Origin: Balneola sp. | Lineage (GTDB): Bacteria > Bacteroidota > Rhodothermia > Balneolales > Balneolaceae | Length of the DNA stretch: 64,000 nt | NCBI GenBank assembly: GCA_002694685.1 | Contig: NZMW01000004.1 | Coordinates: 678,632 to 742,631 of the forward strand | Direction: 5' to 3' | In this document: positions 1 through 64,000 of the stretch, piece by piece | How positions within the stretch are numbered: position 1 is the stretch's first letter | Layout: every line of letters starts with the position of its first letter | Program-made: the position numbers and the translations under genes | The notes under the pieces: generated by a model | Told to the model about the DNA's origin: nothing | Database searches by the model: none | The model's input: the letters and a program-made list of their open reading frames with translations, nothing else

Positions 1-638
1 TATAATTTCTTTTCCAGTGACCATTTTATGCCAGAACCATTAATGGTGAGGTTATCCATGAAAATAAGTTCTGAACCATCCAGCAATTGATTGACATCAA
101 CATCTTGAGCTCGGAGTGAAAGGTCGGCAACCGTGACCAATTCTTCCCCATTTTGCCGCACCAGCTTTCCCGATCCACTATTAATAATCAGGTTAAATGT
201 TGAAATTTTGTCTGCTATTTCCTCAGCCTCACCATTACTTGAACGGCTAAAAGCATTTGATGAGTAATCCCGCGTAAAAACTTCCACATTCGGCTTATTG
301 ATTACAATAGATTTGAATACAGGAAACGATCTGTTCAGCAGACTAAACCATTGAATACCGTTAATAGAAATGGTTTGTGCCGAAATTTTACGGATATGAG
401 GCGAGGCGCTATCAGGCTTTACAACAACTGAATCTACAGAAATCGACCGCCCAAGAATTCCAATATCAAAGGTTGAGTAGTCAAGGATGTAATCCTGATT
501 CGTTTGTTTTCTAAACTCTTCAGTAAGTGCTTTCTTGAGAGGTTCATTCAAAAAAATTGGGGCAATTACAGCAGCACTGCCAACCAAAACGAGAATGGAA
601 ATAACAATAATTAAAAAAACCTTTAGTGTTTTTTTCAT
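1..638 (-). CDS. AsmA/DUF748-like envelope protein, 3' end missing (runs off the window)
   Basis: An open frame reads from an ATG at 638 to the window edge without a stop, giving about 212 residues of N-terminal sequence. It starts with a short basic stretch and one hydrophobic anchor (about residues 6-28, VFLIIVISILVLVG), then continues as a soluble beta-rich protein with phrases such as SVDSVVVKP and SIVINKPNVEVF. An N-terminal anchor followed by repeated 'the effect of this strand is a hydrophobic groove' style sequence is typical of AsmA-like/DUF748 proteins that bridge inner and outer membranes. The family call is an inference from style, not from a catalytic motif. The gene diverges from the peptidase at 748; the 109 bp between them must carry both promoters. 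Confidence 0.5.
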   Translation of the reverse strand, partial: MKKTLKVFLIIVISILVLVGSAAVIAPIFLNEPLKKALTEEFRKQTNQDYILDYSTFDIGILGRSISVDSVVVKPDSASPHIRKISAQTISINGIQWFSLLNRSFPVFKSIVINKPNVEVFTRDYSSNAFSRSSNGEAEEIADKISTFNLIINSGSGKLVRQNGEELVTVADLSLRAQDVDVNQLLDGSELIFMDNLTINGSGIKWSLEKKL

Positions 639-747
639 ATCTAAAAATTGATATAAATCCTCTAAATGCAAAAACCTTTATTGTTAAATAATTTACACTA
701 TTTTGGTGCGCATTAACTGCTAAACATATTCACTTAAACTACCCCCA

Positions 748-3348
748 ATGAAAAAATTAGTTACCCTATTCGCTTTTTTATTGATGGCGACATCCGCCTT
801 TGCACAGGATGAATTTGCCTTCGAACGTTTTCAATTTCACGCTGACCTAAATTATGATTCCGGCATCACTTCACCGGCCGAATATTTGGGTTACGAACTT
901 GGTAAGGAATATACCTTCCATCATAAAGTGATGGATTACTTCAAGAAGCTGGATGAGGAATCCGACAAGCTGACTCTTCATAAATATGCCACAACCTACG
1001 AAGGCCGTGATTTATACTATGCGGTAATCAGCTCGGAGGAAAATCAGGGAAACATTGATGCTATTCGCCAAGCAAACCTGTCGCTGGCTAATAACCCTGA
1101 GTCCACAACAATTGATGACAAACCGGTGGTGGTTTGGATGAGTTATAATGTTCATGGGAATGAGCCTTCAAGCAGTGAGGCGGCTATGCAAACAGCATAT
1201 CGCCTGGTAGCAGGAGCCGATCAAGAAACTGTAAACTGGCTGGATAATGCTGTAGTGGTGATTGACCCCATGATGAATCCGGATGGCAGAGATCGCTATG
1301 TGTATTGGTACAAATCATCTCGCGCCAACATTTTAAATACTGATGCCAATGATCTGGAGCATGATGAAATTTGGCCGGGCGGACGAACCAATCATTACTG
1401 GTTTGATTTAAATCGTGATTGGGTATGGCTGGTTCACCCAGAGTCACAAGGAAGAATAGCGGCCTATCAAGAATGGATGCCGCAAGTGCATATGGATTTT
1501 CACGAGCAGGGTTTTAATAACAACTATTTTGCAATGCCGGGCACTACTCCAAGAAATCTTGAATTGCCTGCTGATTATGATAAATGGGCGGACGCTTTTG
1601 GTCGTGGTTTGATTGAAGAGTTTGACGAAGCGAATGTAAACTATGCAACCCGTGAGGCATTTGATTTCTTTTATCCTGGGTATGGTTCTTCTTACCCAAG
1701 CGTGATGGGAGGAATTGGAATGTTGGCTGAGCAGGGTGGTCACAGCCGAGGAGGGCGTGCCGTTGAAACTGATGATGAATATGTACTAACACTCCGACAA
1801 CGTGTTTTTGATCACTACACGAATGGAGTTTCAATCGTTAAAACAGCTGCCGAAAATAAAGAAGGGCTGCTTAGCTACTTCAAGAATTCGGTATCTCAGT
1901 CTTCCCAAAAAGGAAATACCAAAGCATACATTCTACCAAATGATGAGAATGATTATACCTATCAGGTAGTAAATATGTTAATGAAGCATGGGGTGAAAGT
2001 GGAACGTGCTACTCAAAATTTCACCCAAAGAGATTCCTATAATTATTGGGATGGTAACTCAACTAACCAAAGTTTTGAAGCCGGTGATTTCATCATTAAA
2101 ACAGATCAGCCCAAACATCTATTCATTAATACGCTGTTCCGTAAGCAGATGGAGATTGAGGATTCAGTGATGTATGATATGTCAACTTGGTCAGTTCCAT
2201 TAGCTTATAACCTGAATGCATCATGGACGACCAGAGGCGTAAATGCTTCTACGGAAATGGTGACGGAAGAAGTAGAGTATAAATCAGGACTTGAGAATTC
2301 TGGCGCTCAGTATGCCTATGTGATCGACTGGGAACAGCGTCACGCTCCAAAAGCGCTGGCTAAACTCTGGGATATGGGATATAAAGTGAGAAGTGCCAGG
2401 CGCCACTTCAACAATGGAGAGAAAACATATTCGGAAGGATCCCTGATTGTTTTAATAGGTCGAAACTTTGATAAGCGTGATCAGATAGCAGCCGACATGC
2501 AAATGCTTGCTAATGAGGCAAATGTTGTTGTAGAAGGCTTTGATAGTGGCCGAATGAATACAGGCATGGATTTAGCTTCCAGCGACTCACAACCCGTTGA
2601 CAAGCCAAATGTGGCCTTGATGATCGATTCTCCATTCAGTTCCTATACGGCCGGTCAGCTTTGGTTTTTATTTGATCAGTGGACGGAGCTTGGAATCAGT
2701 CGAATCAGGTCGGGTAGTTTCTCAAGCAGCGATCTGGAGGATTATGATGTGATTTTGATGCCGGGCTCATGGGGAGGGTTAAGTGGCGTATGGAATGAAT
2801 CAGAAATTGAGTCCCTGAAAACGTGGGTACGAAATGGCGGTGTACTTATTGGTACGGAAGGAAGCGCAGGCTGGCTAACAGAAAGCCGATCCGGATTTAC
2901 AGGCGTAGAGCTGTTTGAAGAAGATGAGGAAGAAGACAGCACCCAAGTAGATCCACAAGCCTATACCAAGTATGCTGATCGGGAAGATGTCTTTGGACTA
3001 GAGCGAATCCCGGGTTCAGCATTTAAAGGTATGCTGGATACTACCAACCCATTGGCTTTTGGAATGAAGGAGCAAATCTACTCACTTAAGTTTGGGGATG
3101 ATGGGCTAGTTCCAAATACCGATTTTCAAACCGTTGGGTACTATGTGAAAGATGCTGACGATGTACTGGCCTCCGGTTATGCCTCAGATGAAAACAAAGA
3201 GAAAGCAGCGGGAATGGCTTTTGCAGCTGTCGAGAATATGGGCAGTGGTAAAGTGGTGTTTCTGCTTGATAACACTCAGTACAGAATGTTCTGGGTTGGG
3301 CCAAGCCGGATGGTTCAGAATGCGGTGATGCTTCTTCCGGGAATGTAG
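748..3348 (+). CDS. Secreted M14-family zinc carboxypeptidase
   Basis: A secreted metallopeptidase of 866 residues with a clear Sec signal peptide (residues 1-20, ending AFAQ). The M14 zinc motif HGNE gives ligands H136 and E139; substrate-binding NPDGRDRY lies near residue 177, the third ligand is in HMDFHEQG (H248 or H252), and the catalytic Glu fits E328 in MLAEQGG. The peptidase domain covers roughly residues 45-370. The C-terminal part (about 620-866, VALMIDSPF, VILMPGSWGG, GGVLIGTEG) looks like a class I glutamine-amidotransferase-like fold, as in other large Bacteroidota M14 proteins. It probably trims peptides in the periplasm or outside the cell. No Shine-Dalgarno precedes the ATG. 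It is monocistronic, followed by a strong terminator. Confidence 0.9.
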   Translation: MKKLVTLFAFLLMATSAFAQDEFAFERFQFHADLNYDSGITSPAEYLGYELGKEYTFHHKVMDYFKKLDEESDKLTLHKYATTYEGRDLYYAVISSEENQGNIDAIRQANLSLANNPESTTIDDKPVVVWMSYNVHGNEPSSSEAAMQTAYRLVAGADQETVNWLDNAVVVIDPMMNPDGRDRYVYWYKSSRANILNTDANDLEHDEIWPGGRTNHYWFDLNRDWVWLVHPESQGRIAAYQEWMPQVHMDFHEQGFNNNYFAMPGTTPRNLELPADYDKWADAFGRGLIEEFDEANVNYATREAFDFFYPGYGSSYPSVMGGIGMLAEQGGHSRGGRAVETDDEYVLTLRQRVFDHYTNGVSIVKTAAENKEGLLSYFKNSVSQSSQKGNTKAYILPNDENDYTYQVVNMLMKHGVKVERATQNFTQRDSYNYWDGNSTNQSFEAGDFIIKTDQPKHLFINTLFRKQMEIEDSVMYDMSTWSVPLAYNLNASWTTRGVNASTEMVTEEVEYKSGLENSGAQYAYVIDWEQRHAPKALAKLWDMGYKVRSARRHFNNGEKTYSEGSLIVLIGRNFDKRDQIAADMQMLANEANVVVEGFDSGRMNTGMDLASSDSQPVDKPNVALMIDSPFSSYTAGQLWFLFDQWTELGISRIRSGSFSSSDLEDYDVILMPGSWGGLSGVWNESEIESLKTWVRNGGVLIGTEGSAGWLTESRSGFTGVELFEEDEEEDSTQVDPQAYTKYADREDVFGLERIPGSAFKGMLDTTNPLAFGMKEQIYSLKFGDDGLVPNTDFQTVGYYVKDADDVLASGYASDENKEKAAGMAFAAVENMGSGKVVFLLDNTQYRMFWVGPSRMVQNAVMLLPGM

Positions 3349-3368
3349 AGGAGCAGTGATTTTAGCAG

Positions 3369-3400
3369 AAAAGGGCGCCTAAACCGGGCGCCCTTTTTTT
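3369..3400. terminator. Bidirectional rho-independent terminator
   Basis: An 11-bp perfect stem (AAAAGGGCGCC / GGCGCCCTTTT) with a 7-nt loop lies between convergent genes ending at 3348 and 3405. It has a T run on the plus side and A residues before the stem, so it can stop transcription from both sides. Confidence 0.9.
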
Positions 3401-3404
3401 ATTT

Positions 3405-3872
3405 CTATAATTGGTATCGGAAACCTATAGATCCGGTAAACCCAAAAATCTGGGAAGGATTGATATCCAGATAAGGACCCATATCAATAAAGACCTCAAA
3501 AGGAGCTTCTTCAAAGCCGTATTCAACACCAATTGGAAACTCGATGCCGTAGGAAACATCTCCATCAACATTAGCGCCAAGGTCAGTATAGTTGAGACGA
3601 ATGCCTGGGGCGTAGTAGGGAGTTAAGCTACCGGACTCTACACCTAGTGAATTTTCACTTTTGTAAATCACATAATTGGCTGAGAAATTAATTTGAGTGA
3701 CATCAATAAGAGTAAAACCTAAATCTGTACGAATAGCTGATTTCTCATTAAGGGTGAATTTGGCAGTAAGTCCCGAAAGGTAGCCGCCAACAGCTTTTTT
3801 GCTTTGCTGTGCATGTATAGAAGTTGATGCTCCAGCAATCAGTAAAAAAAGAAGGACGCGAATGCTTTTCAT
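3405..3872 (-). CDS. Small outer-membrane beta-barrel-like protein, unknown function
   Basis: A 155-residue protein with a Sec signal peptide (about residues 1-21, ending SIHAQ). The mature part has alternating polar/apolar strands (LTAKFTLNEKSAIRTDLGF, INFSANYVIY) and ends in an aromatic-rich final strand (FTGSIGFRYQL), which fits a small 8-stranded barrel inserted by the BAM machinery. I do not recognise a specific family. It lies 29 bp downstream of the amidohydrolase gene on the same strand and may be co-transcribed. The barrel fold is an inference from strand pattern and C-terminus. Confidence 0.6.
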   Translation of the reverse strand: MKSIRVLLFLLIAGASTSIHAQQSKKAVGGYLSGLTAKFTLNEKSAIRTDLGFTLIDVTQINFSANYVIYKSENSLGVESGSLTPYYAPGIRLNYTDLGANVDGDVSYGIEFPIGVEYGFEEAPFEVFIDMGPYLDINPSQIFGFTGSIGFRYQL

Positions 3873-3901
3873 AAAGGTTAAATTTTGGTTTGATGGTAAT
3901 C

Positions 3902-5488
3902 TTAGTAGTCTAGCCCGGGCTGGGTGATTTTAAAGTCTTCTTCAGCTTTAGCGGCTTCTACCATTTCAGCAACGTCTTTCAGTAATTCTTTTGCATCATA
4001 TACAATTCCATCTTTGATAGTATAGCGTACACCGCCTCTTCGAACCGGCTGATTATCTTCATTCACGTAAATAGCTCCGGTGCCGTAGAGTACTTTTAGG
4101 TTTTTCATTGGATTGGCATCTACTATAACCATGTCTGCAAGTTTTCCAATCTCGATGGTACCCAACTGATCATCCACTCCTAAAACTTCGGCTCCCTTTA
4201 AAGAGGCAGACTGAAATATTTCTAAAGGATGAAATCCGGCTTCACGGAACAATTCCATTTCCTGAATATATCCGAACCCGTACAGTTTATAGATATAGCC
4301 GGCATCAGAACCGAGCGTTACACGCCCGCCTTTATTCTTATACTCGTTGATGAACTGCATCCAAAGGTCGAAATTTTCTTTCCACGCAATTTCCTGCTCC
4401 GTTCCCCATTCAATCCAGTACGAACCATGTGAAATCCGGCTGGGAGCGTAAAATTCCCAAAGAGAAGGGATGGTATATTTCTCATGCCATTCAGCTCGGC
4501 GCTGAGCACTTAAGTCTCTGTTGGCTTCATAAATAGTGAAGGTGGGGTTCAGCGTGAAGTCAAGTTCAAGCATCTCATCCATCACTGCTTCCCATTTCTC
4601 TGAACCGGGATCAGCAGCTTGTTTCCATAAGTTTCCAGCTTCTTCAAAACGATGTTGTTCATCGTTATAATTATAGTCTAAAGGATAATCCTGTATGATA
4701 CGATCTTCGAACATAGACTCCGGTAACCCATACCAGTGGGTCAAAGAGGTAAGGCCAAGCTGGGCTGATTTCAATGCATCATTATAAACTACCCGGGTTT
4801 GGGCGTGATGAGTCATAGTGCCAATGCCGAGTTTGTTGGCTTCATCAATTGCTGCGGCGTAAATAGCGGGCTGGGCTCCGAAAAATTTAATTCCATCAGC
4901 TCCTTTTTTGTGAATCATCTGAACCCATTTTCGTGCTTGCTCAGGAGTTGTAATTGGTCCGTCGTGATCCATTCCAAAACCAATCCAAGCTGAAATACGA
5001 GGAGCAGTAATTTCATTATTTGCACTCATCTTCTTGTGGCGAAGTGTCCAATCCATCCCATTAAAAGAACCGGGTTCCCGAATAGAAGTTATTCCATGGG
5101 CAAGCCATAGTTTATATACATATTCAGGGGTTGTACCCTGAGCACCGCCACCGGTATGTGCATGCATATCAAAAAAGCCGGGGAGGAGATACATGCCTTC
5201 AGCATCAATTACCTGAGTATTCTCATCCGCTTTGGGACGGCGGTTTTCATTGATGGGTAAATTTGGATATCCAACGGTTTGAATGGATGCAATTTTGTTT
5301 CCCTCAACCACAATATCGACCGGACCGGTTGCCGGGGATCCGGTACCATCAATCAAATTCACACCACGAATAATTAAACGTTCGTAGGGTCCTTCGCCAT
5401 CCGTACGATCTGGTGCGTCAGACATTTGAGCCTGTACCGTGAAGGTTGCAAAGGTGAGGATTAATAAAAGAGCGTTAATAATTTTCAT
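3902..5488 (-). CDS. Secreted metal-dependent amidohydrolase (imidazolonepropionase/prolidase-like)
   Basis: A 528-residue amidohydrolase-superfamily protein with a signal peptide (residues 1-21, ending VQAQ), so it acts in the periplasm or outside. The metal-binding HxH is H109-A-H111 in FFDMHAHTGGG; further His ligands sit in MTHHAQT and SLTHWYG, and the catalytic Asp is in TLGSDAGY (near residue 394). The N- and C-terminal parts form the usual small beta domain (VNLIDGTG, GKLADMVIVD). Family members cleave cyclic amides or X-Pro/X-Lys/Arg dipeptides; the substrate here cannot be read from sequence. Linked to the small barrel protein at 3405. Confidence 0.85.
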   Translation of the reverse strand: MKIINALLLILTFATFTVQAQMSDAPDRTDGEGPYERLIIRGVNLIDGTGSPATGPVDIVVEGNKIASIQTVGYPNLPINENRRPKADENTQVIDAEGMYLLPGFFDMHAHTGGGAQGTTPEYVYKLWLAHGITSIREPGSFNGMDWTLRHKKMSANNEITAPRISAWIGFGMDHDGPITTPEQARKWVQMIHKKGADGIKFFGAQPAIYAAAIDEANKLGIGTMTHHAQTRVVYNDALKSAQLGLTSLTHWYGLPESMFEDRIIQDYPLDYNYNDEQHRFEEAGNLWKQAADPGSEKWEAVMDEMLELDFTLNPTFTIYEANRDLSAQRRAEWHEKYTIPSLWEFYAPSRISHGSYWIEWGTEQEIAWKENFDLWMQFINEYKNKGGRVTLGSDAGYIYKLYGFGYIQEMELFREAGFHPLEIFQSASLKGAEVLGVDDQLGTIEIGKLADMVIVDANPMKNLKVLYGTGAIYVNEDNQPVRRGGVRYTIKDGIVYDAKELLKDVAEMVEAAKAEEDFKITQPGLDY

Positions 5489-5559
5489 AGCTGAATAGAT
5501 AAGGTTGAGAAGATGGGATGAATGTACTACAAAGAAACAATCATCACCGTAAAAATAAG

Positions 5560-6018
5560 TTAGATTAGTAAAGAGCCTTCGTGTTTAAGAAGCCATTCTT
5601 TGCGTTCAAGTCCACCGGCATAGCCAGTCAGTTTATCATCTGCTCCAATTACGCGATGGCATGGGATAACAATAGCGATAGGATTTTTCCCATTGGCTTT
5701 CCCTACTGCTTGTGATGCTTTTTCATCACCAAGCTTCTTGGCTATTTTTCCATAGGAGGTAGTGCTGCCTTGGGGGATTTCCAGCAATTGGTTCCAAACC
5801 TGTTGTTCAAATTCAGTCCCCTGAGGCTGGAGCTCAAGTTGAAAAGCTGATCGGTTTTCTTCAAAATATTCCCGAAGCTGAGTTTTGGCAGATTCGGTAT
5901 GAACATCAGGATCTTCAGGCCCGTCAAAATCCATGAATTTAATTTCGGTAATTCCATCTCCATTAGAGAGAATTCGAAGTACTCCAATTGGAGATTCTAA
6001 AAAGCTAACGTAAGTCAC
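5560..6018 (-). CDS. ogt: Methylated-DNA--protein-cysteine methyltransferase
   Basis: A 152-residue suicide repair protein that moves the methyl group from O6-methylguanine to its own cysteine. The acceptor is C120 in IPCHRVIG, followed by the family's GYAGGLERKEWLLKHE. The upstream helix-turn-helix region (GKIAKKLGDEKASQAVGKANG) includes the usual AVGxANGxNP. The start is a GTG (GTG ACT TAC) with no ATG nearby; the length matches compact Ogt proteins. Standalone gene 71 bp downstream of the divergent-side amidohydrolase promoter region. Confidence 0.95.
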   Translation of the reverse strand: MTYVSFLESPIGVLRILSNGDGITEIKFMDFDGPEDPDVHTESAKTQLREYFEENRSAFQLELQPQGTEFEQQVWNQLLEIPQGSTTSYGKIAKKLGDEKASQAVGKANGKNPIAIVIPCHRVIGADDKLTGYAGGLERKEWLLKHEGSLLI

Positions 6019-6330
6019 AAAAGTTATTTTGGTGAGTGGTCAGCGGGAGAATATCGACTCATTTTGTCTTATCAAAATCGAAAAGAATAAAATTTATTCA
6101 ACATGAAAAAGCTGTTTTTAGTACTGTTTTGAGGCTTTTTTAAAAAAGAATAAAATTATTTAAAAAAAAGTGTAACAAATCTGTTTGGCCTAACTCTTGA
6201 ATATAGCTTAGAGGTGAGATTAATGTTTATACCCTAACAGTTAGTCAAAATTTTTACTCCTTAAAGCTGAAACCTAAAGCTAAAACCCTGAGATTGAACC
6301 TCTCAGGGTTTTTTTATGCTGAATGATTTT
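6019..6330. other. 312-bp intergenic region between ogt and the TonB receptor gene
   Basis: AT-rich and without a credible gene. It contains a nine-codon ATG frame (6103-6132) that looks like the start of a signal peptide but stops at TGA, an imperfect 13-bp tandem pair at 6263-6288 (AAAGCTGAAACCT then AAAGCTAAAACCC), and the terminator at 6282-6316. The ogt promoter should lie in the part nearest 6018. Confidence 0.6.
6282..6316. terminator. Rho-independent terminator after the TonB receptor gene
   Basis: A 12-bp perfect stem, AAAACCCTGAGA / TCTCAGGGTTTT, around a 7-nt loop, with T-rich flanks on both sides. It lies 15 bp beyond the stop of the minus-strand receptor gene, so it closes the metal-uptake unit. 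Confidence 0.85.
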
Positions 6331-8568
6331 TTAGAAGTAAACCCGGTAGAGTAAGCTCACGTTTATGCCCGGTTGAGGTCGTAAATCTTTAATGCGAGAG
6401 AGGTGGTCGTAATATTCCTGATTGAGCAGGTTATTAACATTCAGTGAAAAGGTATGAAGCAGGCTTTTTCCTTCTAACCGATATTGTGAAAAAGCATCCA
6501 CCAAAGTGTAGCTTTCAGTCGGGGTTTCGAATTCACCGGTGCGGTCTTGTTTCCCTGAAAACCGAACTCTACTGCCAATCTCAAAACCGCCCTTAGAATA
6601 TTTCAGTGATGTTTTGGTCTTGAACGGTGGGATTTGAGGGAGGGGGCGCGTGTCGCTATTAATGCCTGTATTAGCTTGTTCTTGCTCAGATACTTTTCGC
6701 TCGGCTATCGTGTAGCTCATGGATAAATCAATAACAAAGTTGGTTAAAAACTGAAGTTCACCGGAAAATTCAGCCCCATAAAGTATAGCCTCAGTTCCTA
6801 CGAACTGGTAATTATTTAAATCAGGTCTGCTGTTATTTCGTTGGCCTGTATCTCTCGCATATAAGTAGTTGTCAAATCCGTTGTGAAAAAGGGCCGTTTC
6901 TGCTGTGGCTTTCTCGGACTGATACCTGAGGAAAAGCTCTTTAGCCAAACCACGTTCAGGATCAAGATCAGGATTCCCGACTTCAAAGGAATAAGAAGCC
7001 AAATGTGGACCTTCCGAATACAACTCTTCGAGAGAAGGTGCACGGAAAGAGTGTAATAAACTGGTACCTGCCGAAAACCCTTTTCCTAACGAGTAAATGG
7101 CAGCAAAGGAACTTGAAAGGGCTGGGAATGACCTTTCCCGTATATTACCAATAGAGGATGTAGGATCATTTTCGACCGGTTTATTTAATACCCAGTCGAA
7201 TCGCAGACCTGCTTCAAGGTGGAGCCGATCAATATCTTTCTCTTCTATAAGGTAGGTTCCAATTTTGTAGCTGTTTGCATCGGGAGTGCTTGCACCAATT
7301 ACTGCGTAATCTTCCAATTCTCCCCATACTCCAAAACTACCTTTATCTAAAAACCCAAGTGAATTATGAGATGCTTTTACTTCAGCATTAGTGGTTACCA
7401 AACCAAATTGAGTGCCTAAAGAACCGTTCGATTCAATTTCTTTATGGGTGTAATTCTTAATGGAAAAATCGGCTTCCAATACATCAATAAAATCATTGCG
7501 AACTAAAATTTCTGACTTAACATCGTACTGGAACTTTTTCATTTCAATATCCACTCCATTTGGATGTCCGTTTGGATCCGGTGGAATTCCATAATTATTG
7601 ATGTAGGTGCTAAAAGCAGCTCCCAGGTAACCCCAACTTTTCACCCAACTCAAGCCTAAAGCATCATTTGTTGATCTATAATAAGTATTGTCGATTTCAC
7701 CTAAAGGCGTACCGACATCTCCAGCCAGGCGGCCATTTAAGTTTAAGCTGAGCGCAAAATCTTTATATGGAATGGTGGCATCTAAAGCTCCTGAGACACC
7801 GCTGCTTACAGACTCACCGTTGAGTGTAAAGCTCCCTGTAAATTTTGAGGGAACCGTAGTTTCAATTTGATTACGAACCACATTGATTACCCCACCAATG
7901 GCATTTGCTCCGTATGCAAGAGCTTGTGGCCCTCTTGCTATTTCTACTTCCTGAGCTGATATGGGATCAATAGTTACGGCATGGTCGGATGACTGAGCGG
8001 AAACGTCACCTGAACGAATACCATCCTGTAAAATCAAAACCCGTTCATCTCCCAAACCTCTTATAACGGGTCTTCCCGGTGCGGAGCCCATTTTACGTTC
8101 GTCAAATCCAGCTAAATTAGATAGTGTCTGTGAGAGTGTATTACCAAGGTTTCTTCTAAGGTCTGAGCCAAAAACTTTTTTTGAGGCATGCTCCAGAGTT
8201 GAACCTTCTAAAACCTCTTCTTTGCCTACAACATCTACAGATTGAGATCCAAGAACAGTAGGGCGTAGTTTTATATTTACAATTTTATCGGATTCTTCAA
8301 TGCTAACTTCTTGTGTTTGAGTCCGATATCCGATACGGTGCACTGAAAGCGTGAAGTTGCCTTCCGGCATATTTTTGATTTCATATTTACCTGCAGCATC
8401 TGCAACAGAAGTCCGATTCAGTTCTTCAACGTGAACGTAGGCAAATGAGATTGGATCGTTGGTTTCGGAATCAGTAATTGTTCCGGATAATAAAAAACTG
8501 TCCTCAGCAGGAGAGCTTCCTGAAAGGAAACCCCCTGTGAGTAACAGTAATGAGATTAATATATGCAC
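6331..8568 (-). CDS. ZnuD-like TonB-dependent outer-membrane receptor
   Basis: A 745-residue receptor that would import a ligand across the outer membrane using TonB energy. It has a signal peptide (about 1-21), a carboxypeptidase-regulatory-like domain (about 25-105, SGTITDSETNDPISFAYVHVEE), a plug (about 125-235) and a beta-barrel ending in the expected terminal Phe (LLYRVYF). The plug phrases RPVIRGLGDERVLILQDGI, SSDHAVTIDP and GANAIGGVINVV match the ZnuD group of zinc receptors as I know it. The GTG start overlaps the stop of the upstream lipoprotein gene by one base (TAGTG), which indicates translational coupling. Zinc as substrate is inferred from family and from the metal-ligand-rich neighbours; copper or another metal remains possible. 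Confidence 0.85.
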   Translation of the reverse strand: MHILISLLLLTGGFLSGSSPAEDSFLLSGTITDSETNDPISFAYVHVEELNRTSVADAAGKYEIKNMPEGNFTLSVHRIGYRTQTQEVSIEESDKIVNIKLRPTVLGSQSVDVVGKEEVLEGSTLEHASKKVFGSDLRRNLGNTLSQTLSNLAGFDERKMGSAPGRPVIRGLGDERVLILQDGIRSGDVSAQSSDHAVTIDPISAQEVEIARGPQALAYGANAIGGVINVVRNQIETTVPSKFTGSFTLNGESVSSGVSGALDATIPYKDFALSLNLNGRLAGDVGTPLGEIDNTYYRSTNDALGLSWVKSWGYLGAAFSTYINNYGIPPDPNGHPNGVDIEMKKFQYDVKSEILVRNDFIDVLEADFSIKNYTHKEIESNGSLGTQFGLVTTNAEVKASHNSLGFLDKGSFGVWGELEDYAVIGASTPDANSYKIGTYLIEEKDIDRLHLEAGLRFDWVLNKPVENDPTSSIGNIRERSFPALSSSFAAIYSLGKGFSAGTSLLHSFRAPSLEELYSEGPHLASYSFEVGNPDLDPERGLAKELFLRYQSEKATAETALFHNGFDNYLYARDTGQRNNSRPDLNNYQFVGTEAILYGAEFSGELQFLTNFVIDLSMSYTIAERKVSEQEQANTGINSDTRPLPQIPPFKTKTSLKYSKGGFEIGSRVRFSGKQDRTGEFETPTESYTLVDAFSQYRLEGKSLLHTFSLNVNNLLNQEYYDHLSRIKDLRPQPGINVSLLYRVYF

Positions 8569-9041
8569 TATTCAGCCGCTTCAACGTGTACGTGAATATT
8601 TTGGGAAGTGAAATCAGAATGGCCACTATGCATGAGCATAAGTCTTAAATCTGTAATCCCTTCTGCTTCAGCATGGATGTGAAAACTCCACTTTCCGTCT
8701 TCGTCATGTTGCTCGAATTCAGCTATGCCAGAATCTTCAAATTCATAGCCAAGGCTGAGTTCATCTTCATCGGGAGTGAACTCTTCACCATCGTGATCAA
8801 TAAATACAATAGTAATGAGGTCAGTTTCTTGTCCCGTTACTAGTTCAAATTCACCTGTCAAATCCTCGTCAGGCAATTGCTCCACGACAGTTTGCCCGTT
8901 CATTATCAGGCGAAATCCTTCGGCGTCTCCATGCTCATCTTCATCGGCAGAGGTAGAATTTGAGCAAGCGGTGAAAATTCCAGCAAAAATAATAAGTGTT
9001 AATACAGTCTTAGCTGCTGATAAAAGGTCTACTTTTTTCAT
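8568..9041 (-). CDS. Acidic, His-rich lipoprotein linked to the metal receptor
   Basis: A 157-residue protein with a lipoprotein signal: hydrophobic stretch, then FTAC with lipidated C26. The mature part is strongly acidic (DEDEHGDAEG, DEDELSLGYEFEDSG) and carries His groups at the C-terminal end (SFHIHAEAEG, LMLMHSGHSDF, IHVHVEAAE). No enzyme motif is visible. Its His/acid clusters and its coupling to the TonB receptor suggest a periplasmic or surface metal-binding helper that passes ions to or from the receptor; that role is inference. It resembles lipoproteins often found beside ZnuD-like receptors. Confidence 0.6.
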   Translation of the reverse strand: MKKVDLLSAAKTVLTLIIFAGIFTACSNSTSADEDEHGDAEGFRLIMNGQTVVEQLPDEDLTGEFELVTGQETDLITIVFIDHDGEEFTPDEDELSLGYEFEDSGIAEFEQHDEDGKWSFHIHAEAEGITDLRLMLMHSGHSDFTSQNIHVHVEAAE

Positions 9042-9076
9042 GATAGATTGATTTAAATAAATTGATAAATAAGTTT

Positions 9077-9105
9077 TTAAGGCCTGTATTAGAAAACAGG
9101 CTTAA
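9077..9105 (-). other. Hairpin between two genes of the metal-uptake unit
   Basis: TTAAGGCCTGT and ACAGGCTTAA pair with one bulged G around an 8-nt loop; on the minus strand the stem is followed by AAACTTATTT. It sits in the gap between the Cys/His-rich gene and the lipoprotein gene. It could be a weak terminator or an mRNA processing/stability element that sets different levels for the two parts of the operon. Confidence 0.45.
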
Positions 9106-9119
9106 GGAATGGGTTTTAT

Positions 9120-9428
9120 CTAAATCAATGCTGGCGGGGCACGTCCGAGGAGAGGAGTATGAAATTCTTCAGCGATCAGGAGTTCTTGTACAGCAACAAG
9201 GGTTTCCTGAAATTCTAAAATATGAGTGTAGTTAACAGATTCTTCGTAGGTAGTATCTGATACAATAGTACAAACTGGACAGACTGGATCGTTTTCCGCG
9301 TAGTGCTGCTCATTCGCATGGTGTAGACATTCCAATCCTTCACTGTGATAATGAGCCATAGCACCCAACATACCCACCACAGCGAGTGCGAGAAAAATAA
9401 ATGATATGAAGTTTCTAAATCTGCTCAA
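9120..9428 (-). CDS. Small exported Cys/His-rich protein (DUF2946-like) of the metal-uptake unit
   Basis: A 102-residue protein with one N-terminal hydrophobic segment (about 7-24, signal or anchor). The exported part is rich in possible metal ligands: HYH (26-28), C34, H36-H37, H42, and CPVC with C50 and C53. It ends in GRAPPALI; an RAPP-type C-terminus is a mark of DUF2946-like small proteins seen in metal loci. The start is TTG, the first possible codon after an in-frame TAA and the only one that keeps the whole hydrophobic segment; no good Shine-Dalgarno is present. It is the first gene of the unit and lies 33 bp from the palindrome at 9461. Confidence 0.6.
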   Translation of the reverse strand: MSRFRNFISFIFLALAVVGMLGAMAHYHSEGLECLHHANEQHYAENDPVCPVCTIVSDTTYEESVNYTHILEFQETLVAVQELLIAEEFHTPLLGRAPPALI

Positions 9429-9460
9429 TTAGATATATCGTATTACCTAGTAAGAATTAC

Positions 9461-9475
9461 GATGATAATATCATC
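9461..9475. promoter_or_regulatory. Perfect 7-1-7 palindrome, candidate Zur/Fur-family operator
   Basis: GATGATA-A-TATCATC is a perfect inverted repeat with a one-base centre. The 7-1-7 layout and GAT/ATC-rich half-sites resemble Fur-superfamily operators. It lies 33 bp upstream of the first gene of the metal-uptake unit, where a repressor would cover the promoter, and 62 bp upstream of the divergent gene at 9538. Regulator identity is inference. Confidence 0.55.
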
Positions 9476-9537
9476 AAAAAAAGGCGAATTGCCATATCTT
9501 ATTACAAACCTGTTACACATTTTAAACTAAATATACG

Positions 9538-9885
9538 ATGGCAGAGTTTCTTGAGTTAACGAAGGAATGGTTTTTTAGTCTTGGAGAAAATTATGGAGTA
9601 AATCCCATTATTTTTGGAAGTATTTATGTAGGAGCTATTCCATTTTTCACCCTAAGTATTGGCTGGCTGGTTAAGAGTTATAGAAAGGGTAAGCCTATCG
9701 TGCTTCCGGCAATCAGTGCCACATTCTTTTTTATATCTGCCTATCTATACCTGATAATAGCCGGTGAGAATGTGCCTTGGTGGGTGTACGGAGTGGTTGT
9801 AGTGATGGTGATTTACGGAGCTTGGTCAACCTACAATAAAGTAAGATCAAGAATACAGGACGCTACACCACAACAAAAAGGGTGA
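9538..9885 (+). CDS. Small integral membrane protein, unknown function
   Basis: A 115-residue protein with three hydrophobic segments (about residues 22-46, 54-74 and 80-98), a short basic cytoplasmic-looking loop (KSYRKGKP) and a basic tail (YNKVRSRIQDA). No conserved motif that I recognise. It is transcribed away from the metal-uptake genes and shares their upstream region, so it might be under the same palindrome, but nothing in its own sequence suggests metal handling. No Shine-Dalgarno is visible before the ATG. Confidence 0.6.
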   Translation: MAEFLELTKEWFFSLGENYGVNPIIFGSIYVGAIPFFTLSIGWLVKSYRKGKPIVLPAISATFFFISAYLYLIIAGENVPWWVYGVVVVMVIYGAWSTYNKVRSRIQDATPQQKG

Positions 9886-10063
9886 ATTTCCAGGTGTTTC
9901 ATTGCTTATCAAAAATTAATAGCGCTTTTCTAGACTTAGTACATCAATAATTCACATTTCTTTTTAATAATGAAGTCATATACAACCTAAGCCGGTTGAC
10001 TTTAGTGGTTTGGTTAGCCGAGTCTCGGAAACTTGTTCAATAAAAGTACAGAGAGGTACTGTT

Positions 10064-12754
10064 ATGGCTAATCTTGATAAATTTGTATACCGATTCGGGA
10101 AATTTAACACTGACGGTAATAGAGAAATGAAACATCTGCTGGGTGGAAAAGGGGCTAATCTGGCAGAAATGAGTACAATTGGGATACCGGTTCCTCCAGG
10201 GTTTACAATCTCTACGGAAGCTTGTAAACGAACGATTGATAATCAAATGAACTGGCCTGAATATCTTTTTGAGCAGGTTTTGGAAGGGGTTAAACACATC
10301 GAAACAGAAATGGGGCTGAAGCTTGGTGACGCCAGTAACCCACTTTTGATTTCAGTCCGTTCCGGTGCGGCTGTCTCTATGCCGGGCATGATGGATACCA
10401 TTTTGAATCTGGGTATTAATGATGATGTGGTGGAAGCAATCATCAAAAAAACGGGGAATGAACGATTTGCTTATGATAGCTACCGCCGATTTATCGATAT
10501 GTTTGGGGATGTAGTGATGGGAGTAAGTCACGACCAGTTTGAAGAGGCTATTGAAACAATGAAGAAAGAAGCTGGCGTAGAGCAAGATATAGATTTGAAT
10601 GCTTCTCACTTGCGGGAACTAACCGACCGGTACAAAGCAATTTACCGGAAAGTAACCGGACACATGTTCCCCGATGATCCAATGGAACAACTCAAGTTCG
10701 CAATCAATGCCGTATTTAAATCCTGGAACAGTGCACGCGCCATAAAATACCGTCAGATTAGTAACATCTTTGGGTTGATTGGCACGGCTGTAAATGTTCA
10801 GGCGATGGTATTTGGAAATATGGGTGAAAAAAGTGGAACTGGTGTCTGTTTCACCCGAAACCCTTCCACCGGTGAGGCTAAACTTTATGGCGAATTTTTA
10901 CTGGATGCACAGGGTGAAGATGTGGTGGCAGGAATTCGTACACCAAGTCCAATTTCTGAGTTAGAAAAACGAAATTCGGTCATATTTAAAGAGCTCCTCA
11001 ACTACACCAGAAAGCTGGAAGCTCACTACAAAAATATGCAGGATATTGAATTCACCATTCAGGATGGCAATCTGTTTATCCTTCAAACCAGAAATGGTAA
11101 ACGAACGGGAGCTGCTGCTGTAAAAATCGCTGTAGATTTAGTTAATGAGGGTATTCTCACCAAAAATGAAGCCATTCGTGATTTGGTTGATCCGGAGCAT
11201 ATTGAGCAATTACTCCATCCACAATTCAGAGAAGATGCACTGAACGGAAGTAAAATACTTGGAACCGGTTTACCTGCTTCTCCGGGAGCCGCAGTCGGTA
11301 AAGTTGTGTTCGATTCCAAAAAAGCGGAAGAAGCCGGTAGTGAATCCGAGCCCGTTATTTTAGTTAGAATTGAAACAAGTCCTGAAGATGTAGGAGGAAT
11401 GTCTTCTGCGGAAGGAATCTTGACCTCCAGGGGTGGCATGACCAGTCATGCCGCTGTAGTTGCCCGCGGGTGGGGTAAACCTTGTGTGGCAGGATGCAGT
11501 GATATCGTAATCAACTATAAGACAAAGTCGTTTACAAACGGTGGAGTGACGGTAAAAGAAGGAGACTGGATTTCCCTGAATGGAAATACTGGAAAAGTTA
11601 TTCTTGGCAAAAAAGAACTCTCTAAACCAGAGTTCAGCAAAGAGTACCGTGTGTTTATGGACTGGGTTCATGCGATCGAGGTTATGAAAGTGCGCACCAA
11701 TGCAGAAACTCCGGAGGATGCAAGATTGGCTCGTTCATATGGCGCTAAAGGAATAGGCTTGGCTCGAACAGAACATATGTTCTTTAAGCCTGGTAGGGTC
11801 AATTTCATGCGGAAAATGATTATCGCAAATACAGTAGAAGAACGGGTGGCTGCATTGAGCAACCTGCTTCCATTCCAAAAGCAGGATTTCATTGAGATAT
11901 TTGAAGCAATGGAAGGCTTGCCGGTTACAATTCGGCTGCTGGATCCACCACTTCATGAATTCCTTCCACAGGAAAAGGAAGAAATAGAAAAAGTAGCCAG
12001 TGAACTTGGCGTTACTTTTGAAGTTCTTCAGCAAAAAGTAAACCAGTTGAAAGAATTCAATCCGATGCTTGGCCACCGTGGGTGCAGACTCGGAATTACC
12101 TATCCTGAAATCACTGAAATGCAGACTCGGGCTATCATCGAAGCTGCTTTAGAATTGCTGAAGGAAGGTAAAACCGTTCTCCCCGAAATAATGATTCCAC
12201 TAGTGGGAAGTGTGGAAGAATTTGTACACCAACGGGAGGTTGTAGATCGCACAGCCAGGGCTCTCATCAAGGAATCCGGTGAAAAGCTGGAATACAAGGT
12301 GGGAACAATGATTGAGATTCCACGAGCCGCTATATTGGCGGATCAAATTGCTGAAAAAGCCGATTTCTTCTCATTTGGAACCAACGATTTAACACAGCTT
12401 ACTTACGGGTTTAGCCGGGATGATGCCGTTAAGTTCTTGCCAGCCTATATCGAGAAAGGTGTGCTAAAGCAGGATCCATTCCAGGTACTCGATGAAGAAG
12501 GAGTAGGGCAATTTGTGCAAGCAGGAACAAGGCTTGGTCGAATGGTCAACCCAACCCTGAAAGTGGGTATCTGTGGAGAGCATGGTGGCGATCCGTCCAG
12601 TATCAGTTTTGCATATGATACCGGACTGGATTACGTGTCTTGTTCACCTTTCCGGGTTCCGGTGGCACACTTGGCTTCTGCACAGGCTGTGCTAAGAAGA
12701 AACCGGGAAGAAAGTCCCGATGAAGATGAAAAGTTAAATTCACTGTTAGCTTAA
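10064..12754 (+). CDS. ppdK: Pyruvate, phosphate dikinase
   Basis: A cytoplasmic enzyme that interconverts pyruvate, ATP and Pi with PEP, AMP and PPi. Read from the ATG at 10064 it has 896 residues, the usual length. The N-terminal ATP-grasp domain contains LLGGKGANLAEM and SVRSGAAVSMPGMMDTILNLG; the swivelling phospho-His is H462 in GGMTSHAAVVARG; the C-terminal PEP/pyruvate barrel has catalytic C837 in GICGEHGGD. I chose 10064 rather than an in-frame start at 10010 because GAGAGG lies 7 bp upstream and the protein then begins MANLDKFVYRFG as in relatives. It has one of the few good ribosome-binding sites in the window. Supports gluconeogenesis or PPi-linked glycolysis. Confidence 0.97.
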   Translation: MANLDKFVYRFGKFNTDGNREMKHLLGGKGANLAEMSTIGIPVPPGFTISTEACKRTIDNQMNWPEYLFEQVLEGVKHIETEMGLKLGDASNPLLISVRSGAAVSMPGMMDTILNLGINDDVVEAIIKKTGNERFAYDSYRRFIDMFGDVVMGVSHDQFEEAIETMKKEAGVEQDIDLNASHLRELTDRYKAIYRKVTGHMFPDDPMEQLKFAINAVFKSWNSARAIKYRQISNIFGLIGTAVNVQAMVFGNMGEKSGTGVCFTRNPSTGEAKLYGEFLLDAQGEDVVAGIRTPSPISELEKRNSVIFKELLNYTRKLEAHYKNMQDIEFTIQDGNLFILQTRNGKRTGAAAVKIAVDLVNEGILTKNEAIRDLVDPEHIEQLLHPQFREDALNGSKILGTGLPASPGAAVGKVVFDSKKAEEAGSESEPVILVRIETSPEDVGGMSSAEGILTSRGGMTSHAAVVARGWGKPCVAGCSDIVINYKTKSFTNGGVTVKEGDWISLNGNTGKVILGKKELSKPEFSKEYRVFMDWVHAIEVMKVRTNAETPEDARLARSYGAKGIGLARTEHMFFKPGRVNFMRKMIIANTVEERVAALSNLLPFQKQDFIEIFEAMEGLPVTIRLLDPPLHEFLPQEKEEIEKVASELGVTFEVLQQKVNQLKEFNPMLGHRGCRLGITYPEITEMQTRAIIEAALELLKEGKTVLPEIMIPLVGSVEEFVHQREVVDRTARALIKESGEKLEYKVGTMIEIPRAAILADQIAEKADFFSFGTNDLTQLTYGFSRDDAVKFLPAYIEKGVLKQDPFQVLDEEGVGQFVQAGTRLGRMVNPTLKVGICGEHGGDPSSISFAYDTGLDYVSCSPFRVPVAHLASAQAVLRRNREESPDEDEKLNSLLA

Positions 12755-12801
12755 TCTGAATAATCACAATAATCCGGTCATAGATCATTGGTTCTCAATG
12801 C

Positions 12802-12825
12802 TTACTTTTGGTTCAGTAAAAGTAA
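12802..12825. other. AT-rich hairpin in the ppdK-oxidoreductase gap
   Basis: TTACTTTT and AAAAGTAA form an 8-bp perfect stem with an 8-nt loop. There is no T run directly behind it, so it is a poor terminator; it may protect the ppdK mRNA end. A second short stem (GGTAGA / TCTACC, near 12847-12867) lies just before the next ribosome-binding site. Confidence 0.35.
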
Positions 12826-12886
12826 TTGAAAAGAAGTAAGTACTTAGGTAGATATAGCGTCTCTACCAAAAAGGAGATAAAGATTT

Positions 12887-14371
12887 ATGGCTGGATATGA
12901 TTTTGATATGATTGTGATTGGTGGGGGAGCTGCTGGTCTTACATCCTCGGGAATAGCAGCAAACTTCGGTGCAAAAACAATGATGATCGAAGCCGATCGG
13001 CTTGGCGGAGATTGTACATGGACCGGGTGTATTCCATCGAAAACATTACTCAAAGCAGCTAAGGTTGCCCGCCAAATCAAAGAAGCCGGTAAATATGGAC
13101 TCATTGACGGGGAGCCAAATATCGACTTCAAAAAAGTGATGCAGCACGTTGATGAGGTTCGCAAAGAAGTTTATCACGATGCAGATCGTCCTGAGATTTT
13201 TGAAGACCAGAAAATTGAGGTGGTTTTTGGAAAAGCTTCTTTCAAAGATTCGCACACGATTGATATTCAGCTAACTGATGGCGGCAGTCGAACGGTTTCT
13301 TCCAAATATTTCATCATTGCTACCGGGGCAAAAGCTTTCGTCCCTCCAATAGATGGAATTCAGGACGTGGATTATTTAACAAATGAAAGTCTGTTTGAAA
13401 TTGAAGAACTGCCAAAAGAATTATTGATAATTGGCGGTGGACCGATTGGCACCGAAATGTCTCAGGCTTTTGTGAATTTGGGGTCTGAAGTTACCGTAAT
13501 AGACATGGCCGATCGAATTATGACGAATGATGATCCGGATCTGGTCGAAATCCTGCAAGGAGAGTTGGAAAAACAGGGAGTGAAATATGAGTTGGGAGCT
13601 TCTGTACAAAGAGTTGAACAGGAAGGCGATCGATTCAAAGTGTATGTGGAAGTACATGGAGAGCAAAAAGTACTGGAAGGTGATGCGTTACTCATGGCAA
13701 CGGGTCGGAAATCCAATACAGCGTCACTAAATTTAGATGCGGCAGGTGTTGAATCCGAAATGGGCAATATTACGGTAAATGAGAGCTGTCGAACCAATCA
13801 AAAGCATATCTATGCAGCAGGTGATGTGACAGGGCGATACCAATTCACCCATATGAGCGAGCACATGGCGAAGATTGCAGCTACCAAAGCCTTGCTGAAG
13901 GTTGTCCCCATGAAGATTGAAAAAGATAATGTGCCTTGGGTTACTTTTACCGATCCCGAGTTGGCCCATGTTGGAAAAACAGAGAAGAAGTTGAAAGAAG
14001 AAGGAGTGAAATACGAGGTTTATCGATTTCCTTATTCCAAAATTGATCGCGCTGTTTCAGAAGGAGAATCGGTGGGTATGGTGAAACTCTTTGCCAAGAA
14101 GTTATCCGGCAAGTTATTGGGAGCTTCGGTTGTGGGCGCTCATGCGGGGGAGTTCATCTCTGAATATGCTGTAGCCATGAGGAATGGAGTCTCACTCCGC
14201 GGCATTGCTGATACCATTCATCCATATCCAAGCTGGGGATTAGGCGCTCGTCGTGCTGCTGATCAATGGTACATCAAGAACCAAAGCGAATGGTCGGTTA
14301 AGCTTATTAAAACAATTTTTGGATATCGAGGTGAAATTCCTGACTACAGTGATAAGGATCGGGTTGTTTAG
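12887..14371 (+). CDS. FAD-dependent pyridine nucleotide-disulfide oxidoreductase (mercuric reductase/lipoamide dehydrogenase-like)
   Basis: A 494-residue class I disulfide oxidoreductase. The FAD-binding GGGAAGL (12-18) is followed by the redox pair C43-TWTG-C48 in GGDCTWTGCIPSK; the NAD(P)H site GGGPIGTEMSQ follows in mid-protein, then the second FAD motif AAGDVTG, and the dimerisation domain carries the active-site HP in DTIHPYPSWG. The extra N- or C-terminal Cys motifs needed for true mercury reduction are missing, and no lipoyl-complex gene is near, so the substrate is unknown; annotations in this family say 'FAD-containing oxidoreductase'. AAGGAG lies 10 bp upstream of the ATG. Confidence 0.85.
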   Translation: MAGYDFDMIVIGGGAAGLTSSGIAANFGAKTMMIEADRLGGDCTWTGCIPSKTLLKAAKVARQIKEAGKYGLIDGEPNIDFKKVMQHVDEVRKEVYHDADRPEIFEDQKIEVVFGKASFKDSHTIDIQLTDGGSRTVSSKYFIIATGAKAFVPPIDGIQDVDYLTNESLFEIEELPKELLIIGGGPIGTEMSQAFVNLGSEVTVIDMADRIMTNDDPDLVEILQGELEKQGVKYELGASVQRVEQEGDRFKVYVEVHGEQKVLEGDALLMATGRKSNTASLNLDAAGVESEMGNITVNESCRTNQKHIYAAGDVTGRYQFTHMSEHMAKIAATKALLKVVPMKIEKDNVPWVTFTDPELAHVGKTEKKLKEEGVKYEVYRFPYSKIDRAVSEGESVGMVKLFAKKLSGKLLGASVVGAHAGEFISEYAVAMRNGVSLRGIADTIHPYPSWGLGARRAADQWYIKNQSEWSVKLIKTIFGYRGEIPDYSDKDRVV

Positions 14372-14403
14372 TTTCGTTATTAGTGAGGGCGTTAATCGTT
14401 GAT

Positions 14404-14430
14404 TCGTTCCGACGCAGAGCGTCGGAACGA
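14404..14430. repeat. REP-like hairpin, 12-bp perfect stem (copy 1)
   Basis: TCGTTCCGACGC and GCGTCGGAACGA pair perfectly around the loop AGA. This closely resembles the widespread bacterial hairpin CGTTCC-C/G-ACGC...GCGT-G/C-GGAACG of the REP type. It lies 32 bp beyond the oxidoreductase stop. Confidence 0.75.
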
Positions 14431-14476
14431 GTGCGGTGATGGGCTTTTGATTACCCTAAACTAATTCAGTTACTAT

Positions 14477-14500
14477 CCTCGCCCAGCGTAAGGCAAGAGG
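14477..14500. repeat. Imperfect hairpin between the two REP-like copies
   Basis: CCTCGCC and GGCAAGAGG can pair with two unpaired A residues around a GC-containing loop (CAGCGTAA). It is GC-richer than its surroundings and may be a decayed member of the same hairpin class. Confidence 0.4.
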
Positions 14501-14556
14501 TGGATTTTTATAAAGTCTGCTTAAAAAATGGCATTGCATTGTGTTATCAACAACCC

Positions 14557-14585
14557 TCGCTCCGATCGCTCTGCGTCGGAGCGGA
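14557..14585. repeat. REP-like hairpin, inverted copy (copy 2)
   Basis: CGCTCCGA(T)CGC - TCT - GCGTCGGAGCG forms an 11-bp stem with one bulged T. The core CCGA-CGC/GCG-TCGG matches copy 1 at 14404, but the loop is TCT rather than AGA, so the two copies face each other. It ends just before the stop codon of the minus-strand exonuclease gene (14590). Confidence 0.65.
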
Positions 14586-14589
14586 ATGC

Positions 14590-15306
14590 TTACTTGGGCG
14601 GCCCCGCCTGAATATCTTCCAGCTTGCTCATTGCGCGGTCTTTGAGGTTATTGAATTGATCTTCAGGGATGGAACCTGCAGTATATTGATGGTAAAGCCA
14701 AACGATGTAGGTAGCCATCACGTCTTCGTAGCAATAGTGCTCGATCAGGTCTAACTCGCCCCGTTCAAACATGGCGAGAACTTCATTTCCTTCTCCGGTT
14801 TGTTTGAAGGGGATCCCAATCAGCTGACCCAAATGTTTGAGCTTTGGCCATGAACTTGCTCCGTAGTTACTGAACTCATCTACCAGATCGATATTATGGC
14901 GGCTGTATCGGTAACGGATATCATAATCATGCATACGGACGGGCATCTGAAGTCCGTGCTTCATAGCGCGATAGGTGAGAACGGGGATATCAAAACCTTT
15001 GCCGTTGTGGTGGATCAGACCAAAATCTTTATACGTACCGATGGCATCGAAAATCTGCTTAAGTCCCTCTTTTTCATCTTCACCGCTCCATGCCAGCTTT
15101 TGTTTGGGTCCGCCGGTATTCTCGATCCAAAGTCCCACCCAGGAAACCATGCGGTGATACATGGGAGGCAGGAAGCCCGACTTATTTCTTGCTAATTCCT
15201 CGCTGGCTTTTTCCAGCAATAACTCTTGATCTGATTCATGATCGTTTAGTACCCGTCGCACAAAATCGAAATCCGGGACGGTCTCTACATCAAAAATGAA
15301 AAACAT
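14590..15306 (-). CDS. Predicted 3'-5' exonuclease, PolB-exonuclease-like (DNA_pol_B_exo2 family)
   Basis: A 238-residue DnaQ-fold nuclease. The Exo I motif is FDVETVPD at residues 4-11, Exo II fits LIHHNGKGFDIPVL, and Exo III is YCYEDVMATYIVW, giving the D/E-x-E, D and D metal ligands. Family proteins stand alone without a polymerase domain and are thought to degrade single-stranded 3' ends in repair; that role is by family only. The ATG at 15306 starts exactly at the motif-bearing strand, with no room for an earlier start. On the same strand as the asparaginase gene, 93 bp downstream of it. Confidence 0.85.
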   Translation of the reverse strand: MFFIFDVETVPDFDFVRRVLNDHESDQELLLEKASEELARNKSGFLPPMYHRMVSWVGLWIENTGGPKQKLAWSGEDEKEGLKQIFDAIGTYKDFGLIHHNGKGFDIPVLTYRAMKHGLQMPVRMHDYDIRYRYSRHNIDLVDEFSNYGASSWPKLKHLGQLIGIPFKQTGEGNEVLAMFERGELDLIEHYCYEDVMATYIVWLYHQYTAGSIPEDQFNNLKDRAMSKLEDIQAGPPK

Positions 15307-15313
15307 GGTGGTA

Positions 15314-15396
15314 GGTGTAAGGTTTTAGGTGTTAGCTTCAGGGTGTTAGATTTTAGGTAGGTCTAAACTAAAACCTTGCCCCTAAAACCTAACACC
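15314..15396. repeat. Word-built inverted repeat between asparaginase and exonuclease genes
   Basis: GGTGTAAGGTTTTAG (15314-15328) matches the reverse complement of CTAAAACCTAACACC (15382-15396) at 14 of 15 positions. Between them the same words recur (TTTTAGGTG, GTTAGATTTTAGG, CTAAAACC), so several alternative stems are possible. It lies in the 3' untranslated part of the asparaginase transcript. Confidence 0.7.
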
Positions 15397-15399
15397 TTT

Positions 15400-16389
15400 T
15401 TAAAGTTCCCCGACCAGCGATTGCTGGAAACGTTCTTCAATATCGGTTTTGGAATCGTAATGTGCTAATAAAAACATGAGTTTGGTCACAGCGGCTTCCA
15501 AGGTAAGATCATTCCCACTGATGGCTCCGTGTTTTAGAGCGGCACGACCTGCGGAGTATTGGCTGAGATCGACCGAGTCGTAATCGGCTTGAGAAACAAT
15601 AGCTACAACTACATCATGTTCTTTACATCTATCCAGAAAAGGGAGCAGGCTCTTTTCACCCTTCACACAAAAATTCCCGCTACCGAAAGCACGAAGAACG
15701 ACCGCTCTGATTTTACTTAAGTCTAATCCATTCAACAGTTCGGGGTTCATATTTGGATGGGCAGTCAGTACGAAAACTTCATCAGAATACTTAGCCTGAT
15801 TCTCAAATTCACCTTCACCAAAAGAATGCTGAACCAGCGCTTCAATTTGAATTCCAATATCCGCAAGAGGAGAACAGTTGGGAGAGCCGAAAGCATCAAA
15901 ATCACCAATGCTGAGTTTGGTAGATCTGTTTCCGCGATACAGGGCATCATTGAAGCAAATGCCAACTTCCTTAAAATCCATGGTGGCCAGTTCAATGGCG
16001 TTGACAAGATTTCGGCGGGCATCACTTCGAATAGTGCTCATAGGTAACTGACTTCCGGTGAAAATCACAGGCTTGCCCAGATTCTTCAGTCCAAAACTCA
16101 GAGCAGAAGCTGAATACGCCATCGTGTCGGTTCCGTGCAAAATCACAAAGCCATTGTAAGTGGAGTAGTTCTCTTCAATACAAGCAGCCAGTTCTATCCA
16201 GTGGGAAGCATTCAAATCCGAGCTATCCTCAAAGAAAAGAGGGAGTGTGGTGATCTCAGCAATCTCGTTCAGTTCGGGGATTTCATCGTAAAGCACTTTA
16301 GACCATTTCTCGGGATTGAGCTCCACACCTTCACCTTTTGCATTCATGGCAATGGTTCCACCGGTCTGTATCAGTAAATTTTTTTTCAT
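15400..16389 (-). CDS. ansA: Type I L-asparaginase (cytoplasmic)
   Basis: Hydrolyses asparagine to aspartate and ammonia. Read from ATG 16389 it has 330 residues. The first nucleophile threonine is T12 in QTGGTIAM and the second catalytic pair is T87-D88 in LHGTDTMAYSAS; the C-terminal domain has the family's LRAFGSGN and ISQADYDSVDLSQY-type sequence (here VSQADYD). No signal peptide, so it is the low-affinity cytoplasmic type. A GTG frame extends 13 codons further (16428), but the family begins a few residues before the TGGTI motif, so I prefer the internal ATG. Followed by the inverted repeat at 15314. Confidence 0.93.
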   Translation of the reverse strand: MKKNLLIQTGGTIAMNAKGEGVELNPEKWSKVLYDEIPELNEIAEITTLPLFFEDSSDLNASHWIELAACIEENYSTYNGFVILHGTDTMAYSASALSFGLKNLGKPVIFTGSQLPMSTIRSDARRNLVNAIELATMDFKEVGICFNDALYRGNRSTKLSIGDFDAFGSPNCSPLADIGIQIEALVQHSFGEGEFENQAKYSDEVFVLTAHPNMNPELLNGLDLSKIRAVVLRAFGSGNFCVKGEKSLLPFLDRCKEHDVVVAIVSQADYDSVDLSQYSAGRAALKHGAISGNDLTLEAAVTKLMFLLAHYDSKTDIEERFQQSLVGEL

Positions 16390-16578
16390 GTTGCTTATTA
16401 CGAGACTCCGTTTATTTTTGATCTTCACATTCTATTCAAAAAGAATGAGTACTGTTCATTGATTTGATCGCGCAAATAATAAGGCGCTTTTTTTGACAAG
16501 TTAAAACCTGTTACCAAGAAAACACACTGCTAAATGGCAGAGATGGTACTGTCAGTTGGAGTCAAATGGAGGTCACCT

Positions 16579-18705
16579 ATGAAAGTATATAATCCTACCC
16601 GAATTCGTAATGTTGTTCTGTTGGGGCATTCAGGCTCCGGAAAAACAACGTTAGCCGAAACGATGCTTTTCGAAGCCGGAGCAATTAACCGAAGAGGTTC
16701 AGTCGGAGAGAAGAATACCGTCTCTGACTATCATTCGCTGGAGAAGGAAAAAGAGAAATCAATTCACTCTTCCTTTTTAAACCTGGACTGGCGCGGCCAT
16801 AAAATTAATCTGATCGATACTCCTGGAACTTCCGATTACATAGGAGAAGTAGCTGGCCCATTACGTATAGCAGACACTGCAATTTTTGTACTAAATGCCG
16901 AGCAGGGAGTTGAAACAGCCACGGATTCACTTTGGAAAAATGTACAAAAGTATAACGTACCCTCCATGTTTGTGGTGAATAAGCTCGATACTGATCAATC
17001 TGATTTCTGGAAAACGGTTGAGGAAGCCAAAGAGCATTTTGGGCGCCAAGTTACGGTCGTTCAGTTCCCATTTAGTGAGGGACCGGATTTTCATGCCATT
17101 ATTGACGTGCTAAGAATGACGATGTATGAGTTTCCGAAAGAAGGAGGGAAACCGGATAAATTGCCGATTCCTGATTCTCAGAAAGCTAGAGCCCAGCAGC
17201 TTCATCAAGAGTTGGTAGAAACCATTGCCGAGAACGATGAGACTTTAATGGACATCTATTTTGAGCAAGGCGAACTTGATGAAGAGCAGATGCAGCAAGG
17301 ACTTCATATCTCGTTAGTAAACGGACAGATTTTCCCACTGTTTGTGAGCTGTGCTTCCAAAAACATGGGAACGGGTCGTGTTATGGGATTTCTGGATGAT
17401 GTGGCACCCAACCCATTGCAAGGAAACCCTCCTAAAACCGAAGATGGTGAAGTGTTTGAATTGAATCCTGACGGAAAACCGGTCATGTTTCTATTTAAGA
17501 CACATTCCGAATCGCATGTGGGAGATTTGATCTATTTCAAAACCTATGGCGGTGTTATTCGCCCGGGAATGGATTTGGTGAACAGCAGTAATTCGTCTTC
17601 AGTAAGGCTTGGCAGTTTGTTTTTAACGGAAGGCCACAAAAGGATTGAAATCAATGAAATTCAAACCGGAGATATTGGAGCCGTTGTAAAACTGAAGGAT
17701 GGAGAAGTAAATGATACCCTTCATGAAAAAGGTCATGAAGTAAAACTTCAGGGTATTGAATTCCCACCAACAACTATCAGAACCGCTGTAAAATTGGTAA
17801 AAGAAGGTGATGAAGATAAACTGGGACATGCACTACATCAGATTCACCGGGAAGATCCTTCGGTGCTAATTGAACATAGTCAGGAATTAAGGCAGGTGAT
17901 TATTCACGGACAAGGTGAAGAACATTTAGCTGTGATCGAAGATCAGCTTAGAAATCGTTTTAAGCTGGATATTGAATTTATCACCCCAAAAATCCCATAT
18001 CGGGAGACGATCACTAAAGGAGTTAAAGCACAGTATAAGCACAAAAAGCAATCTGGAGGAGCCGGACAGTTTGCAGAGGTTGAACTCCTTATTGAGCCAT
18101 ATACCGAGGGGATGTCAACACCGGATGACCTCAAAGTTCGGGATGTTCAAGAGCATGATTTAAGCTGGGGCGGCAAGCTGGTTTTTCAAAACTGCATTGT
18201 TGGTGGAGTCATTGATAACCGATTTATGCCCGCAATCTTAAAAGGAGTGATGGAGAAAATGGAGAATGGCCCCATGAGCGGTTGCCGAGCCCGTGATATT
18301 CGGGTGTCTGTTTTTGATGGTTCCATGCATTCCGTTGATTCAAACGAAGCTGCTTTCAAAACGGCTGGCTTAATGGCTTTTCGGGATGGATTTATGCGAG
18401 CCAATCCCCAGCTGATGGAGCCGGTGTATGAAATTGAAGTATCAGTTCCTTCTGATTTTATGGGAGATGTTATGAGTGACCTCAGCACACGCCGTGGACA
18501 AATTCAGGGCATGGCTGGCGAAGGTTCAATTCAGAAAATAAAGGCTCATGTTCCTCTGGAGGAATTGGATCATTATTCAACTAAGCTTAAATCTATGACT
18601 CAGGGCAGTGCGACTTATACCCGAGAGTTTTCGCATTATGCGCAGGTACCGAGGGACGTGCAGGATCGGGTTATTAAGAATAATTTGCAGGTAGAGGAGG
18701 CGTAG
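16579..18705 (+). CDS. EF-G-like translational GTPase (FusA2/EF-G-2 type)
   Basis: A 708-residue EF-G paralogue with all five domains. G1 is GHSGSGKTTL (16-25), G3 is DTPG (80-83) and G4 is NKLD (134-137); domain IV-V end with SATYTREFSHYAQVP. Residue 84 is Thr instead of the catalytic His of DTPGH, giving DTPGTSDYIGE; Mycobacterium FusA2 and Thermus EF-G-2 also deviate here, so this is the secondary EF-G class and not the housekeeping factor. I chose ATG 16579 over the in-frame 16534 because GGAGG lies 7 bp upstream. Monocistronic. Its exact job (ribosome recycling, stress or regulation) is unknown. Confidence 0.88.
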   Translation: MKVYNPTRIRNVVLLGHSGSGKTTLAETMLFEAGAINRRGSVGEKNTVSDYHSLEKEKEKSIHSSFLNLDWRGHKINLIDTPGTSDYIGEVAGPLRIADTAIFVLNAEQGVETATDSLWKNVQKYNVPSMFVVNKLDTDQSDFWKTVEEAKEHFGRQVTVVQFPFSEGPDFHAIIDVLRMTMYEFPKEGGKPDKLPIPDSQKARAQQLHQELVETIAENDETLMDIYFEQGELDEEQMQQGLHISLVNGQIFPLFVSCASKNMGTGRVMGFLDDVAPNPLQGNPPKTEDGEVFELNPDGKPVMFLFKTHSESHVGDLIYFKTYGGVIRPGMDLVNSSNSSSVRLGSLFLTEGHKRIEINEIQTGDIGAVVKLKDGEVNDTLHEKGHEVKLQGIEFPPTTIRTAVKLVKEGDEDKLGHALHQIHREDPSVLIEHSQELRQVIIHGQGEEHLAVIEDQLRNRFKLDIEFITPKIPYRETITKGVKAQYKHKKQSGGAGQFAEVELLIEPYTEGMSTPDDLKVRDVQEHDLSWGGKLVFQNCIVGGVIDNRFMPAILKGVMEKMENGPMSGCRARDIRVSVFDGSMHSVDSNEAAFKTAGLMAFRDGFMRANPQLMEPVYEIEVSVPSDFMGDVMSDLSTRRGQIQGMAGEGSIQKIKAHVPLEELDHYSTKLKSMTQGSATYTREFSHYAQVPRDVQDRVIKNNLQVEEA

Positions 18706-18754
18706 GGAATAGCGAATACTGAATATTGAACAAGGAACATTGAATGCTGAAGTT

Positions 18755-20176
18755 TTATTCAGTTTCAGCAAGGGTGTTTAGGTAGTCGAGGAATCGTCTT
18801 GGAAGTTCGAAGGGGCGTTCTTTAGGAACGGGCGGGAAGCGGGGAGTTACTTCTTCTGTTGGGCGTTCCGGCCTGAGTTCAGGATTCCATGCAAAGCCAT
18901 CTAATTCACGATCAGCAAGTCCTGCAAATTCTTCGAAGAAATAGCCGTCGTTTTTACCGGCTGTAACCCGGGTTAGATCACCATTCTTGAAATACATGGT
19001 AGTGGTTGGTGAGGAATACTCCACTGCTCCATCAGGATTTCCTTGTTCATTTTTTGTGTGATACAAAACCTGACTATTGGGATAGATTTTAATGCGGGAT
19101 AAATTTCCGTCTGTAAAATCGGCTATTAAAGTATCACCCTTAATTTGATGAAGCCTGCCGGTGCTGCTGTCTTCCTGAACAGCAATGGTTTTATAATATG
19201 AACGGAGTTGCTGTACTTCGTTGCTGTCCATTTCAACAGAAATATAGGGTCCGGTAAGCTGAATATTTTCGTGCCAGGCAATAGGGTTTGAAATAAGTTC
19301 AAAGATCTCTGTGGAAGAATCGTAAAGCAGGGTGTCAGAATTGGATGAAAACTTAGGAGACCAAACCTTTACGTTCTTGAAACCTCGAATTAGTGAGGTA
19401 GAATCCTGTTCTAAAAGCAACAGCTGAGTTGCGTTGATATGGGTTGTATCAGACGTGTCAGCACTGACTCGACTGAGGTATGCATTCCCATCTACGAAGC
19501 GCCTTCCTGTGGAGTCTGCCTCCAGATAATCCCCGGTGAGTGTACCGTTATTGGTGCTATCCACAACAAAAATGTTATCGTACAGCTGCAGATATTCCGT
19601 CCTTCGATTAATGAAAAGGCTATCTCCCTCGGCATATTGAGCAGAATCAGAAAGCTGCACGTTGCCTTTGAAAATAGCGCTGTCTTGGTTTTGGAAGTAG
19701 GTTCCACGCTGAGCAATCAAGGTTCCGTTTTGATCTTCCAAACGAATGCCGTTTTCAAAATAAGCGACTTTAGTAAAGAAGTTGTAGTCTACTTTTTTAC
19801 CAAAAAGGGTAGTGCTGTCTTGTTGAATTATTACCCGCCCTCTAAGTAAACTGAGATCCCGGTTGTTGTAATAATAAAGGGTATCACTCCAGATAGTTTC
19901 CTGAGGCGTTTCAATTTGAATGTTCCCAAAAGCCCGAATTTCACTGCGGTTGATAAATCGCCAGGCACTGTCGCAAACCATTTCAATATTTCCCGTTGTG
20001 AGGCGAGCGTTATACAGCTTTTGAATCTGCTCGCCATCAACGGTGGCGCCAATAGCGCGGCTGAATGATTCAATATTTACCACACTTTGAGCCATCAAAC
20101 CGGTAGATAAAACCAGCACGAAAAAAAGCCCGGTTAATAACTTAGATAATACTTTTAGGTGAAGTGATATGGTCAT
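18755..20176 (-). CDS. Long OstA/LptA-like LPS-transport protein
   Basis: A periplasmic protein of about 473 residues with a signal peptide ending GLMAQ. It is built from repeated OstA-type beta strands (NIEMVCDSAWRF, GNIQIETPQETIWSDTLYYY, GRVIIQQDSTTLFGKKVDY, GNVQLSDSAQYAEGDSLF), the jelly-roll fold that binds lipid A between inner and outer membrane. It is more than twice the length of proteobacterial LptA and ends in a Pro-rich tail (PERPTEEVTPRFPPVPKERP). ATG 20176 is preferred to an upstream in-frame start that would overlap lptC and bury the signal peptide. It lies 37 bp downstream of lptC, so both act in LPS export. Confidence 0.8.
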   Translation of the reverse strand: MTISLHLKVLSKLLTGLFFVLVLSTGLMAQSVVNIESFSRAIGATVDGEQIQKLYNARLTTGNIEMVCDSAWRFINRSEIRAFGNIQIETPQETIWSDTLYYYNNRDLSLLRGRVIIQQDSTTLFGKKVDYNFFTKVAYFENGIRLEDQNGTLIAQRGTYFQNQDSAIFKGNVQLSDSAQYAEGDSLFINRRTEYLQLYDNIFVVDSTNNGTLTGDYLEADSTGRRFVDGNAYLSRVSADTSDTTHINATQLLLLEQDSTSLIRGFKNVKVWSPKFSSNSDTLLYDSSTEIFELISNPIAWHENIQLTGPYISVEMDSNEVQQLRSYYKTIAVQEDSSTGRLHQIKGDTLIADFTDGNLSRIKIYPNSQVLYHTKNEQGNPDGAVEYSSPTTTMYFKNGDLTRVTAGKNDGYFFEEFAGLADRELDGFAWNPELRPERPTEEVTPRFPPVPKERPFELPRRFLDYLNTLAETE

Positions 20177-20213
20177 GCCATGAATATACAACTGCAATCT
20201 TTTAGAATTAAGC

Positions 20214-20768
20214 TTATTCAATGACTGCCCTTCCGCCGCCTTCATTCAGCGTGTAGTTGTTAAGGTCTGAGTCTCCAAAAAAGCCTTGGGCAGCAATACT
20301 GTCGGGCGGAGAAATGAATATGACAAACTCAGGAGTGCTTACCCGATCTCGCTGGCGCTCCCACTTCAGGTAATCAGATTGAAGTTTCTTGCCACCCGGA
20401 GCGTCAACTCGAACATTACCGAAAAGCTCAAATTCAGAATCCTGAGGTTTATGGACGGCGCTGTCTGCGTTTACAAAAGTATCGGGTTTTCCCTCTTCGT
20501 CAAAAATCTCGATATAAACGGGGCCGCTTATCTTGGTTAAATTTCGAGATTCGTCTTTAATTGAGGCAGCATAACTCCCGGAAAGTTTGAGTTTTAGCTT
20601 TCCGTTTTCAAGCACTTCCATATCAATTCCCCAGCTTTCAGTAGTTGTGAAAAGAGAATCGCTTAGTGCTTCCTGTACCTGTTTGTTCTCAAACTCAGTA
20701 AGTTCTCCACAGCTTGTCGTCAGAGGGAGCAAAAATATGGGCAGTAAGAAAAGGTGGATGTTTTTCAT
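20214..20768 (-). CDS. lptC: LPS export ABC transporter periplasmic protein LptC
   Basis: A 184-residue LptC-family protein. It has a hydrophobic N-terminus with a lipobox-like LTTSC (C20), so it may be lipid-anchored instead of TM-anchored as in E. coli. The mature region is the OstA-like fold: WGIDMEVLENGKLKLKLSGSYA, then SAVHKPQDSEFELFGNVRVDAPGG and LKWERQRDRVSTPEFV, the last typical of LptC. It receives LPS from LptBFG and passes it to the OstA-like protein encoded just downstream. The transcript may start at upp, 93 bp upstream on the same strand. Confidence 0.85.
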   Translation of the reverse strand: MKNIHLFLLPIFLLPLTTSCGELTEFENKQVQEALSDSLFTTTESWGIDMEVLENGKLKLKLSGSYAASIKDESRNLTKISGPVYIEIFDEEGKPDTFVNADSAVHKPQDSEFELFGNVRVDAPGGKKLQSDYLKWERQRDRVSTPEFVIFISPPDSIAAQGFFGDSDLNNYTLNEGGGRAVIE

Positions 20769-20788
20769 GATTAGATCATAGCGAAATG

Positions 20789-20849
20789 GCTTTCAGCTGT
20801 CAGTAATCAGCCATCAGGTGTCTCTTACTAACAGCTGAAGTCTGAAAGC
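20789..20849. repeat. Word-built inverted repeat between upp and lptC
   Basis: GCTTTCAG (20789-20796) pairs with CTGAAAGC (20842-20849), and CAGCTGT (20794-20800) pairs with ACAGCTG (20831-20837). The arms reuse the words TTTCAG, CAGCTG and TCAG, as in the other intergenic repeats here. It lies in the transcribed spacer between two same-strand genes. Confidence 0.65.
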
Positions 20850-20861
20850 TAACGGCTTAAA

Positions 20862-21488
20862 TTATAACGTACCGAAATATCGGTCACCAGCATCACCTAA
20901 ACCAGGCACAATGAAAGCATTCTCATTTAATTTCTCATCAATTGATGCGGTGATAATCGGGACATCGGGGTGATCTTTCTGGAGCCGTTCAATTCCTTCA
21001 GGAGCAGAGATAAGGGAAACGAATTTAATATTATCTGCTCCATTTTCTTTTAGGAATTTGATAGCATGAGAACCACTGCCTCCGGTAGCTAACATCGGGT
21101 CTACAACTAATGTGTAGGCTCCCTTCAAGCCGCCGGGAAAGTTATGATAGTAGTTGACGGGTTCATGAGTTTGTTCATCACGATAAACACCAATATGCCC
21201 AACTTTTGCATCCGGCATAAAACTGATGATCCCATCAACTAAACTAAGCCCAGCTCTCAAAATGGGAATTACAAAAACTTCAGATGATGGTTCATAACCT
21301 GTTGTGGTCTGAATGGGCGTTTCTACATCATAAGTTTTCATAGGCAAATCAGTAAGTGCCTGATAAGCCAAAATAGTACCGATGGTGCTCATGGCCCTGC
21401 GAAAAGGCGCGGTCTCAGTTTTTTTATTCCGGAGAATACTGAGATAGCGCTTAACGACAGGATGGTCTATTTCTGTGACGTTTTCCAT
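20862..21488 (-). CDS. upp: Uracil phosphoribosyltransferase
   Basis: Salvages uracil with PRPP to UMP in the cytoplasm. Read from ATG 21488 it has 208 residues, the standard length. The PRPP loop is DPMLATGG (130-137); IPILRAGLSLVDG and the C-terminal GDAGDRYFGT, which contacts uracil, are intact. A TTG frame starts at 21515 inside the symporter gene, but the ATG gives the normal N-terminus (ENVTEIDHPVVKRYLSILR). It begins 8 bp after the symporter stop, so the two are probably co-transcribed. Confidence 0.95.
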   Translation of the reverse strand: MENVTEIDHPVVKRYLSILRNKKTETAPFRRAMSTIGTILAYQALTDLPMKTYDVETPIQTTTGYEPSSEVFVIPILRAGLSLVDGIISFMPDAKVGHIGVYRDEQTHEPVNYYHNFPGGLKGAYTLVVDPMLATGGSGSHAIKFLKENGADNIKFVSLISAPEGIERLQKDHPDVPIITASIDEKLNENAFIVPGLGDAGDRYFGTL

Positions 21489-21495
21489 AGGTGAA

Positions 21496-23139
21496 TTATG
21501 ATTCTTTCGCTTCAAATTCTTCCATTTTAGTGAAATACTTTTTGCTGGCTACAGCTACAGAACCTGAAAGGGCAAACAAGGCAATGATATTCGGGAAGGT
21601 CATCAAACCAAGCGCGATATCACCGATAGCCCAAACGGTTGCAAGTGGGAAGATGGCCCCAATAAAATGCATCACCAGGTATACTATTTTGTAGTATATG
21701 ATCGACTTATCGCCGGCCAGATACTGAATGGAACGGTCTCCATAGTAACTCCAACTAATAGCGGTTGAGATACCAAACAGGAGCACACAAATAGTAACAA
21801 TCATTTGGCCGCCGGGGAATAGAGAAGAGAGTCCTTTCTCGAAAGCGAGCGAAGTAAGAGGAGCCCCATTCTCAGCGATACTGGTATATAAAACTTCTAC
21901 TTCATTTCCACTGGCAGAAATAATCACCGCTGATCCACTGGAAACATCAATGGATCCTGTGAATGGAGTAGTGCGTTCTTCATCAGCATAAAACATTCCG
22001 GTTGGAGCATCATTTCGTTCTACATAACCATCGGTGGCTTCACCGTTCACAATAGAAAGCATGGTGTCGCCGTCCTCGTCAAATACATAGGTATTTTCTA
22101 CGGTAACCGGATCAAACTGTACATCGTGGCGCTCTTGCCATACGTTTGTACTAACAATCACCAAACCGGTCATTGTACAAATCAGGATGGTATCAATGAA
22201 TGGTTCTAACAGAGCAACCACACCTTCACGAACCGGTTCTTCTGTTTTCGCAGCACCGTGAGCGATAGGGGCAGAACCCTGACCAGCTTCATTCGAAAAT
22301 AAACCTCGTTTAATTCCCCAAACCAATGTGGTTAAAAATCCACCGGAAACAATTCCGAAAAGTCCGGCTTCAGGAGTAAAAGCAGTAACAAAAATAGTTT
22401 TAAAAGCAGGAATTACGTCACTGGCATTTAATAGTAAAATGGTGAGTGCACCTAACACATAAATCAGAGCCATGATGGGCATCAGTCGTGCAGTTACCTG
22501 GCCAATACGCTTAATCCCACCTACAATAACAATACCAACTACGGAAGCAGTGAAGATCCCTGTAATCCAGGCAGGTACTAAAAATGTTGAGTACATGGTG
22601 TCAGCAACGGTATTGGCTTGTACGGCATTACCGGTAAGAAATGAACAGATTACCGCCATCGCTGCAAAAAAGATTGCAAGCCACTTCCAGTTTTCACCTA
22701 AGCCTTTTTCGATATAATACATCGGTCCACCAGATACAGAACCGTCGGCATTTTGCACACGGTGTTTTACAGCCAGTGTACACTCAGCGTATTTGATTGC
22801 CATTCCAAAGAAAGCAGTAACCCACATCCAGAAAAGGGCTCCGGGACCTCCATAATGGATGGCTATAGCAACACCGGCAATATTACCAATACCTACGGTT
22901 GCAGAGAGAGCTGTAGTTAAGGCCTGAAAGTGGTTGACATCACCGGTATCATCGGGATTATCGTAAACTCCCATAACAGATTTTATACCGTGAGCAAATC
23001 GTCGAATCTGTACAAACCCGAGTCGGAGCGTAATGAAGATTCCAAATCCCAAAAGCACAACAACCATGAAGGGAAACTTTTCGGGGGTTGACCAAACGAG
23101 GTTGTTCAACCAGTTTACAGCTTGTTCAAATACTTCCAT
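21496..23139 (-). CDS. AGCS-family sodium:amino acid symporter with a periplasmic-type insertion
   Basis: An inner-membrane carrier that imports alanine, glycine or a related amino acid with Na+. Hallmarks are TLRLGFVQIRRF near the N-terminus, ALSATVGIGNIAGV, GGPMYYIEKGL, GLFSNEAGQGSAP (about 280-291) and WSYYGDRS (about 463-470). The protein is 547 residues where the family is usually about 450-490. The extra length is one hydrophilic block at about residues 335-424 (QFDPVTVEN, DEDGDTMLSIVNG, DVSSGSAVII) inserted between CTMTGLVIV and the conserved APLTSLAFEKGL. The rest of the fold is intact, so transport is probably unchanged; the insert may be an extra small beta domain outside the membrane. 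Confidence 0.92.
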   Translation of the reverse strand: MEVFEQAVNWLNNLVWSTPEKFPFMVVVLLGFGIFITLRLGFVQIRRFAHGIKSVMGVYDNPDDTGDVNHFQALTTALSATVGIGNIAGVAIAIHYGGPGALFWMWVTAFFGMAIKYAECTLAVKHRVQNADGSVSGGPMYYIEKGLGENWKWLAIFFAAMAVICSFLTGNAVQANTVADTMYSTFLVPAWITGIFTASVVGIVIVGGIKRIGQVTARLMPIMALIYVLGALTILLLNASDVIPAFKTIFVTAFTPEAGLFGIVSGGFLTTLVWGIKRGLFSNEAGQGSAPIAHGAAKTEEPVREGVVALLEPFIDTILICTMTGLVIVSTNVWQERHDVQFDPVTVENTYVFDEDGDTMLSIVNGEATDGYVERNDAPTGMFYADEERTTPFTGSIDVSSGSAVIISASGNEVEVLYTSIAENGAPLTSLAFEKGLSSLFPGGQMIVTICVLLFGISTAISWSYYGDRSIQYLAGDKSIIYYKIVYLVMHFIGAIFPLATVWAIGDIALGLMTFPNIIALFALSGSVAVASKKYFTKMEEFEAKES

Positions 23140-23533
23140 GAATAAATTATTAATAGGTTAAGAAATTTTAAGAGGCAGGCAGAAAGTAAAAAACATTTCG
23201 GAATATTAAAGGAATACCTTGTTAAATAGATAAATCCTTGTGTGATTATACTTCAGAGTTCCAAGTAATTGAGCAATGAATGAAGTTTTGACAAGATGGA
23301 TTTCAAGTGAAGCAATAAGGTTCTTCACGTTTGGCATTTAGAATAAGTAATTTACTTTACGATTAGCTTCCCCTTGATTACAGAAGTTGTTTTCAATAAA
23401 AAATGAAAACTTTTGAAAAAATTATATGAATTTCTAAAAATCCGTGCTTGGGAGTGAACGATTTTTAAGTAGCTTTGTTTTCATTGTAGTATTTCGAAAA
23501 CCGTATATTAATTAATAATCAATCTTTTAAATC
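23140..23533. other. 394-bp AT-rich intergenic region with divergent promoters
   Basis: No coding frame of note, no RNA gene that I can recognise and no strong hairpin. It separates the divergent symporter and HU genes; a plausible HU promoter is at 23448-23477 and the symporter promoter should lie near 23150-23250. Confidence 0.6.
23448..23477 (+). promoter_or_regulatory. Bacteroidota-type promoter for the HU gene
   Basis: TTG (23448-23450), 19 bp, then TAGCTTTG (23470-23477) fits the Bacteroidota sigma-A pattern TTTG/TTG - N19 - TAnnTTTG. It lies 56 bp upstream of the HU start, leaving a short AT-rich leader. Confidence 0.55.
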
Positions 23534-23827
23534 ATGACTAAAGCAGACATAGTAGATGTAATTTCTTCATCTGTAGGTTTGACCAAAGTAGAAACTGAAG
23601 CCGTAGTTAATGGTTTCATGGAAACCGTTATTGATGCGATGAAGCGGGGAGAAAATATTGAACTTCGTGGCTTTGGAAGTTTTAAGGTTGTTAAACGTGC
23701 GCAGCGTGTGGCAAGAAACCCTAAAACAAATGAAGAAGTTATTGTCCCTGAACAATTCGCTCCGGTTTTAAAAATGTCTAAAGATTTTAAAGAAGCTGTG
23801 AACGAAGCACAGATGGTTGAAAAATGA
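23534..23827 (+). CDS. HU/IHF-family DNA-binding protein
   Basis: A 97-residue nucleoid protein that bends DNA as a dimer. N-terminal helices MTKADIVDVISSSVGLTK are followed by the saddle sequence GENIELRGFGSFKV and the DNA arm RVARNPKTNEEVIVPEQFAPVLKMSK, where NP is the intercalating proline pair of the family. The length and arm are closer to IHF-like HU proteins than to the shortest HU. No Shine-Dalgarno precedes the ATG. The next small gene starts 81 bp downstream and probably shares the transcript. Confidence 0.93.
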   Translation: MTKADIVDVISSSVGLTKVETEAVVNGFMETVIDAMKRGENIELRGFGSFKVVKRAQRVARNPKTNEEVIVPEQFAPVLKMSKDFKEAVNEAQMVEK

Positions 23828-23908
23828 ATTTAGAAAACCGATAAATCTTCTTATTTTAGCTGTGTTCGAACAACAGTAATTCTATTAATAAATTTTAGGT
23901 GAGTATTT

Positions 23909-24001
23909 ATGCCAAGCGGTAAGAAAAGAAAGCGCGCAAAAATAGCAAAGCATAAGCGTAAAAAACGTCTGAGAAAAAACAGACACAAGAAGAAAAAGTA
24001 A
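23909..24001 (+). CDS. Tiny basic ribosomal-type protein (AURKAIP1/COX24 domain, bS22-like)
   Basis: A 30-residue protein, MPSGKKRKRAKIAKHKRKK followed by RLRKNRHKKKK, with about two thirds Lys/Arg. It matches the short AURKAIP1/COX24-domain proteins of Bacteroidota; relatives (mS38 in mitochondria, bS22 in mycobacteria) bind the small ribosomal subunit near the decoding site. The ATG is preceded by AGGTGAG with a 5-bp gap, one of the best ribosome-binding sites in the window, and the frame is closed by a strong terminator 7 bp later. It is below the usual length limit of gene finders. Ribosomal role is by family. Confidence 0.85.
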   Translation: MPSGKKRKRAKIAKHKRKKRLRKNRHKKKK

Positions 24002-24008
24002 GATATTC

Positions 24009-24047
24009 AAAAGCCCCGCACTTCAACTTAAGTGCGGGGCTTTTTTT
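24009..24047 (+). terminator. Strong rho-independent terminator
   Basis: A 15-bp perfect stem (AAAAGCCCCGCACTT / AAGTGCGGGGCTTTT) with a 6-nt loop and a run of seven T residues. It ends the HU - small ribosomal protein transcript. Confidence 0.95.
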
Positions 24048-24250
24048 ATTTGTAGAATTTGACGCTGCCCCTCAATAGTTAAATTCTTCTAATGTTTTTA
24101 CCAAAAGGCGATTCTTAATCAGAATTGCCTTTTTTTAGTTTGGTTATAAAATGACAACAGTATGTTAACAAAGATTGATCGTGCTGATTATCATATTAAA
24201 GGACTGACTATTCAAGGTTAAAACCTGAATCAATTTACAAGGTATCATTT

Positions 24251-27200
24251 ATGAAAAAATTTACGACACTGCTTTTCTCACTATTAATGGTTTTCGGATT
24301 TTTAGGTAATGTGATGGGGCAGACAACACTTTTATCAGACGATTTTGAAGCGGGTAATTTGAATTCTTGGACAGATGATTCTACAGATCATTGGTCCGCA
24401 TCTACTACGAGCCCTATTAGTGGAACATATTCGTTGCAGCATGATAACACATTGTCTTCTGGTGACAGTGAATCATTTTTATATCAGGCTGTTTCGGGCA
24501 CCCATTTAAGTGACAGTATTACTACTTGGAGGTTTAATATGAAAAACGGCTCGTTTGATCCATCTGGTCCAAATAATTTTGGAGTTCTTTTGATGGGTGA
24601 CCAAGCTAATCCGGCTGATGGTTCACAAAATGGCTACTATGTGGGTGTAAATTTTAATGGTACAAGCGACGATATAACCCTTCATAAAATTACAAGTGGA
24701 GCAGTAACCGATCTTATTACAGCAGAAGTGAACGTTAATACTAGTGATCTTATGGGTGTTAAAGTTGTCCGCCAGCCATCTGGGTCATGGGAACTATTTG
24801 TTGACAATGATGAGGATGGAGTATTTAATAACTTTACTTCTTACGGTTCAATAACTGACAACACTCATACTACTTTCTCATATATATCCTTCTACTTTGA
24901 CTATAATACCACCGGTGATGCTGACCTACAGTTTGATGATTTAATTGTTTTTGAAGAAGAGAATACTCTAAAGGCAGAACCGACGAATCATGCGACTAGT
25001 TTTAGTGCAACCTCAACAAGTGTAGAGAAAGTTGATCTATCTTGGACAGATGCAAGCAGTGTTACGCTCCCGGATAGCTATTTAATCTTAGCGAATGATG
25101 ATAATTCTTTTTCAGTTCCTTCCGATGGTACTGCACAATCTGATGATACTGATCTGTCTGATGGTTCAGCTGTATTAAATATCTCTCAAGGCACTCAATC
25201 TGCTTCTTTTTCAGGACTAAATCCAAATACCCAGTACTATTTTGAAATCTACTCATACACAAATTCCGGATCTAATATTAATTACAAAACAGATGGAACA
25301 GTACCTTCGGATAATGCAACTACATTAGAGGCACCTGATTTAGTTTTAAATGAAATTTTTGCTGACCCAGCTACTGATATAACTGGAGACGCGAATGGCG
25401 ATGGTACAAGAGATTCTGCTGATGATGAATTTATAGAATTTGTGAATACAGGGAGCAGTGATTTAACTATAACTGGTTGGACGGTCGAAGTTGGCGGGAG
25501 TACAGAGCATACGTTTACTGACCCAACAGTCCTTAGCCCAATGCAAGGTATTGTGATATTTGGAGGCGGTACTCCGACTGGTGATTTTGGTAATTCAGAA
25601 GTACAAACTGCTTCAAGTGGAAGCGTAGGTTTAAGCAATAGTGGAGAAACTATTGAAGTGAAAGATGGAAGTAGTAATACACTAATATATTATGAATACG
25701 GAGGTGCTTCTGATCAGTCGGAAACCAGAAGCCCAGATTTGACAGGTGACTTTGCTGATCATTCATCAGCAGATACTGATGACGCTTCTTTATTCTCTCC
25801 AGGTACCCGTATTGACGGTTCAACTTTTCAACCCACCGTTGAAATATCTGGAAATGCAGGTTGGAGAATGCTTTCTTTGCCTGTTGAAGATGGAACTGTG
25901 GAAGACATTTCTGATGACACGGCTGTGCAAGGAGTTACGGGTGGAGATAATGCCGGTGAAACTTCAAATTTTTACATTAATACAGCATCAGACGGTTCCG
26001 CCCAGAATGGATATATGGTACCTACAAATGTAACTACCCCTTGGGGAGACGGTCGTGGGTTTATTCTATATTTCTACGACAACACTACGGCAGGGAGTTC
26101 TGAATTACCAATTACATTAGAGGCGTTTGGGACAGAACCTTCGGGTGATGTAAGTGTGACTGTGTCAAATAGCTGGGCTTTACTTGGTAATCCTTTTAAC
26201 AGCAATTTTGAGCTAGATGAGCTAACAGGAAATGATTCCGGACAGGGTGTTAACAATGGTCTCAAAAGTCCAGTAAGTGTTTGGGATGATGGAGCTGGTA
26301 CCGATGAAAGCGGATCATGGATTACTGCAAATTTTGGTTCTGGCAATAATGAAATACTAAGTACCTGGCAGGGATTCTTTATCGAACGTAATAGTAGTTC
26401 AACAACAGAGATCACCTTCCCTGAAGCCGGTAAAACAAGCACTACTTCTACCGTTGCTTCATTTTCTAAGGAGAACTCAGATCAATTTCGGGAAGTTGAA
26501 TTATTACTGGAAGCACCTGGTAATCTATCTGATAGATCTAACAAACTGTATTTTACAAATAAGGCTGTGGAAGGAAGAGATGCGTTTGATGGAGGAAAGC
26601 TTACTCCTCTGAACGGCTCACCTTATCTATCATTTGTAAACAACTTTGGAAGCGGTGATGAGCTTTATGTACAGGATTCTCGTCCTGTTCAACCGGAGAG
26701 AGATCAGGTATACGAGTTAGCACTGGCTGATGCCGGACTTAGCGGAACCTACACACTCAGCTGGCCTGAAATGAAGAATATCCCTTCTGACTGGACATTC
26801 ACCCTTACTGATTTTGAGACGGGTGAAACAGTAAATATGATTCCAGGAGAATCGTATGAATTTACCGTTGAAGCTAAACAGAAAGCACCGCATGCCAGTG
26901 TGCTAAATCTGACCGCAGTTGAAGCTGCTCCTGAAGAAGTAAGTGCGAGATTTGGTATCAGGATGTCTAGCAGCGTAACGACCAGTAATGAACGAGGAAC
27001 AACACCCGAACAGTTTTCACTAGAGCAAAACTACCCGAACCCTTTTAACCCAGCCACAAATATTCAGTACAGTATTGCTGAGACAGGCTTTGTTAAGCTT
27101 ACCGTTTATAATGTAATGGGTCAACGGGTGGCTACGATAGTTAATGAGACGAAATCAGCCGGCACCTACCGTGCAAGCTGGGATGCTTCGAATATGGCAA

Positions 27201-27271
27201 GTGGAATTTATCATTATCGTTTGCAGGCAGGCAACCAGGTATTCACCAAACAAATGACATTAATTAAATAA
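24251..27271 (+). CDS. Large secreted multidomain protein with type IX sorting domain
   Basis: A 1006-residue surface or extracellular protein. Order: signal peptide (1-23, GNVMGQ); a concanavalin/LamG-like jelly roll (about 25-235); a fibronectin III-like region (about 245-355); a lamin-tail domain (about 360-480, LVLNEIFADP, FIEFVNTGSSDLTITGW); a module starting SGNAGWRMLSLPVEDG (about 535-735); a module from FREVELLLEAPGN to YEFTVEA (about 740-880); and the T9SS type A C-terminal domain with SLEQNYPNPFNP and QMTLIK at the end. The last three parts are shared with the protein at 27645. No catalytic motif is visible; display or adhesion is inference. A weak AAGG lies 9 bp upstream of the ATG. 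Confidence 0.85.
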   Translation: MKKFTTLLFSLLMVFGFLGNVMGQTTLLSDDFEAGNLNSWTDDSTDHWSASTTSPISGTYSLQHDNTLSSGDSESFLYQAVSGTHLSDSITTWRFNMKNGSFDPSGPNNFGVLLMGDQANPADGSQNGYYVGVNFNGTSDDITLHKITSGAVTDLITAEVNVNTSDLMGVKVVRQPSGSWELFVDNDEDGVFNNFTSYGSITDNTHTTFSYISFYFDYNTTGDADLQFDDLIVFEEENTLKAEPTNHATSFSATSTSVEKVDLSWTDASSVTLPDSYLILANDDNSFSVPSDGTAQSDDTDLSDGSAVLNISQGTQSASFSGLNPNTQYYFEIYSYTNSGSNINYKTDGTVPSDNATTLEAPDLVLNEIFADPATDITGDANGDGTRDSADDEFIEFVNTGSSDLTITGWTVEVGGSTEHTFTDPTVLSPMQGIVIFGGGTPTGDFGNSEVQTASSGSVGLSNSGETIEVKDGSSNTLIYYEYGGASDQSETRSPDLTGDFADHSSADTDDASLFSPGTRIDGSTFQPTVEISGNAGWRMLSLPVEDGTVEDISDDTAVQGVTGGDNAGETSNFYINTASDGSAQNGYMVPTNVTTPWGDGRGFILYFYDNTTAGSSELPITLEAFGTEPSGDVSVTVSNSWALLGNPFNSNFELDELTGNDSGQGVNNGLKSPVSVWDDGAGTDESGSWITANFGSGNNEILSTWQGFFIERNSSSTTEITFPEAGKTSTTSTVASFSKENSDQFREVELLLEAPGNLSDRSNKLYFTNKAVEGRDAFDGGKLTPLNGSPYLSFVNNFGSGDELYVQDSRPVQPERDQVYELALADAGLSGTYTLSWPEMKNIPSDWTFTLTDFETGETVNMIPGESYEFTVEAKQKAPHASVLNLTAVEAAPEEVSARFGIRMSSSVTTSNERGTTPEQFSLEQNYPNPFNPATNIQYSIAETGFVKLTVYNVMGQRVATIVNETKSAGTYRASWDASNMASGIYHYRLQAGNQVFTKQMTLIK

Positions 27272-27344
27272 TTATTTATGAACTCTGAATAGTTCATGTA
27301 AATTACTTTCGACTATTCAGGATCATCCATACAAAATCAAGATT

Positions 27345-27560
27345 ATGAGAACTCTGATATATATTTCTTTGACCCTCGCTTTCTTATTAGCATTAGCTTC
27401 AATTGTTGTAGCCCAGCCCGGTTTGCCTTCTGCACCTTCTCAGGCTCCGATTGATGGCGGACTGAGTTTACTGGCCGCTGCAGGTGGCGGGTATGCAATT
27501 AAGAAGCTTAGAGATCGAAAAAAAGCACAAGATGCTGAAATTGATGATCACAAAATGTAA
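27345..27560 (+). CDS. Small exported peptide with PID-CTERM-like sorting signal
   Basis: A 71-residue protein: signal peptide (1-23, ASIVVAQ), a very short Pro-rich mature part (PGLPSAPSQ), then APIDGG, a Gly/Ala-rich hydrophobic segment (LSLLAAAGGGYAI) and a basic cluster (KKLRDRKK), ending in an acidic tail. Motif - hydrophobic span - basic residues is the layout of C-terminal sorting signals cut by exosortase-like enzymes, and the PIDGG start fits the PID-CTERM class in Bacteroidota. Almost nothing would be left after processing at both ends, so it could instead be a small bitopic membrane protein. It sits between the two type IX cargo genes, 73 bp after the first. Confidence 0.65.
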   Translation: MRTLIYISLTLAFLLALASIVVAQPGLPSAPSQAPIDGGLSLLAAAGGGYAIKKLRDRKKAQDAEIDDHKM

Positions 27561-27586
27561 GCTTATTAAATAGATATTTATATTTT

Positions 27587-27620
27587 AAATGGTGCCTTAA
27601 TCTCGGGCGCCATTTTTTTT
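27587..27620 (+). terminator. Rho-independent terminator
   Basis: AAATGGTGCC and GGCGCCATTT form a 10-bp stem with one G-U type pair and a 9-nt loop, followed by eight T residues. It closes the transcript carrying the PID-CTERM-like gene and lies only 25 bp before the next start codon. Confidence 0.85.
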
Positions 27621-27644
27621 ATCTGAATGAATTAAGAAAAATCT

Positions 27645-29567
27645 TTGATCAGCAAAATCAATTTTACGGTAGTTAGTTTAGCTTCTTTTGTGTTGTTGCA
27701 TTCCACCTTATTCGCACAAAATGAAGACGTCAGCTTTCGGGAAATTTCGCTACGGCTGGATGCTTCAAATGGAGCTACTGATTACAGTAATAAATTATAT
27801 TTCTACGAAAACGGAAGCGAAGGTGAGGACGCTTATGATGGTTCAAAGCTAGCATCAATATCGCCGGGCAATCCATATATGTATTTTGTTCAGGATTTTG
27901 GAGAAGGTGAAATTGAATTAGTACAGGATGCGAGGGGCTTGTATCCTGATACCATTCAGACTTATAGTCTTGAAGTTGAAGATTCAGAATTTTCAGGGAC
28001 TTTCACAATCAGCTGGCTGAATTTTAAAAACATTCCTGATTTGTGGGAATTATGGCTGGTTGATACTGATCTTGACTCTACCATTAATATGAGCGACGAA
28101 TCGGAATACTCCTTTACCACAAGCAGAAGCTTCCAGGTTTTGATTGAGCCGGTTACTTCTCAGGTTGTAATTACAGGAGATGCGGGGTGGAGGGTGCTTT
28201 CCTTTCCGGTGACAGGAGCCTCGGTAACACAACTTACGGACGACACGGCCATTCAGGGAATTAGTGGTGGCGAAAATGAATCCGCTGATCCTAACTTCTA
28301 CCTCAATCTTGCCTCTGATGGTACAGCTGGAAATGGATATTCAGCGCCGACAGATATTTACACCTCTTGGGGTGATGGATATGGTTTTCTTACCTATTTC
28401 TTTGACAACAAACTAGCAGGGAGCTCTGATCTTCCAGTTACAATTAATGCAATGGGCAAAGAACCTGAAGGGGATGTTACGCTAAGTATTTCGAATACAT
28501 TCACTCTGGTAGGTAATCCTTTTTTAAACAATCTGGAACTGGATGAAATATCAGGAAATGGAAGTGGAGGTACCAAAGGTGGTCTACAAAGCCCAGTCTA
28601 TTATTATGATTCTGGTGGGCTAGGCACAGCTAATTTTGGAACAAACACCATAATTAGTACTTGGTCTGGTTTTTTTCTTGAACGTGCAGGTTCATCAACA
28701 ACTAAATTGACGATCCCAAGTTCTGCTAAAACAGATACTGCTGCAACAGCTGGTTCTTTTTCGAAGCAACAAAGTCCTTCATTTAGGGAAATCGAACTGC
28801 ACCTTGAAGGTCCGAATTCCTTAACGGATAAGTCATCTAAACTATTTTTTCATTCTGCCGCATCAGAATCAACCGATCCTTTTGATGGCAGCAAGTTATA
28901 TCCAATCGATGGACGTCCATTTCTGGCTTTTTCTGATACAGGAGATAATTCAACAAGATTATTGGTACAGGATGCAAGAGCATTAAATCCCGAAAGAGAA
29001 CAAGTATATAATCTTCTGGTTTATGACAATGGAAAGAGCGGAGTTTATACATTGAGCTGGCCGGTTTTTAGAAACATTCCCGAACATTGGGAACTGATGC
29101 TATTGGATTTAGAAACCGGTGTTTCCTTATCGATGAGGGACTATAAATCCTATAAGTTTGAAATTGAATCGACGTCGAAAAACCTACCAAAGAAAGAGTT
29201 AAAGCTGTTAAAGCAGGTAGAACAAACATCAGGCCTGACTCCAAGGTTTAAGATTGTTGTAGCAGCTGCTCAGGCGACCAGCATTGAGTCAGGAGAAAAC
29301 CCAGATACCTTCAGCCTATATCAGAACTATCCCAACCCCTTTAATCCCTCTACTACTATCGAGTACAGATTAACCAGATCCAGCAACGTTACTTTAAATA
29401 TTTTCAATGCGATGGGGCAGAAGGTTAAAACGGTAGTCAACGAAGTGAAATCAGCAGGAAGCTACCGTATCAGTTGGGATGCAACAGGTTTCGCTAGCGG
29501 CGTTTACTATTATAAGCTGAAAGTATCGGATGGGGTTATGACAAAAAAAATGACGCTGATTAAATAA
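27645..29567 (+). CDS. Secreted type IX cargo protein with duplicated module
   Basis: A 640-residue secreted protein. The start is TTG (TTG ATC AGC), which gives a good signal peptide ending TLFAQ. A module of about 120 residues occurs twice: FREISLRLDASNG... (about 32-150) and FREIELHLEGPNS... (about 378-500), each with a 'SNKLYF / DAYDGSKL / VQDAR / SWLNFKNIP' type skeleton. Between them is the GDAGWRVLSFPVTG module (about 178-350). The protein ends in a T9SS type A domain (SLYQNYPNPFNPSTT, MTLIK). All three modules are also in the protein at 24251, so the two genes are paralogues by tandem duplication with domain loss or gain. Function unknown. Confidence 0.83.
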   Translation: MISKINFTVVSLASFVLLHSTLFAQNEDVSFREISLRLDASNGATDYSNKLYFYENGSEGEDAYDGSKLASISPGNPYMYFVQDFGEGEIELVQDARGLYPDTIQTYSLEVEDSEFSGTFTISWLNFKNIPDLWELWLVDTDLDSTINMSDESEYSFTTSRSFQVLIEPVTSQVVITGDAGWRVLSFPVTGASVTQLTDDTAIQGISGGENESADPNFYLNLASDGTAGNGYSAPTDIYTSWGDGYGFLTYFFDNKLAGSSDLPVTINAMGKEPEGDVTLSISNTFTLVGNPFLNNLELDEISGNGSGGTKGGLQSPVYYYDSGGLGTANFGTNTIISTWSGFFLERAGSSTTKLTIPSSAKTDTAATAGSFSKQQSPSFREIELHLEGPNSLTDKSSKLFFHSAASESTDPFDGSKLYPIDGRPFLAFSDTGDNSTRLLVQDARALNPEREQVYNLLVYDNGKSGVYTLSWPVFRNIPEHWELMLLDLETGVSLSMRDYKSYKFEIESTSKNLPKKELKLLKQVEQTSGLTPRFKIVVAAAQATSIESGENPDTFSLYQNYPNPFNPSTTIEYRLTRSSNVTLNIFNAMGQKVKTVVNEVKSAGSYRISWDATGFASGVYYYKLKVSDGVMTKKMTLIK

Positions 29568-29594
29568 AGCGGTGTTTTATGCCCATGCCGAATA

Positions 29595-30608
29595 TTAGTC
29601 TTTAACCCTTAAGCTTGAGTCTCTCACTTTCAGCCCAACAGGAATCATGCTTACAATGCCATCAGGAGTCTGGGGATTTTTGAAGAGTGACATCATCTGT
29701 TCGATAGCGGTTCTTCCCAGCTTGTTATAGTTTGTATCTACTGAAGTTATGTTGGGATGGTGTGATTCGCATTGAGGGAGATTATCATATCCTGCAATGG
29801 CCAAATCCTGGGGTATATTTACGCCATGAGCTTTAGCCGTTTCCATGAAACCGACTGCCATTTCATCATTTAGAGCAAAAATAGCTTCAGGTTTTATATC
29901 ACTTTCTTGATATGCGTGAAATGCCCTGACTCCGGATTCAGCAGAATAATCGCCCGGAAAAGTCCATACTACCGATTTTTCAGCAACGTGATTAACATAA
30001 TCGGTAAATCCATTCACTCTGAATCTAGCTTCGGTCAGTTTTTTAGGGCCTTCTATAATTCCCATTTTTTCAAACCCCTGTTCATGAAAATGCCGAGCCA
30101 CAAGAGAAGCACCCTGATAGGAGTCAAAAGTAACAGTATCAACTATAGAGTGATCGATATTCGAGCAAGAAATAATTGAAAAGTCATCAGGACTTGCTTC
30201 TAATGCTTTCTGGTAATCACTTTCACTCAATCCGGGTAGAAAAAGAATGGCTCCATGATAGCCTAATACCCTGATATGAGATAAAACGGGCTTCAATTCT
30301 TCTATGACCGGGTTTGAGTTGAACATGCTGATGCGGACATTCTTTTCTTCGGCACTATCAATAAATCCCCGGACGAAAGAGCTGTAAAATTCTCCGGGTC
30401 TGAATTCAGTGATTAAGGCAAATGTAGCAGCTTGTACTGCAGGCAAAACTTTGCGTTTATTTTGAATCGGATAGCCCAATTCAAGCGCTTTGGATATAAT
30501 TTTTTTAGAGCTTTTATCGGGAGCACCGCTTTCACCGCGTATCACCCTTGAAACCGTCGATATCGAAAACCCTGTCGCTTCAGAGATATCTTTAAGCGTT
30601 ACCTTCAT
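29595..30608 (-). CDS. LacI-family transcriptional regulator
   Basis: A 337-residue repressor-type protein. The N-terminal helix-turn-helix reads VTLKDISEATGFSISTVSRV, followed by the hinge and a periplasmic-binding-protein-like sensor domain (about 60-335) with the usual AIAGYDNLPQ near the end. The effector cannot be read from sequence, but such proteins usually sense sugars or nucleosides. It diverges from the nitrilase at 30738 across 129 bp that contain a 42-bp-spaced direct repeat, so it may regulate itself and that gene. It converges with the type IX cargo gene. Confidence 0.9.
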   Translation of the reverse strand: MKVTLKDISEATGFSISTVSRVIRGESGAPDKSSKKIISKALELGYPIQNKRKVLPAVQAATFALITEFRPGEFYSSFVRGFIDSAEEKNVRISMFNSNPVIEELKPVLSHIRVLGYHGAILFLPGLSESDYQKALEASPDDFSIISCSNIDHSIVDTVTFDSYQGASLVARHFHEQGFEKMGIIEGPKKLTEARFRVNGFTDYVNHVAEKSVVWTFPGDYSAESGVRAFHAYQESDIKPEAIFALNDEMAVGFMETAKAHGVNIPQDLAIAGYDNLPQCESHHPNITSVDTNYNKLGRTAIEQMMSLFKNPQTPDGIVSMIPVGLKVRDSSLRVKD

Positions 30609-30664
30609 TTAGTAAGTGTATTGAGTACAACTATGAAAAATAATTTCAGAAATATAATATATTT

Positions 30665-30716
30665 TTTCGGCTAAAATCATTTTGAATACTGAAATTTTGA
30701 TATCGATTTCGGCTAA
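30665..30716. promoter_or_regulatory. Pair of direct repeats TTTCGGCTAA spaced by four helix turns
   Basis: TTTCGGCTAA occurs at 30665-30674 and again at 30707-30716, 42 bp start to start, which is four turns of B-DNA. Both lie in the divergent region between the LacI-type regulator and the nitrilase. GATATCGAT between them is near-palindromic with a central CG, a common feature of LacI-family operators. Confidence 0.4.
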
Positions 30717-30737
30717 TAAAATGCATACCATTGTTTT

Positions 30738-31556
30738 ATGAAAATCGCTCTCATTCAACAAAAATGTACTCCAAGTAAAACGGAAAACCTGAATAAAGGG
30801 CTGACCTCTGCAAGGTTAGCAGCAAAAAAAGGGGCCAATGTAATTTGCTTTGCTGAGCTTGCTTTTGAGCCGTTCTACCCACAACACAAAAACCCTGAGA
30901 AGCCTGCTCAGCATGCTGAAGAAATTCCAGGAGAGATAACCACCGCTTTTTCTGAACTGGCAAAAGAGTTAGGAGTGGTTATTGTCCTGAACTTATACGA
31001 GAAAGCCGGAAATGCACTTTACGACAGCTCTCCGGTAATTAATGTGGATGGCTCAATAATGGGAGTAACCCGAATGGTCCATATCACTGATTATGCCTGC
31101 TTTCATGAGAAAGAATACTATACGCCCGGCAATAATGGAGCACCGGTTTATGAGACTCCATTTGGCAAGATTGGGATAGCAATTTGCTACGATCGGCACT
31201 ATCCGGAATATATGAGAGCTCTGGCGGTTGCTGGTGCAGAAGTTGTGTTTATCCCGCAAGCCGGGTCGGTGGGTGAATGGCCCGAAGGTCTGTATGAAGC
31301 TGAAATAAGAACGGCTTCTTTCCAAAATGGTTATTTCACAGCGTTGTGTAACAGAGTGGGTGAGGAGCCTAAACTGACTTTTGCGGGGGAATCCTTTGTG
31401 AGTAATCCGGCCGGAGAGGTGATTGCCAAAGCGGGCTCAGGAACTGAGGAAATTTTATTTTGTGATTTAGATCTTGAAGAAGTCCAAAGCTCCCATGCCC
31501 AAACCCTGTTCTTGAGGGATCGCAGGCCCGAACTCTACAAAGATTGGATAAGCTAA
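30738..31556 (+). CDS. Nitrilase-superfamily protein with Lys-to-Met change in the catalytic triad
   Basis: A 272-residue carbon-nitrogen hydrolase fold close to N-carbamoylputrescine amidohydrolase. Catalytic E40 (CFAELAFEPF) and C150 (GIAICYDRHYPE) are present. The position of the catalytic Lys, normally in YRKxHIPD, reads TRMVHITD, so residue 113 is Met; the alignment to the family around this point has no gaps (HEKEYYTPG follows as in active enzymes). It may be an inactive or altered member, or another Lys may replace it. Full length otherwise. Divergent from the LacI-type regulator, which may control it. No Shine-Dalgarno. Confidence 0.83.
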   Translation: MKIALIQQKCTPSKTENLNKGLTSARLAAKKGANVICFAELAFEPFYPQHKNPEKPAQHAEEIPGEITTAFSELAKELGVVIVLNLYEKAGNALYDSSPVINVDGSIMGVTRMVHITDYACFHEKEYYTPGNNGAPVYETPFGKIGIAICYDRHYPEYMRALAVAGAEVVFIPQAGSVGEWPEGLYEAEIRTASFQNGYFTALCNRVGEEPKLTFAGESFVSNPAGEVIAKAGSGTEEILFCDLDLEEVQSSHAQTLFLRDRRPELYKDWIS

Positions 31557-31645
31557 AGGGACTCATTGTTTATTATTCATGATTCCATATTGAATATTAA
31601 CATGTGGTCGTTATCTTCCTCTGAAAACAAGCACGTAATTTCGAT

Positions 31646-32860
31646 ATGTCTGAGACTCTGAAAGAAGTTCAGCTTCGCACCAAAGGAATTTTACCGGTCC
31701 AAAAACTCAAGCTCCTCTCCGAGCTTGGTATTATCACGTCGCACAAAGACTATCCCATACAGGAAAATCAATTTCAGCCCAACTCTATTGATTTACGGCT
31801 TGGCGAGGTTGCTTATCGTGTTCGCTGTAGTTTTTTACCTGAAAATGAAACGGTAGAGGAGAAAGTTGGCAAGCTGAAGATGTATGAGGTACCCATTAAG
31901 GATGGAGCCGTTCTTGAGCAAAATTGTGTGTACATAATCCCGCTGCTTGAAGAATTAAATCTACCTGAATCTACCCACACTGTGCAATCGGGTTTGGTAA
32001 ATGGCAGTAAAAAGGAAAGTGAGATTAGGTTAGGAACCGTTGAAAACCTTTCTGCCAAAGCTAATCCTAAAAGTTCGACCGGACGCCTGGATGTTTTTAC
32101 AAGAGTGATTACCGATTACTCCCACCGATTTGAAGAAATCACCCCTGGTTACAAAGGAAATTTATATCTGGAGGTGGTTCCCAAGTCTTTTTCCATCAAG
32201 GTGAAAACCGGACAGCGGTTAAATCAATTGCGTGTTCGTCATGGCTTTGAAGTTATTCCTGATCAGGACTTATTGCGTGTTCATGGCTCAGATCCTTTGC
32301 TATTTGATGAAGATTACAAGCCGGTTTCAATGGAGAAGATCAAAGTGAAGCAAGGACTTTTCATGAGTGTTGACTTGAAAGGTAAAAAGGGAGATGTGAT
32401 TGGATATAAAGCGAAGAAGCACAACAACTATATCGATCTTGATCATATCGATCATTATGCTGTAGAAGAATTTTGGGAACCAATCTATGCTCAGCAAAAT
32501 AATCAGCTTATTTTGGAGCCGGAAGCATTCTATATTTTTGCATCAAAAGAACGAATTCGAGTACCGGCTCACCTTGCTTGTGAAATGATGGCCTACGATA
32601 CGGGCTCCGGAGAGCTTCGCACACACTACGCCGGATTTTTTGACAGTGGGTTTGGCGGGTCAGTAACGGATAAAGGAGCAAGAGCCGTTTTAGAAGTCCG
32701 TTCCCACGATGTTCCCTTCATGATTGAAGACGGACAAACGCTCTTCAGCATGCAATTTGAGCCAAATGCCGAGAAACCCGATTTTGTTTATGGGGAAGAA
32801 ATCGATAGCAATTACCAAGGGCAGGATTTGAAACTCGGAAAGCATTTCAAGCAACCATGA
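31646..32860 (+). CDS. dcd: Two-domain dCTP deaminase
   Basis: A 404-residue protein of the duplicated 2'-deoxycytidine 5'-triphosphate deaminase family, making dUTP for thymidylate synthesis. The N-terminal half has QPNSIDLRLGEVAYRV and YKGNLYLEVVP; the C-terminal half repeats the fold with YAGFFDSGFGG and ARAVLEVRSHD, each half carrying a candidate catalytic Glu in the strand where single-domain Dcd has it. Normal Dcd is about 190 residues, so this is a fused tandem copy. Its stop overlaps the start of the next gene by four bases (ATGA), so both are made together. Confidence 0.85.
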   Translation: MSETLKEVQLRTKGILPVQKLKLLSELGIITSHKDYPIQENQFQPNSIDLRLGEVAYRVRCSFLPENETVEEKVGKLKMYEVPIKDGAVLEQNCVYIIPLLEELNLPESTHTVQSGLVNGSKKESEIRLGTVENLSAKANPKSSTGRLDVFTRVITDYSHRFEEITPGYKGNLYLEVVPKSFSIKVKTGQRLNQLRVRHGFEVIPDQDLLRVHGSDPLLFDEDYKPVSMEKIKVKQGLFMSVDLKGKKGDVIGYKAKKHNNYIDLDHIDHYAVEEFWEPIYAQQNNQLILEPEAFYIFASKERIRVPAHLACEMMAYDTGSGELRTHYAGFFDSGFGGSVTDKGARAVLEVRSHDVPFMIEDGQTLFSMQFEPNAEKPDFVYGEEIDSNYQGQDLKLGKHFKQP

Positions 32861-33084
32861 GCTCATTTTTAGTATCTAAATGCATTTGCCACAAAAAAAA
32901 CTTCAATGAAGTTAAGGAGTATGCAGAAGCTAATGGGTATTCTAAAATTGAAGAATTGCAATCTGATAACTTCTGCAGCAACAGCTGTGGGTTATGTATT
33001 CCTTATATAGAACTAATGTTCGAAACCGGTGAGACAGAATTTGAGCCGGGAGCCTACTATAAGAGAACATCAGATATCGATTAA
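32857..33084 (+). CDS. Small BFD-like [2Fe-2S]-binding protein
   Basis: A 75-residue protein with five cysteines: C9 and C11 in KCICHKK, and C40, C44, C47 in NFCSNSCGLCIPYI. The C-x-C plus C-x2-C spacing with the helix NFNEVKEYAEANG between them is the BFD-like (bacterioferritin-associated ferredoxin) [2Fe-2S] pattern. It is translationally coupled to the dCTP deaminase (ATGA overlap) and followed 55 bp later by rsmE. The partner that it passes electrons or clusters to is unknown; no bacterioferritin is nearby. The fold call is from Cys spacing. Confidence 0.7.
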   Translation: MSSFLVSKCICHKKNFNEVKEYAEANGYSKIEELQSDNFCSNSCGLCIPYIELMFETGETEFEPGAYYKRTSDID

Positions 33085-33139
33085 TGAATGTTGAATTTCG
33101 AATAAATTCTATTTGTGATTAGCACCATAGCGCTTAATT

Positions 33140-33835
33140 ATGGACAATATCTTTTTTGCACATCCTGAAAACATCAAAGGAAATCAGCTGGAGCTGGTTG
33201 ACCAAGAAGCAGTGCACGCTTCAAAAGTGCTTCGCTTTGAAAGAGGGGATGAATTGTATGCAGCTGATGGAAAAGGAAATATCTACCAAACAGGTATTAT
33301 TTCCGCTAGCAAAAAATCAGTAATAGCTGAAATTCAGAAAACAGATTTTGAAACTGAACCCAGGATAAAGAAGGTATTGGCTTTTGGAGCCATAAAGAAA
33401 AGGGATCGTTTAGAGTTTACCGTAGAAAAAGCAGTAGAGTTGGGAGCCTGGGAAATTTGTGTATTTAACGCTGATCATTCTGAACGTTCAAAAATAAACG
33501 AAGAGCGGCTGCAGTCAATTGTGATGAGTGCCTTCAAACAGAGTAAAAGAACGTGGCTGCCAGAAGTGTTATATCTGGAGTCGATGGAAGAAGTTCTTAA
33601 TCACTACTCAAATCATGCTCCTTTAATGGCTCATATAGATTCAAAAGTAAATAAGCCAAGCAAATTGACAAAGCCTGAAAACCTACTTTTAGTGGGTCCT
33701 GAAGGTGGATTCTCTAACCGGGAAGTGCAGCTGGCTAAAGAGCATGATGTGGAGTTTATTTCATTAGGCAAAAACAGACTGAGAGCAGAAACAGCTTCGA
33801 TTACTTTTCTATCCCAGTATCTTTATTCCGAATAG
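33140..33835 (+). CDS. rsmE: 16S rRNA (uracil(1498)-N(3))-methyltransferase
   Basis: A 231-residue SPOUT methyltransferase that modifies U1498 of 16S rRNA. The N-terminal PUA-like part includes HASKVLRFERGDELYAADGKG; the SPOUT core has KRDRLEFTVEKAVELG and the SAM knot LLVGPEGGFSNREV, then the end motif SLGKNRLRAETA. The length is slightly short but complete. It follows the [2Fe-2S] protein on the same strand and has its own terminator. Confidence 0.95.
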   Translation: MDNIFFAHPENIKGNQLELVDQEAVHASKVLRFERGDELYAADGKGNIYQTGIISASKKSVIAEIQKTDFETEPRIKKVLAFGAIKKRDRLEFTVEKAVELGAWEICVFNADHSERSKINEERLQSIVMSAFKQSKRTWLPEVLYLESMEEVLNHYSNHAPLMAHIDSKVNKPSKLTKPENLLLVGPEGGFSNREVQLAKEHDVEFISLGKNRLRAETASITFLSQYLYSE

Positions 33836-33848
33836 CCTTGAAATAAGA

Positions 33849-33870
33849 AAGCCCGGCTCAGACCGGGCTT
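33849..33870. terminator. Terminator hairpin between convergent genes
   Basis: An 8-bp perfect stem (AAGCCCGG / CCGGGCTT) with a 6-nt loop. The T-rich tail (TCTTATTTC) is on the minus strand, so it suits the minus-strand gene at 33895 best, though it lies right behind rsmE too. Confidence 0.75.
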
Positions 33871-33894
33871 GTTCAAATCTGGATGAGGCTTAAA

Positions 33895-34446
33895 TTATGC
33901 TTCAGCCATCATATTTTCAGGATTCCAGCATTCCTGAGTATTAGTTTCTGCCTCTTCTGCAACTTGATTAATATCTAAGTCTGAAGCTACTGCATGAGGA
34001 AGAATTCGGCTTGTTTCTGTAATTAAAGCCGCAATCGTCGTTAAGCTTGATTTGGTGAAATCAACCAGTTTGTCTTCGCCGGCTCCTAGTGCTGCCGTAT
34101 GCAACATCGTATATCCTGATGCAATCATACCTAATGCCGTGTAATCGTCTCGTAACATTTTTGAGACGGGATCTTCTCTTTGTGTATTCAGAAATCCAGC
34201 TATGGAACCTGAAAAACCCGCTACTTTTTCCTTGATGGTCGCGAGGGTAGAGTCATTGACAAAATCTTCCATCTTATCAAACTCATTGATTTGTTCCGTC
34301 AATGCTACATCAATATCATGTAGTAAATCTACCGCTTTGGAGTTGTTAACTTTGCTTGATGTCTTTTGTGTTTTGACCACACTTAATGTGTGCTTCGTAA
34401 GTGCGTAAAGGTCAGTTGTATAATCTTGAAGCTTCTCAGTTTTCAT
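33895..34446 (-). CDS. Helical cytoplasmic protein, unknown function (ferritin-like?)
   Basis: A 183-residue soluble, almost entirely helical protein without signal peptide. Long amphipathic stretches (LYALTKHTLSVVKTQK, KAVDLLHDIDVALTEQINEFDKMEDF, TLATIKEKVAGFSGSIAGFL, DYTALGMIASGYTMLHTAAL, DFTKSSLTTIAALITETSRIL) suggest a four- to five-helix bundle, as in YciE/DUF892-type ferritin-like proteins. I do not see a clean ExxH metal pair, so iron binding is not supported. Monocistronic between rsmE and the lycopene cyclase gene. Confidence 0.55.
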   Translation of the reverse strand: MKTEKLQDYTTDLYALTKHTLSVVKTQKTSSKVNNSKAVDLLHDIDVALTEQINEFDKMEDFVNDSTLATIKEKVAGFSGSIAGFLNTQREDPVSKMLRDDYTALGMIASGYTMLHTAALGAGEDKLVDFTKSSLTTIAALITETSRILPHAVASDLDINQVAEEAETNTQECWNPENMMAEA

Positions 34447-34514
34447 AATAATATGTGAATATGTGTTTCTACTTCTTATTCAATCTATAAAATGGATGTG
34501 AGACTGTTATCGTT

Positions 34515-35669
34515 TCATAAATTCTTCCAAATGGCCTTAAAAAACGGCATATACGGCACAGAGGACATTATTTTGAGGTCTTGCTTGAAGTTAGTTTCTT
34601 CTCCCAGAAATCTGAAAATTTCATCAAAGTTGTTCTTCTTAAAAAGAGACTGAAATACTCTGAGGCTATCTTCGGTAGAGTTGGATAGAATGTGAAGCAA
34701 CAGCAGGTCGTAGTAACGATACTTGAATTTTGACTGTTGCGGAGGAAGAGGGTCAAATCCCTGAATAAGATTCTGGGCAAGACCCTGTGTGTAATCCTGA
34801 ATTCGGGTAAACGTGTAGCCGGTACTCGGCTTTGTCTGCCCGGCAACCGACCCCAGATTTATAATATTATTTTGGTAATAAGGAATATGAGGGCGGTCTT
34901 CCATGGGAATCTCACCATACTCTTTTCGCTTGATTTCGTAATGCTCTTTATCCAGCCCAAAATTATGATACAAATAATGTTTGATCCGCTTCTTGTACTC
35001 CTTCTTCTTTAGAGTATCCTCAGAAAATACGGTGAACTCCAGCAGAGCTTTTTGATGGGTATAGGGCAGCACATACATGAATCCGACTCCGGGCCTGAAG
35101 TCATTGTCAAAATCCATAATTGTGAAAGTCTCTGGATCAAAGGCAGGCTCAAAGGTCTTAATTTCCCAACCCAAAAAATGCTGTTTGAGCGGATATTTAA
35201 TTTGGTCTTTGTCCAGATCTTTAGGCTTCATAACACTCTGGAAAATGTAATCTGCAATGTAGCTATCGCCACCTTTAGTCAATAAAACAGCTTTTTTCTT
35301 ATGAGAGGAGAAGTCTAATATATTCTCCTCGAGCAGATCAAAATTTTTACGCTTTGTGAGTTCACGAAGCACATACTCACGAAAGTCGCCACTGCGAATA
35401 CAATAGTAACTGTATTCATTTAAATATCTAAAGGTGCTGTAGTCTAAAACAGATACCCAGGTTTTTTTCCATTTTTTAAATATGATATCTCGGAAAGGGG
35501 GTTCTTTGTTTGTCCAAAAACACCAGGTTTTATCATTAACGGGCGCAAAAACAGAATCGACAACAAGCACTTCACCTTTGTACCCGCCTTTGGCTAAATA
35601 CCAAGCCAGGCTTAAACCTGCGAGTCCGCCACCGGCAATAATAATGTCGTATTTGGCTTCTATCTTCAA
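34515..35669 (-). CDS. crtY: Lycopene beta-cyclase (CrtY type)
   Basis: A 384-residue FAD/NAD-binding cyclase that closes the beta rings of lycopene to make carotenoids such as beta-carotene. The Rossmann motif IIAGGGLAGLSLAWYL is at residues 9-24; DKTWCFWT and GSVAGQTKPSTGYTF are hallmark cyclase phrases, and RPHIPYY and FMYVLPYTHQKALLEFTVFS match the family. The start is TTG, the first possible codon after an in-frame TAG. No other carotenoid gene is in the window, so the pathway is split on the chromosome. Cells are probably pigmented (inference). Confidence 0.9.
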   Translation of the reverse strand: MKIEAKYDIIIAGGGLAGLSLAWYLAKGGYKGEVLVVDSVFAPVNDKTWCFWTNKEPPFRDIIFKKWKKTWVSVLDYSTFRYLNEYSYYCIRSGDFREYVLRELTKRKNFDLLEENILDFSSHKKKAVLLTKGGDSYIADYIFQSVMKPKDLDKDQIKYPLKQHFLGWEIKTFEPAFDPETFTIMDFDNDFRPGVGFMYVLPYTHQKALLEFTVFSEDTLKKKEYKKRIKHYLYHNFGLDKEHYEIKRKEYGEIPMEDRPHIPYYQNNIINLGSVAGQTKPSTGYTFTRIQDYTQGLAQNLIQGFDPLPPQQSKFKYRYYDLLLLHILSNSTEDSLRVFQSLFKKNNFDEIFRFLGEETNFKQDLKIMSSVPYMPFFKAIWKNL

Positions 35670-35814
35670 AGTGTAAATGTCCCCCTAAAGTGTCTCCTTA
35701 ATAAATAGAAGTACTGATCTTTAATACTTTTTTTCATGAGCTGAGTGAGCGTGACTTATGTTCGCAGCAGGTATTGATTATATTCCTTGAAATTGAAAAA
35801 GCAAAATACAAACT

Positions 35815-36834
35815 ATGATTGATTTAAGAAGTGATACAGTTACTAAGCCAACCCCGGAAATGTTGGAAGCCATGATGTCGGCTGAAGTTGGTGATGATGT
35901 ATTTGAATCAGATCCTACAGTAAATAAGTTCCAGCAAAAAGTAGCCGATATGTTTGGGATGGAGGCCGGACTTTTTGTCCCCAGCGGAACCATGAGTAAC
36001 CAACTGGGCATTAAGGTGTTAACCAATCCCGGCGATGAAATTCTGATTGATGAAAAGGGACACATCTTTAATTATGAATCTTCTGCGGCTTCTGTTTTGT
36101 CAGGTGTTCAAATAAATAAGTTAGTGGGGAAGCAGGGGAAATTAAATCGGGAAGTACTGGAAAACTCAGTTCGTGGAATTTATGACTGGGAGCCCAAAAC
36201 AAAAGTTGTGTGTGTAGAGAATACTACAAATAAAGGTGGCGGAGTGTGCTACACCAAAGAAGAATTGAGAGCAATCAAAGCATTTACTGATGAGCATGAG
36301 CTTGCTGTTCACCTTGATGGTGCAAGAATTTGGAATGCAATGACGGCTACTGATATCGAGCCATCTTTTTTTGGTGAAATTGCTGACACTATTTCCGTTT
36401 GCTTTTCTAAAGGATTAGGAGCACCGGTCGGCTCCATGCTGCTGTCCTCTAAAGAGCATATTGCTACGGCAAGGCGCTATCGGAAAATGTGGGGCGGCGG
36501 AATGAGGCAAGTTGGCTTGCTGGCAGCTGCTGCTGAATATGGGATGGAACATCACTGGCCTTTGATGAAGGAAGATCACCGTAGAGCAAGAGAAGTGGCT
36601 GAAGTTATTGCGGAATGTTCCAAACTTTCTGTTGACTTGGATAGCCTTCAAACAAACATTCTCATTTTTGATGTGCTTGAAGAAGATGCCACTTCTGCCT
36701 TAAAGAAGTTAGAAGAACAGGGCATCATAATGATCCCATTTGGACCGAGAACCATCCGGGCGACCTTTTATTTTGAAATTGGGGATGATGAGGTCGCGAC
36801 CATTAAAGAGGTGTTGAAAAAGCTATTTGACTAA
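35815..36834 (+). CDS. ltaE: Low-specificity L-threonine aldolase
   Basis: A 339-residue PLP enzyme that splits threonine or allo-threonine into glycine and acetaldehyde. MIDLRSDTVTKPTPEML is the typical N-terminus; VPSGTMSNQLGI, HLDGARIWNA and the Schiff-base K199 in CFSKGLGAPVGS are intact. The ATG at 35815 gives exactly the family N-terminus. No Shine-Dalgarno. Monocistronic, 145 bp from the divergent lycopene cyclase gene. Confidence 0.95.
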   Translation: MIDLRSDTVTKPTPEMLEAMMSAEVGDDVFESDPTVNKFQQKVADMFGMEAGLFVPSGTMSNQLGIKVLTNPGDEILIDEKGHIFNYESSAASVLSGVQINKLVGKQGKLNREVLENSVRGIYDWEPKTKVVCVENTTNKGGGVCYTKEELRAIKAFTDEHELAVHLDGARIWNAMTATDIEPSFFGEIADTISVCFSKGLGAPVGSMLLSSKEHIATARRYRKMWGGGMRQVGLLAAAAEYGMEHHWPLMKEDHRRAREVAEVIAECSKLSVDLDSLQTNILIFDVLEEDATSALKKLEEQGIIMIPFGPRTIRATFYFEIGDDEVATIKEVLKKLFD

Positions 36835-36957
36835 GGATGTGTTCACATTCAAATAAAGAATGCAACGGTTGGAATAAGTAAAGTGGCGGGATTGTAACTA
36901 AAAGCGTATTTATTCGTGATACGATTAGATAATATTCACATCTCAATCTTTCAAATT

Positions 36958-37416
36958 ATGAAGAAGTCAAGGACACTAAGTTTCATTCTCGCTTTAACGC
37001 TAATCCTCGTGGGAATAAATGCCACTAACTATGTACCCACCGAAGAAGCGGCAGTGAAGGAAATAATCATGGATGGATATGTACATGGCGCTTTTAATGA
37101 ATTAAATCCTGAAGCCATGGCCGAAACCTTTCATAAAGACTTTGCTATTTTCTCAGCTAATGGTGAAGAGATAAGCCGCTATCCCATTTCAAACTGGATT
37201 GAAGGGACTAAAAGGCAAAAAGAGAATCCAGACTTTGATCCTGAGAATAACGTGTGGGAACCAAAATTTACAAATGTAAGCGTAACTGGAAATGCAGCTT
37301 CTGTTGAGCTAGAGTTACATCACAAAGGCCAGCATGTATTTACTGATTACCTTTCGCTTCTTAAATTTGAAAGCGGCTGGAAGGTGGTTGCTAAAGTATA
37401 TCATCGGCATCAATGA
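36958..37416 (+). CDS. Secreted NTF2-like protein (lumazine-binding-like)
   Basis: A protein of 152 residues when read from ATG 36958, which begins a clear signal peptide (MKKSRTLSFILALTLILVG). A GTG frame 14 codons longer would hide that signal. The mature part is an NTF2-like cone fold: VKEIIMDGYVHGAFNELNPEAMAETFHKDF, then VWEPKFTNVSVTGNAAS and DYLSLLKFESGWKVVAKVYH, as in Lumazine_bd_2 proteins. No catalytic residues can be assigned. Its 3' side leads into the 8-bp tandem repeat. Confidence 0.8.
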   Translation: MKKSRTLSFILALTLILVGINATNYVPTEEAAVKEIIMDGYVHGAFNELNPEAMAETFHKDFAIFSANGEEISRYPISNWIEGTKRQKENPDFDPENNVWEPKFTNVSVTGNAASVELELHHKGQHVFTDYLSLLKFESGWKVVAKVYHRHQ

Positions 37417-37427
37417 AATTGAAAGTT

Positions 37428-37528
37428 GATATGGTGATAAAGTGATTAGGAATGAATTTGGCTATGCTCTCTATCACTATATCACCATATCACTATATCA
37501 CCATATCACCATATCACCATATCATCCT
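37428..37528. repeat. 8-bp tandem repeat with an inverted partner
   Basis: From 37473 seven units of an 8-bp word follow in tandem: ATCACTAT, ATCACCAT, ATCACTAT, three ATCACCAT, then ATCATCCT. Upstream, GATATGGTGATAAAGTGAT (37428-37446) is the reverse complement of the first units (37473-37491) with one mismatch, so the array can fold back. It lies between two convergent genes and touches the stop codon of the one at 37530. Confidence 0.9.
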
Positions 37529-37529
37529 A

Positions 37530-38429
37530 TCAACCCTCAACTCTCAACAAAACCTCTTTCATCTTATCAAGAATCCGCTGCCGAATCGGTAAGCCTTTCT
37601 GGAAAATCATTTCCTGTTTGGCTTTGTATTCCTTTCGGCCGGCATCAGTCTCAATTTTGATAGGCTCTAAGCCTTGATCTCTCAAATCGTAGGGACTGGC
37701 TTGCATATCGATATGCCGGGCTTCAACGGCCAGCTCAAAGGCATCGAGGATGAGCGAGCTTGGAATCCATGGGTACATTTTGAAAGCCCATTTGTATAAG
37801 TCCATATTGGAATGAATGCAGCCCGGCTGTTCCATTTCATGAAATTTTTCGCGAGATAGCTCAAACTTGTTCATGGGTTGAGCAGGTTTGGTAAAGAATC
37901 GAAACGCATCAAAATGAGTGCAAAGGAGAGGGCGTGATTCTACAAACTCAGCAAGTTCATCCCGCTCCATTCGCATGGGTACCTGATTATGCCTTGGATT
38001 ATCGCTCTTATACACCATAGCCCATTCATGCATCCCAAAACATCCGAAAGAAGGTCGGCTTGATTGCGTATTTTCGAGCATCTGAATCATCCATTCTAAG
38101 GAAGATATTCTCTTTTTAGGAAACAAAGCTAGGTCTAAAAAGGCAACACCATCATCAAGGGTCAATTCACTTATCTCAGGAAGCTGATCAAAATCAGAGA
38201 AAGCTAATTTTACTCCCATTCCCGGTGACCATCGTCTCAATCCGGATGGGCGAAAGGCATAGTATTCGAATAAAAAATCCATAACCGGATTTTTTTCATG
38301 TCGTGATCGGGCTGCCAAATAATCATCCAGTAAGTCACTCACCCGGTGTTCATGAGCTGACTTTTCCTGAAGCCATTCCGACTCTGAAACCTGATTTACA
38401 TTTCCTACCTGTTCTGTCTCTATTAACAT
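37530..38429 (-). CDS. Conserved protein of unknown function (often labelled '3-methyladenine DNA glycosylase')
   Basis: A 299-residue soluble protein. Conserved-looking blocks are FEYYAFRPSGLRRWSPGMG, FGMHEWAMVYK, THFDAFRFFTKPAQPMN, EQPGCIHSNMDLYKWAFK and MQASPYDLRDQG. I recall this family under the name 3-methyladenine DNA glycosylase, mainly in actinobacteria, but nothing here shows a helix-hairpin-helix or AAG fold, so I do not support the enzyme name. The many His, Cys and Asp residues in the conserved blocks suggest a metal-binding active site (inference). The last codons (LLRVEG) come from GTTGAG-type word sequence that continues into the downstream repeat. Confidence 0.65.
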   Translation of the reverse strand: MLIETEQVGNVNQVSESEWLQEKSAHEHRVSDLLDDYLAARSRHEKNPVMDFLFEYYAFRPSGLRRWSPGMGVKLAFSDFDQLPEISELTLDDGVAFLDLALFPKKRISSLEWMIQMLENTQSSRPSFGCFGMHEWAMVYKSDNPRHNQVPMRMERDELAEFVESRPLLCTHFDAFRFFTKPAQPMNKFELSREKFHEMEQPGCIHSNMDLYKWAFKMYPWIPSSLILDAFELAVEARHIDMQASPYDLRDQGLEPIKIETDAGRKEYKAKQEMIFQKGLPIRQRILDKMKEVLLRVEG

Positions 38430-38540
38430 GGGGCAAAGATAAGGAATGATTATTTAGGAATTAAAAATTCAAAATTAAAGATTAGATTAAGCAGGGGAAA
38501 CCGTTTATAATCTTAATTTATCTTTCATTTCTGTCTTCGG

Positions 38541-39407
38541 ATGTCAAAACAAATTCTCAACTTTCTCATCCATCTTCGTCTGCATTACCAGTTTTTTATC
38601 CTTTCGGGGGGATATTTGATTGCGGCACTATTTGTTGAGCAGGTGAACTGGGAACAATTCTGGCTGCAGTTTCTGAATGTCCATATTCTATTGTTTGGCG
38701 GTGCTACGGTTTATAACTCTTGGTGGGATAAAGACGAAGGTCCCATTGGCGGGCTAAAATCACCCCCAAAAATGAATCAATGGATGTGGCCGGCTTCGTT
38801 GGTAATCCAATTTATTGGGCTTACATGGGCAATGTATATAGGCTGGAATTATGCAATCATCTATGCAATCAGCATGCTATTCTTTTGGTTGTATTCTACC
38901 CCATTAGCTCGATGGAAGGGAAAGCCCATTCGAAGTATAATAGCTATTGGAGTGAGTACGGGAAACAACTCTTTCTTTTTAGGATTTTTAGCGGCAGGCG
39001 GTTATCCCATTACTTTTACTGAAGACCTGATTGCTTTAGGCGTTGCCCTAATTATTTTGAGTTTATACCCGGTTTCTCAAATCTATCAAACAGAAGAGGA
39101 CGGCAAAAGAGGGGATGAGACTTTTGCCATAAAGTATGGATTGGCTGGAATAAAATGGTTCTTTGCCATCTTATTCCTTGTTGGTGGATTCATATTATCT
39201 GCCATGCTATTTCAGACAGCCCATACTTTGGGACTTATATTTGGTGGGGTAATATTAACAGCGTATTTGCTAATCAGCTTTTTCGTTTGGAAACTGAAAG
39301 GCAGGGAAGAGGAATACGAAACCGTAATGCGTCTTAAGTTCTTCGCTTCTTTTAGCTTTGTGCTGTTTATAGTTGGAACTCTAGGGTGGCAGGCTCTCGC
39401 TCTATAA
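38541..39407 (+). CDS. UbiA-family membrane prenyltransferase
   Basis: A 288-residue integral membrane protein with about eight hydrophobic helices. The first Asp-rich motif is NSWWDKDEG (59-67) and the second is YQTEEDGKRGDETF (near 178-191), the two Mg-prenyl diphosphate sites of the UbiA superfamily. It attaches an isoprenoid chain to an aromatic or other acceptor; the substrate could be for menaquinone, heme or a lipid and cannot be chosen from sequence. Its 3' end overlaps the convergent receiver-like gene by 41 bp. Confidence 0.85.
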   Translation: MSKQILNFLIHLRLHYQFFILSGGYLIAALFVEQVNWEQFWLQFLNVHILLFGGATVYNSWWDKDEGPIGGLKSPPKMNQWMWPASLVIQFIGLTWAMYIGWNYAIIYAISMLFFWLYSTPLARWKGKPIRSIIAIGVSTGNNSFFLGFLAAGGYPITFTEDLIALGVALIILSLYPVSQIYQTEEDGKRGDETFAIKYGLAGIKWFFAILFLVGGFILSAMLFQTAHTLGLIFGGVILTAYLLISFFVWKLKGREEEYETVMRLKFFASFSFVLFIVGTLGWQALAL

Positions 39408-39792
39408 GTGCCTGTGCTTCTGCGATTAAGGCACTGAAACTTAAAGTAGGGTGGATGACATCATTCAACCTGTTTAATGTAACGGGCTTTTCAAGGACAG
39501 AAATTGAACCCTCATCATTACCTTTATTAAATGTCCCTTTTCTCTTGAGGAATACAATACGTGTTTTTACTTCAGATTTGAGATAGGAACCTAATTTCAG
39601 AACCATCTCTGGGTCTGAATCTGCATCAATGAAAGTGAAAGTTGGAGCTTTTGATTTGGAGGTTTCTGCTGCAGTATCAAAATCACGTGCTTCAAACACA
39701 TTATGAACATAAAGTTCACCAAGCATTCTTCTCATTTCTTGTTTCACAATAAGACTTTCACTAACCACTAAAGCTGATTTTCGTTTCTTCAT
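39367..39792 (-). CDS. Orphan receiver-domain (CheY-like) protein
   Basis: A 141-residue single receiver-like domain. It starts KKRKSALVVSESLIVKQEMRRML; the phospho-acceptor strand reads FTFIDADSD, with D55 or D57 as possible acceptor, and the conserved Lys-Pro is in VLEKPVTLNRL. The acidic pocket after strand 1 (normally DD) is replaced by VSES, so the domain may not be phosphorylated in the usual way. No output domain is attached and no histidine kinase is nearby. ATG 39792 is chosen over the longer frame to 39900 because GGAG lies 6 bp upstream. The C-terminal end overlaps the ubiA-like gene. Confidence 0.6.
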   Translation of the reverse strand: MKKRKSALVVSESLIVKQEMRRMLGELYVHNVFEARDFDTAAETSKSKAPTFTFIDADSDPEMVLKLGSYLKSEVKTRIVFLKRKGTFNKGNDEGSISVLEKPVTLNRLNDVIHPTLSFSALIAEAQALIEREPATLEFQL

Positions 39793-39946
39793 ATAATCTC
39801 CAAATAGTTTTATTGTCTTTGATGAAATACGCAGAACTTCAAAAACCGGATTGGAACTTATAGCTTTCCAATCAGCCTGATTAGTTCTTTCGATAAACAA
39901 TGAAAGGTGTAATGCCTAATTTGAACTAATCAAAATCTCAGGAAAT

Positions 39947-40570
39947 ATGTATTTAGTGACAGAAGGCGCCATCGACCAAAATATCATCGATAATGCTCTT
40001 ACCTATGAAGAGTACACTGATCTGATCAACGGACTATACACGGTTGGGAAAACGACCAACGATGATAATTCAGAAAGTCAGCTCGAATACACCAAGCTGA
40101 ATATCCACCGATCTTCCAAGTGGGATAAGCGAGGAAAGATTTCTGATGAGTTGACTCAAGAATTGCATTCTTTTCCTTATGAGATGGTTTGGGTGATGAT
40201 TACTGAAGGCTGGTGTGGAGACAGTGCACAAATTGCCCCATTCATCAATAAAATGGCTGAGAGTTCCAACAAGATAGAGCTTAAAATTTTGTTGCGAGAT
40301 CAATATCCTAAGGTGATGGATGCCTTCCTCACCAATGGCTCGCGTTCTATTCCCAAGATAATTGCCCTCAAATCAGATACTTTAGATGTAGTCGGCGAAT
40401 GGGGTCCACGACCTAAAGAAGCTCAGGAAACTTACTTAAGTGAACGAGCTGACCCAGGTATTGAGAATAAGATTGCAACCCAAAATCTCCATCTGTGGTA
40501 TGCCCGAAATAAAGGCAAGGCTGTTCAGCAGGAATTTCTCACACTGCTGGATGAATGGAGTGCTAAATAA
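39947..40570 (+). CDS. Thioredoxin-like protein with a single active-site Cys
   Basis: A 207-residue cytoplasmic protein of the Thioredoxin_9-like group. The expected CxxC place reads EGWCGDSAQ, giving C90 but Ser at 93, so it resembles monothiol proteins. A cis-Pro follows in SRSIPKIIAL. The N-terminal 75 residues are helical and not part of the core fold. No signal peptide, so it would work in the reducing cytoplasm, perhaps in thiol exchange or peroxide defence (inference). CAGGA 5-7 bp upstream serves as ribosome-binding site. Confidence 0.75.
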   Translation: MYLVTEGAIDQNIIDNALTYEEYTDLINGLYTVGKTTNDDNSESQLEYTKLNIHRSSKWDKRGKISDELTQELHSFPYEMVWVMITEGWCGDSAQIAPFINKMAESSNKIELKILLRDQYPKVMDAFLTNGSRSIPKIIALKSDTLDVVGEWGPRPKEAQETYLSERADPGIENKIATQNLHLWYARNKGKAVQQEFLTLLDEWSAK

Positions 40571-40635
40571 TCCGCAATCAGCTTATCACTTATCAAACAT
40601 CCTTACTATCTTCAGTTTGAATAAATGAAAAGCCT

Positions 40636-41814
40636 TTGAAAGATAAATTTCTGCAATTTGTAGCCCAAACAAGCGATGCTCCAATGGGATTGGAAATATC
40701 GCACGCGGAAGGACCATATCTTTATACAAAAGACGATCGGCAATTTGTAGATTTCATTTCCGGTATCGCTGTGAGCAGTCTGGGTCATCGCCATCCCAAA
40801 GTGATTAAAGCGATTCACGAACAGGTTGATAAGCATCTTCACGTAATGGTTTATGGTGAATTTGTTCAAAAGCCTCAGGTTGAATTTGCAGAGTTACTCA
40901 CTAATAATCTTCCTGAACAATTGAATCAGGTTTATTTTGTGAATAGTGGCACTGAGGCCAATGAAGGGGCCTTAAAGCTCGCAAAGAAGTATACGGGACG
41001 TTCCAAACTTATAGGCTTCAGGAATAGCTATCACGGCGATACACATGGGTCTTTAAGTGTAACCGGGCGTGATGTTTATCGGGATCCTTATCTGCCTTTA
41101 TTGCCAGACGTCCATTTTCTGGACTTCAATGCAGATGAAGGTCTTGAGCTGATTGATAAGGAAACCGCTGCAGTTATTATGGAGCCCATTCAGGGTGAAG
41201 GCGGAATTATTCCAGCTCGTAAAGAATGGCTACAGGCCGTAAGGGAAAGATGTACAGAAGCAGGTGCACTTCTTATTTTTGATGAAATTCAAAGTGGTTT
41301 TGGCCGTACGGGCAAGCTGTTTGCCTTCGAAGAATATGAGGTCGTCCCTGATATCTTATGCCTTGCAAAAGCAATGGCCGGCGGAATGCCGATGGGAGCT
41401 TTTGTTTCCTCTTCAGAATATTTTCAGACTTTTAAATACGATCCCCCTTTAAATCATGTAACTACTTTTGGCGGTCACCCGGTGAGTTGTGCCGCTGCTT
41501 ATGCGAATCTCAAAGAATTGCTTTCTGGAGATTATCTGAGCAGAGCTAAAGAGATCGAGCGGATTACAAAAAAGAAGCTGACCGGAAAAGGAATTGTAGA
41601 AGTCCGGGGAAAAGGAGCCATGCTTGGTCTTCAGTTAGAAAGCTGGGAGCTTACAAAAGCCGTAGTGGAGGATTGTTTTGATGAAGGCATTTTGCTTGGA
41701 TGGACGCTCCATTCCAATACACTCATCCGGCTGGCTCCGCCACTTATCATTGAAGATGAGTTGCTGAATGACGTGCTGGATACCATTTTAGTAGCAGTAG
41801 AAAAACATGCGTAA
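40636..41814 (+). CDS. Class III aminotransferase (acetylornithine/4-aminobutyrate type)
   Basis: A 392-residue PLP-dependent aminotransferase. [48 protein letters not shown] and the Schiff-base K245 in [14 protein letters not shown] are all intact. The start is TTG (TTG AAA GAT), since an in-frame TGA lies just upstream and no ATG is available. The substrate amine (ornithine, GABA, lysine, or other) cannot be read, but the semialdehyde dehydrogenase encoded next on the same strand would fit removal of the aldehyde product. Confidence 0.88.
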
Positions 41815-41989
41815 TTGAACACGGATGAAGCAGATTTAGCGGACGGTCACGAATTTTTTAGAATAAAGTAGAATCAAGCAAATCCTGCAAATCATGGTTC
41901 AAAATCCCAAGTGGAGCAAAAAATCGGAATTACAATCCTTTTCAAATAGTTTTAAAAAGAAAAGGGAATTCAGATCAGAAACAAACCAT

Positions 41990-43351
41990 ATGAAGACCAT
42001 CAATCCCGCAAACGGTAAACTCATCAAAGACTATAAAGAAATGGGCTTTGGTGAGGTTGATCAAATTATTCAGAAAGCAAATCAGGCTCAGATACTTTGG
42101 AAACAGAAAAGTTTCGAGCAACGAGCTGCCTACCTAAATCGAATTGCTGATTTGTTGAAAGATCAGAAAGAAGAACTTGGTCGATTAATGGCCGAGGAAA
42201 TGGGGAAGCCTCTGCAGCAGGGAATAGGCGAAGCTGAGAAATGTGCTTGGGTTTGTGAGTACTATGCTGAACATGCCGAGGAATTTTTGTCGGATGAAGC
42301 AGTAGAAACAGATGCCTCAAAAAGCTATGTGACATTCAATCCATTAGGAGTAGTTCTGGCAATTATGCCGTGGAACTTCCCATTTTGGCAACTCTTTCGT
42401 TTTGCAGCACCCGCATTGATGGCCGGTAACGGTGCCATCCTCAAACATTCTGAAAACACGACGGGCTGCGCGCTTAAGATTGAAGAAATTATCCATGAAG
42501 CCGGTGTCCCAGAGGACCTATTTCGAACTATCATCCGTGATAAATCAGAGATGAAAGAAGTAGTTCAGCATGAAGGGATTGCCGCGGTAACCCTGACCGG
42601 AAGTACTAAAGCTGGGAAAGCAGTTGCGTCACAAGCCGGTGAGGCGTTGAAGAAAACAGTGTTAGAACTTGGTGGGAGTGACCCCTCAATCATTCTCAAA
42701 GATGCAGACATCAAAGCAAGCGCAGAAACTTGTGTGAATTCTCGTCTCTTAAACAGCGGACAAAGCTGTATTGCAGCAAAAAGATTTGTGGTCGTTGAAG
42801 ATGTTTATGATGAATTCGTTGAGGAGTTTACTTCCTTAATGAAATCACGGAAAGTAGGCGACCCTTTTGATGAGGATACTGATTTGGGGCCGATGGCACG
42901 AACAGACCTCCGAGACCAACTTCATGAACAAGTTCAAAAGAGCGTAGAAAAAGGGGCTTCACTTTTATTGGGTGGAGAAAAACCAGATGGAGATGGCGCC
43001 TATTATCCGGTTTCGATTCTTGCTGATGTTCAACCCGGAATGCCAGCCTACTCGGAAGAATTATTTGGTCCGGTGGCAAGTATCATAAAAGTGCGGGATG
43101 AAAATGAAGCAATCAGAGTGGCCAACGACACAAATTATGGATTGGGAGCTTCAGTGTATTCGCAAGATGTAGCACATGCCGAGGAAATAGCAGCTACTAA
43201 ATTGGAAGCCGGATGCTGCTTTGTAAATGACTTTGTTAAATCAGATCCACGTCTTCCTTTTGGTGGAATTAAACACTCTGGTTATGGCAGGGAATTGGGA
43301 CTTTATGGTATTCATGAGTTTGTTAATACCAAAACGGTTTATATAAAATAA
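41990..43351 (+). CDS. NAD(P)-dependent succinate-semialdehyde dehydrogenase-like aldehyde dehydrogenase
   Basis: A 453-residue aldehyde dehydrogenase of the YneI/GabD-like class when read from ATG 41990. The catalytic Cys is C260 in NSGQSCIAAKRF, the general base Glu is in LELGGSDPSI, and MPWNFPFWQLFRFAAPAL contributes the active-site Asn. The longer frame to 41894 adds 32 basic residues absent from the family, so I prefer 41990 although no Shine-Dalgarno is present. Next to the class III aminotransferase on the same strand, which suggests amine-to-acid catabolism such as GABA to succinate. Confidence 0.88.
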   Translation: MKTINPANGKLIKDYKEMGFGEVDQIIQKANQAQILWKQKSFEQRAAYLNRIADLLKDQKEELGRLMAEEMGKPLQQGIGEAEKCAWVCEYYAEHAEEFLSDEAVETDASKSYVTFNPLGVVLAIMPWNFPFWQLFRFAAPALMAGNGAILKHSENTTGCALKIEEIIHEAGVPEDLFRTIIRDKSEMKEVVQHEGIAAVTLTGSTKAGKAVASQAGEALKKTVLELGGSDPSIILKDADIKASAETCVNSRLLNSGQSCIAAKRFVVVEDVYDEFVEEFTSLMKSRKVGDPFDEDTDLGPMARTDLRDQLHEQVQKSVEKGASLLLGGEKPDGDGAYYPVSILADVQPGMPAYSEELFGPVASIIKVRDENEAIRVANDTNYGLGASVYSQDVAHAEEIAATKLEAGCCFVNDFVKSDPRLPFGGIKHSGYGRELGLYGIHEFVNTKTVYIK

Positions 43352-43352
43352 T

Positions 43353-43406
43353 AGTTGAGGGGTTGTAAATAGATAAAGCCAAACATTGGGTTAACAACTC
43401 TCAACT
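43353..43406. repeat. Word-built inverted repeat after the aldehyde dehydrogenase gene
   Basis: AGTTGAGGGGTTGT (43353-43366) pairs with ACAACTCTCAACT (43394-43406) apart from one bulge. The same words (GTTGAG, CTCAAC) also occur at 37535-37549 at the end of another gene. No T run follows, so it is not a classic terminator. Confidence 0.65.
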
Positions 43407-43449
43407 TTCACATGAACTGCTTATCTTGAAACGAATTAAATAAGGAACT

Positions 43450-45162
43450 GTGCAGATACGACTTCAACAAATAAATCCTACAATTGGGGATTTGACCGGT
43501 AACAAAGAGCTCATCCTTCAGGCTATTTCACAAGCTGAGGGTGATGGAATTGATTTATTACTTCTCCCCGAGTTAGTGACCTCAGGATATCCGCCTATGG
43601 ATTTATTGGAGCGGCAGGTATTTCTGGATTTGATGTATAAAGTGAACCGGGAAATCATTCAATCCACAAACAATACAACGGTCATATTTGGCTCTATCAC
43701 GGAGAACCTGACCGGGAAGGGTAGAAAGAGCTTTAATTCGGCAATTGTTGCTCAGAAAGGGGAAGAAGTCACGCGGGTTCACAAAGCACTGCTCCCAACT
43801 TATGACGTTTTTGACGATCTCCGATATTTTGAGCCTGGTAAAGAATTTGAGCCGGTGATGATCGACGGTTTTCCGTTTGGTATCACGGTCTGCGAAGATA
43901 TTTGGTACAATGATAATGACATCCAGTACCATATTTATGATGTGAATCCTGCGGAAGTCTTAGCTAAGAAAGGAGCCAAAGCTATCATTAATATTTCAGC
44001 ATCTCCTTTTAATAAGGACAAGCCGGTTACCCGAAAGAATATGTTGAGGAATCATGCTGAGCAACTTGGTATTCCTTTATTCTATGTGAATCAGGTTGGA
44101 GCCCAAACTGAACTGATTTTTGATGGTGATTCTCTGGCTTTTAACGGAAAGGGGGAGATGAAGGCACGCTCAAAACGCTTTGAGCCCGATGCTGTAGATA
44201 TAGAATTTGATAAAGACACCGGCACCGTTGAATCGATTTCTGAAGTAGAAGCTAACTTTGAAACACCTTCCAAAGAGCAGGTTATGTTTGAAGGATTGGT
44301 GCTTGGAGTGAAAGACTATCTTAAAAAGTCGAAAGCAGCCGAAAAAGTGATTCTTGGTTTAAGTGGAGGTATAGATTCTGCACTGGTGTGTACGATTGCA
44401 AAAGAAGCGCTTGGTGCTGAAAATGTAAAAGCCGTGACGATGCCTTCAGCTTTTTCCTCAGAAGGGAGTGTTTCCGATTCTGAAAAACTGGCCAACAATT
44501 TGGGGGTTGAGCTCCTTGAAATCCCGATTAAAAACATTTACGAAGAATATCTTAATGCTTTGGCTCCCATTTTTGAAGGCACAGAATTCAATGTTGCCGA
44601 GGAAAACCTTCAAAGTCGCTCACGCGGTGATATACTCATGGCGATAGCCAACAAGTTTGGTTATATGCTGCTGAATACAGGAAATAAATCAGAGATGGCG
44701 GTGGGCTATTGCACACTTTACGGTGATATGGCAGGTGGTTTGTCTGTGATTTCTGATGTGTATAAAACAGAAGTGTATAATATCTGCCGATGGCTGAATG
44801 AAGAATATTATGGCCAGGAAGTGATTCCCGAAGCCATTCTCACAAAACCCCCAAGCGCTGAATTACGGCCTGATCAAAAAGATTCAGATTCTTTGCCAGA
44901 CTACGGAACTTTAGATACCATTTTGGAATACTACCTGGAAGAACAGCGATCAAGAGAACAAATCATCAGCAGCGGTATAGACGAACAGATCGTAGATCGT
45001 ACACTTCGTTTAGTAGATCTGAACGAACATAAGCGGTTTCAAGCTCCTCCTGGACTTAAAGTTTCCGCTAAAGCATTTGGAACCGGCCGCAGATGGCCAC
45101 TTGCACAGCAATGGACGGGTAAAGAAAAGCAAATGCTTGAGTCCGAAAAAATTGAAAAATAA
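43450..45162 (+). CDS. nadE: Glutamine-dependent NAD+ synthetase
   Basis: Makes NAD+ from deamido-NAD using ammonia released from glutamine. The N-terminal glutaminase (nitrilase) domain has the full triad E41 (LLPELVTSG), K112 (VHKALLPTYDVFD) and C148 (ITVCEDIWY). The synthetase domain begins with the ATP pyrophosphatase loop LSGGIDS (304-310) and contains NTGNKSEMAVGYCTLYGDM and LTKPPSAELRPDQKD. Length 570 residues. The start is GTG with AGGA directly upstream. Monocistronic; contrasts with the nitrilase at 30738, where the Lys is lost. Confidence 0.96.
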   Translation: MQIRLQQINPTIGDLTGNKELILQAISQAEGDGIDLLLLPELVTSGYPPMDLLERQVFLDLMYKVNREIIQSTNNTTVIFGSITENLTGKGRKSFNSAIVAQKGEEVTRVHKALLPTYDVFDDLRYFEPGKEFEPVMIDGFPFGITVCEDIWYNDNDIQYHIYDVNPAEVLAKKGAKAIINISASPFNKDKPVTRKNMLRNHAEQLGIPLFYVNQVGAQTELIFDGDSLAFNGKGEMKARSKRFEPDAVDIEFDKDTGTVESISEVEANFETPSKEQVMFEGLVLGVKDYLKKSKAAEKVILGLSGGIDSALVCTIAKEALGAENVKAVTMPSAFSSEGSVSDSEKLANNLGVELLEIPIKNIYEEYLNALAPIFEGTEFNVAEENLQSRSRGDILMAIANKFGYMLLNTGNKSEMAVGYCTLYGDMAGGLSVISDVYKTEVYNICRWLNEEYYGQEVIPEAILTKPPSAELRPDQKDSDSLPDYGTLDTILEYYLEEQRSREQIISSGIDEQIVDRTLRLVDLNEHKRFQAPPGLKVSAKAFGTGRRWPLAQQWTGKEKQMLESEKIEK

Positions 45163-45271
45163 GGGCGCTAATTAAGCATCTTTACCGTTGGTGTAGCTGT
45201 GTGTTCAACTCTCCCAATTCAATACAATAATTAGTACTTTACCCTAATAAAATTTAAATCATCTTTAATAC

Positions 45272-47284
45272 ATGCTTACTAAGTTACGAATTACGGCTAT
45301 AGCCTTCATCTGTTGTATGTTTTTAGCTCCGGGCATTTCTGCTCAGGATACGACTGCAACCCTCCAGTTAAAAGACATGCCATTACGGCTTTTAGATTAT
45401 AGAAGCCCCATGCAGGGCATTAAAGATGGAGAAGGTGTAACAGAGCAACCTGCCATGCAGGAACTGGATAACTTCCAGAAAGATATCATGAGCCGGATTT
45501 CTGATATATATCGAATCCATATCAAGGCCATGGATGCTCAGGTAAGTAATGATCCATTGGAAGCTGAGGCTCAAATCAATGATGCACTTGCAGCCACACA
45601 GGGTTTATTAGACGACTATCCTGAAATAAGAGGAGACCGGCGCTTTACAGAATTGTATCGCTCAGTGATTTCCGAATACCGCCAATTTTATGGAATAACC
45701 GAAGTTGGCAATGAGCCAGAAGGTGAAATCTTTGCCATTCAGGAAGAATTGTTTTCAGAAGATGACAGCTGGATGAAGGAAGAATATGATTTTCCGGATG
45801 ATTTAGCTCTCAACAAAACGGATGTGCCTCTTATTCAGAATGATAAAGTAAATCGCCACCTTGTTTATTATACACTCCGCCGGCCTGAAGTGATGGAGAC
45901 GTGGCTACAGAGAGCAGTAAAGTATCAGCCAATGATGCGCAAGATATTCAGAGAAGAAGGCGCTCCGGAAGAACTTACTTATTTGGCGTTTATTGAAAGT
46001 GGACTCAACCCTACGGCTCAAAGTTGGGCAGCCGCTGTTGGAATGTGGCAATTTATCCGTGCAACAGGCTCTGTGTATGGTCTGGAAGTAAATTGGTGGG
46101 TTGATGAACGTCGTGACCCGGAAAAAGCAACCCGTGCTGCTGCTCGTCACTTAAGAGATTTATATAATATTTGGGGTGACTGGCATCTTGCAATGGCCAA
46201 CTACAATATTAGTCCACGCGGATTAAAACGTGCGATCAATCGTGCCGGTGGAGTTGAAGACTACTGGGCTGCTTATCCTTATTTGCCTCGTGAGACAAGA
46301 GGTTATGTGCCCGGATTTATAGCGACAACCATGATTGGTATGAATCCTGAAGAGTTTGGCTTTCAAAAAACATATGAAGGTGAGCCTTACTCTTATAGAG
46401 TTGTTGAAGTTGACGGTTTGATGGAGCTTACAGAACTAGCTGCTGCCGCAGGAATCTCAACAAATGAACTGAAGGACTACAACCCTGAACTGCTTAGATG
46501 GGCAACACCTCCGGGTGGTAAATATCCTTTAAAACTTCCTGTTTCTACCGATAGAGAAGAGTTTTTAGCTAATTATCAGGAAATCCCTAAAGAAAGCCGA
46601 AGTCAAAATATCACTATGCATACGGTGAGTAGTGGAGAGTCATTGGGACTGATTGCCCGTAAATATGGAACAACTGTTGCCGGACTTTATGGCTCAAATG
46701 AAAATCTTTCGAGCACTATTTATCCGGGACAGAAAATAGTCGTTCCTCTTCCTCAAGGCAGTGTTTCAGAAATTTCAGCAAACCGCCCTACGAATCAGCA
46801 ACAAAGTGTGACATCCAGAACCTCATCTTCTTCATCAAAAGTGAGTGCTCCTGCAAATTCTACACCGGTTACCTATAATGTTAAAACCGGGGATACTGTA
46901 GGTCATATTGCAGAATGGTTTGACGTGAGAGCTTGGAATATCCGCACATGGAATGGTATAGGTAATACAATCCGTGTAGGACAGTCATTAACTGTTCATG
47001 TACCTAAAACCCGTGAAAGTCACTATAAAAAAGTGAATGAGATGAGCTATTCTGAGAAGCAGTCTATTGAAAGAAAACAACGCCAGGGCGAGAATATCTT
47101 TATTGCTTCAGCTAACACTTCCACAGATGGCGATAACTACACAACCTACACTGTTCGTCAGAATGATACATTGAGCGAGATCGCTGAGAGTTTTGGAGTT
47201 GGCCTTAGTGAATTGAGAAGTCTGAATAACATCTCTGGAAACAGAATTTTTGTAGGACAAACCCTGCGCATTTCAAGTAACTAA
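45272..47284 (+). CDS. mltD: MltD-like lytic murein transglycosylase with LysM repeats
   Basis: A 670-residue exported wall-cleaving enzyme. Signal peptide (1-25, GISAQ); a helical domain (about 60-215); the SLT domain with catalytic E242 in AFIESGLNP, then AVGMWQFIRATG and MANYNISPRGLKRAI; and three LysM domains near the C-terminus (HTVSSGESLGLIARKYG, YNVKTGDTVGHIAEWFD, YTVRQNDTLSEIAESFG) that bind peptidoglycan. A fourth, decayed LysM may lie before them (LTELAAAAGISTNELKDYN). It opens the plus-strand envelope block, with the protease gene 7 bp downstream. Confidence 0.93.
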   Translation: MLTKLRITAIAFICCMFLAPGISAQDTTATLQLKDMPLRLLDYRSPMQGIKDGEGVTEQPAMQELDNFQKDIMSRISDIYRIHIKAMDAQVSNDPLEAEAQINDALAATQGLLDDYPEIRGDRRFTELYRSVISEYRQFYGITEVGNEPEGEIFAIQEELFSEDDSWMKEEYDFPDDLALNKTDVPLIQNDKVNRHLVYYTLRRPEVMETWLQRAVKYQPMMRKIFREEGAPEELTYLAFIESGLNPTAQSWAAAVGMWQFIRATGSVYGLEVNWWVDERRDPEKATRAAARHLRDLYNIWGDWHLAMANYNISPRGLKRAINRAGGVEDYWAAYPYLPRETRGYVPGFIATTMIGMNPEEFGFQKTYEGEPYSYRVVEVDGLMELTELAAAAGISTNELKDYNPELLRWATPPGGKYPLKLPVSTDREEFLANYQEIPKESRSQNITMHTVSSGESLGLIARKYGTTVAGLYGSNENLSSTIYPGQKIVVPLPQGSVSEISANRPTNQQQSVTSRTSSSSSKVSAPANSTPVTYNVKTGDTVGHIAEWFDVRAWNIRTWNGIGNTIRVGQSLTVHVPKTRESHYKKVNEMSYSEKQSIERKQRQGENIFIASANTSTDGDNYTTYTVRQNDTLSEIAESFGVGLSELRSLNNISGNRIFVGQTLRISSN

Positions 47285-47291
47285 TTTACTT

Positions 47292-48935
47292 ATGATCAAG
47301 AAAGGGAAATATAAAGCAGTATTTGCATTAGCAATCGTGGTACTGGCTTCCGCAGGGATAGCCGCTCAACAGTCTGATATCTATTTCCTGATCAAAAAAA
47401 ATTTCAGCATTTTCAGTAAAGGCTACGAAAATGTAGCCCTTGAATATGTTGATGAAGTCGACCCCGAAGTGCTTATGCGAAATGGGATCGATGCTATGCT
47501 AGAGACGTTAGATCCTTATACGGTGCTTTTCAATGAGGCACAGAATGAGCAAGCTGAGATTATGTCTCGTGGAAATTATGCCGGGATTGGTATCCAAGCC
47601 GGTTATCGTGATGGGGAAGTCGTTGTGATTGCACCTACAGAAGGCGGGCCGGCCGAGCAGGTTGGAATTCGAGCCGGAGATGTAATTGTAGCTGTAGATG
47701 GAGTCTCAACAGAAAGATTACAGCCGGAAGAAGTGAATGCTTTAACCAGCGGAGAAGTAGGGAGTGAAGTTACGGTGTCGATTGAGCGATTTGGTTTAGA
47801 TCAAACGCTTGATTTTACTCTTGAACGCCGTCGAATTGAAGTGTCTAATATCTCTTACTCAGGTTGGATTGGAGAGGAAGATAATACCGGTTATATCCGC
47901 TTGTCTCAGTTTGGCACCAATTCGGCTGAAGAAATTCGCCAGGCAATGATTGAACTAATGGCAGATCAGGATTTAAATGGTCTGGTCATTGATGTCCGTG
48001 ATAATCCGGGAGGAATCCTTCAGGAAGCTGTTGGTATTCTTGATAAATTTATAGAACCCGGAATTACAGCAGTAGATATTAGAGGGAGAGTAGCAGAATA
48101 TAATCAGAACTTTACGACCCGCGAACCGGTGATGTTCAATAAACCGGTTGTGGTGTTGATTAACGAGGGAAGTGCCAGTGCATCCGAAGTATTAGCCGGG
48201 ACGCTGCAGGATTTAGACCGTGGCTTGATTGTAGGACAACAAAGCTTCGGAAAAGGATTAGTTCAGGTTGTAAAGCCGTTACCTTACAACACTTCTCTTA
48301 AGATAACAGTAGCCCGATATTACATTCCTAGCGGCAGGAGTATTCAGTCGGTTCAGTACACTCATCAGGGGCGGAATTCTGTAATTATGGATGCCGATTC
48401 ATCCAAAAGGGAATTTAAAACAAGAAATGGACGAACTGTTTATGAAGGCCGGGGAATTGAGCCTGATGTGGTGTCACAAAACGAAAAGATGAGTATTCTT
48501 GAAGTTGCTCTTCTGCGGGAAGGGATGTACTTCGACTTTGCAACTGAATATGAAGCAACGCATTCCGCTTTTGATTATAACGAGCTTCCCGACGAGGTTT
48601 ACCAAGAATTCAGAGCATATTTAGAGGAGCAAGGATTCAGCTATACTACAGATTCTGAGAAATTACTGGCAGACCTTAGCCAAAAACTACAGGAAGTAGA
48701 AAGTGCAACTCCACAGCTCGAAGGTTTGCAGTCAGCGATTACCCAGGAAAAGGAAGCGCAGTTTACAGAAGACGAATCCAATATTCGCCGGACATTGTAC
48801 CTGGAGTTAGTTTCTCGGTATGAGGGTCAGTCGGGAAGAGTTAGGGCTGGATTAAGAACGGATCCAGACGTATTAAAGGCTCTTGAATTTATTTCAAATG
48901 AAGAAGAGTTAGTTAATTTGCTCTCAGGAAATTAG
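47292..48935 (+). CDS. S41 C-terminal processing protease (CtpA/Prc type)
   Basis: A 547-residue periplasmic protease. It has a signal peptide (1-25), a PDZ domain (about 90-180, GIGIQAGYRDGEVVVIAP and GIRAGDVIVAVDG) and the S41 core with the Ser motif EGSASASEVLAGTLQD and the Lys in SFGKGLVQVV. The tail (about 400-547) is helical and charged. Such proteases cut the C-terminal ends of envelope proteins and control murein hydrolases, which fits the transglycosylase gene 7 bp upstream. The PHP gene starts 3 bp after its stop. Confidence 0.93.
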   Translation: MIKKGKYKAVFALAIVVLASAGIAAQQSDIYFLIKKNFSIFSKGYENVALEYVDEVDPEVLMRNGIDAMLETLDPYTVLFNEAQNEQAEIMSRGNYAGIGIQAGYRDGEVVVIAPTEGGPAEQVGIRAGDVIVAVDGVSTERLQPEEVNALTSGEVGSEVTVSIERFGLDQTLDFTLERRRIEVSNISYSGWIGEEDNTGYIRLSQFGTNSAEEIRQAMIELMADQDLNGLVIDVRDNPGGILQEAVGILDKFIEPGITAVDIRGRVAEYNQNFTTREPVMFNKPVVVLINEGSASASEVLAGTLQDLDRGLIVGQQSFGKGLVQVVKPLPYNTSLKITVARYYIPSGRSIQSVQYTHQGRNSVIMDADSSKREFKTRNGRTVYEGRGIEPDVVSQNEKMSILEVALLREGMYFDFATEYEATHSAFDYNELPDEVYQEFRAYLEEQGFSYTTDSEKLLADLSQKLQEVESATPQLEGLQSAITQEKEAQFTEDESNIRRTLYLELVSRYEGQSGRVRAGLRTDPDVLKALEFISNEEELVNLLSGN

Positions 48936-48938
48936 AGG

Positions 48939-49790
48939 ATGCCTTCCAAAGCTGATCTACATATTCATACCACTTGCTCTGATGGTCGACTTTCACCTAT
49001 TGAGGCTGTACAGATGGCGAAGGATAAAAACCTTGTCAGCCTTTCCATAACTGATCACGATACTTATAAGGCTTATTTTGAAGCTATTCATAAAGCCAAA
49101 GAGTTAGATATTGAACTCATTCCGGGAGTAGAAATAACTTCTACCCTTGGTGATGATGAGGTTCATATACTGGCTTATTATTTTGATCCGGAGACCAATT
49201 ATCTGGAAGATTTTTTAAAGCAGCAGAAAACGGCTCGTAAAAACCGTATCAAAGGTATTATTGAAACGGTAAATAAATCCGGTTTGGATGTGGATTATGA
49301 TGAGGTTTGGGCTGAAGCTAACGGAGCAAATATTGGAAGACCTCATTTAGCGCGAGTGCTTACGCAAAAAGGATATGTTAGCAGTCCCAAAGAAGCTTTT
49401 ATTCGATATTTGAGTAATCAAAAGTTAGGATCTATTGAAAATACATATCCAGACTATCGTGAGGTGATTGAAATCATCAAAAACGTTGGAGGAGCAAGTG
49501 TAGTGGCTCATCCGGGAAGATTATATAACTCCGAACAAATTCAGGCTTTTGTAGATGCCGGAATCGACGGGATTGAATGCATACATCCGAGTCACAATTT
49601 CAAACTGCAGAAGAAATACACTGAATTTTGCGAAAAGAACAGCTTATTGATGACTGGAGGAAGCGATACTCACGAAGGTACAGGAGCCAGTTACACACAT
49701 ATGGGCGTGGTGACTATTGCTTATAAGCATATTGATAAAATGAAAAGGATGACTGAACAAAGAAAAAACATCATAGAAATTAAAAACTGA
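48939..49790 (+). CDS. PHP-domain phosphoesterase (TrpH/RNase AM-like)
   Basis: A 283-residue metal-dependent phosphatase. The PHP motifs are DLHIHTTCSDG near the N-terminus, SITDHDT, PGVEIT, VVAHPGRL and MTGGSDTHEG, together giving the trinuclear metal site. The closest known members hydrolyse 3',5'-nucleoside bisphosphates or trim RNA 5' ends (YciV/TrpH); the exact substrate is an inference. No signal peptide, so it is cytoplasmic and likely rides in the envelope operon; the lumazine synthase gene starts 1 bp after the stop. Confidence 0.88.
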   Translation: MPSKADLHIHTTCSDGRLSPIEAVQMAKDKNLVSLSITDHDTYKAYFEAIHKAKELDIELIPGVEITSTLGDDEVHILAYYFDPETNYLEDFLKQQKTARKNRIKGIIETVNKSGLDVDYDEVWAEANGANIGRPHLARVLTQKGYVSSPKEAFIRYLSNQKLGSIENTYPDYREVIEIIKNVGGASVVAHPGRLYNSEQIQAFVDAGIDGIECIHPSHNFKLQKKYTEFCEKNSLLMTGGSDTHEGTGASYTHMGVVTIAYKHIDKMKRMTEQRKNIIEIKN

Positions 49791-49791
49791 T

Positions 49792-50262
49792 ATGGCTGTA
49801 GAATTTATTGAAGGTGATACAAATCCGGATAATGTAAAGGTTGGAATCGTGGTTTCCCGATGGAACTCAATGATTACCGACAAAATGCTGGACGGCGCAC
49901 TGAAGGCTTTAAAAGGAAATGGCGTTTCTGATGAGGATATTACCGTTGTGAAATGTCCCGGTTCGTATGAAATTCCACTGGCTGTCCAAAAGGTACTCGA
50001 ACACCGGGAAGTGGATGGGGTTATTGCGCTTGGAGTTGTAATACGAGGAGGAACTCCTCACTTTGAATACGTTTGCGACGCTGTAAACCGCGGAATCACG
50101 GATTTAATTTTAAAACATAATAAACCGGTGGCTTTTGGAGTTCTTACAACCGATGACGTGAAACAAGCCCTGGAACGTGCAGGGGAGAAGGGAAACAAAG
50201 GCGGCGAGGCTGCTTTGGCTCTTCTTGAAATGATTTCATTGGAACAGAAACTGACTTCATGA
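49792..50262 (+). CDS. ribH: 6,7-dimethyl-8-ribityllumazine synthase
   Basis: The penultimate enzyme of riboflavin synthesis, joining the ribityl-aminouracil and the butanone phosphate. The 156-residue length is normal. VVSRWNSMITDKMLDGALKAL, CPGSYEIPLAVQ, ALGVVIRGGTPHFEYV (with the catalytic His) and FGVLTTDDVKQALERAG are all intact. The enzyme forms icosahedral or pentameric shells. It is the only rib gene here, so the pathway is dispersed. It begins one base after the PHP stop. Confidence 0.96.
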   Translation: MAVEFIEGDTNPDNVKVGIVVSRWNSMITDKMLDGALKALKGNGVSDEDITVVKCPGSYEIPLAVQKVLEHREVDGVIALGVVIRGGTPHFEYVCDAVNRGITDLILKHNKPVAFGVLTTDDVKQALERAGEKGNKGGEAALALLEMISLEQKLTS

Positions 50263-50335
50263 CTGAATTATTTACCTTGATAAAGGACAAGCAAAGCTCT
50301 AATTTTCAAAGCTTCAAAATCAGCCCAAAAATCAC

Positions 50336-51163
50336 TTGAAAGAGCTTACTTTAACAAACACCGTACAAACCGAAGAAGACAAGGAGAATCAGGAAACCCT
50401 GCAAAATTCCGGGGAAATCCCTCTTCATATAGCCATTATTATGGACGGCAATGGTCGCTGGGCCAAAAGCAAAGGCAGTATTCGTCTTCATGGGCATAAA
50501 GTAGGTGTTGATTCAGTTCGTGATATCACGGAATCTTGTGCTCAGCTTGGTGTGAAGTATCTAACTTTGTATGCGTTTTCAACTGAAAACTGGGGACGTC
50601 CATCTGCGGAAGTGCAAGGATTGATGAGATTGCTGGTTTCTTCCCTCCGAAAAGAAGCAGAGAATTTAAATAAGAATGATATTCGTCTTGCTACAATAGG
50701 ACAGATGGATCGTTTTCCTAAAGCTTGCAAAAACGAACTTCAGGAAGCCATAGAGCTCACCAAAGATAACAATAGACTTGAACTCTGCCTGGCATTAAGC
50801 TATTCAGGGCGATGGGATATTACAGAAGGTGTAAAGAAGATTGCCCGACATGTTAAAGAAGGCCGCCTGGACCCAGAGCTAATCAACGACCAAATGATTA
50901 GCGATCATTTATCCACGGCAGATGTACCTGATCCTGATTTGATTATCCGAACAAGTGGTGAATATAGAATCAGTAATTTCTTGCTATGGCAGTTAGCATA
51001 CTCAGAACTTTACATTACAAAAACATACTGGCCAGACTTCAGAAGAGATGAACTATACGAAGCAATTCGTTCTTACCAGCAAAGAGACCGTAGATTTGGA
51101 AAAATTCCATCTTCTAAAGACGAAAACTCTCTTTCATCTCGTTTAGTAAACAAAAAATCATAA
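50336..51163 (+). CDS. uppS: Undecaprenyl diphosphate synthase (isoprenyl transferase)
   Basis: A cis-prenyltransferase that makes the C55 lipid carrier for peptidoglycan and O-antigen. The catalytic Asp is D37 in IIMDGNGRWAK; YLTLYAFSTENWGRP, DLIIRTSGEYRISNFLLWQLAYSE and TYWPDF are signature motifs. At 275 residues it carries an N-terminal extension of about 25 polar residues if the TTG at 50336 is used; no other good start fits before the core. It lies before bamA in the envelope block, as in many bacteria. Confidence 0.94.
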   Translation: MKELTLTNTVQTEEDKENQETLQNSGEIPLHIAIIMDGNGRWAKSKGSIRLHGHKVGVDSVRDITESCAQLGVKYLTLYAFSTENWGRPSAEVQGLMRLLVSSLRKEAENLNKNDIRLATIGQMDRFPKACKNELQEAIELTKDNNRLELCLALSYSGRWDITEGVKKIARHVKEGRLDPELINDQMISDHLSTADVPDPDLIIRTSGEYRISNFLLWQLAYSELYITKTYWPDFRRDELYEAIRSYQQRDRRFGKIPSSKDENSLSSRLVNKKS

Positions 51164-51179
51164 GCATTAACCAAAAGGC

Positions 51180-53657
51180 GTGTTGTTACTTTTGAAAAGA
51201 TTACTTTTTGCAACCTTATTGACGTTCGGCTTTACCTCCCACCTTTTACAGGCTCAAGATATTAACTTAACTGATCCTACTGAACTAACCCCTGCAGAGT
51301 ATATAATTAAGCAGGTTACGGTTGAAGGGAATAAGAATACACGTCCACAATTTATTAAGAACGCAAGTACACTTGTTGAGGGTACTTCAATTGTATACCC
51401 CGGTGACAAGCTGAATCGTTCTATAAGCAGATTATACCGCTCAGGTTTATTTTCTGATATAAAGATATACGTAACAGAGCGCACAGCTACAGAAATTAGT
51501 TTTCAGATTGAAGTTGAAGAACAGGCTCGGATCCTTGAGTTCAAGTTAAAAGGAATTAAGCGATCTGAACGCAGAGACTTAGAAGATCTGCTGGTACTTA
51601 CTCCGGGTACCGTAATCACCGAGGCAGCCGTTGGTCAGGCTAGAAATACCATCAAGCGTTTTTACAGAGAGAAAGGTTATTGGTACACAGAAATTGAGAC
51701 AGAGACGAAAGAAGTAGAAGGGGTTGAAGATAGAGTTCGTCTTATTTTCAACATTAAACCAGGCAAAAGGCTGGAAGTCAAGGACCTCGCTTTTAAAGGA
51801 AATGATGCCTTCTCAGAACGGACACTTCGCCGAAAAATGAAACCGTTGAAAGAAGACGCATGGTGGAAGATTTTCGGAAAAAAGGTATACAAGAAAGAAG
51901 AGTTTGAAGAAGGGCTTGAAAGCATGCTCACCTTCTACAGAGAAAATGGTTTTACAGACGTACGCGTGACAAGTGATACCGTTTATAGCTACACTCATGA
52001 TGGTCTGTTTAAAGATAAAGAAGCCCTAAAGGTTGTTTTGACCATCGCAGAGGGACCAAAGTATAAAGTCCGAAATATCACATGGGAAGGAAATACGGTT
52101 TACACGGATGAACGACTCACTGAAGCCCTTGAATTCAATAAAGGTGATGTGTTTAATGAAACTAAGTTCGACCAGAACGTTAATATCAATAAGAATAACA
52201 CGGATATTAACAGCCTCTATCAGAATATTGGGTATTTGTTTTTCCAAGCTGTCCCAACCATCACGAAAGTAGGGGAAGACTCCCTCGACATCCATTTTGA
52301 TATTTATGAAGATGAAATAGCTACGATTCAAAATGTTGGGTTTTCAGGTAATACCCGTACTCATGATGATGTGGTTCGCCGTACTCTTCGAACAACTCCC
52401 GGAAACCGGTATAGCAGAGATGCAATCATTAGAACAATTCGTGAACTAGGTACGCTTGGGTATTTTGATCCACAGAATATTGAACCTGACGTATTGCCGA
52501 ACCGCGAAGATAAAACCGTTGACGTCAACTATCGCTTAGATGATACTCAAAGTACCAGTAACTTTGAATTTTCCGGTGGTTATGGTGGACCAAGTATCGG
52601 AGTGATTCTTTCAGCCCGAGTTAATTTCAATAACTTTTCTCTTAAAAGAGCATTTGAAAAAGGAGGGTGGACTCCAATCCCATCGGGTGACGGTCAAAAC
52701 CTTTCATTAGGCGTACAGGTTACAGGAACCGGTTATCAAAGCTATAGTTTTGGATTTCAGGAGCCTTGGTTCAGAGGAAAACCTACCTCAGTAGGTTTCA
52801 ATCTTTCTTACAATTTGCTGAACTACAGAAATTCTACGGAAAGAAATGAATTGTTTTCCAGTTCTGTTTCGATCGGTAAGCGCTTGAAATGGCCAGATGA
52901 TTACTTCTCAACACGCTCGATAATTGGTTATCAGCTGTATAACATCGAAGGAAACTCATCTTTCCTAGCTGATGGTACTTCTAGTCTACTGACTTTTGAG
53001 CAGGTATTGGAGCGTAATTCTTTGGTAAACCCAATTTCGCCGATTACAGGTTCTAAGTTTACTCTTTCTTTTGAAGCAGCACCGCCACTACCCGGATTTT
53101 CAGAGTATTATAAACTGAGAACAGAGTATCAGCATCATGTGCCGCTTGTTGACAAGCTAGTACTGACCAGTATGGTTAACTATGGATACATTGGCTACTT
53201 CACTAAAGACAAAAGAAGTCAGCTTAATAAATTCCTGGTTGGTGGTACTCAGCTTCAGCAACGTCAAAGCTTCTTATACGATAATATTGATTTGAGAGGT
53301 TATCCAGGTGGAACCAGTCAAAGTATTGCACCGATTGTAGATGGACAGAAAGTAGGTGGTACCATGTTCAGTAAGTACTCCTTAGAGCTTAGATACCCTG
53401 CTGTTTCAAACGATCAGCTTCAGGTAATACCTTATACTTTTACTGATGCAGGTAATTCGTATCTTGACTTCAGTGATTTTGATCCCTTCCGAGTTAAGAG
53501 ATCTGCCGGTTTCGGAGTGCGTTTATATCTTCCGGTTCTCGGGTTAATTGATCTTAGTTACGGTTACAGGTTTGATGGAGTTGATATTCCAAGAAATACC
53601 AGTGGCGTACAACCGGGTAATTGGGAGTTCTTGTTTAACATTGGAGCACCATTCTAA
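51180..53657 (+). CDS. bamA: Outer-membrane protein assembly factor BamA
   Basis: An 825-residue Omp85 protein that inserts beta-barrels in the outer membrane. It has a signal peptide (1-25, LLQAQ), five POTRA domains (about 38-430; for instance IKQVTVEGNKNT, ILEFKLKGIKRSE, EVKDLAFKGNDAFSE, KVRNITWEGNTVYTDE and TIQNVGFSGNTRTHDD) and a C-terminal barrel ending in FLFNIGAPF with terminal Phe. The start is GTG 51180 or one of the following TTG codons; AAGG close by makes TTG 51183 an alternative. Its stop overlaps the first Skp gene by one base (TAATG). Confidence 0.95.
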   Translation: MLLLLKRLLFATLLTFGFTSHLLQAQDINLTDPTELTPAEYIIKQVTVEGNKNTRPQFIKNASTLVEGTSIVYPGDKLNRSISRLYRSGLFSDIKIYVTERTATEISFQIEVEEQARILEFKLKGIKRSERRDLEDLLVLTPGTVITEAAVGQARNTIKRFYREKGYWYTEIETETKEVEGVEDRVRLIFNIKPGKRLEVKDLAFKGNDAFSERTLRRKMKPLKEDAWWKIFGKKVYKKEEFEEGLESMLTFYRENGFTDVRVTSDTVYSYTHDGLFKDKEALKVVLTIAEGPKYKVRNITWEGNTVYTDERLTEALEFNKGDVFNETKFDQNVNINKNNTDINSLYQNIGYLFFQAVPTITKVGEDSLDIHFDIYEDEIATIQNVGFSGNTRTHDDVVRRTLRTTPGNRYSRDAIIRTIRELGTLGYFDPQNIEPDVLPNREDKTVDVNYRLDDTQSTSNFEFSGGYGGPSIGVILSARVNFNNFSLKRAFEKGGWTPIPSGDGQNLSLGVQVTGTGYQSYSFGFQEPWFRGKPTSVGFNLSYNLLNYRNSTERNELFSSSVSIGKRLKWPDDYFSTRSIIGYQLYNIEGNSSFLADGTSSLLTFEQVLERNSLVNPISPITGSKFTLSFEAAPPLPGFSEYYKLRTEYQHHVPLVDKLVLTSMVNYGYIGYFTKDKRSQLNKFLVGGTQLQQRQSFLYDNIDLRGYPGGTSQSIAPIVDGQKVGGTMFSKYSLELRYPAVSNDQLQVIPYTFTDAGNSYLDFSDFDPFRVKRSAGFGVRLYLPVLGLIDLSYGYRFDGVDIPRNTSGVQPGNWEFLFNIGAPF

Positions 53658-54193
53658 TGAGATTTTATAAATTTATCTTTCTAATAATTCTTGTAGCCGG
53701 ATTTACTCAGGCTGCTATAGCTCAGGAACAAAAAATTGGGTTCTATGAATCTGATTTTATTCTTCAGCAAATACCTGAGTATGAAGGCATTCAGCAACAG
53801 CTGGACCTTTTAAGTAACCAATGGAAGGAACAGATTACTGAGCTTGAAACCGAAATTAAGGAGCTCGAAGAAGATTACTCGGCAAAGGAAATACTATATA
53901 CCGAAGAAATTCGTAATCAAAAAAGAAGAGAAATAGCTCAAAAGAAAAGAGAGAAAGAACAATTTCTTGCACAAAAATTTGGTCCTGAAGGTGAGTATTT
54001 CTCAAGACAACGAGAGCTTCTGGAACCTATTCAGCGTCAGGTTTTTACAGCGGTTAGGGCAGTTGCTCAACTGAATAATTTTGATTTTGTGTTCGACCGA
54101 TCAGGTGATATCTACATGGTTTATGCTAATAATGAATACAATTTAAATGAAGATATTCTGTTAGAATTGGGAATAGAAATTGAAGAGCAGTAA
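53657..54193 (+). CDS. OmpH/Skp-family periplasmic chaperone, paralogue 1
   Basis: A 178-residue exported protein that should hold unfolded outer-membrane proteins. Signal peptide (1-22, AAIAQ), then the base domain (KIGFYESDFILQQIPEYEG), a long charged coiled coil (about 45-110, with ELETEIKELEEDYSAKE and KRREIAQKKREKEQF) and a final strand (FDFVFDRSGDIYMVYA). It overlaps the end of bamA by one base, so translation is coupled. Of the three paralogues it has the most acidic coil. Confidence 0.88.
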   Translation: MRFYKFIFLIILVAGFTQAAIAQEQKIGFYESDFILQQIPEYEGIQQQLDLLSNQWKEQITELETEIKELEEDYSAKEILYTEEIRNQKRREIAQKKREKEQFLAQKFGPEGEYFSRQRELLEPIQRQVFTAVRAVAQLNNFDFVFDRSGDIYMVYANNEYNLNEDILLELGIEIEEQ

Positions 54194-54247
54194 AGACAAT
54201 TAAGTCATAAAACATTTATAATTAGCACTAACGATACAAACATAATT

Positions 54248-54766
54248 ATGAGTAAAAAAATTACAGCCGTACTTTTACTATTGGGCTTCATTGGCATTCA
54301 GAATGCATTTGCCCAAGTGAAAATCGGATATACAAATCCTTCCCGCGTTTTGAGTGAACTTCCGGCGGTAGAAGAGGTAGACCAACAGATAAATGCATTG
54401 ATTGATCAAAGAGATCAGGAACTTGCTCAAAAGGCAACAGACCTTCAGCAAGTATTCTCAAACTATGAAACTTCAATGTCTGGTTTATCTCAGCAGGAGC
54501 GCTCAACACGAGAGCAAGAACTACTTGAATTAAATCAAGAGTTTGAGCAACAGCGAGAAACGATGATGAATGAAATTCGCCAAAAGAGAAGTGAGTTAAT
54601 GTCACCTATTATTGAGCGGATGAATACCGCAATGGAGCAAGTTGCTCAGGAAATGGATTTAGATCTGGTTCTGAATGAAGGGACTTCTTATGGCGATGCG
54701 ATCATCTTCTTTGCAAGCAGTGAGCGCCTTGATATCACCAGTAAAATTATCGAAAAATTAAAATAA
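54248..54766 (+). CDS. OmpH/Skp-family periplasmic chaperone, paralogue 2
   Basis: A 172-residue Skp-like protein: signal peptide (1-22, AFAQ), VKIGYTNPSRVLSELPAVEEV, a Gln/Glu-rich coiled coil (about 45-120, DQELAQKATDLQQVF, QQERSTREQELLELNQEF) and the closing strand DLVLNEGTSYGDAIIFF. It lies 54 bp after paralogue 1. The coil is much richer in Gln than in paralogue 1, so client range or oligomer partners may differ. Confidence 0.88.
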   Translation: MSKKITAVLLLLGFIGIQNAFAQVKIGYTNPSRVLSELPAVEEVDQQINALIDQRDQELAQKATDLQQVFSNYETSMSGLSQQERSTREQELLELNQEFEQQRETMMNEIRQKRSELMSPIIERMNTAMEQVAQEMDLDLVLNEGTSYGDAIIFFASSERLDITSKIIEKLK

Positions 54767-54789
54767 TCATAGCCAACAATAAGATACTA

Positions 54790-55338
54790 ATGAAGAAATT
54801 AAGCCTATTACTGATTTCCTTTTTTATTGCTTTTTCTACACTAGATGTAGCAACTGCTCAGGAAACAGAGATGAAAATCGGGTACGTTAACCCTCAAGCT
54901 GTACTAGCAAAAATGCCTGAAATGGCTGCGATTCAAAAAAGATTGCAGAACTTTGCCGAGCAAAAACAGCAAGAACTCATTCAGAAAGAGCAAACTTTCC
55001 AGCAGCAGGTAACTGAATATGAGCAGAAAGCAGGCGTTAGAACCCAAGAAGCTAATCAGCGTGAACAAGAGCGTTTAGCTCAACTCCAGCAGGATTTAAG
55101 TACTGCACAGCAGGAAGCTGAAGCTGCACTTCAACAAAGAAGACAGGAATTGTTAGGACCTATGTTTACACAAATTGGCACTGCAATTGACGCAGTTGCT
55201 GAAAGAAAAGGACTTAGCTACGTGTTGAATACAACAACTTCAAGTGGTGACCTAATTATCCTTTATGCTTCTGATGAATATCAGGCTGAGTATGATATCA
55301 CTGATGCTGTTATGCAAGAGCTTGGAGTATTTAACTAA
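54790..55338 (+). CDS. OmpH/Skp-family periplasmic chaperone, paralogue 3
   Basis: A 182-residue Skp-like protein, closest to paralogue 2: signal peptide (1-23, VATAQ), MKIGYVNPQAVLAKMPEMA, a Gln-rich coiled coil (about 45-125, AEQKQQELIQKEQTFQQQ, QREQERLAQLQQDLS) and the end strand SYVLNTTTSSGDLIILYA. It is 23 bp after paralogue 2 and is the last gene of the envelope block, followed by a terminator. Confidence 0.88.
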   Translation: MKKLSLLLISFFIAFSTLDVATAQETEMKIGYVNPQAVLAKMPEMAAIQKRLQNFAEQKQQELIQKEQTFQQQVTEYEQKAGVRTQEANQREQERLAQLQQDLSTAQQEAEAALQQRRQELLGPMFTQIGTAIDAVAERKGLSYVLNTTTSSGDLIILYASDEYQAEYDITDAVMQELGVFN

Positions 55339-55371
55339 TAGTTAAAAACTCTTCTCTTACTAAAAAGATTT

Positions 55372-55400
55372 AAGCCGTTCAGATTTGGACGGCTTTTTTA
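55372..55400 (+). terminator. Rho-independent terminator closing the envelope block
   Basis: AAGCCGT / ACGGCTT, a 7-bp stem with a 10-nt loop, followed by six T residues. It lies 33 bp after the third Skp gene and overlaps the stop of the convergent VWA gene by three bases. Confidence 0.85.
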
Positions 55401-56510
55401 TTTCACATTCTTTTTTCTATTCTGGATATAATCTTCAAAGATGTATCCACCAAGATTATCCAAAGAGGCAAAATATGCTTTTCCTTTATTTGCTTCGGTC
55501 ATTTCCCGTACAAAACTTTGCAGGTAAGGATCTTGGGCTATCATGAAGGTGGTGATGGTAATCTGATCTCTCCGGCATTTTACGGCTTCATCTAACACCT
55601 TATTCACAATCTTCCGATCTAGGCCAAAGCTGTTTTTGTAAAGCTTCCCGTTTTCAATCATACAAGATGGCTTCCCATCGGTAATCATGAAAATTTGTTT
55701 ATTCGCATATTTCTTACGCTGGAGGATATGACGTGCTACTTCAAGACCCTGCTTTGTATTGGTATGATAAGGGCCCACTTTTAAATAGGGGAGGTCGTCT
55801 ACAGATATTTGCCAGGCTTCATTTCCAAAGGCTACGATATCTAAAGAATCTTTGGCATAGTTATTCATAATAAGCTCAGACAAAGCCATCGCTACTTTTT
55901 TGGCTGGTGTGATTCGGTCTTCGCCATATAAAATCATTGAGTGGCTTAAGTCAATAAGAAGAACCGTTGCCACAGATGTGTAATGATCGGTTTCATAAAC
56001 TTCGAGATCATCTTCCTGAAGATTAAATGCATCAATGGTGCTATGGTTAAGCATGTTGAGCATGGTACTTACACTGTCTATTTGGCCAATGTCGTCGCCC
56101 TGATTCCATTTTCGGGTTTCAGGTTGTCGCTCAAGTCCCCGGCCGGTATGCGGAGATTTATGGGAACCCATTCCGCCTTTGTCGAGATTCTTAAATATTT
56201 CTTCTAGTGAACGCTTTCTGAGGCTGCGCTCAGTTTTCCTCGTCATATTGAAGCCACCACCGCTGCCATCATTTTCGATGTAGTCTCGTTCTCTAAGCTC
56301 ATCAATGAAATCACCTAATGAATAGCCATCATCAAACTGATCGGTAATATCGTACTGATTATCGAGGTCGGTAAGCCATTTCAGGGCTTGCTTTACATCT
56401 CCGCTTGATATGGTGAGCAACTGTTGGAATAAATCCCAAAGTGTATCAAAGGGAGATTTGCCATTTGATTTGGCATACCGTTCATCCCATTCAAAATATT
56501 TAAAATGCAT
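55398..56510 (-). CDS. Cytoplasmic VWA-domain protein
   Basis: A 370-residue protein with a helical N-terminal part (about 1-150) and a von Willebrand A domain (about 155-345). The MIDAS metal site DxSxS is LIDLSHSM, with the later Thr and Asp ligands in NTKQGLEV and FMITDGKPS. Such cytoplasmic VWA proteins often work with MoxR-type AAA ATPases, but none is encoded here. ATG 56510 is chosen because AAAGGAA lies 7 bp upstream; a TTG frame to 56534 is possible. The motif GGMGSHKSPHTGRG in the middle is a flexible linker. Confidence 0.83.
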   Translation of the reverse strand: MHFKYFEWDERYAKSNGKSPFDTLWDLFQQLLTISSGDVKQALKWLTDLDNQYDITDQFDDGYSLGDFIDELRERDYIENDGSGGGFNMTRKTERSLRKRSLEEIFKNLDKGGMGSHKSPHTGRGLERQPETRKWNQGDDIGQIDSVSTMLNMLNHSTIDAFNLQEDDLEVYETDHYTSVATVLLIDLSHSMILYGEDRITPAKKVAMALSELIMNNYAKDSLDIVAFGNEAWQISVDDLPYLKVGPYHTNTKQGLEVARHILQRKKYANKQIFMITDGKPSCMIENGKLYKNSFGLDRKIVNKVLDEAVKCRRDQITITTFMIAQDPYLQSFVREMTEANKGKAYFASLDNLGGYIFEDYIQNRKKNVK

Positions 56511-56682
56511 AATCGGGTTCCTTTTTCTAATCAAATACTTAGTTGGTCAAATGAGTTCCATTATATCAGAAAAGAATGAATTAACTGAATATATTTGAGG
56601 CCAACAATTTCAGAAAAAGCAAAAGATTATCGACAGGCTTAAGTTTGAACGACAATTATGGAGTGAAGGCTATTCCCGCGTA

Positions 56683-57240
56683 ATGGGTTTGGATGAAGTA
56701 GGCCGTGGCTGTCTTGCCGGGCCGGTTGTAGCAGCGGGGGTTGTCTTTAAACCCGAGACGGATATTCCGGAAATAAGGGATAGCAAAACAATTAGTGAAA
56801 GTGAGAGGGTTGAATTAAGCAAACGTATTAAGGAAGAAGCGCTGAGTTGGTCGATACAAGAGGGAAGTATTACCGAAATTAACGAGCTTAATATTTTATG
56901 GGCCTCGCTTCACACAATGCAAAAATGTGTAGATTCGGTTAAAATGACTCCGGATTATTTATTGGTTGACGGAAATCGATACATCAGTTCTTTAATCCCT
57001 TATACCTGTCTTGTTAAGGGGGATGACCGGTCGATGAGTATCGCGGCAGCATCGATCTTGGCTAAGGTATACAGGGATGATTTGATGAAAGAGCTCCACG
57101 AAAAGTTTCCTGAGTATGGTTGGGCTAGCAATGTTGGTTATCCAACCAAAGTGCATAAACAAGGATTGAAGGATTTTGGGTACACTAAGTATCACAGAAC
57201 TTCTTTTAAACTAGGCACGGATAGATTGCGGAGTAAGTAA
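56683..57240 (+). CDS. rnhB: Ribonuclease HII, N-terminus probably begins upstream
   Basis: Removes RNA from RNA-DNA hybrids and single ribonucleotides from DNA. The catalytic pair is D4-E5 in GLDEVGRGCLAGPVVA, the later Asp is in DYLLVDGNRY, and SIAAASILAKVYRD and EYGWASNVGYPT are family motifs. The ATG at 56683 leaves only two residues before the first strand. The same frame is open back to 56599 and encodes FERQLWSEGYSRV directly before, a sequence typical of RNase HII N-termini, but contains no ATG, GTG or TTG; an ATT (56626) is the best unusual candidate. Zero-gap convergent with rodA. Confidence 0.9.
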   Translation: MGLDEVGRGCLAGPVVAAGVVFKPETDIPEIRDSKTISESERVELSKRIKEEALSWSIQEGSITEINELNILWASLHTMQKCVDSVKMTPDYLLVDGNRYISSLIPYTCLVKGDDRSMSIAAASILAKVYRDDLMKELHEKFPEYGWASNVGYPTKVHKQGLKDFGYTKYHRTSFKLGTDRLRSK

Positions 57241-58491
57241 CTATCGGTAGATGCTGAATTCCCGCTTATAGAAGTCCATATTTAAACAGATGGCTAACAT
57301 GATTGTGTTAGTGATAAAGGCAGACCCTCCATAGCTTACAAAAGGAAGAGGTAGTCCAATTACAGGGAGAAGGGCTGAGGCGCTTCCAACATTAATAAAG
57401 AAGTGCACAAAGAAGACAGAGGTTACGCTTACAGTAACTAACTGAGCGAAAGGGTGCTTGTGGCTGCCCGCCATATTTAGGAGCCTTATAAAGAGAAATA
57501 AGAATGCACCGATCACTATAAAAGCTCCTACAAAGCCAAATTCTTCCCCAATTACGCAAAAGATGAAATCGGTCCATTGTTCGGGAAGGAATTTTAACTG
57601 TGTTTGAGTTCCTTCTAAAAATCCTTTTCCGGTAAGCCCGCCTGAGCCAATAGCAGTTTTAGCCTGAATGACATTCCATCCGGCACCGGTAGGGTCATAA
57701 GCTGGGTTTGTGAAAGCAGCGATCCTGGCTATTTGGTGAGGTTGAAGTAATTGTGTTAGTGCCAGATGTACACCCGACGTAGTCAGTAGCCCTGTAACTA
57801 AGGAAGTAATTGATAACCAAACTCGGCGCTGAATAAAGAATATAATTGCAGTCAGGATCACGGCCGCTATCACTCCATAATACCATTCTATTACGGCCAG
57901 GTAAGCAATTATTGCCGGCGAGATAATGAAGAGAGAAACACCGTAGGGTAGTCCTGACCAAAATAGCATTACGGGAATCAGGGTTAAGAAGATCAATGCT
58001 GTTCCAAGGTCGTTTTGCAAAAAAACGAGGACTGTTGGTATCAAAATAATTACTACAGAAGTAAGTGCGTACCTAACATTTTCCGCAGTAATATCTCTTC
58101 GGCTTGTTAAATAGTTAGCTGTAGCTAATATCGTAGCTATTTTCATCAACTCACTCGTTTGTAAATTGAATGGTCCAAATCTTAACCAGCTTTTGGCGCC
58201 ATTCACTTCTGTTCCAAAGAATAGAGTAAGAATCATCAGGACTAATCCTAAAGCGTATAAAGCATAGGAGAGCTGGATGAAGTTTCGAGGCGAGATAAGT
58301 TGAATTCCAGCAAGTATGAAAAAAGAAAGAGAAACAAAGATAACCTGCTTGAAAAAATTATTCTGTATGTATTCCGGTAAAAATTCTGATACAGGCCCCT
58401 GAGTTGCGCTATAAATGGCGATAATCCCAATCGTAGACAGGGTAATCCAGACAAAAACTACAGACCAACTAAATTCTCTGATGTTATTCAT
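57241..58491 (-). CDS. rodA: Rod-shape-determining peptidoglycan polymerase RodA
   Basis: A 416-residue SEDS glycosyltransferase with about ten transmembrane helices that polymerises glycan strands during elongation with PBP2. WLRFGPFNLQTSELMKIATI, FLQNDLGTALIF, AIGSGGLTGKGFLEGTQTQLKFLPEQWTDFIF and the C-terminal LPLPFVSYGGSA are diagnostic; the catalytic Asp of the family corresponds to the TDFIF region or the preceding loop. Its start overlaps the stop of mrdA by 8 bp, so the pair is translationally coupled. Last gene of the mre operon. Confidence 0.96.
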   Translation of the reverse strand: MNNIREFSWSVVFVWITLSTIGIIAIYSATQGPVSEFLPEYIQNNFFKQVIFVSLSFFILAGIQLISPRNFIQLSYALYALGLVLMILTLFFGTEVNGAKSWLRFGPFNLQTSELMKIATILATANYLTSRRDITAENVRYALTSVVIILIPTVLVFLQNDLGTALIFLTLIPVMLFWSGLPYGVSLFIISPAIIAYLAVIEWYYGVIAAVILTAIIFFIQRRVWLSITSLVTGLLTTSGVHLALTQLLQPHQIARIAAFTNPAYDPTGAGWNVIQAKTAIGSGGLTGKGFLEGTQTQLKFLPEQWTDFIFCVIGEEFGFVGAFIVIGAFLFLFIRLLNMAGSHKHPFAQLVTVSVTSVFFVHFFINVGSASALLPVIGLPLPFVSYGGSAFITNTIMLAICLNMDFYKREFSIYR

Positions 58492-60322
58492 CTATCAGCT
58501 CCGAGTCAGTAGGTCTGGATTCAAAATTGAGGACATAGTTGTACACATAGTTTCGTGTGATTTCCCCATTGATGTATTTATCTATCAATACTGCAGCTAC
58601 TGGAGCAGCAGAAATAGAACCATACCCGCCATTTTCGATTAGAACACTTACGACGATTTGTGGATCATCAAACGGCGCAAAAGAGGTGAACCAGCCATGA
58701 TCCCTGCCGTGGGGATTTTGAGCAGTTCCGGTTTTACCGGCTGTAGGCACTTCAGGATTATTCGTGTAATAACGGCTGCTTCCCTCATCAACCACTTTAC
58801 GCATTGCGGCTCGCACATTCTGAAGGCTTTCTTCATTAATCCAATTTACCTTGTTTATAACAGGTTCGCGCTCATTTATAAACCCCTGCGGACTTCGAAC
58901 TGATGCTACAATATGAGGTTGAACTCTGTATCCACCATTTGCCACCACACTCGTCATTTGGGCGACCTGCAGTGGAGATACAGAAAGAAGCCCCTGACCA
59001 ATTCCCATACTGAGAACATCCCCTAATCCCCATCTGTTTTCACCAAAAGCTCTATCTAAATATGCACTGTCTGGTACAATGCCAACGGTGGCAAAAGGGA
59101 GGTCGATTTGAGTTGGTACACCAAGCCCAAAATCCTTTAACTTTTCACTCCAGGTATTTAAATATCCGTTCGATGCCATTCGATCCATAAGAGAGAAAAA
59201 GTAAGTATTACTTGATAGGGCAATAGCTTTTTCAAGATCATATTCACCAATAGGTGCCGTATCTCTGTATGGTCTTCCTCTAACGTATGCACCGCTGTTA
59301 TAAACTTTGGTGTCTTCATCGATAAATTCCAAATCCTGACCAATTAATGCCATAGCGGGTTTAATGGTAGATCCGGGTGGCTGACGCCCTGAAATAGCTC
59401 TGTTATACAATGGGGTGGTTGAATCAGCGTTAATGGCTTGCCAGTAATCCTGATCAAGTCTTCCTGCAAGCTTACTCAAATCATACCCGGGAGAACTAAC
59501 CATTGCCAAGATAGCGCCAGTTCTTGGATCCATGGCTACTGCCGCACCTCTTTTGCCTTCCATTAACTCTTCAGCAAGAATTTGAAGGTCAGTATCTATG
59601 GTTGTGATGAGGTCACTGCCTTGAATAGGGGAACGAGATAATTCACTATCCTCAAAATCTCCCAAGGCCTGGCCAAAAGCATTTACTCTTAAATAACGGA
59701 CTCCTAATTCACCGCGTAAAGTGTCATCATAAATCATCTCCAGGCCACTTTTACCGATTTTGTCTCCCAGTCTCAAGGTCTCCGAGCGATTATATTCATT
59801 TTCGTCGGCTTCACGTAGATAGCCAAATAAATGAGAAGCTCTCATTTCCGTGGGATAGTGACGTTTACTCTCTATCTGATGGCCAATTCCGGGCAGCTGC
59901 CATAGATTTTCTTGAATCGCTGAAAAAGTAGGGAAGTCGATTTCAGTAACGAGTCTAGACGTTCGATGCCAGGAGTATTGCTGAGCCTCCTGAACTTTCG
60001 TTGTCAGTAAAGAATCAGATACATTCAGCAAATTGGCTAAAAGGGGAATTTTCTCCTTATTAAAAAGAGAAGGAGTAATTGTGATTGAGAAAATAGGTTC
60101 ATTATCGACAATCAGCTTCCTGTTGCGATCATAGATAAGTCCACGAGCAGGATCTATATATTCTTGTCTCACTGAGTTTTCCTGCCCAAGAGTAGCATAA
60201 ACGTCATACTCAACAATCTGAAGGTAAAAAACTCGTCCCAATACAATAAAAGTGAGCCCAAGTATAATGACTTGAAGTGCACGTATAGATGTTCGGGTTC
60301 TGTTTTTTTGTCCGGGAGACAT
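58484..60322 (-). CDS. mrdA: Penicillin-binding protein 2 (elongation transpeptidase)
   Basis: A 612-residue class B PBP. It has one N-terminal anchor (about 15-35), the PBP dimerisation/pedestal region (YIDPARGLIYDRNRKLIVDNEP) and the transpeptidase domain with S318-xx-K321 in GSTIKPAM, SSNTYF and KTGTAQNP. It cross-links the strands made by RodA. Preceded by mreD with a 6-bp gap and overlapping rodA, so it sits in the canonical elongasome order. Confidence 0.96.
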   Translation of the reverse strand: MSPGQKNRTRTSIRALQVIILGLTFIVLGRVFYLQIVEYDVYATLGQENSVRQEYIDPARGLIYDRNRKLIVDNEPIFSITITPSLFNKEKIPLLANLLNVSDSLLTTKVQEAQQYSWHRTSRLVTEIDFPTFSAIQENLWQLPGIGHQIESKRHYPTEMRASHLFGYLREADENEYNRSETLRLGDKIGKSGLEMIYDDTLRGELGVRYLRVNAFGQALGDFEDSELSRSPIQGSDLITTIDTDLQILAEELMEGKRGAAVAMDPRTGAILAMVSSPGYDLSKLAGRLDQDYWQAINADSTTPLYNRAISGRQPPGSTIKPAMALIGQDLEFIDEDTKVYNSGAYVRGRPYRDTAPIGEYDLEKAIALSSNTYFFSLMDRMASNGYLNTWSEKLKDFGLGVPTQIDLPFATVGIVPDSAYLDRAFGENRWGLGDVLSMGIGQGLLSVSPLQVAQMTSVVANGGYRVQPHIVASVRSPQGFINEREPVINKVNWINEESLQNVRAAMRKVVDEGSSRYYTNNPEVPTAGKTGTAQNPHGRDHGWFTSFAPFDDPQIVVSVLIENGGYGSISAAPVAAVLIDKYINGEITRNYVYNYVLNFESRPTDSELIDE

Positions 60323-60328
60323 GTTCTA

Positions 60329-60799
60329 TTAATTACCTTTGAAAATGAATAGCATAGAGCCAAGCAATGCGGTATACAAACTATTACCGAGAGTAAATAT
60401 TATAGGAATAAATCCAGAGGTGTAAGCTTCAACAAAACTGCTTAAACCTAAGAAAATAAGATTGTGAAATATGGATGCAGCAAATAGCACCAAGAAAATT
60501 TGCCAGATTAATAGCCGTCCCTCTTTATTTTGATTTACGAAATTGAAGAAACTGAAACACATTAGGGTCTTAGCAAACATATTAAGTCCCCAATAGTCAA
60601 AGAGGGCATCTTGAAGAAAACCCAAAATGGCTGCAAAGATTACAAGCTGCACCCGATCATATTTTATGGCAAGCCACAAAACATAGATCAATAAGGGATC
60701 GGGAGTAGATCCAAAAAAACTAAGGTGCTGGAATATGAGTACTTCAGCTAATATGAAGCAGCATCCAATAATAAAATCTTTAAATACTTCAGGACTCAT
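60329..60799 (-). CDS. mreD: Rod-shape-determining membrane protein MreD
   Basis: A 156-residue protein with about five transmembrane segments (for example IIGCCFILAEVLIFQHLSF and LIWQIFLVLFAASIFHNLIFL). It is weakly conserved in sequence, as MreD usually is; the call rests on length, topology and position between mreC and mrdA. It starts with a 4-bp overlap with the mreC stop (ATGA). Part of the membrane core that links MreB filaments to PBP2 and RodA. Confidence 0.9.
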   Translation of the reverse strand: MSPEVFKDFIIGCCFILAEVLIFQHLSFFGSTPDPLLIYVLWLAIKYDRVQLVIFAAILGFLQDALFDYWGLNMFAKTLMCFSFFNFVNQNKEGRLLIWQIFLVLFAASIFHNLIFLGLSSFVEAYTSGFIPIIFTLGNSLYTALLGSMLFIFKGN

Positions 60800-61638
60800 T
60801 CAAAAAGCTGATTATACTCTTGTTGAAGATTTACAATAGCTGTGTCTGGTCGGAATTCAATGATAAACCCCTGAGAAACATTAGCTAACTGTACAAATGG
60901 TTCTAAAAAAATACGTTGTGTTTCTCGGCCGGGTTCGGGTACTGTGCGAATGACTCTTCCAATAGGAATGCCACCCGGAAATTGATTGCTGTTACCGGAA
61001 GTCTCAATTACAAAGCCGCTGTCGACAGGAATTGTTTTTGGAACAAAGTCCATGATCAGCTCACCGTATCTTTCGCCTGACCAGCTCACGATGCCATTTG
61101 CTTGGTTTTCCTGAACCCTGGCGCTGACCCGAAACAAAGAATGGTAATATGGCATTACCTGAGCGTAATGTGAGCCAGCAATCACAATTTTTCCAATTAA
61201 GCCATCTGAGGATACAAGCGGCATACCTTGTTCGGCTCCATCAGAAGTTCCGGCATCAATAGTGAAAACATTATTCGAACCGCTTAGCCTTTTACCTACA
61301 ATGGACACAGGCATAAGGTCAAACTCGCTTTTATTGCTATATCCTAAAAGTTGCCTAAGGTCCCGGTTTTCCTGCTCAATTGATCTTAGTCTGCTAAGCT
61401 CATCCTGAAGTAAAATATTCTGGCGCTGCAGATAGGTGTTTGTATTTAAAGCTTGCCTGTATACCCGGATATTTGAAAGGGGTTCTTCAAGAAGGCTTAA
61501 TCCTGTTACAGAAATTTTTCGCACGCTATCTATCCCTCCCTGATGCCTGCCAATCATTATGGTTAAGGCGAACAGTAAAATAAAAGCGGTTACTATGTAA
61601 TCTTTAGCATCACCTAGATTTAATGATCTAAATCGCAT
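60796..61638 (-). CDS. mreC: Rod-shape-determining protein MreC
   Basis: A 280-residue bitopic protein: one N-terminal transmembrane helix (about 12-30), a coiled coil (about 60-95, LQRQNILLQDELSRLRSIEQENRDLRQLL split around residue 80), then two beta-barrel domains with FTIDAGTSDGAEQGMPLVSSDGLIG and VETSGNSNQFPGGIPIG-like sequence typical of MreC. It forms periplasmic scaffolds that activate PBP2. It starts 15 bp after mreB. Confidence 0.94.
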   Translation of the reverse strand: MRFRSLNLGDAKDYIVTAFILLFALTIMIGRHQGGIDSVRKISVTGLSLLEEPLSNIRVYRQALNTNTYLQRQNILLQDELSRLRSIEQENRDLRQLLGYSNKSEFDLMPVSIVGKRLSGSNNVFTIDAGTSDGAEQGMPLVSSDGLIGKIVIAGSHYAQVMPYYHSLFRVSARVQENQANGIVSWSGERYGELIMDFVPKTIPVDSGFVIETSGNSNQFPGGIPIGRVIRTVPEPGRETQRIFLEPFVQLANVSQGFIIEFRPDTAIVNLQQEYNQLFE

Positions 61639-61652
61639 TCATTTCCAGAGTA

Positions 61653-62717
61653 TTAGGAAATCACCGGACGGTAATATTCGAGGTTTTCAAGTATTGCACC
61701 AGTCCCACGTACAACGGCAGTCAAAGGATCTTCGGCAATATGAACAGGTAAATCCGTGGTTTCCATGATTAATTTATCAAGGTTTTTGAGCAGCGCTCCA
61801 CCACCGGTTAACATAATTCCCCGATCTAAAATATCCGCGGAAAGCTCTGGGGGAGTTTGTTCCAGAGATTTTGTGATGGACTCAACAATAGTGTTTACAG
61901 ATTCAGCAATAGCCTCACGTGCATCTTTAGAAGTAATGTGACGGGTTCTTGGAACACCATTCACAAGGTCACGGCCTTTTGTAATCATTTCAAGCTCTTC
62001 GTCAAGAGGAGCGGCAGAGCCAATTTCACACTTAATTTTTTCAGCAGTTCTCTCACCAATCAAAAGATTGTGATTTCTTCGGAAGTAGTTGATGATGTCG
62101 TCATTCAGTTCATCACCACCAAGGCGTACAGATTCTGCATAAACAACACCAGAAAGAGCAATAACGGCAATCTCTGTAGTACCACCACCGATATCAACAA
62201 TCATGCTGCCAACCGGTTCGTGAACATCAAGCCCAATCCCAATAGCAGCAGCCATTGGTTCGTCAACCAAATATACTTCCTTAGCTCCGGCATGTTCAGC
62301 ACTGTCACGAACAGCGCGGCGTTCAACTTCAGTAATGCCACTGGGAACACAAATAACCATCTGCCGGGTAGTAGAATACCACTTCATTTTAACTTTCTTG
62401 ATCATCCCCCGAATCATCTGTTCAGCTACTTCAAAGTCAGCAATTACACCGTCTCTCAGAGGTCGAACAGTTCGAATTTTATTGTGAGTTTTCTCGTGCA
62501 TAAGTCGCGCTTGGTGACCTGTTGCAACTGGAACATTTTGCTGATTGAGAGCGACAATAGATGGCTCATTTAACACAATTCCTTCACCTCTTGAATAAAT
62601 AAGGGTGTTAGCCGTGCCCAAGTCCATAGCTATATCGGTGTAAAGAAAATCTAAAAAGCCCTTCTGAGCTGGTTTTTTTGAAGACTGTGAAGGATTTGCT
62701 CCGCTTGAATCTGACAT
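61653..62717 (-). CDS. mreB: Rod-shape-determining actin homologue MreB
   Basis: A 354-residue cytoskeletal ATPase that positions the elongation machinery. MDLGTANTLIYSRGEGIVLNEPS is the first phosphate loop, MIVDIGGGTTEIAVIALSG the second, and GIMLTGGGALLKNLDKLI the adenosine motif. The N-terminal extension of about 28 residues (SSGANPSQSSKKPAQKG) is longer than in E. coli and low-complexity. First gene of mreB-mreC-mreD-mrdA-rodA; its promoter must lie in the 143 bp before it. A long antisense frame in this gene is a shadow of its strong codon bias. Confidence 0.97.
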   Translation of the reverse strand: MSDSSGANPSQSSKKPAQKGFLDFLYTDIAMDLGTANTLIYSRGEGIVLNEPSIVALNQQNVPVATGHQARLMHEKTHNKIRTVRPLRDGVIADFEVAEQMIRGMIKKVKMKWYSTTRQMVICVPSGITEVERRAVRDSAEHAGAKEVYLVDEPMAAAIGIGLDVHEPVGSMIVDIGGGTTEIAVIALSGVVYAESVRLGGDELNDDIINYFRRNHNLLIGERTAEKIKCEIGSAAPLDEELEMITKGRDLVNGVPRTRHITSKDAREAIAESVNTIVESITKSLEQTPPELSADILDRGIMLTGGGALLKNLDKLIMETTDLPVHIAEDPLTAVVRGTGAILENLEYYRPVIS

Positions 62718-62860
62718 TATTGCTGATTAAAAAATTTGAACTTTGTGAGGTAGTTGATCATTAGAAAATACAATATTGAAGGTGTATTTGCGAATGTATG
62801 AAGTACGAATATTTAGAAATTTTTGAAATGAGAAAATTCATTCATTTTTAACTAATATTT

Positions 62861-64000
62861 TTAGTGTTTAAAATGACGTTTCCCGGTGAATATCATAGCC
62901 ATATCAAATTCATCTGCTTTCGCTATTACTTCTTCATCTCTGATGCTTCCGCCGGGTTGAATTACTGATTTTGCACCTGCTTTAGCTGCTGCCTCAACTC
63001 CATCTGCAAATGGGAAAAAAGCATCGGAAGCTATAGCAGATCCATTTAAGTCTAGACCCTCTTTTTCTGCTTTTATAACGGCAATCTCCGAAGAGTCAAC
63101 GCGGCTCGTTTGCCCCGATCCGATTCCAAGAGTTCTTCCGTCTTTAGCATACACAATAGCATTCGATTTAATATGGCGAACCACTTTCCAGGAAAAGAGT
63201 AAATCCTTCATTTCCTGTTCAGTTGGCTTTCGCTTACTTACAATTTGAAAATCATCCGGGTTTGCAGGGGTTAAATCTGAATCTTGATTCAACAATCCTC
63301 CAAAAATTGAACGGTATGATGAAGCTTGTACTTCACGAACAGACTTTTTGATCCTGATCAATCGGCGATTTTTTTTCTGCTTCAATAATGCCAAAGCATC
63401 GTCACTGTAAGACGGGGCAATGATGATTTCGGTAAAAATTTCATCAATGGCTTTAACGGTTTCAATATCCATTTCTTGGTTTACCACTACAATTCCGCCA
63501 AAAGGAGAGACCCGGTCAGTGCTAAAAGCTTTCTTATAAGCTTCAGTTAGATTCTCACCAACGCCTACACCGCTTGGGATGGTATGCTTGATGATAGCAC
63601 AAGCTTGCTCATCAGAATTAAAATCTGAGATGATATTTAGTGCGGCATCTACATCCAGGTAATTATTGTAACTCAGTTGTTTGCCATGGAAGCAATCGAT
63701 GAAGTCATTTTGGTTCCCGTAAACTGCGGCTTTCTGGTGAGGATTCTCGCCATAGCGAAGTCCCTGAGAAAGTGGGAGAGAAGCGTTGAACTGTTTAGCC
63801 GGCTCTTCCTCAATCAATCCAGTAAAGTAATTAGCAATCGCGCTGTCATAATCTGCTGTATGCGCAAAAGCAGCTTTAGCTAATTTTTGGCGAGTCTCAA
63901 AAGAGACAGCCATTTGTTCTTCAAGTTCTTCAACAAAATTCTCGTATTGGTCTGGTGAACTGAGAATAGAAACATGAGCAAAGTTCTTAGCAGCAGCACG
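62861..64000 (-). CDS. purH: Bifunctional AICAR transformylase/IMP cyclohydrolase, C-terminal part (5' end outside the window)
   Basis: The last 379 codons of PurH, which performs the final two steps of IMP synthesis. The frame is open across the edge; RAAAKNFAHVSIL at the edge belongs to the end of the IMP cyclohydrolase domain. The AICAR transformylase domain follows with LRYGENPHQKAAVY, AIIKHTIPSGVGVG (catalytic Lys-His), SPFGGIVVVN, LGIGSGQTSRVDS and SDAFFPFADGVEAAAKAG, ending GKRHFKH. An internal ATG at 63913 is not the start. It lies 143 bp upstream of mreB on the same strand. Confidence 0.97.
   Translation of the reverse strand, partial: RAAAKNFAHVSILSSPDQYENFVEELEEQMAVSFETRQKLAKAAFAHTADYDSAIANYFTGLIEEEPAKQFNASLPLSQGLRYGENPHQKAAVYGNQNDFIDCFHGKQLSYNNYLDVDAALNIISDFNSDEQACAIIKHTIPSGVGVGENLTEAYKKAFSTDRVSPFGGIVVVNQEMDIETVKAIDEIFTEIIIAPSYSDDALALLKQKKNRRLIRIKKSVREVQASSYRSIFGGLLNQDSDLTPANPDDFQIVSKRKPTEQEMKDLLFSWKVVRHIKSNAIVYAKDGRTLGIGSGQTSRVDSSEIAVIKAEKEGLDLNGSAIASDAFFPFADGVEAAAKAGAKSVIQPGGSIRDEEVIAKADEFDMAMIFTGKRHFKH

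Follow-up and report, generated by a model that had tools for sequence, protein, structure and literature searches.

The window, a stretch of 64,000 nucleotides from Balneola sp., carries on its minus strand three genes read in the same direction: an upstream open reading frame (uORF) of 102 amino acids with a TTG start (9120..9428), a gene for a lipoprotein of 157 amino acids (8568..9041), and a gene for a ZnuD-like TonB-dependent receptor of 745 amino acids with a GTG start (6331..8568). The start of the receptor gene and the stop of the lipoprotein gene overlap by one G (TAGTG). This arrangement matches the original prediction, which had described a three-gene unit coupled by this overlap and had proposed to search for co-occurrence of the small proteins with ZnuD-like receptors. 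Such co-occurrence was found. Homologues of the lipoprotein are present in 51 of 57 related genomes. Of 40 fetched loci, 38 have the receptor gene after the lipoprotein gene in the same orientation. For the 102-aa protein, BLAST-type matches were obtained in 21/57 genomes, and all of them (21/21) adjoin the lipoprotein gene. The grouping of the three genes is far beyond chance. Among the 40 fetched loci there were two exceptions, one truncated by a contig end (L047) and one in which, as judged by eye, the lipoprotein gene lies just upstream of the receptor gene (L059). A terminator scan yielded a single hairpin (6282-6312), which is read on the plus strand, and an Rfam search gave no match near a gathering score.

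The best NCBIfam match of the receptor was ZnuD (NF038289, E 1.7e-62), with 212 bits in comparison to a cut-off of 950 bits, and its closest solved relative was ZnuD 4rdr (E 6.5e-40). According to an alignment to the ZnuD structure (chain offset 14), the zinc ligands D99 and H100 of Neisseria ZnuD correspond to D195-H196 in the plug of the receptor (7981..7986, minus strand), E340 to E377 (7438..7440, minus strand) and H499 to H522 (7003..7005, minus strand). All four ligands are invariant by position in 17/17 relatives. The sequence and structure matches together with the kept ligands bear out the predicted ZnuD-like character of the receptor, which additionally possesses an N-terminal carboxypeptidase-regulatory-like domain.

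The lipoprotein has the acidic and His-rich N-terminus that had been ascribed to it, and an Ig-like domain. The cysteine of its lipobox (C26) is invariant in 38/38 sequences. Neither a Pfam nor an NCBIfam match was obtained, and a PDB sequence search returned just short chance matches. The AF2 model showed a pLDDT of 87, and fold matches were to BIg, S-layer and filamin domains; a specific identity based on these matches was rejected, as they indicate a common fold only. It is possible that the lipoprotein serves as a metal partner at the surface or in the periplasm.

The uORF encodes an exported protein in which the previously noted C34, C50, C53 and His clusters are all present. The HYH motif (residues 26-28, 9345..9353, minus strand) provides candidate metal ligands, and C50 and C53 form a CPVC motif (9270..9281, minus strand). 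The protein terminates in GRAPPALI; its RAPP motif (residues 96-99, 9132..9143, minus strand) is followed by A-L-I and the stop codon. This C-terminal motif, as well as an RNA pairing of positions 9115-9132 with 9045-9061, had been overlooked in the original prediction. An R[A/S/D]PP terminus of the open reading frame ahead of the lipoprotein gene occurs at 33 of 41 loci; one locus at a contig end (L043) was excluded from the uORF assessment. Among 36 uORF members H26, H28, C50, R96, P98 and P99 are invariant. In the window, C50 is separated by 45 and C53 by 42 residues from R96. A cysteine exactly 45 residues before the arginine was found in 31/33 members of this first set and in 50/60 of a set from named genomes, and the Cys-to-Arg spacers show a median identity of 13%. 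The second cysteine is optional across the family and often absent, so that CxxC is not universal.

In the named genomes, 72 loci offered 1100 bp or more of upstream sequence (8/80 loci with less were excluded), and 60 of these 72 had the uORF, in comparison to 0/72 on the opposite strand and 2/57 and 0/57 in the downstream controls. The first and the named set overlap in genomes and, since several loci stem from the same genomes in both, they are not independent. A further set of matches was represented by 13 chosen places, which were fetched. In the genome of the window, a RAPP-type pattern gave 13 matches versus 8 for the reversed pattern. Other RAPP uORFs were sought in this genome, and after inspection of the reading frames only the 102-aa one was left as a long open reading frame with cysteine.

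The gap between the uORF and the lipoprotein gene comprises 78 nt and is spanned by a predicted stem of 17 pairs. The 5' arm (9115..9132, minus strand) consists of the codons after RAPP, the stop codon and 5 nt more; the 3' arm (9045..9061, minus strand) lies just 5' of the lipoprotein ATG and is predicted to occlude its ribosome-binding region. Within this long-range stem an inner hairpin (9077..9105, minus strand) is formed. The 5' arm and the inner hairpin occur in both the MFE and the centroid fold, the 3' arm is likewise based on the fold, and both arms show covariation. The stem has a z value of -4.37, and equal stability was reached in 0/200 shuffles. Relatives also possess inner hairpins, which are of other sequence. 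At 33 loci, own arms paired with -9.9 kcal/mol versus -5.0 kcal/mol for arms paired across genera. With the stricter choice of one locus per genus and a gap of at most 160 nt (n = 14), the values were -11.0 versus -5.1 (p <= 5e-5). For replication, 30 new named loci were chosen, from which recognised overlaps with the first set had been removed; own arms gave -7.7 versus -5.3 (p <= 5e-5), and the same bound on p was obtained after five near-duplicates had been dropped (25 loci). Compensatory change maintains the pairing of the 3' end of the uORF with the ribosome-binding region of the lipoprotein gene. In the strict test of the 33 loci, the stem was weak or absent in seven (L022, L024, L029, L036, L044, L049 and L060) and marginal in two (L045 and L051); it was also weak in several of the new loci, and no stem signal was seen at loci with a gap above 200 nt (n = 4). 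The choice of the lipoprotein start codons, made by a rule or by visual inspection, is a source of noise in this test.

The uORF is short, its product is exported, and it carries a RAPP-like motif close to its stop codon, as RAPP-type arrest peptides do. With its signal-type N-terminus, the HxH motif, the cysteine at a fixed distance, its position as first gene and its paired 3' end, the uORF looks, as far as its sequence tells, like a metal-sensing arrest peptide. The original prediction had the 102-residue protein capture or hand over the metal, and a secreted metallochaperone that passes captured zinc to the receptor or the lipoprotein would explain the signal-type N-terminus, HxH, C34 and CPVC as well as the strict co-occurrence with the receptor operon. 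Such a function is nevertheless unlikely, as the stretch from Cys50 to RAPP is fixed in length and free in sequence, R-x-P-P lies three residues from the C-terminus, the gene base-pairs through its 3' end with the start of the next one, the second cysteine is often lacking, and lipoprotein and receptor are kept in lineages without the uORF. The carrier reading of this protein is therefore probably wrong, whereas the evidence supports a conserved metal-uptake unit that includes a ZnuD-like receptor, with zinc the metal most likely taken up.

The RAPP-like motif, the exported N-terminus and the start-occluding stem also constitute the layout described for arrest peptides that monitor the Sec pathway. 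A secretion monitor of the SecM/VemP type, in which export force alone releases the arrest and translocation instead of metal is reported, would however be followed by sec or yidC rather than by metal uptake genes, and H26, H28 and C50, invariant at fixed positions, would have no role in pure force sensing; this alternative is very unlikely.

The metal may be deduced from the genomic context. Seven loci without the uORF, from sister lineages retaining both other genes, could be assessed, and at six of them a TGCAAC-N4-TTGCA box precedes the lipoprotein and receptor genes, in contrast to 0/33 uORF loci. The same box precedes genes for COG0523 GTPases in four genomes (PF02492, E 7e-56 to 2e-57) and adjoins Fur-family genes. 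It thus has the placement of a Fur-family box at COG0523 and zinc-uptake genes of these lineages, and its regulator may be Zur. Box and uORF both follow lineage, so their mutual exclusion does not represent many independent events. Upstream of the operon in the window the box is missing, and its one copy in this genome lies elsewhere. ZnuA was not found in the window's own genome, whose second Fur-family gene adjoins an apparent RND efflux gene and not the uORF operon. In two other genomes (G022 and G291), ZnuA and ZnuB are encoded within the uORF operon.

One Fur-family gene each was counted in G014, G019 and G022. A loss of Zur in the family was considered and dropped, because G000, G001 and G028 have more than one Fur-family gene; it is also opposed by G049, which bears the uORF and has a Zur-like gene with the box. 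Likewise, the imperfect palindrome GATGATAATATCATC (9461-9475, upstream of the uORF) was discarded as an operator, since it is not conserved even inside the genus.

The same arrest-peptide switch could also sense and import copper, like CruR-CrtA (BfrG) in Bordetella. The nearest characterised relatives, CruR and CutF, respond to copper, which counts against zinc, and Cys/His ligands are suited to either ion, Cu(I) or Zn(II). Copper is opposed by the invariant ZnuD zinc ligands of the receptor, the Fur-family box that sister lineages share with COG0523 genes, and the two uORF operons that include ZnuA and ZnuB. Copper is thus a rather improbable choice, if less so than a chaperone or a secretion monitor.

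Computation showed the RAPP motif, its constant distance from the cysteine, a stem that covaries and the zinc context, and it is likely that the locus is a zinc-uptake operon whose first gene acts in cis as a stalling sensor working an RNA stem and not as a carrier. The ribosome would translate the exported 102-aa peptide from the weak TTG start, and the nascent chain might stall it at RAPP, three codons ahead of the stop. We infer this arrest from the motif; RAPP alone often fails to arrest, as most RAPP-like proteins of E. coli and B. subtilis that were tested gave no arrest (PMC10987492). If zinc is scarce, the stall would persist and the ribosome would cover part of the 5' arm. The stem would then open and free the ribosome-binding region of the lipoprotein gene, so that lipoprotein and overlapping receptor could be made. 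If the metal is present, it would be bound by the emerging HxH and Cys ligands, Cys50 being 45 residues from the motif. This binding may pull or fold the chain and release the stall, upon which the stem would re-form and the uptake genes would be off. Metal binding, the preference for zinc over copper and the direction of the response are likewise inferred.

According to the available text of the respective reports, metal-sensing arrest peptides have been described for copper (PMC9426467, PMC9973294). The word "zinc" has no occurrence in PMC9426467, PMC12992588 (main text), PMC10987492 and PMC9973294 and one in PMC12914433, and a search of the available literature for arrest peptides linked to zinc found no such report. 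We lean slightly towards the wider proposal that a family of arrest peptides, each binding zinc as a nascent chain at a fixed distance from its stall site and working an RNA stem, governs the zinc receptor of the outer membrane and, in part of the genomes, ZnuAB as well, replacing the Fur-family (Zur-like) box of the sister lineages. This family would comprise Balneolaceae, with the 45-residue spacing, and scattered Calditrichota, Gemmatimonadota, Neomarinimicrobiota and other Bacteroidota. If so, the zinc sensor for uptake would be translation instead of a DNA-binding repressor, and bacterial zinc uptake would be subject to Zur-independent control. It would also account for small proteins annotated as "hypothetical" ahead of receptor genes, of which Leptospira LIC10965 may be one. 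Clean mutations in RAPP, Cys50 and the stem arms would make a simple reporter to ask how bound metal frees a stalled ribosome.

Among the known systems, the pair of CruR (DUF2946) and BfrG/CrtA of Bordetella pertussis resembles the present one, in the published parts considered here, by its position first in the operon, its exported N-terminus and the TonB-dependent receptor (PMC9426467, PMC12914433). In CruR, 45 residues lie between CxxC and RAPP, and five additional residues there break the regulation (PMC9426467), while arrest was demonstrated at RAPP (PMC12992588); the CPVC of the window, with 45 and 42 intervening residues before its C-terminal RAPP, fits this spacing. The uORF family is not DUF2946 (PF11162): the window protein gave no match at E <= 0.5, and weak matches occurred in 2/36 members (best E 0.03). 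Unlike CruR, the family combines HxH with a cysteine, the second one being optional. Its short intergenic region with the start-occluding stem differs from the 162-nt region and Rho termination that the consulted portion gives for CruR, and the operon differs by the lipoprotein, the ZnuD-like receptor and the zinc context.

CutF, encoded upstream of cutO in Rhodobacter capsulatus, is, in the portion considered, also an exported nascent metal sensor with a Pro-rich C-terminus, a distance of about 45 residues from its Cys motif to the C-terminal one, and a stem that hides the Shine-Dalgarno sequence of the next gene; it differs by CxxxC and another Pro-rich motif (PMC9973294). There, copper turns on an oxidase, whereas the uptake gene here should be turned off by its metal. 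By position, signal and motif the uORF falls into the class of RAPP/RGPP uORFs before TonB-dependent receptors, which a survey found across Gram-negative bacteria; the portion of it considered gives no account of the present operon, spacing, stem or zinc link (PMC12992588).

ZnuD of Neisseria meningitidis belongs to the same fold family as the receptor, and its four ligands of high-affinity zinc binding recur there by position (PMC4557270, in the part considered). The receptor differs from it by the extra N-terminal domain, by its score far below the NCBIfam cut-off and, relative to that part, by the presence of a lipoprotein gene and a uORF in its operon. Finally, the family model of Leptospira LIC10965 (NF047702) was matched by 12/36 uORF peptides (best E 2e-5), and the match of the window uORF reaches the last position of the model at P99; the score is 24.8 in comparison to a cut-off of 130. 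In Leptospira, host adaptation of the cells was, in the portion of the report considered, accompanied by a rise of both LIC10965 and the receptor gene LIC10964 (PMC3953431).

The three genes of the unit are transcribed from the minus strand of the window. The first in transcription order is a 102-aa upstream ORF (uORF, 9428-9120), followed by the gene of a 157-aa lipoprotein (8568-9041, transcribed 9041-8568) and that of a 745-aa TonB-dependent receptor (8568-6331); the GTG start of the receptor gene and the lipoprotein stop overlap. A divergently oriented gene for a 115-aa membrane protein (9538-9885) adjoins the operon and is kept near it in many relatives, sometimes as a duplicate; on the same side lies a long ORF, presumably PPDK, with matches across relatives. 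The other flank is occupied by a methylguanine-DNA methyltransferase gene. Relatives of the locus were found in Gracilimonas and other Balneolaceae.

Homologues of the lipoprotein were present in 51 of 57 related genomes, and in 38 of the 40 fetched loci its gene is located directly ahead of the receptor gene on the same strand. The 102-aa protein was detected by sequence in 21 of the 57 genomes, always beside the lipoprotein (21/21). Since the lipoprotein thus pairs with the receptor and the 102-aa protein with the lipoprotein across relatives, the co-occurrence expected from the original prediction of a three-gene metal-uptake unit was confirmed. In two Gemmatimonadota records, the lipoprotein gene is located downstream of the receptor gene. 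Locus L042 carries a second lipoprotein paralogue (L042:6070-6513) upstream of the uORF, giving a gene order of lipoprotein, uORF, lipoprotein, receptor.

The 102-aa protein ends with GRAPPALI and is, judged from its sequence, a candidate arrest peptide. When ORFs with a RAPP-like end were searched upstream of the lipoprotein in 41 loci (40 fetched loci and the window), 33 possessed such a uORF, many of them without a BLAST-detected homologue; none was found in the other eight (L043, at a contig end, L046, L047, L053, L055, L057, L058 and L059). The motif reads RAPP, RSPP or RDPP, with a tail of mostly three residues. Exactly 45 residues lie between the Cys of a CP pair and the Arg of the motif in 31 of 33 loci, the exceptions being L023 with 46 residues and L037, a frameshifted fragment. 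These spacers show a median pairwise identity of 13%, and the only invariant columns among 36 aligned members are H26, H28, C50, R96, P98 and P99.

With the receptor profile, 80 loci were fetched (named set), and the 72 with at least 1100 bp upstream were counted. Of these, 60 had a uORF whose Cys lies 42-50 residues ahead of the motif, versus 0/72 on the opposite strand and 2/57 and 0/57 downstream. The spacing was 45 in 50 of the 60; the other ten, which range from 44 to 50, are by their titles Ignavibacteria, Calditrichia, Gemmatimonadota and further distant MAGs. According to a simple hydropathy rule, the N-terminus is of signal or membrane type in 48 of 58. The uORF of the window starts with TTG, and a simple rule assigned TTG to 10, ATG to 15 and GTG to 4 of 31 loci with an HxH motif (2 unassigned), a mixture compatible with weak initiation in some members of the family. 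A frame change splits the operon's uORF in genome G007 (L037), where a second, intact uORF with an RSPP end precedes a different TonB receptor at another site (L294).

When the phylum (296 genomes) was searched with a uORF profile, 55 genomes gave matches; 36 of them belong to the family of the window and 19 lie outside it. At 13 chosen match places, the ORF always ended with [R/K][A/G/S]PP (13/13); the next genes included a TonB receptor in 12 cases (receptor query or Pfam) and ZnuA plus ZnuB in one. At L299, a DUF4625 lipoprotein occupies the position of the Ig-like lipoprotein. DUF4625 may represent another type of metal-partner lipoprotein, because such proteins flank the TonB receptor behind the RAPP uORF (L299:1303-5193). 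Past the receptor, a second exported HxH/Cys protein was observed with a KSPP end (L039:8865-9176; L031:3326-3637) or without it (L041:8776-8973), in each case preceding a second, distant TonB receptor. By its sequence, this ORF is a candidate second switch within the same cluster.

In the window, the mRNA just past the RAPP codons can pair with the nucleotides directly 5' of the lipoprotein ATG, a candidate RNA switch; the 108-nt segment reaches -19.8 kcal/mol (z -4.37), and none of 200 shuffles was equally stable. In an alignment-free test, the 5' arm of each locus was paired with its own 3' arm and with all other 3' arms. This yielded -13.5 (own) versus -8.4 (other) in 33 loci with segments able to overlap, and -9.9 versus -5.0 across genera under strict non-overlap. 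The strict signal persisted when each genus was represented by a single locus (n=18; own -9.5, p <= 5e-5) and when gaps were additionally limited to <=160 nt (n=14; -11.0 versus -5.1, p <= 5e-5). Pairing is kept despite differing arm sequences, e.g. in the window, L042, L048, L041, L050, L027 and L031; among the 33 loci of the strict test it was weak or absent in L022, L024, L029, L036, L044, L049 and L060 and marginal in L045 and L051. Thirty new named loci gave -7.7 versus -5.3, and 25 of them without near-duplicates -7.3 versus -5.0 (both p <= 5e-5); no signal was found in four loci of this second set with gaps >200 nt. A ribosome that stalls when the first Pro codon occupies its P site would extend about 15 nt downstream, over the leading half of the 5' arm.

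In the lipoprotein, a lipobox (Cys26) is followed by an acidic, His-rich stretch and a single Ig-like domain (AF2 pLDDT 87, pTM 0.73), with BIg, S-layer and filamin domains as nearest folds. C26, G128 and H138 are invariant (38/38). From co-occurrence and composition, it may be a metal partner. The receptor possesses a TonB barrel, a plug and an N-terminal carboxypeptidase-regulatory-like domain (Pfam). Its top NCBIfam model and top solved structure are both ZnuD, with a score far under the NCBIfam cut-off. The zinc site of ZnuD is given as 'D90/H100/E340/H499' (PMC4557270). Chain numbering of the structure is that of the paper plus 14, and by alignment H114, E354 and H513 of the chain correspond to H100, E340 and H499; D99 precedes H100, and we read 'D90' as a slip for D99. 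The equivalents in the receptor, D195, H196, E377 and H522, are invariant in 17/17 receptors from lineages with and without the uORF.

A Fur-family-type box (TGCAAC-N4-TTGCA) lies ahead of the lipoprotein in 6 of 7 assessable uORF-less loci and in none of 33 uORF loci searched from -700 to +600 around the uORF end (Fisher p 1.8e-6); the named set gave 6/12 versus 2/60 (p 1.4e-4), and because both sets follow lineage, these counts are not independent draws. The pattern matched 1 to 10 times per strand and genome in the seven genomes of these uORF-less lineages, versus 0 to 1 for the reversed control. In those genomes, the box also precedes COG0523 GTPases (PF02492 plus CobW_C; G042, G037, G050, G041), described as common Zur targets (PMC6103462), and adjoins a second Fur-family gene in G050, G052, G037, G045, G048 and G042. 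Furthermore, G022 shows the order uORF, lipoprotein, receptor, outer-membrane-type protein, ZnuA and ABC-3 permease, and in G291 a RAPP uORF heads the last three genes without a receptor. From the receptor ligands, the box with its COG0523 context and the ZnuA operon partners, we infer that the metal is probably zinc. Copper might be sensed instead: the described relatives are copper sensors, and the genome of the window yielded no ZnuA match, which counts against zinc.

At L116 (G042), the box lies between another TonB receptor and, by eye, a DtxR-like gene followed by ZnuA; these genes are candidates for a further member of the same box regulon. In the window's own genome (G000; contig C12, L126:2818-3740), the sole match to the box pattern is situated a few nucleotides beyond a second Fur-family gene. 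Next come an exported Cys/His protein of 143 aa that has no match in Pfam and a long ORF resembling, by eye, an RND efflux pump. The Fur-plus-box arrangement recurs in G001 and G028. Perhaps the L126 cluster is a CzcI-like zinc-efflux counterpart.

A literature search for arrest peptides and zinc, which covered few subscription journals, retrieved no such report. CruR of Bordetella pertussis is described as a DUF2946 uORF ahead of a TonB receptor; expression there depends on RAPP and the response to copper on CxxC, and the 45-residue spacing is important (PMC9426467). No DUF2946 match was found in the 102-aa protein of the window, which is therefore not filed as CruR. Arrest of CruR at RAPP was later demonstrated in vitro, and a survey in the same report (PMC12992588, section 13) lists RAPP/RGPP uORFs upstream of TonB receptors across Gram-negative bacteria. 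CutF is reported to act via a stem masking the Shine-Dalgarno site of the next gene (PMC9973294).

Follow-up and report, generated by a model that had tools for sequence, protein, structure and literature searches.

Two neighbouring genes, here called p1 and p2, end in the same set of modules placed ahead of a type IX (T9SS) sorting domain, and the question raised by this locus is what these modules are, how far they reach beyond the pair and what they do. The genes lie on contig 4; the genome measures 3.95 Mb, and the named bacteria closest to it are Balneolaceae, e.g. Balneola and Gracilimonas. The window, that is, the whole stretch of DNA analysed, is 64,000 nucleotides long, and the following features are given in its coordinates.

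24251-27271, plus strand: p1, predicted T9SS type A cargo of 1006 aa (signal peptide, lectin-like region, Fn3, lamin tail domain (LTD), module A, module B, sorting domain (CTD))
24998-25273, plus strand: Fn3 domain of p1 (residues 250-341; Pfam PF00041, E 7.5e-6)
25331-25699, plus strand: LTD of p1 (residues 361-483; Pfam PF00932, E 1.2e-10)
25838-26446, plus strand: module A of p1 (residues 530-732; module HMM 1e-67; no Pfam or NCBIfam match)
26462-26866, plus strand: module B of p1 (residues 738-872; module HMM 3e-42; BLASTP)
27011-27271, plus strand: T9SS type A CTD of p1 (TIGR04183, 42.4 bits, cutoff 23)
27345-27560, plus strand: PID-CTERM protein of 71 aa, between p1 and p2 (NF046080, 45.3 bits, cutoff 26)
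27587-27615, plus strand: terminator-like hairpin after the PID-CTERM gene and before p2 (11 pairs, T-rich tail; consensus match only)
27645-29567, plus strand: p2, predicted T9SS type A cargo of 640 aa, TTG start (signal peptide, B1, A, B2, CTD)
27735-28115, plus strand: module B1 of p2 (residues 31-157; module HMM 6e-32)
28164-28742, plus strand: module A of p2 (residues 174-366; module HMM 5e-64; AF2 pLDDT 90.8, pTM 0.86)
28779-29159, plus strand: module B2 of p2 (residues 379-505; module HMM 9e-40)
29307-29567, plus strand: T9SS type A CTD of p2 (TIGR04183, 42.5 bits, cutoff 23)

Judged from their sequences, p1 and p2 are type A T9SS cargo. Both carry an N-terminal hydrophobic signal sequence, the CTD of each was matched by Por_Secre_tail / TIGR04183 above the curated NCBIfam cutoff, and the T9SS translocon SprA is encoded in the genome (TIGR04189, 1539 bits). 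The start of p2 is apparently TTG; after the upstream stop at 27633, no ATG occurs in frame ahead of the signal peptide. Over their last 477 aa, the two proteins were 50% identical (BLASTP, E 7e-156), far beyond chance, with 54% identity in module A and 59% in the CTD. For module B, the pairwise identities were 49% (p1-B and p2-B2), 43% (p1-B and p2-B1), and 46% (p2-B1 and p2-B2). The sequence-only reading of this locus had described two neighbouring type IX cargo proteins with shared modules, the second with a FREI-type module twice, and these descriptions hold, the open reading frames included. Its motif FREIxLxLE...VQDAR marks a module that is present in both proteins, but the exact letters do not apply to p1, which reads FREVELLLE and VQDSR. 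It had also assigned lectin-like, Fn3-like, and lamin-tail domains to p1; Pfam recognised the Fn3 and LTD, whereas the lectin-like part stayed at a sub-threshold CBM_4_9-like stretch at the N-terminus, and no lectin family exceeded the Pfam cutoff in p1 or p2.

Module A is about 195 aa long with the signature GWRxLSxPV...GNPF...QGFF, and module B about 130 aa with FRE[IV]...VQD[AS]R...SW. In both proteins A and then B stand directly before the sorting domain, with one more B ahead of A in p2. When p1, p2, and 34 aligned A-B members were scanned, no Pfam or NCBIfam model covered A-B, in agreement with the earlier statement that the modules match no known domain. Plain Fn3 or CARDB repeats had been named as the identity that would overturn that statement; at the level of profiles, neither model matched module A or B at E <= 0.1 in any of the 34 members. 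Module B gave a weak, sub-threshold match to Ig_VWA7 (E 0.025-0.05).

The modules had been read as a fast-evolving secreted set. We found that A-B is, by profile matches, one conserved unit that is widespread among T9SS cargo and not private to p1 and p2. In the genome studied, 9 of about 60 cargo genes (7 clear, 2 divergent) carry A plus B immediately before the CTD, and the only B lacking a preceding A is p2-B1 with its counterparts. With the A-B of p2 as single query, the unit was found in 49 of 57 related genomes; the A-B alignment as query detected it in 154 of 394 genomes sampled from the whole phylum. The N-terminal partners of A-B cargo in this genome include LamG, Invasin_D3/Big_1 repeats, a Reprolysin-type metalloprotease, LTD/Calx-beta, and ASH/HYDIN-type Ig repeats. 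A minimal form of about 500 aa, comprising just signal peptide, A-B, and CTD, occurs in some Balneola (loci L098-L101); thus, the function of A-B may go beyond display. In the genome studied, A-B is missing from about 50 cargo genes that do have a CTD, so it is not a general requirement for surface attachment. A profile for A-B, absent from Pfam and NCBIfam, would annotate a sizeable share of Bacteroidota/Balneolota secretomes.

The structure of p2 was predicted with a mean pLDDT of 79.6, and A and B2 were well predicted and nearly all-beta; module B is thus a predicted beta domain. Module A of p2 modelled alone was confident (see the list above), and the structure check proposed earlier again left it without a relative: no PDB match in Foldseek reached E <= 0.001, the best having E 0.12, and Z did not exceed 3.2 when VIA-align 2 was run on the top 1000 Foldseek chains. 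Botulinum HA70 domains (Z 3.2), followed by enterotoxin and cupin domains, were rejected as relatives of module A, their VIA scores being at noise level. With the whole p2 model as query, Foldseek and VIA mostly returned matches to the Ig-like CTD fold, from which little can be learned about A or B. As far as the model goes, no solved counterpart of module A was found, which does not prove a new fold. Within module A, the first half can be aligned in register with the second, so that GWRxLSxP meets xWxLxGNP and GxGF meets WQGFF. In hhalign, half 1 against half 2 scored 23.7; 200 column shuffles reached at most 20.1, and the reversed comparison gave 10.2. Since the halves align above all 200 shuffles, an old internal duplication is indicated, and module A is likely an old internal repeat.

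All PDB chain sequences were searched with the 34-member A-B profile (hmmsearch). Two credible matches were obtained, both from Flavobacterium johnsoniae and both spanning the second half of A plus B: RemA, residues 1079-1335 (E 5e-17), and RemZ, residues 701-1011 (E 3e-13). On the strength of these matches, A-B is homologous to the region before the CTD in RemA and RemZ, and it occupies the same place there, directly ahead of a type A CTD. The unit therefore extends to a characterised gliding adhesin, RemA, of which RemZ is a homologue. There are also differences. RemA has no match to the first half of module A and RemZ matches that half only partly, and the N-terminal domains of RemA and RemZ differ from those of p1 and p2. 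Because no lectin family exceeded the cutoff in p1 or p2, we label the shared region "A-B as in RemA" and do not call either protein a RemA. In cryo-EM work on RemZ, the CTD alone was well resolved (PMC10994853), so that, to our knowledge, A-B lacks an experimental structure. With the RemA CTD attached, SprB-HaloTag does not move, but RemA-HaloTag, which ends in that CTD as well, includes a highly mobile population (PMC12618676). Surface behaviour is therefore influenced by portions of RemA that precede the CTD, and A-B is among these.

Three sister species retain the gene order p1, PID-CTERM, p2 together with the same flanking genes. Identity to the sister-species orthologues is about 55-57% for p2, 69-90% for the flanking genes, and 60-70% for the C-terminal half of p1; for the N-terminal half of p1 it is at most about 60% (53% in one species, in part only in another, and not detectable in the third). 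The fast evolution attributed to the pair was borne out, as the divergence of p1 and p2 equals or exceeds that of the flanking genes. In the ML tree, the p1 and p2 orthologues formed separate clades (support 99/95 for the three closest p1 copies and 100/99 for p2); therefore, p1 and p2 had separated before the genus arose. The idea of a recent tandem duplication limited to this strain was dropped on account of this tree, and since p1 and p2 were joined as sisters with weak support (84/49), the tandem duplication proposed earlier stands only in a loose sense. Domain shuffling, also proposed then, is confirmed in this family by three comparisons of its sequences. First, in the B tree, the B1 copies of p2 and its orthologues formed one clade (0.998) with the B1 of a gene from another genus, yet the B2 of that gene grouped elsewhere. 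Second, the N-terminus of p1 has been exchanged. Third, in the p2 orthologue of one sister species (L177:6947-9622, minus strand), an Endonuclease_1 domain (PF04231, 1.6e-40) precedes B-A-B-CTD and was apparently gained, or retained there alone. That orthologue, with its N-terminal Endonuclease I domain, would be a secreted nuclease.

The 71-aa gene between p1 and p2 had been overlooked in the sequence-only reading. Its product consists of a signal peptide, a Pro-rich spacer (QPGLPSAPSQA), a PIDGG motif, a short hydrophobic stretch, and a basic tail, and PID-CTERM proteins generally have this layout, with about 12 Pro-rich residues before PIDGG. The gene starts 74 nt past the end of p1. The terminator-like hairpin behind it suggests that p1 and the PID-CTERM gene form one unit and p2 another; a single p1-p2 operon was dropped for this reason.

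Both PID-CTERM genes of this genome lie directly behind an A-B cargo gene. A simple estimate (9 A-B genes, 3.95 Mb, within about 300 bp downstream, right strand) puts the chance of two such placements at about 1e-7. Among 57 relatives, 99 PID-CTERM genes exceeded the cutoff; 49 of them had a same-strand A-B match 438-844 nt upstream, and none of the 99 had an opposite-strand match within 3.5 kb. When the upstream DNA of most of the remaining genes was read, the total behind A-B cargo rose to 79 of 97 tested in relatives. Three more follow a CTD without visible A-B, two of these three near contig ends. Outside the order, an A-B cargo gene stands immediately before 14 of 29 tested PID-CTERM genes, these cases being spread over several families. 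Since A-B also occurs in genomes that lack PID-CTERM (46 v 33 of the sample), the mini-protein cannot be obligatory. A literature search on PID-CTERM and exosortase X found no relevant paper. The genetic coupling of PID-CTERM genes to A-B cargo genes is new and is the more surprising part of our results.

The genome also encodes an exosortase X (NF046081, 201.6 bits, cutoff 170; L218:1444-1968, contig C16). PID-CTERM and exosortase-family genes co-occurred in the 57 genomes (28 with both, 5 with PID-CTERM only, 6 with the exosortase only, 18 with neither; Fisher p = 7e-6, kinship ignored), and the NCBIfam accessions of PID-CTERM and exosortase X are adjacent (NF046080, NF046081). From these two facts, the PID-CTERM protein is presumed to be a substrate of exosortase X. 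The adjacency of the cargo and PID-CTERM genes then suggests a link between two protein-sorting systems, and it leads to a specific hypothesis on which substrate and which partner the exosortases of these bacteria may have. A 175-aa gene without an assigned family (L218:966-1493) overlaps the end of exosortase X and might encode an exosortase-associated partner.

Partner genes are known from related systems. In type B T9SS cargo, a PorP/SprF-like shuttle gene lies immediately downstream (PMC12618676). By analogy with this shuttle gene, the PID-CTERM gene downstream of A-B cargo may be regarded as a partner of the cargo; unlike type B cargo, however, the proteins here have a type A CTD, and the putative partner is a very small PID-CTERM protein and not an outer-membrane shuttle. 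The PEP-CTERM/exosortase system is similar in combining a C-terminal sorting motif with a dedicated exosortase. It differs in that here the motif is PID, the enzyme is exosortase X, and the protein to be sorted is very small, its gene being linked to one for T9SS cargo. Surface colonisation by F. johnsoniae depends on xrtF, an exosortase gene, as well as on T9SS genes (PMC10936215).

Starting from the observed homology, position, spread, shuffling, and gene coupling of A-B, we hypothesized that A-B probably serves as a membrane-proximal display or attachment module for exchangeable effectors, and that the PID-CTERM mini-protein probably cooperates in anchoring or localising the cargo. In the T9SS type A family, signal peptide and CTD drive Sec export and SprA/PorV translocation. 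By membership in that family, p1 and p2 would reach the outer surface via Sec and then SprA/PorV. There, an internally duplicated beta domain and a second predicted beta domain would sit between the CTD and an N-terminal effector, which might be lectin-like/Fn3/LTD, a protease, a nuclease, Ig repeats, or nothing. The most likely role of A-B would be to hold this effector off the cell and to contact envelope partners. In a large subset of cases, the co-oriented PID-CTERM protein, after the action of exosortase X, would help to anchor or place the A-B cargo.

Alternatively, A-B could itself be adhesive or bind a ligand (glycan, mineral, or polymer), with the N-terminal domains as accessories. 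The minimal cargo with A-B alone between signal peptide and CTD, the B-A-B composition of p2 with nothing else, its divergence at a faster rate than neighbouring genes, and the adhesin nature of RemA are all in keeping with this idea. Nevertheless, very different effectors precede A-B (metalloprotease, nuclease, Ig repeats), and the lectin domain of RemA is a separate domain (PMC12618676), so that we regard direct adhesion as possible but rather unlikely. A slightly more doubtful and openly speculative extension of the display role is a two-part system, in which exosortase X would leave a Pro-rich peptide of the QPGxPxxPxQAPID type on an envelope lipid or glycan, where the A-B of the T9SS partner would dock. 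If true, this would couple an exosortase directly to the anchoring of T9SS cargo.

It is much less probable that A-B is an extended secretion signal required for recognition by the T9SS. Its constant position directly before the CTD would fit, but the RemA CTD by itself directs secretion of mCherry or sfGFP (PMC10994853, PMC12618676), so A-B is not needed for this purpose, and the many cargo genes here with a CTD but no A-B point the same way. Least probable of all, and very improbable, is that A and B are ordinary, already described Fn3, CARDB, or Ig repeats: the all-beta model of B and its faint Ig_VWA7 similarity are set against the failure of Fn3 and CARDB models on all 34 members and the structural searches with module A.

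Several minor observations concern A-B cargo elsewhere. Three large A-B cargo genes (1233, 1699, and 2534 aa) with Invasin_D3, Big_1, and LamG domains are clustered at 751-769 kb of contig C1, and clusters resembling this one turn up in other genera. A record labelled Candidatus Neomarinimicrobiota contains an A-B gene with a broken frame, whose product shares about 50% identity with Balneolaceae members; mislabelling or transfer may be the cause. Moreover, an A-B cargo gene in a genome of the same genus (G004:C14:256787-257854) contains one in-frame TGA and is thus perhaps a decaying copy.
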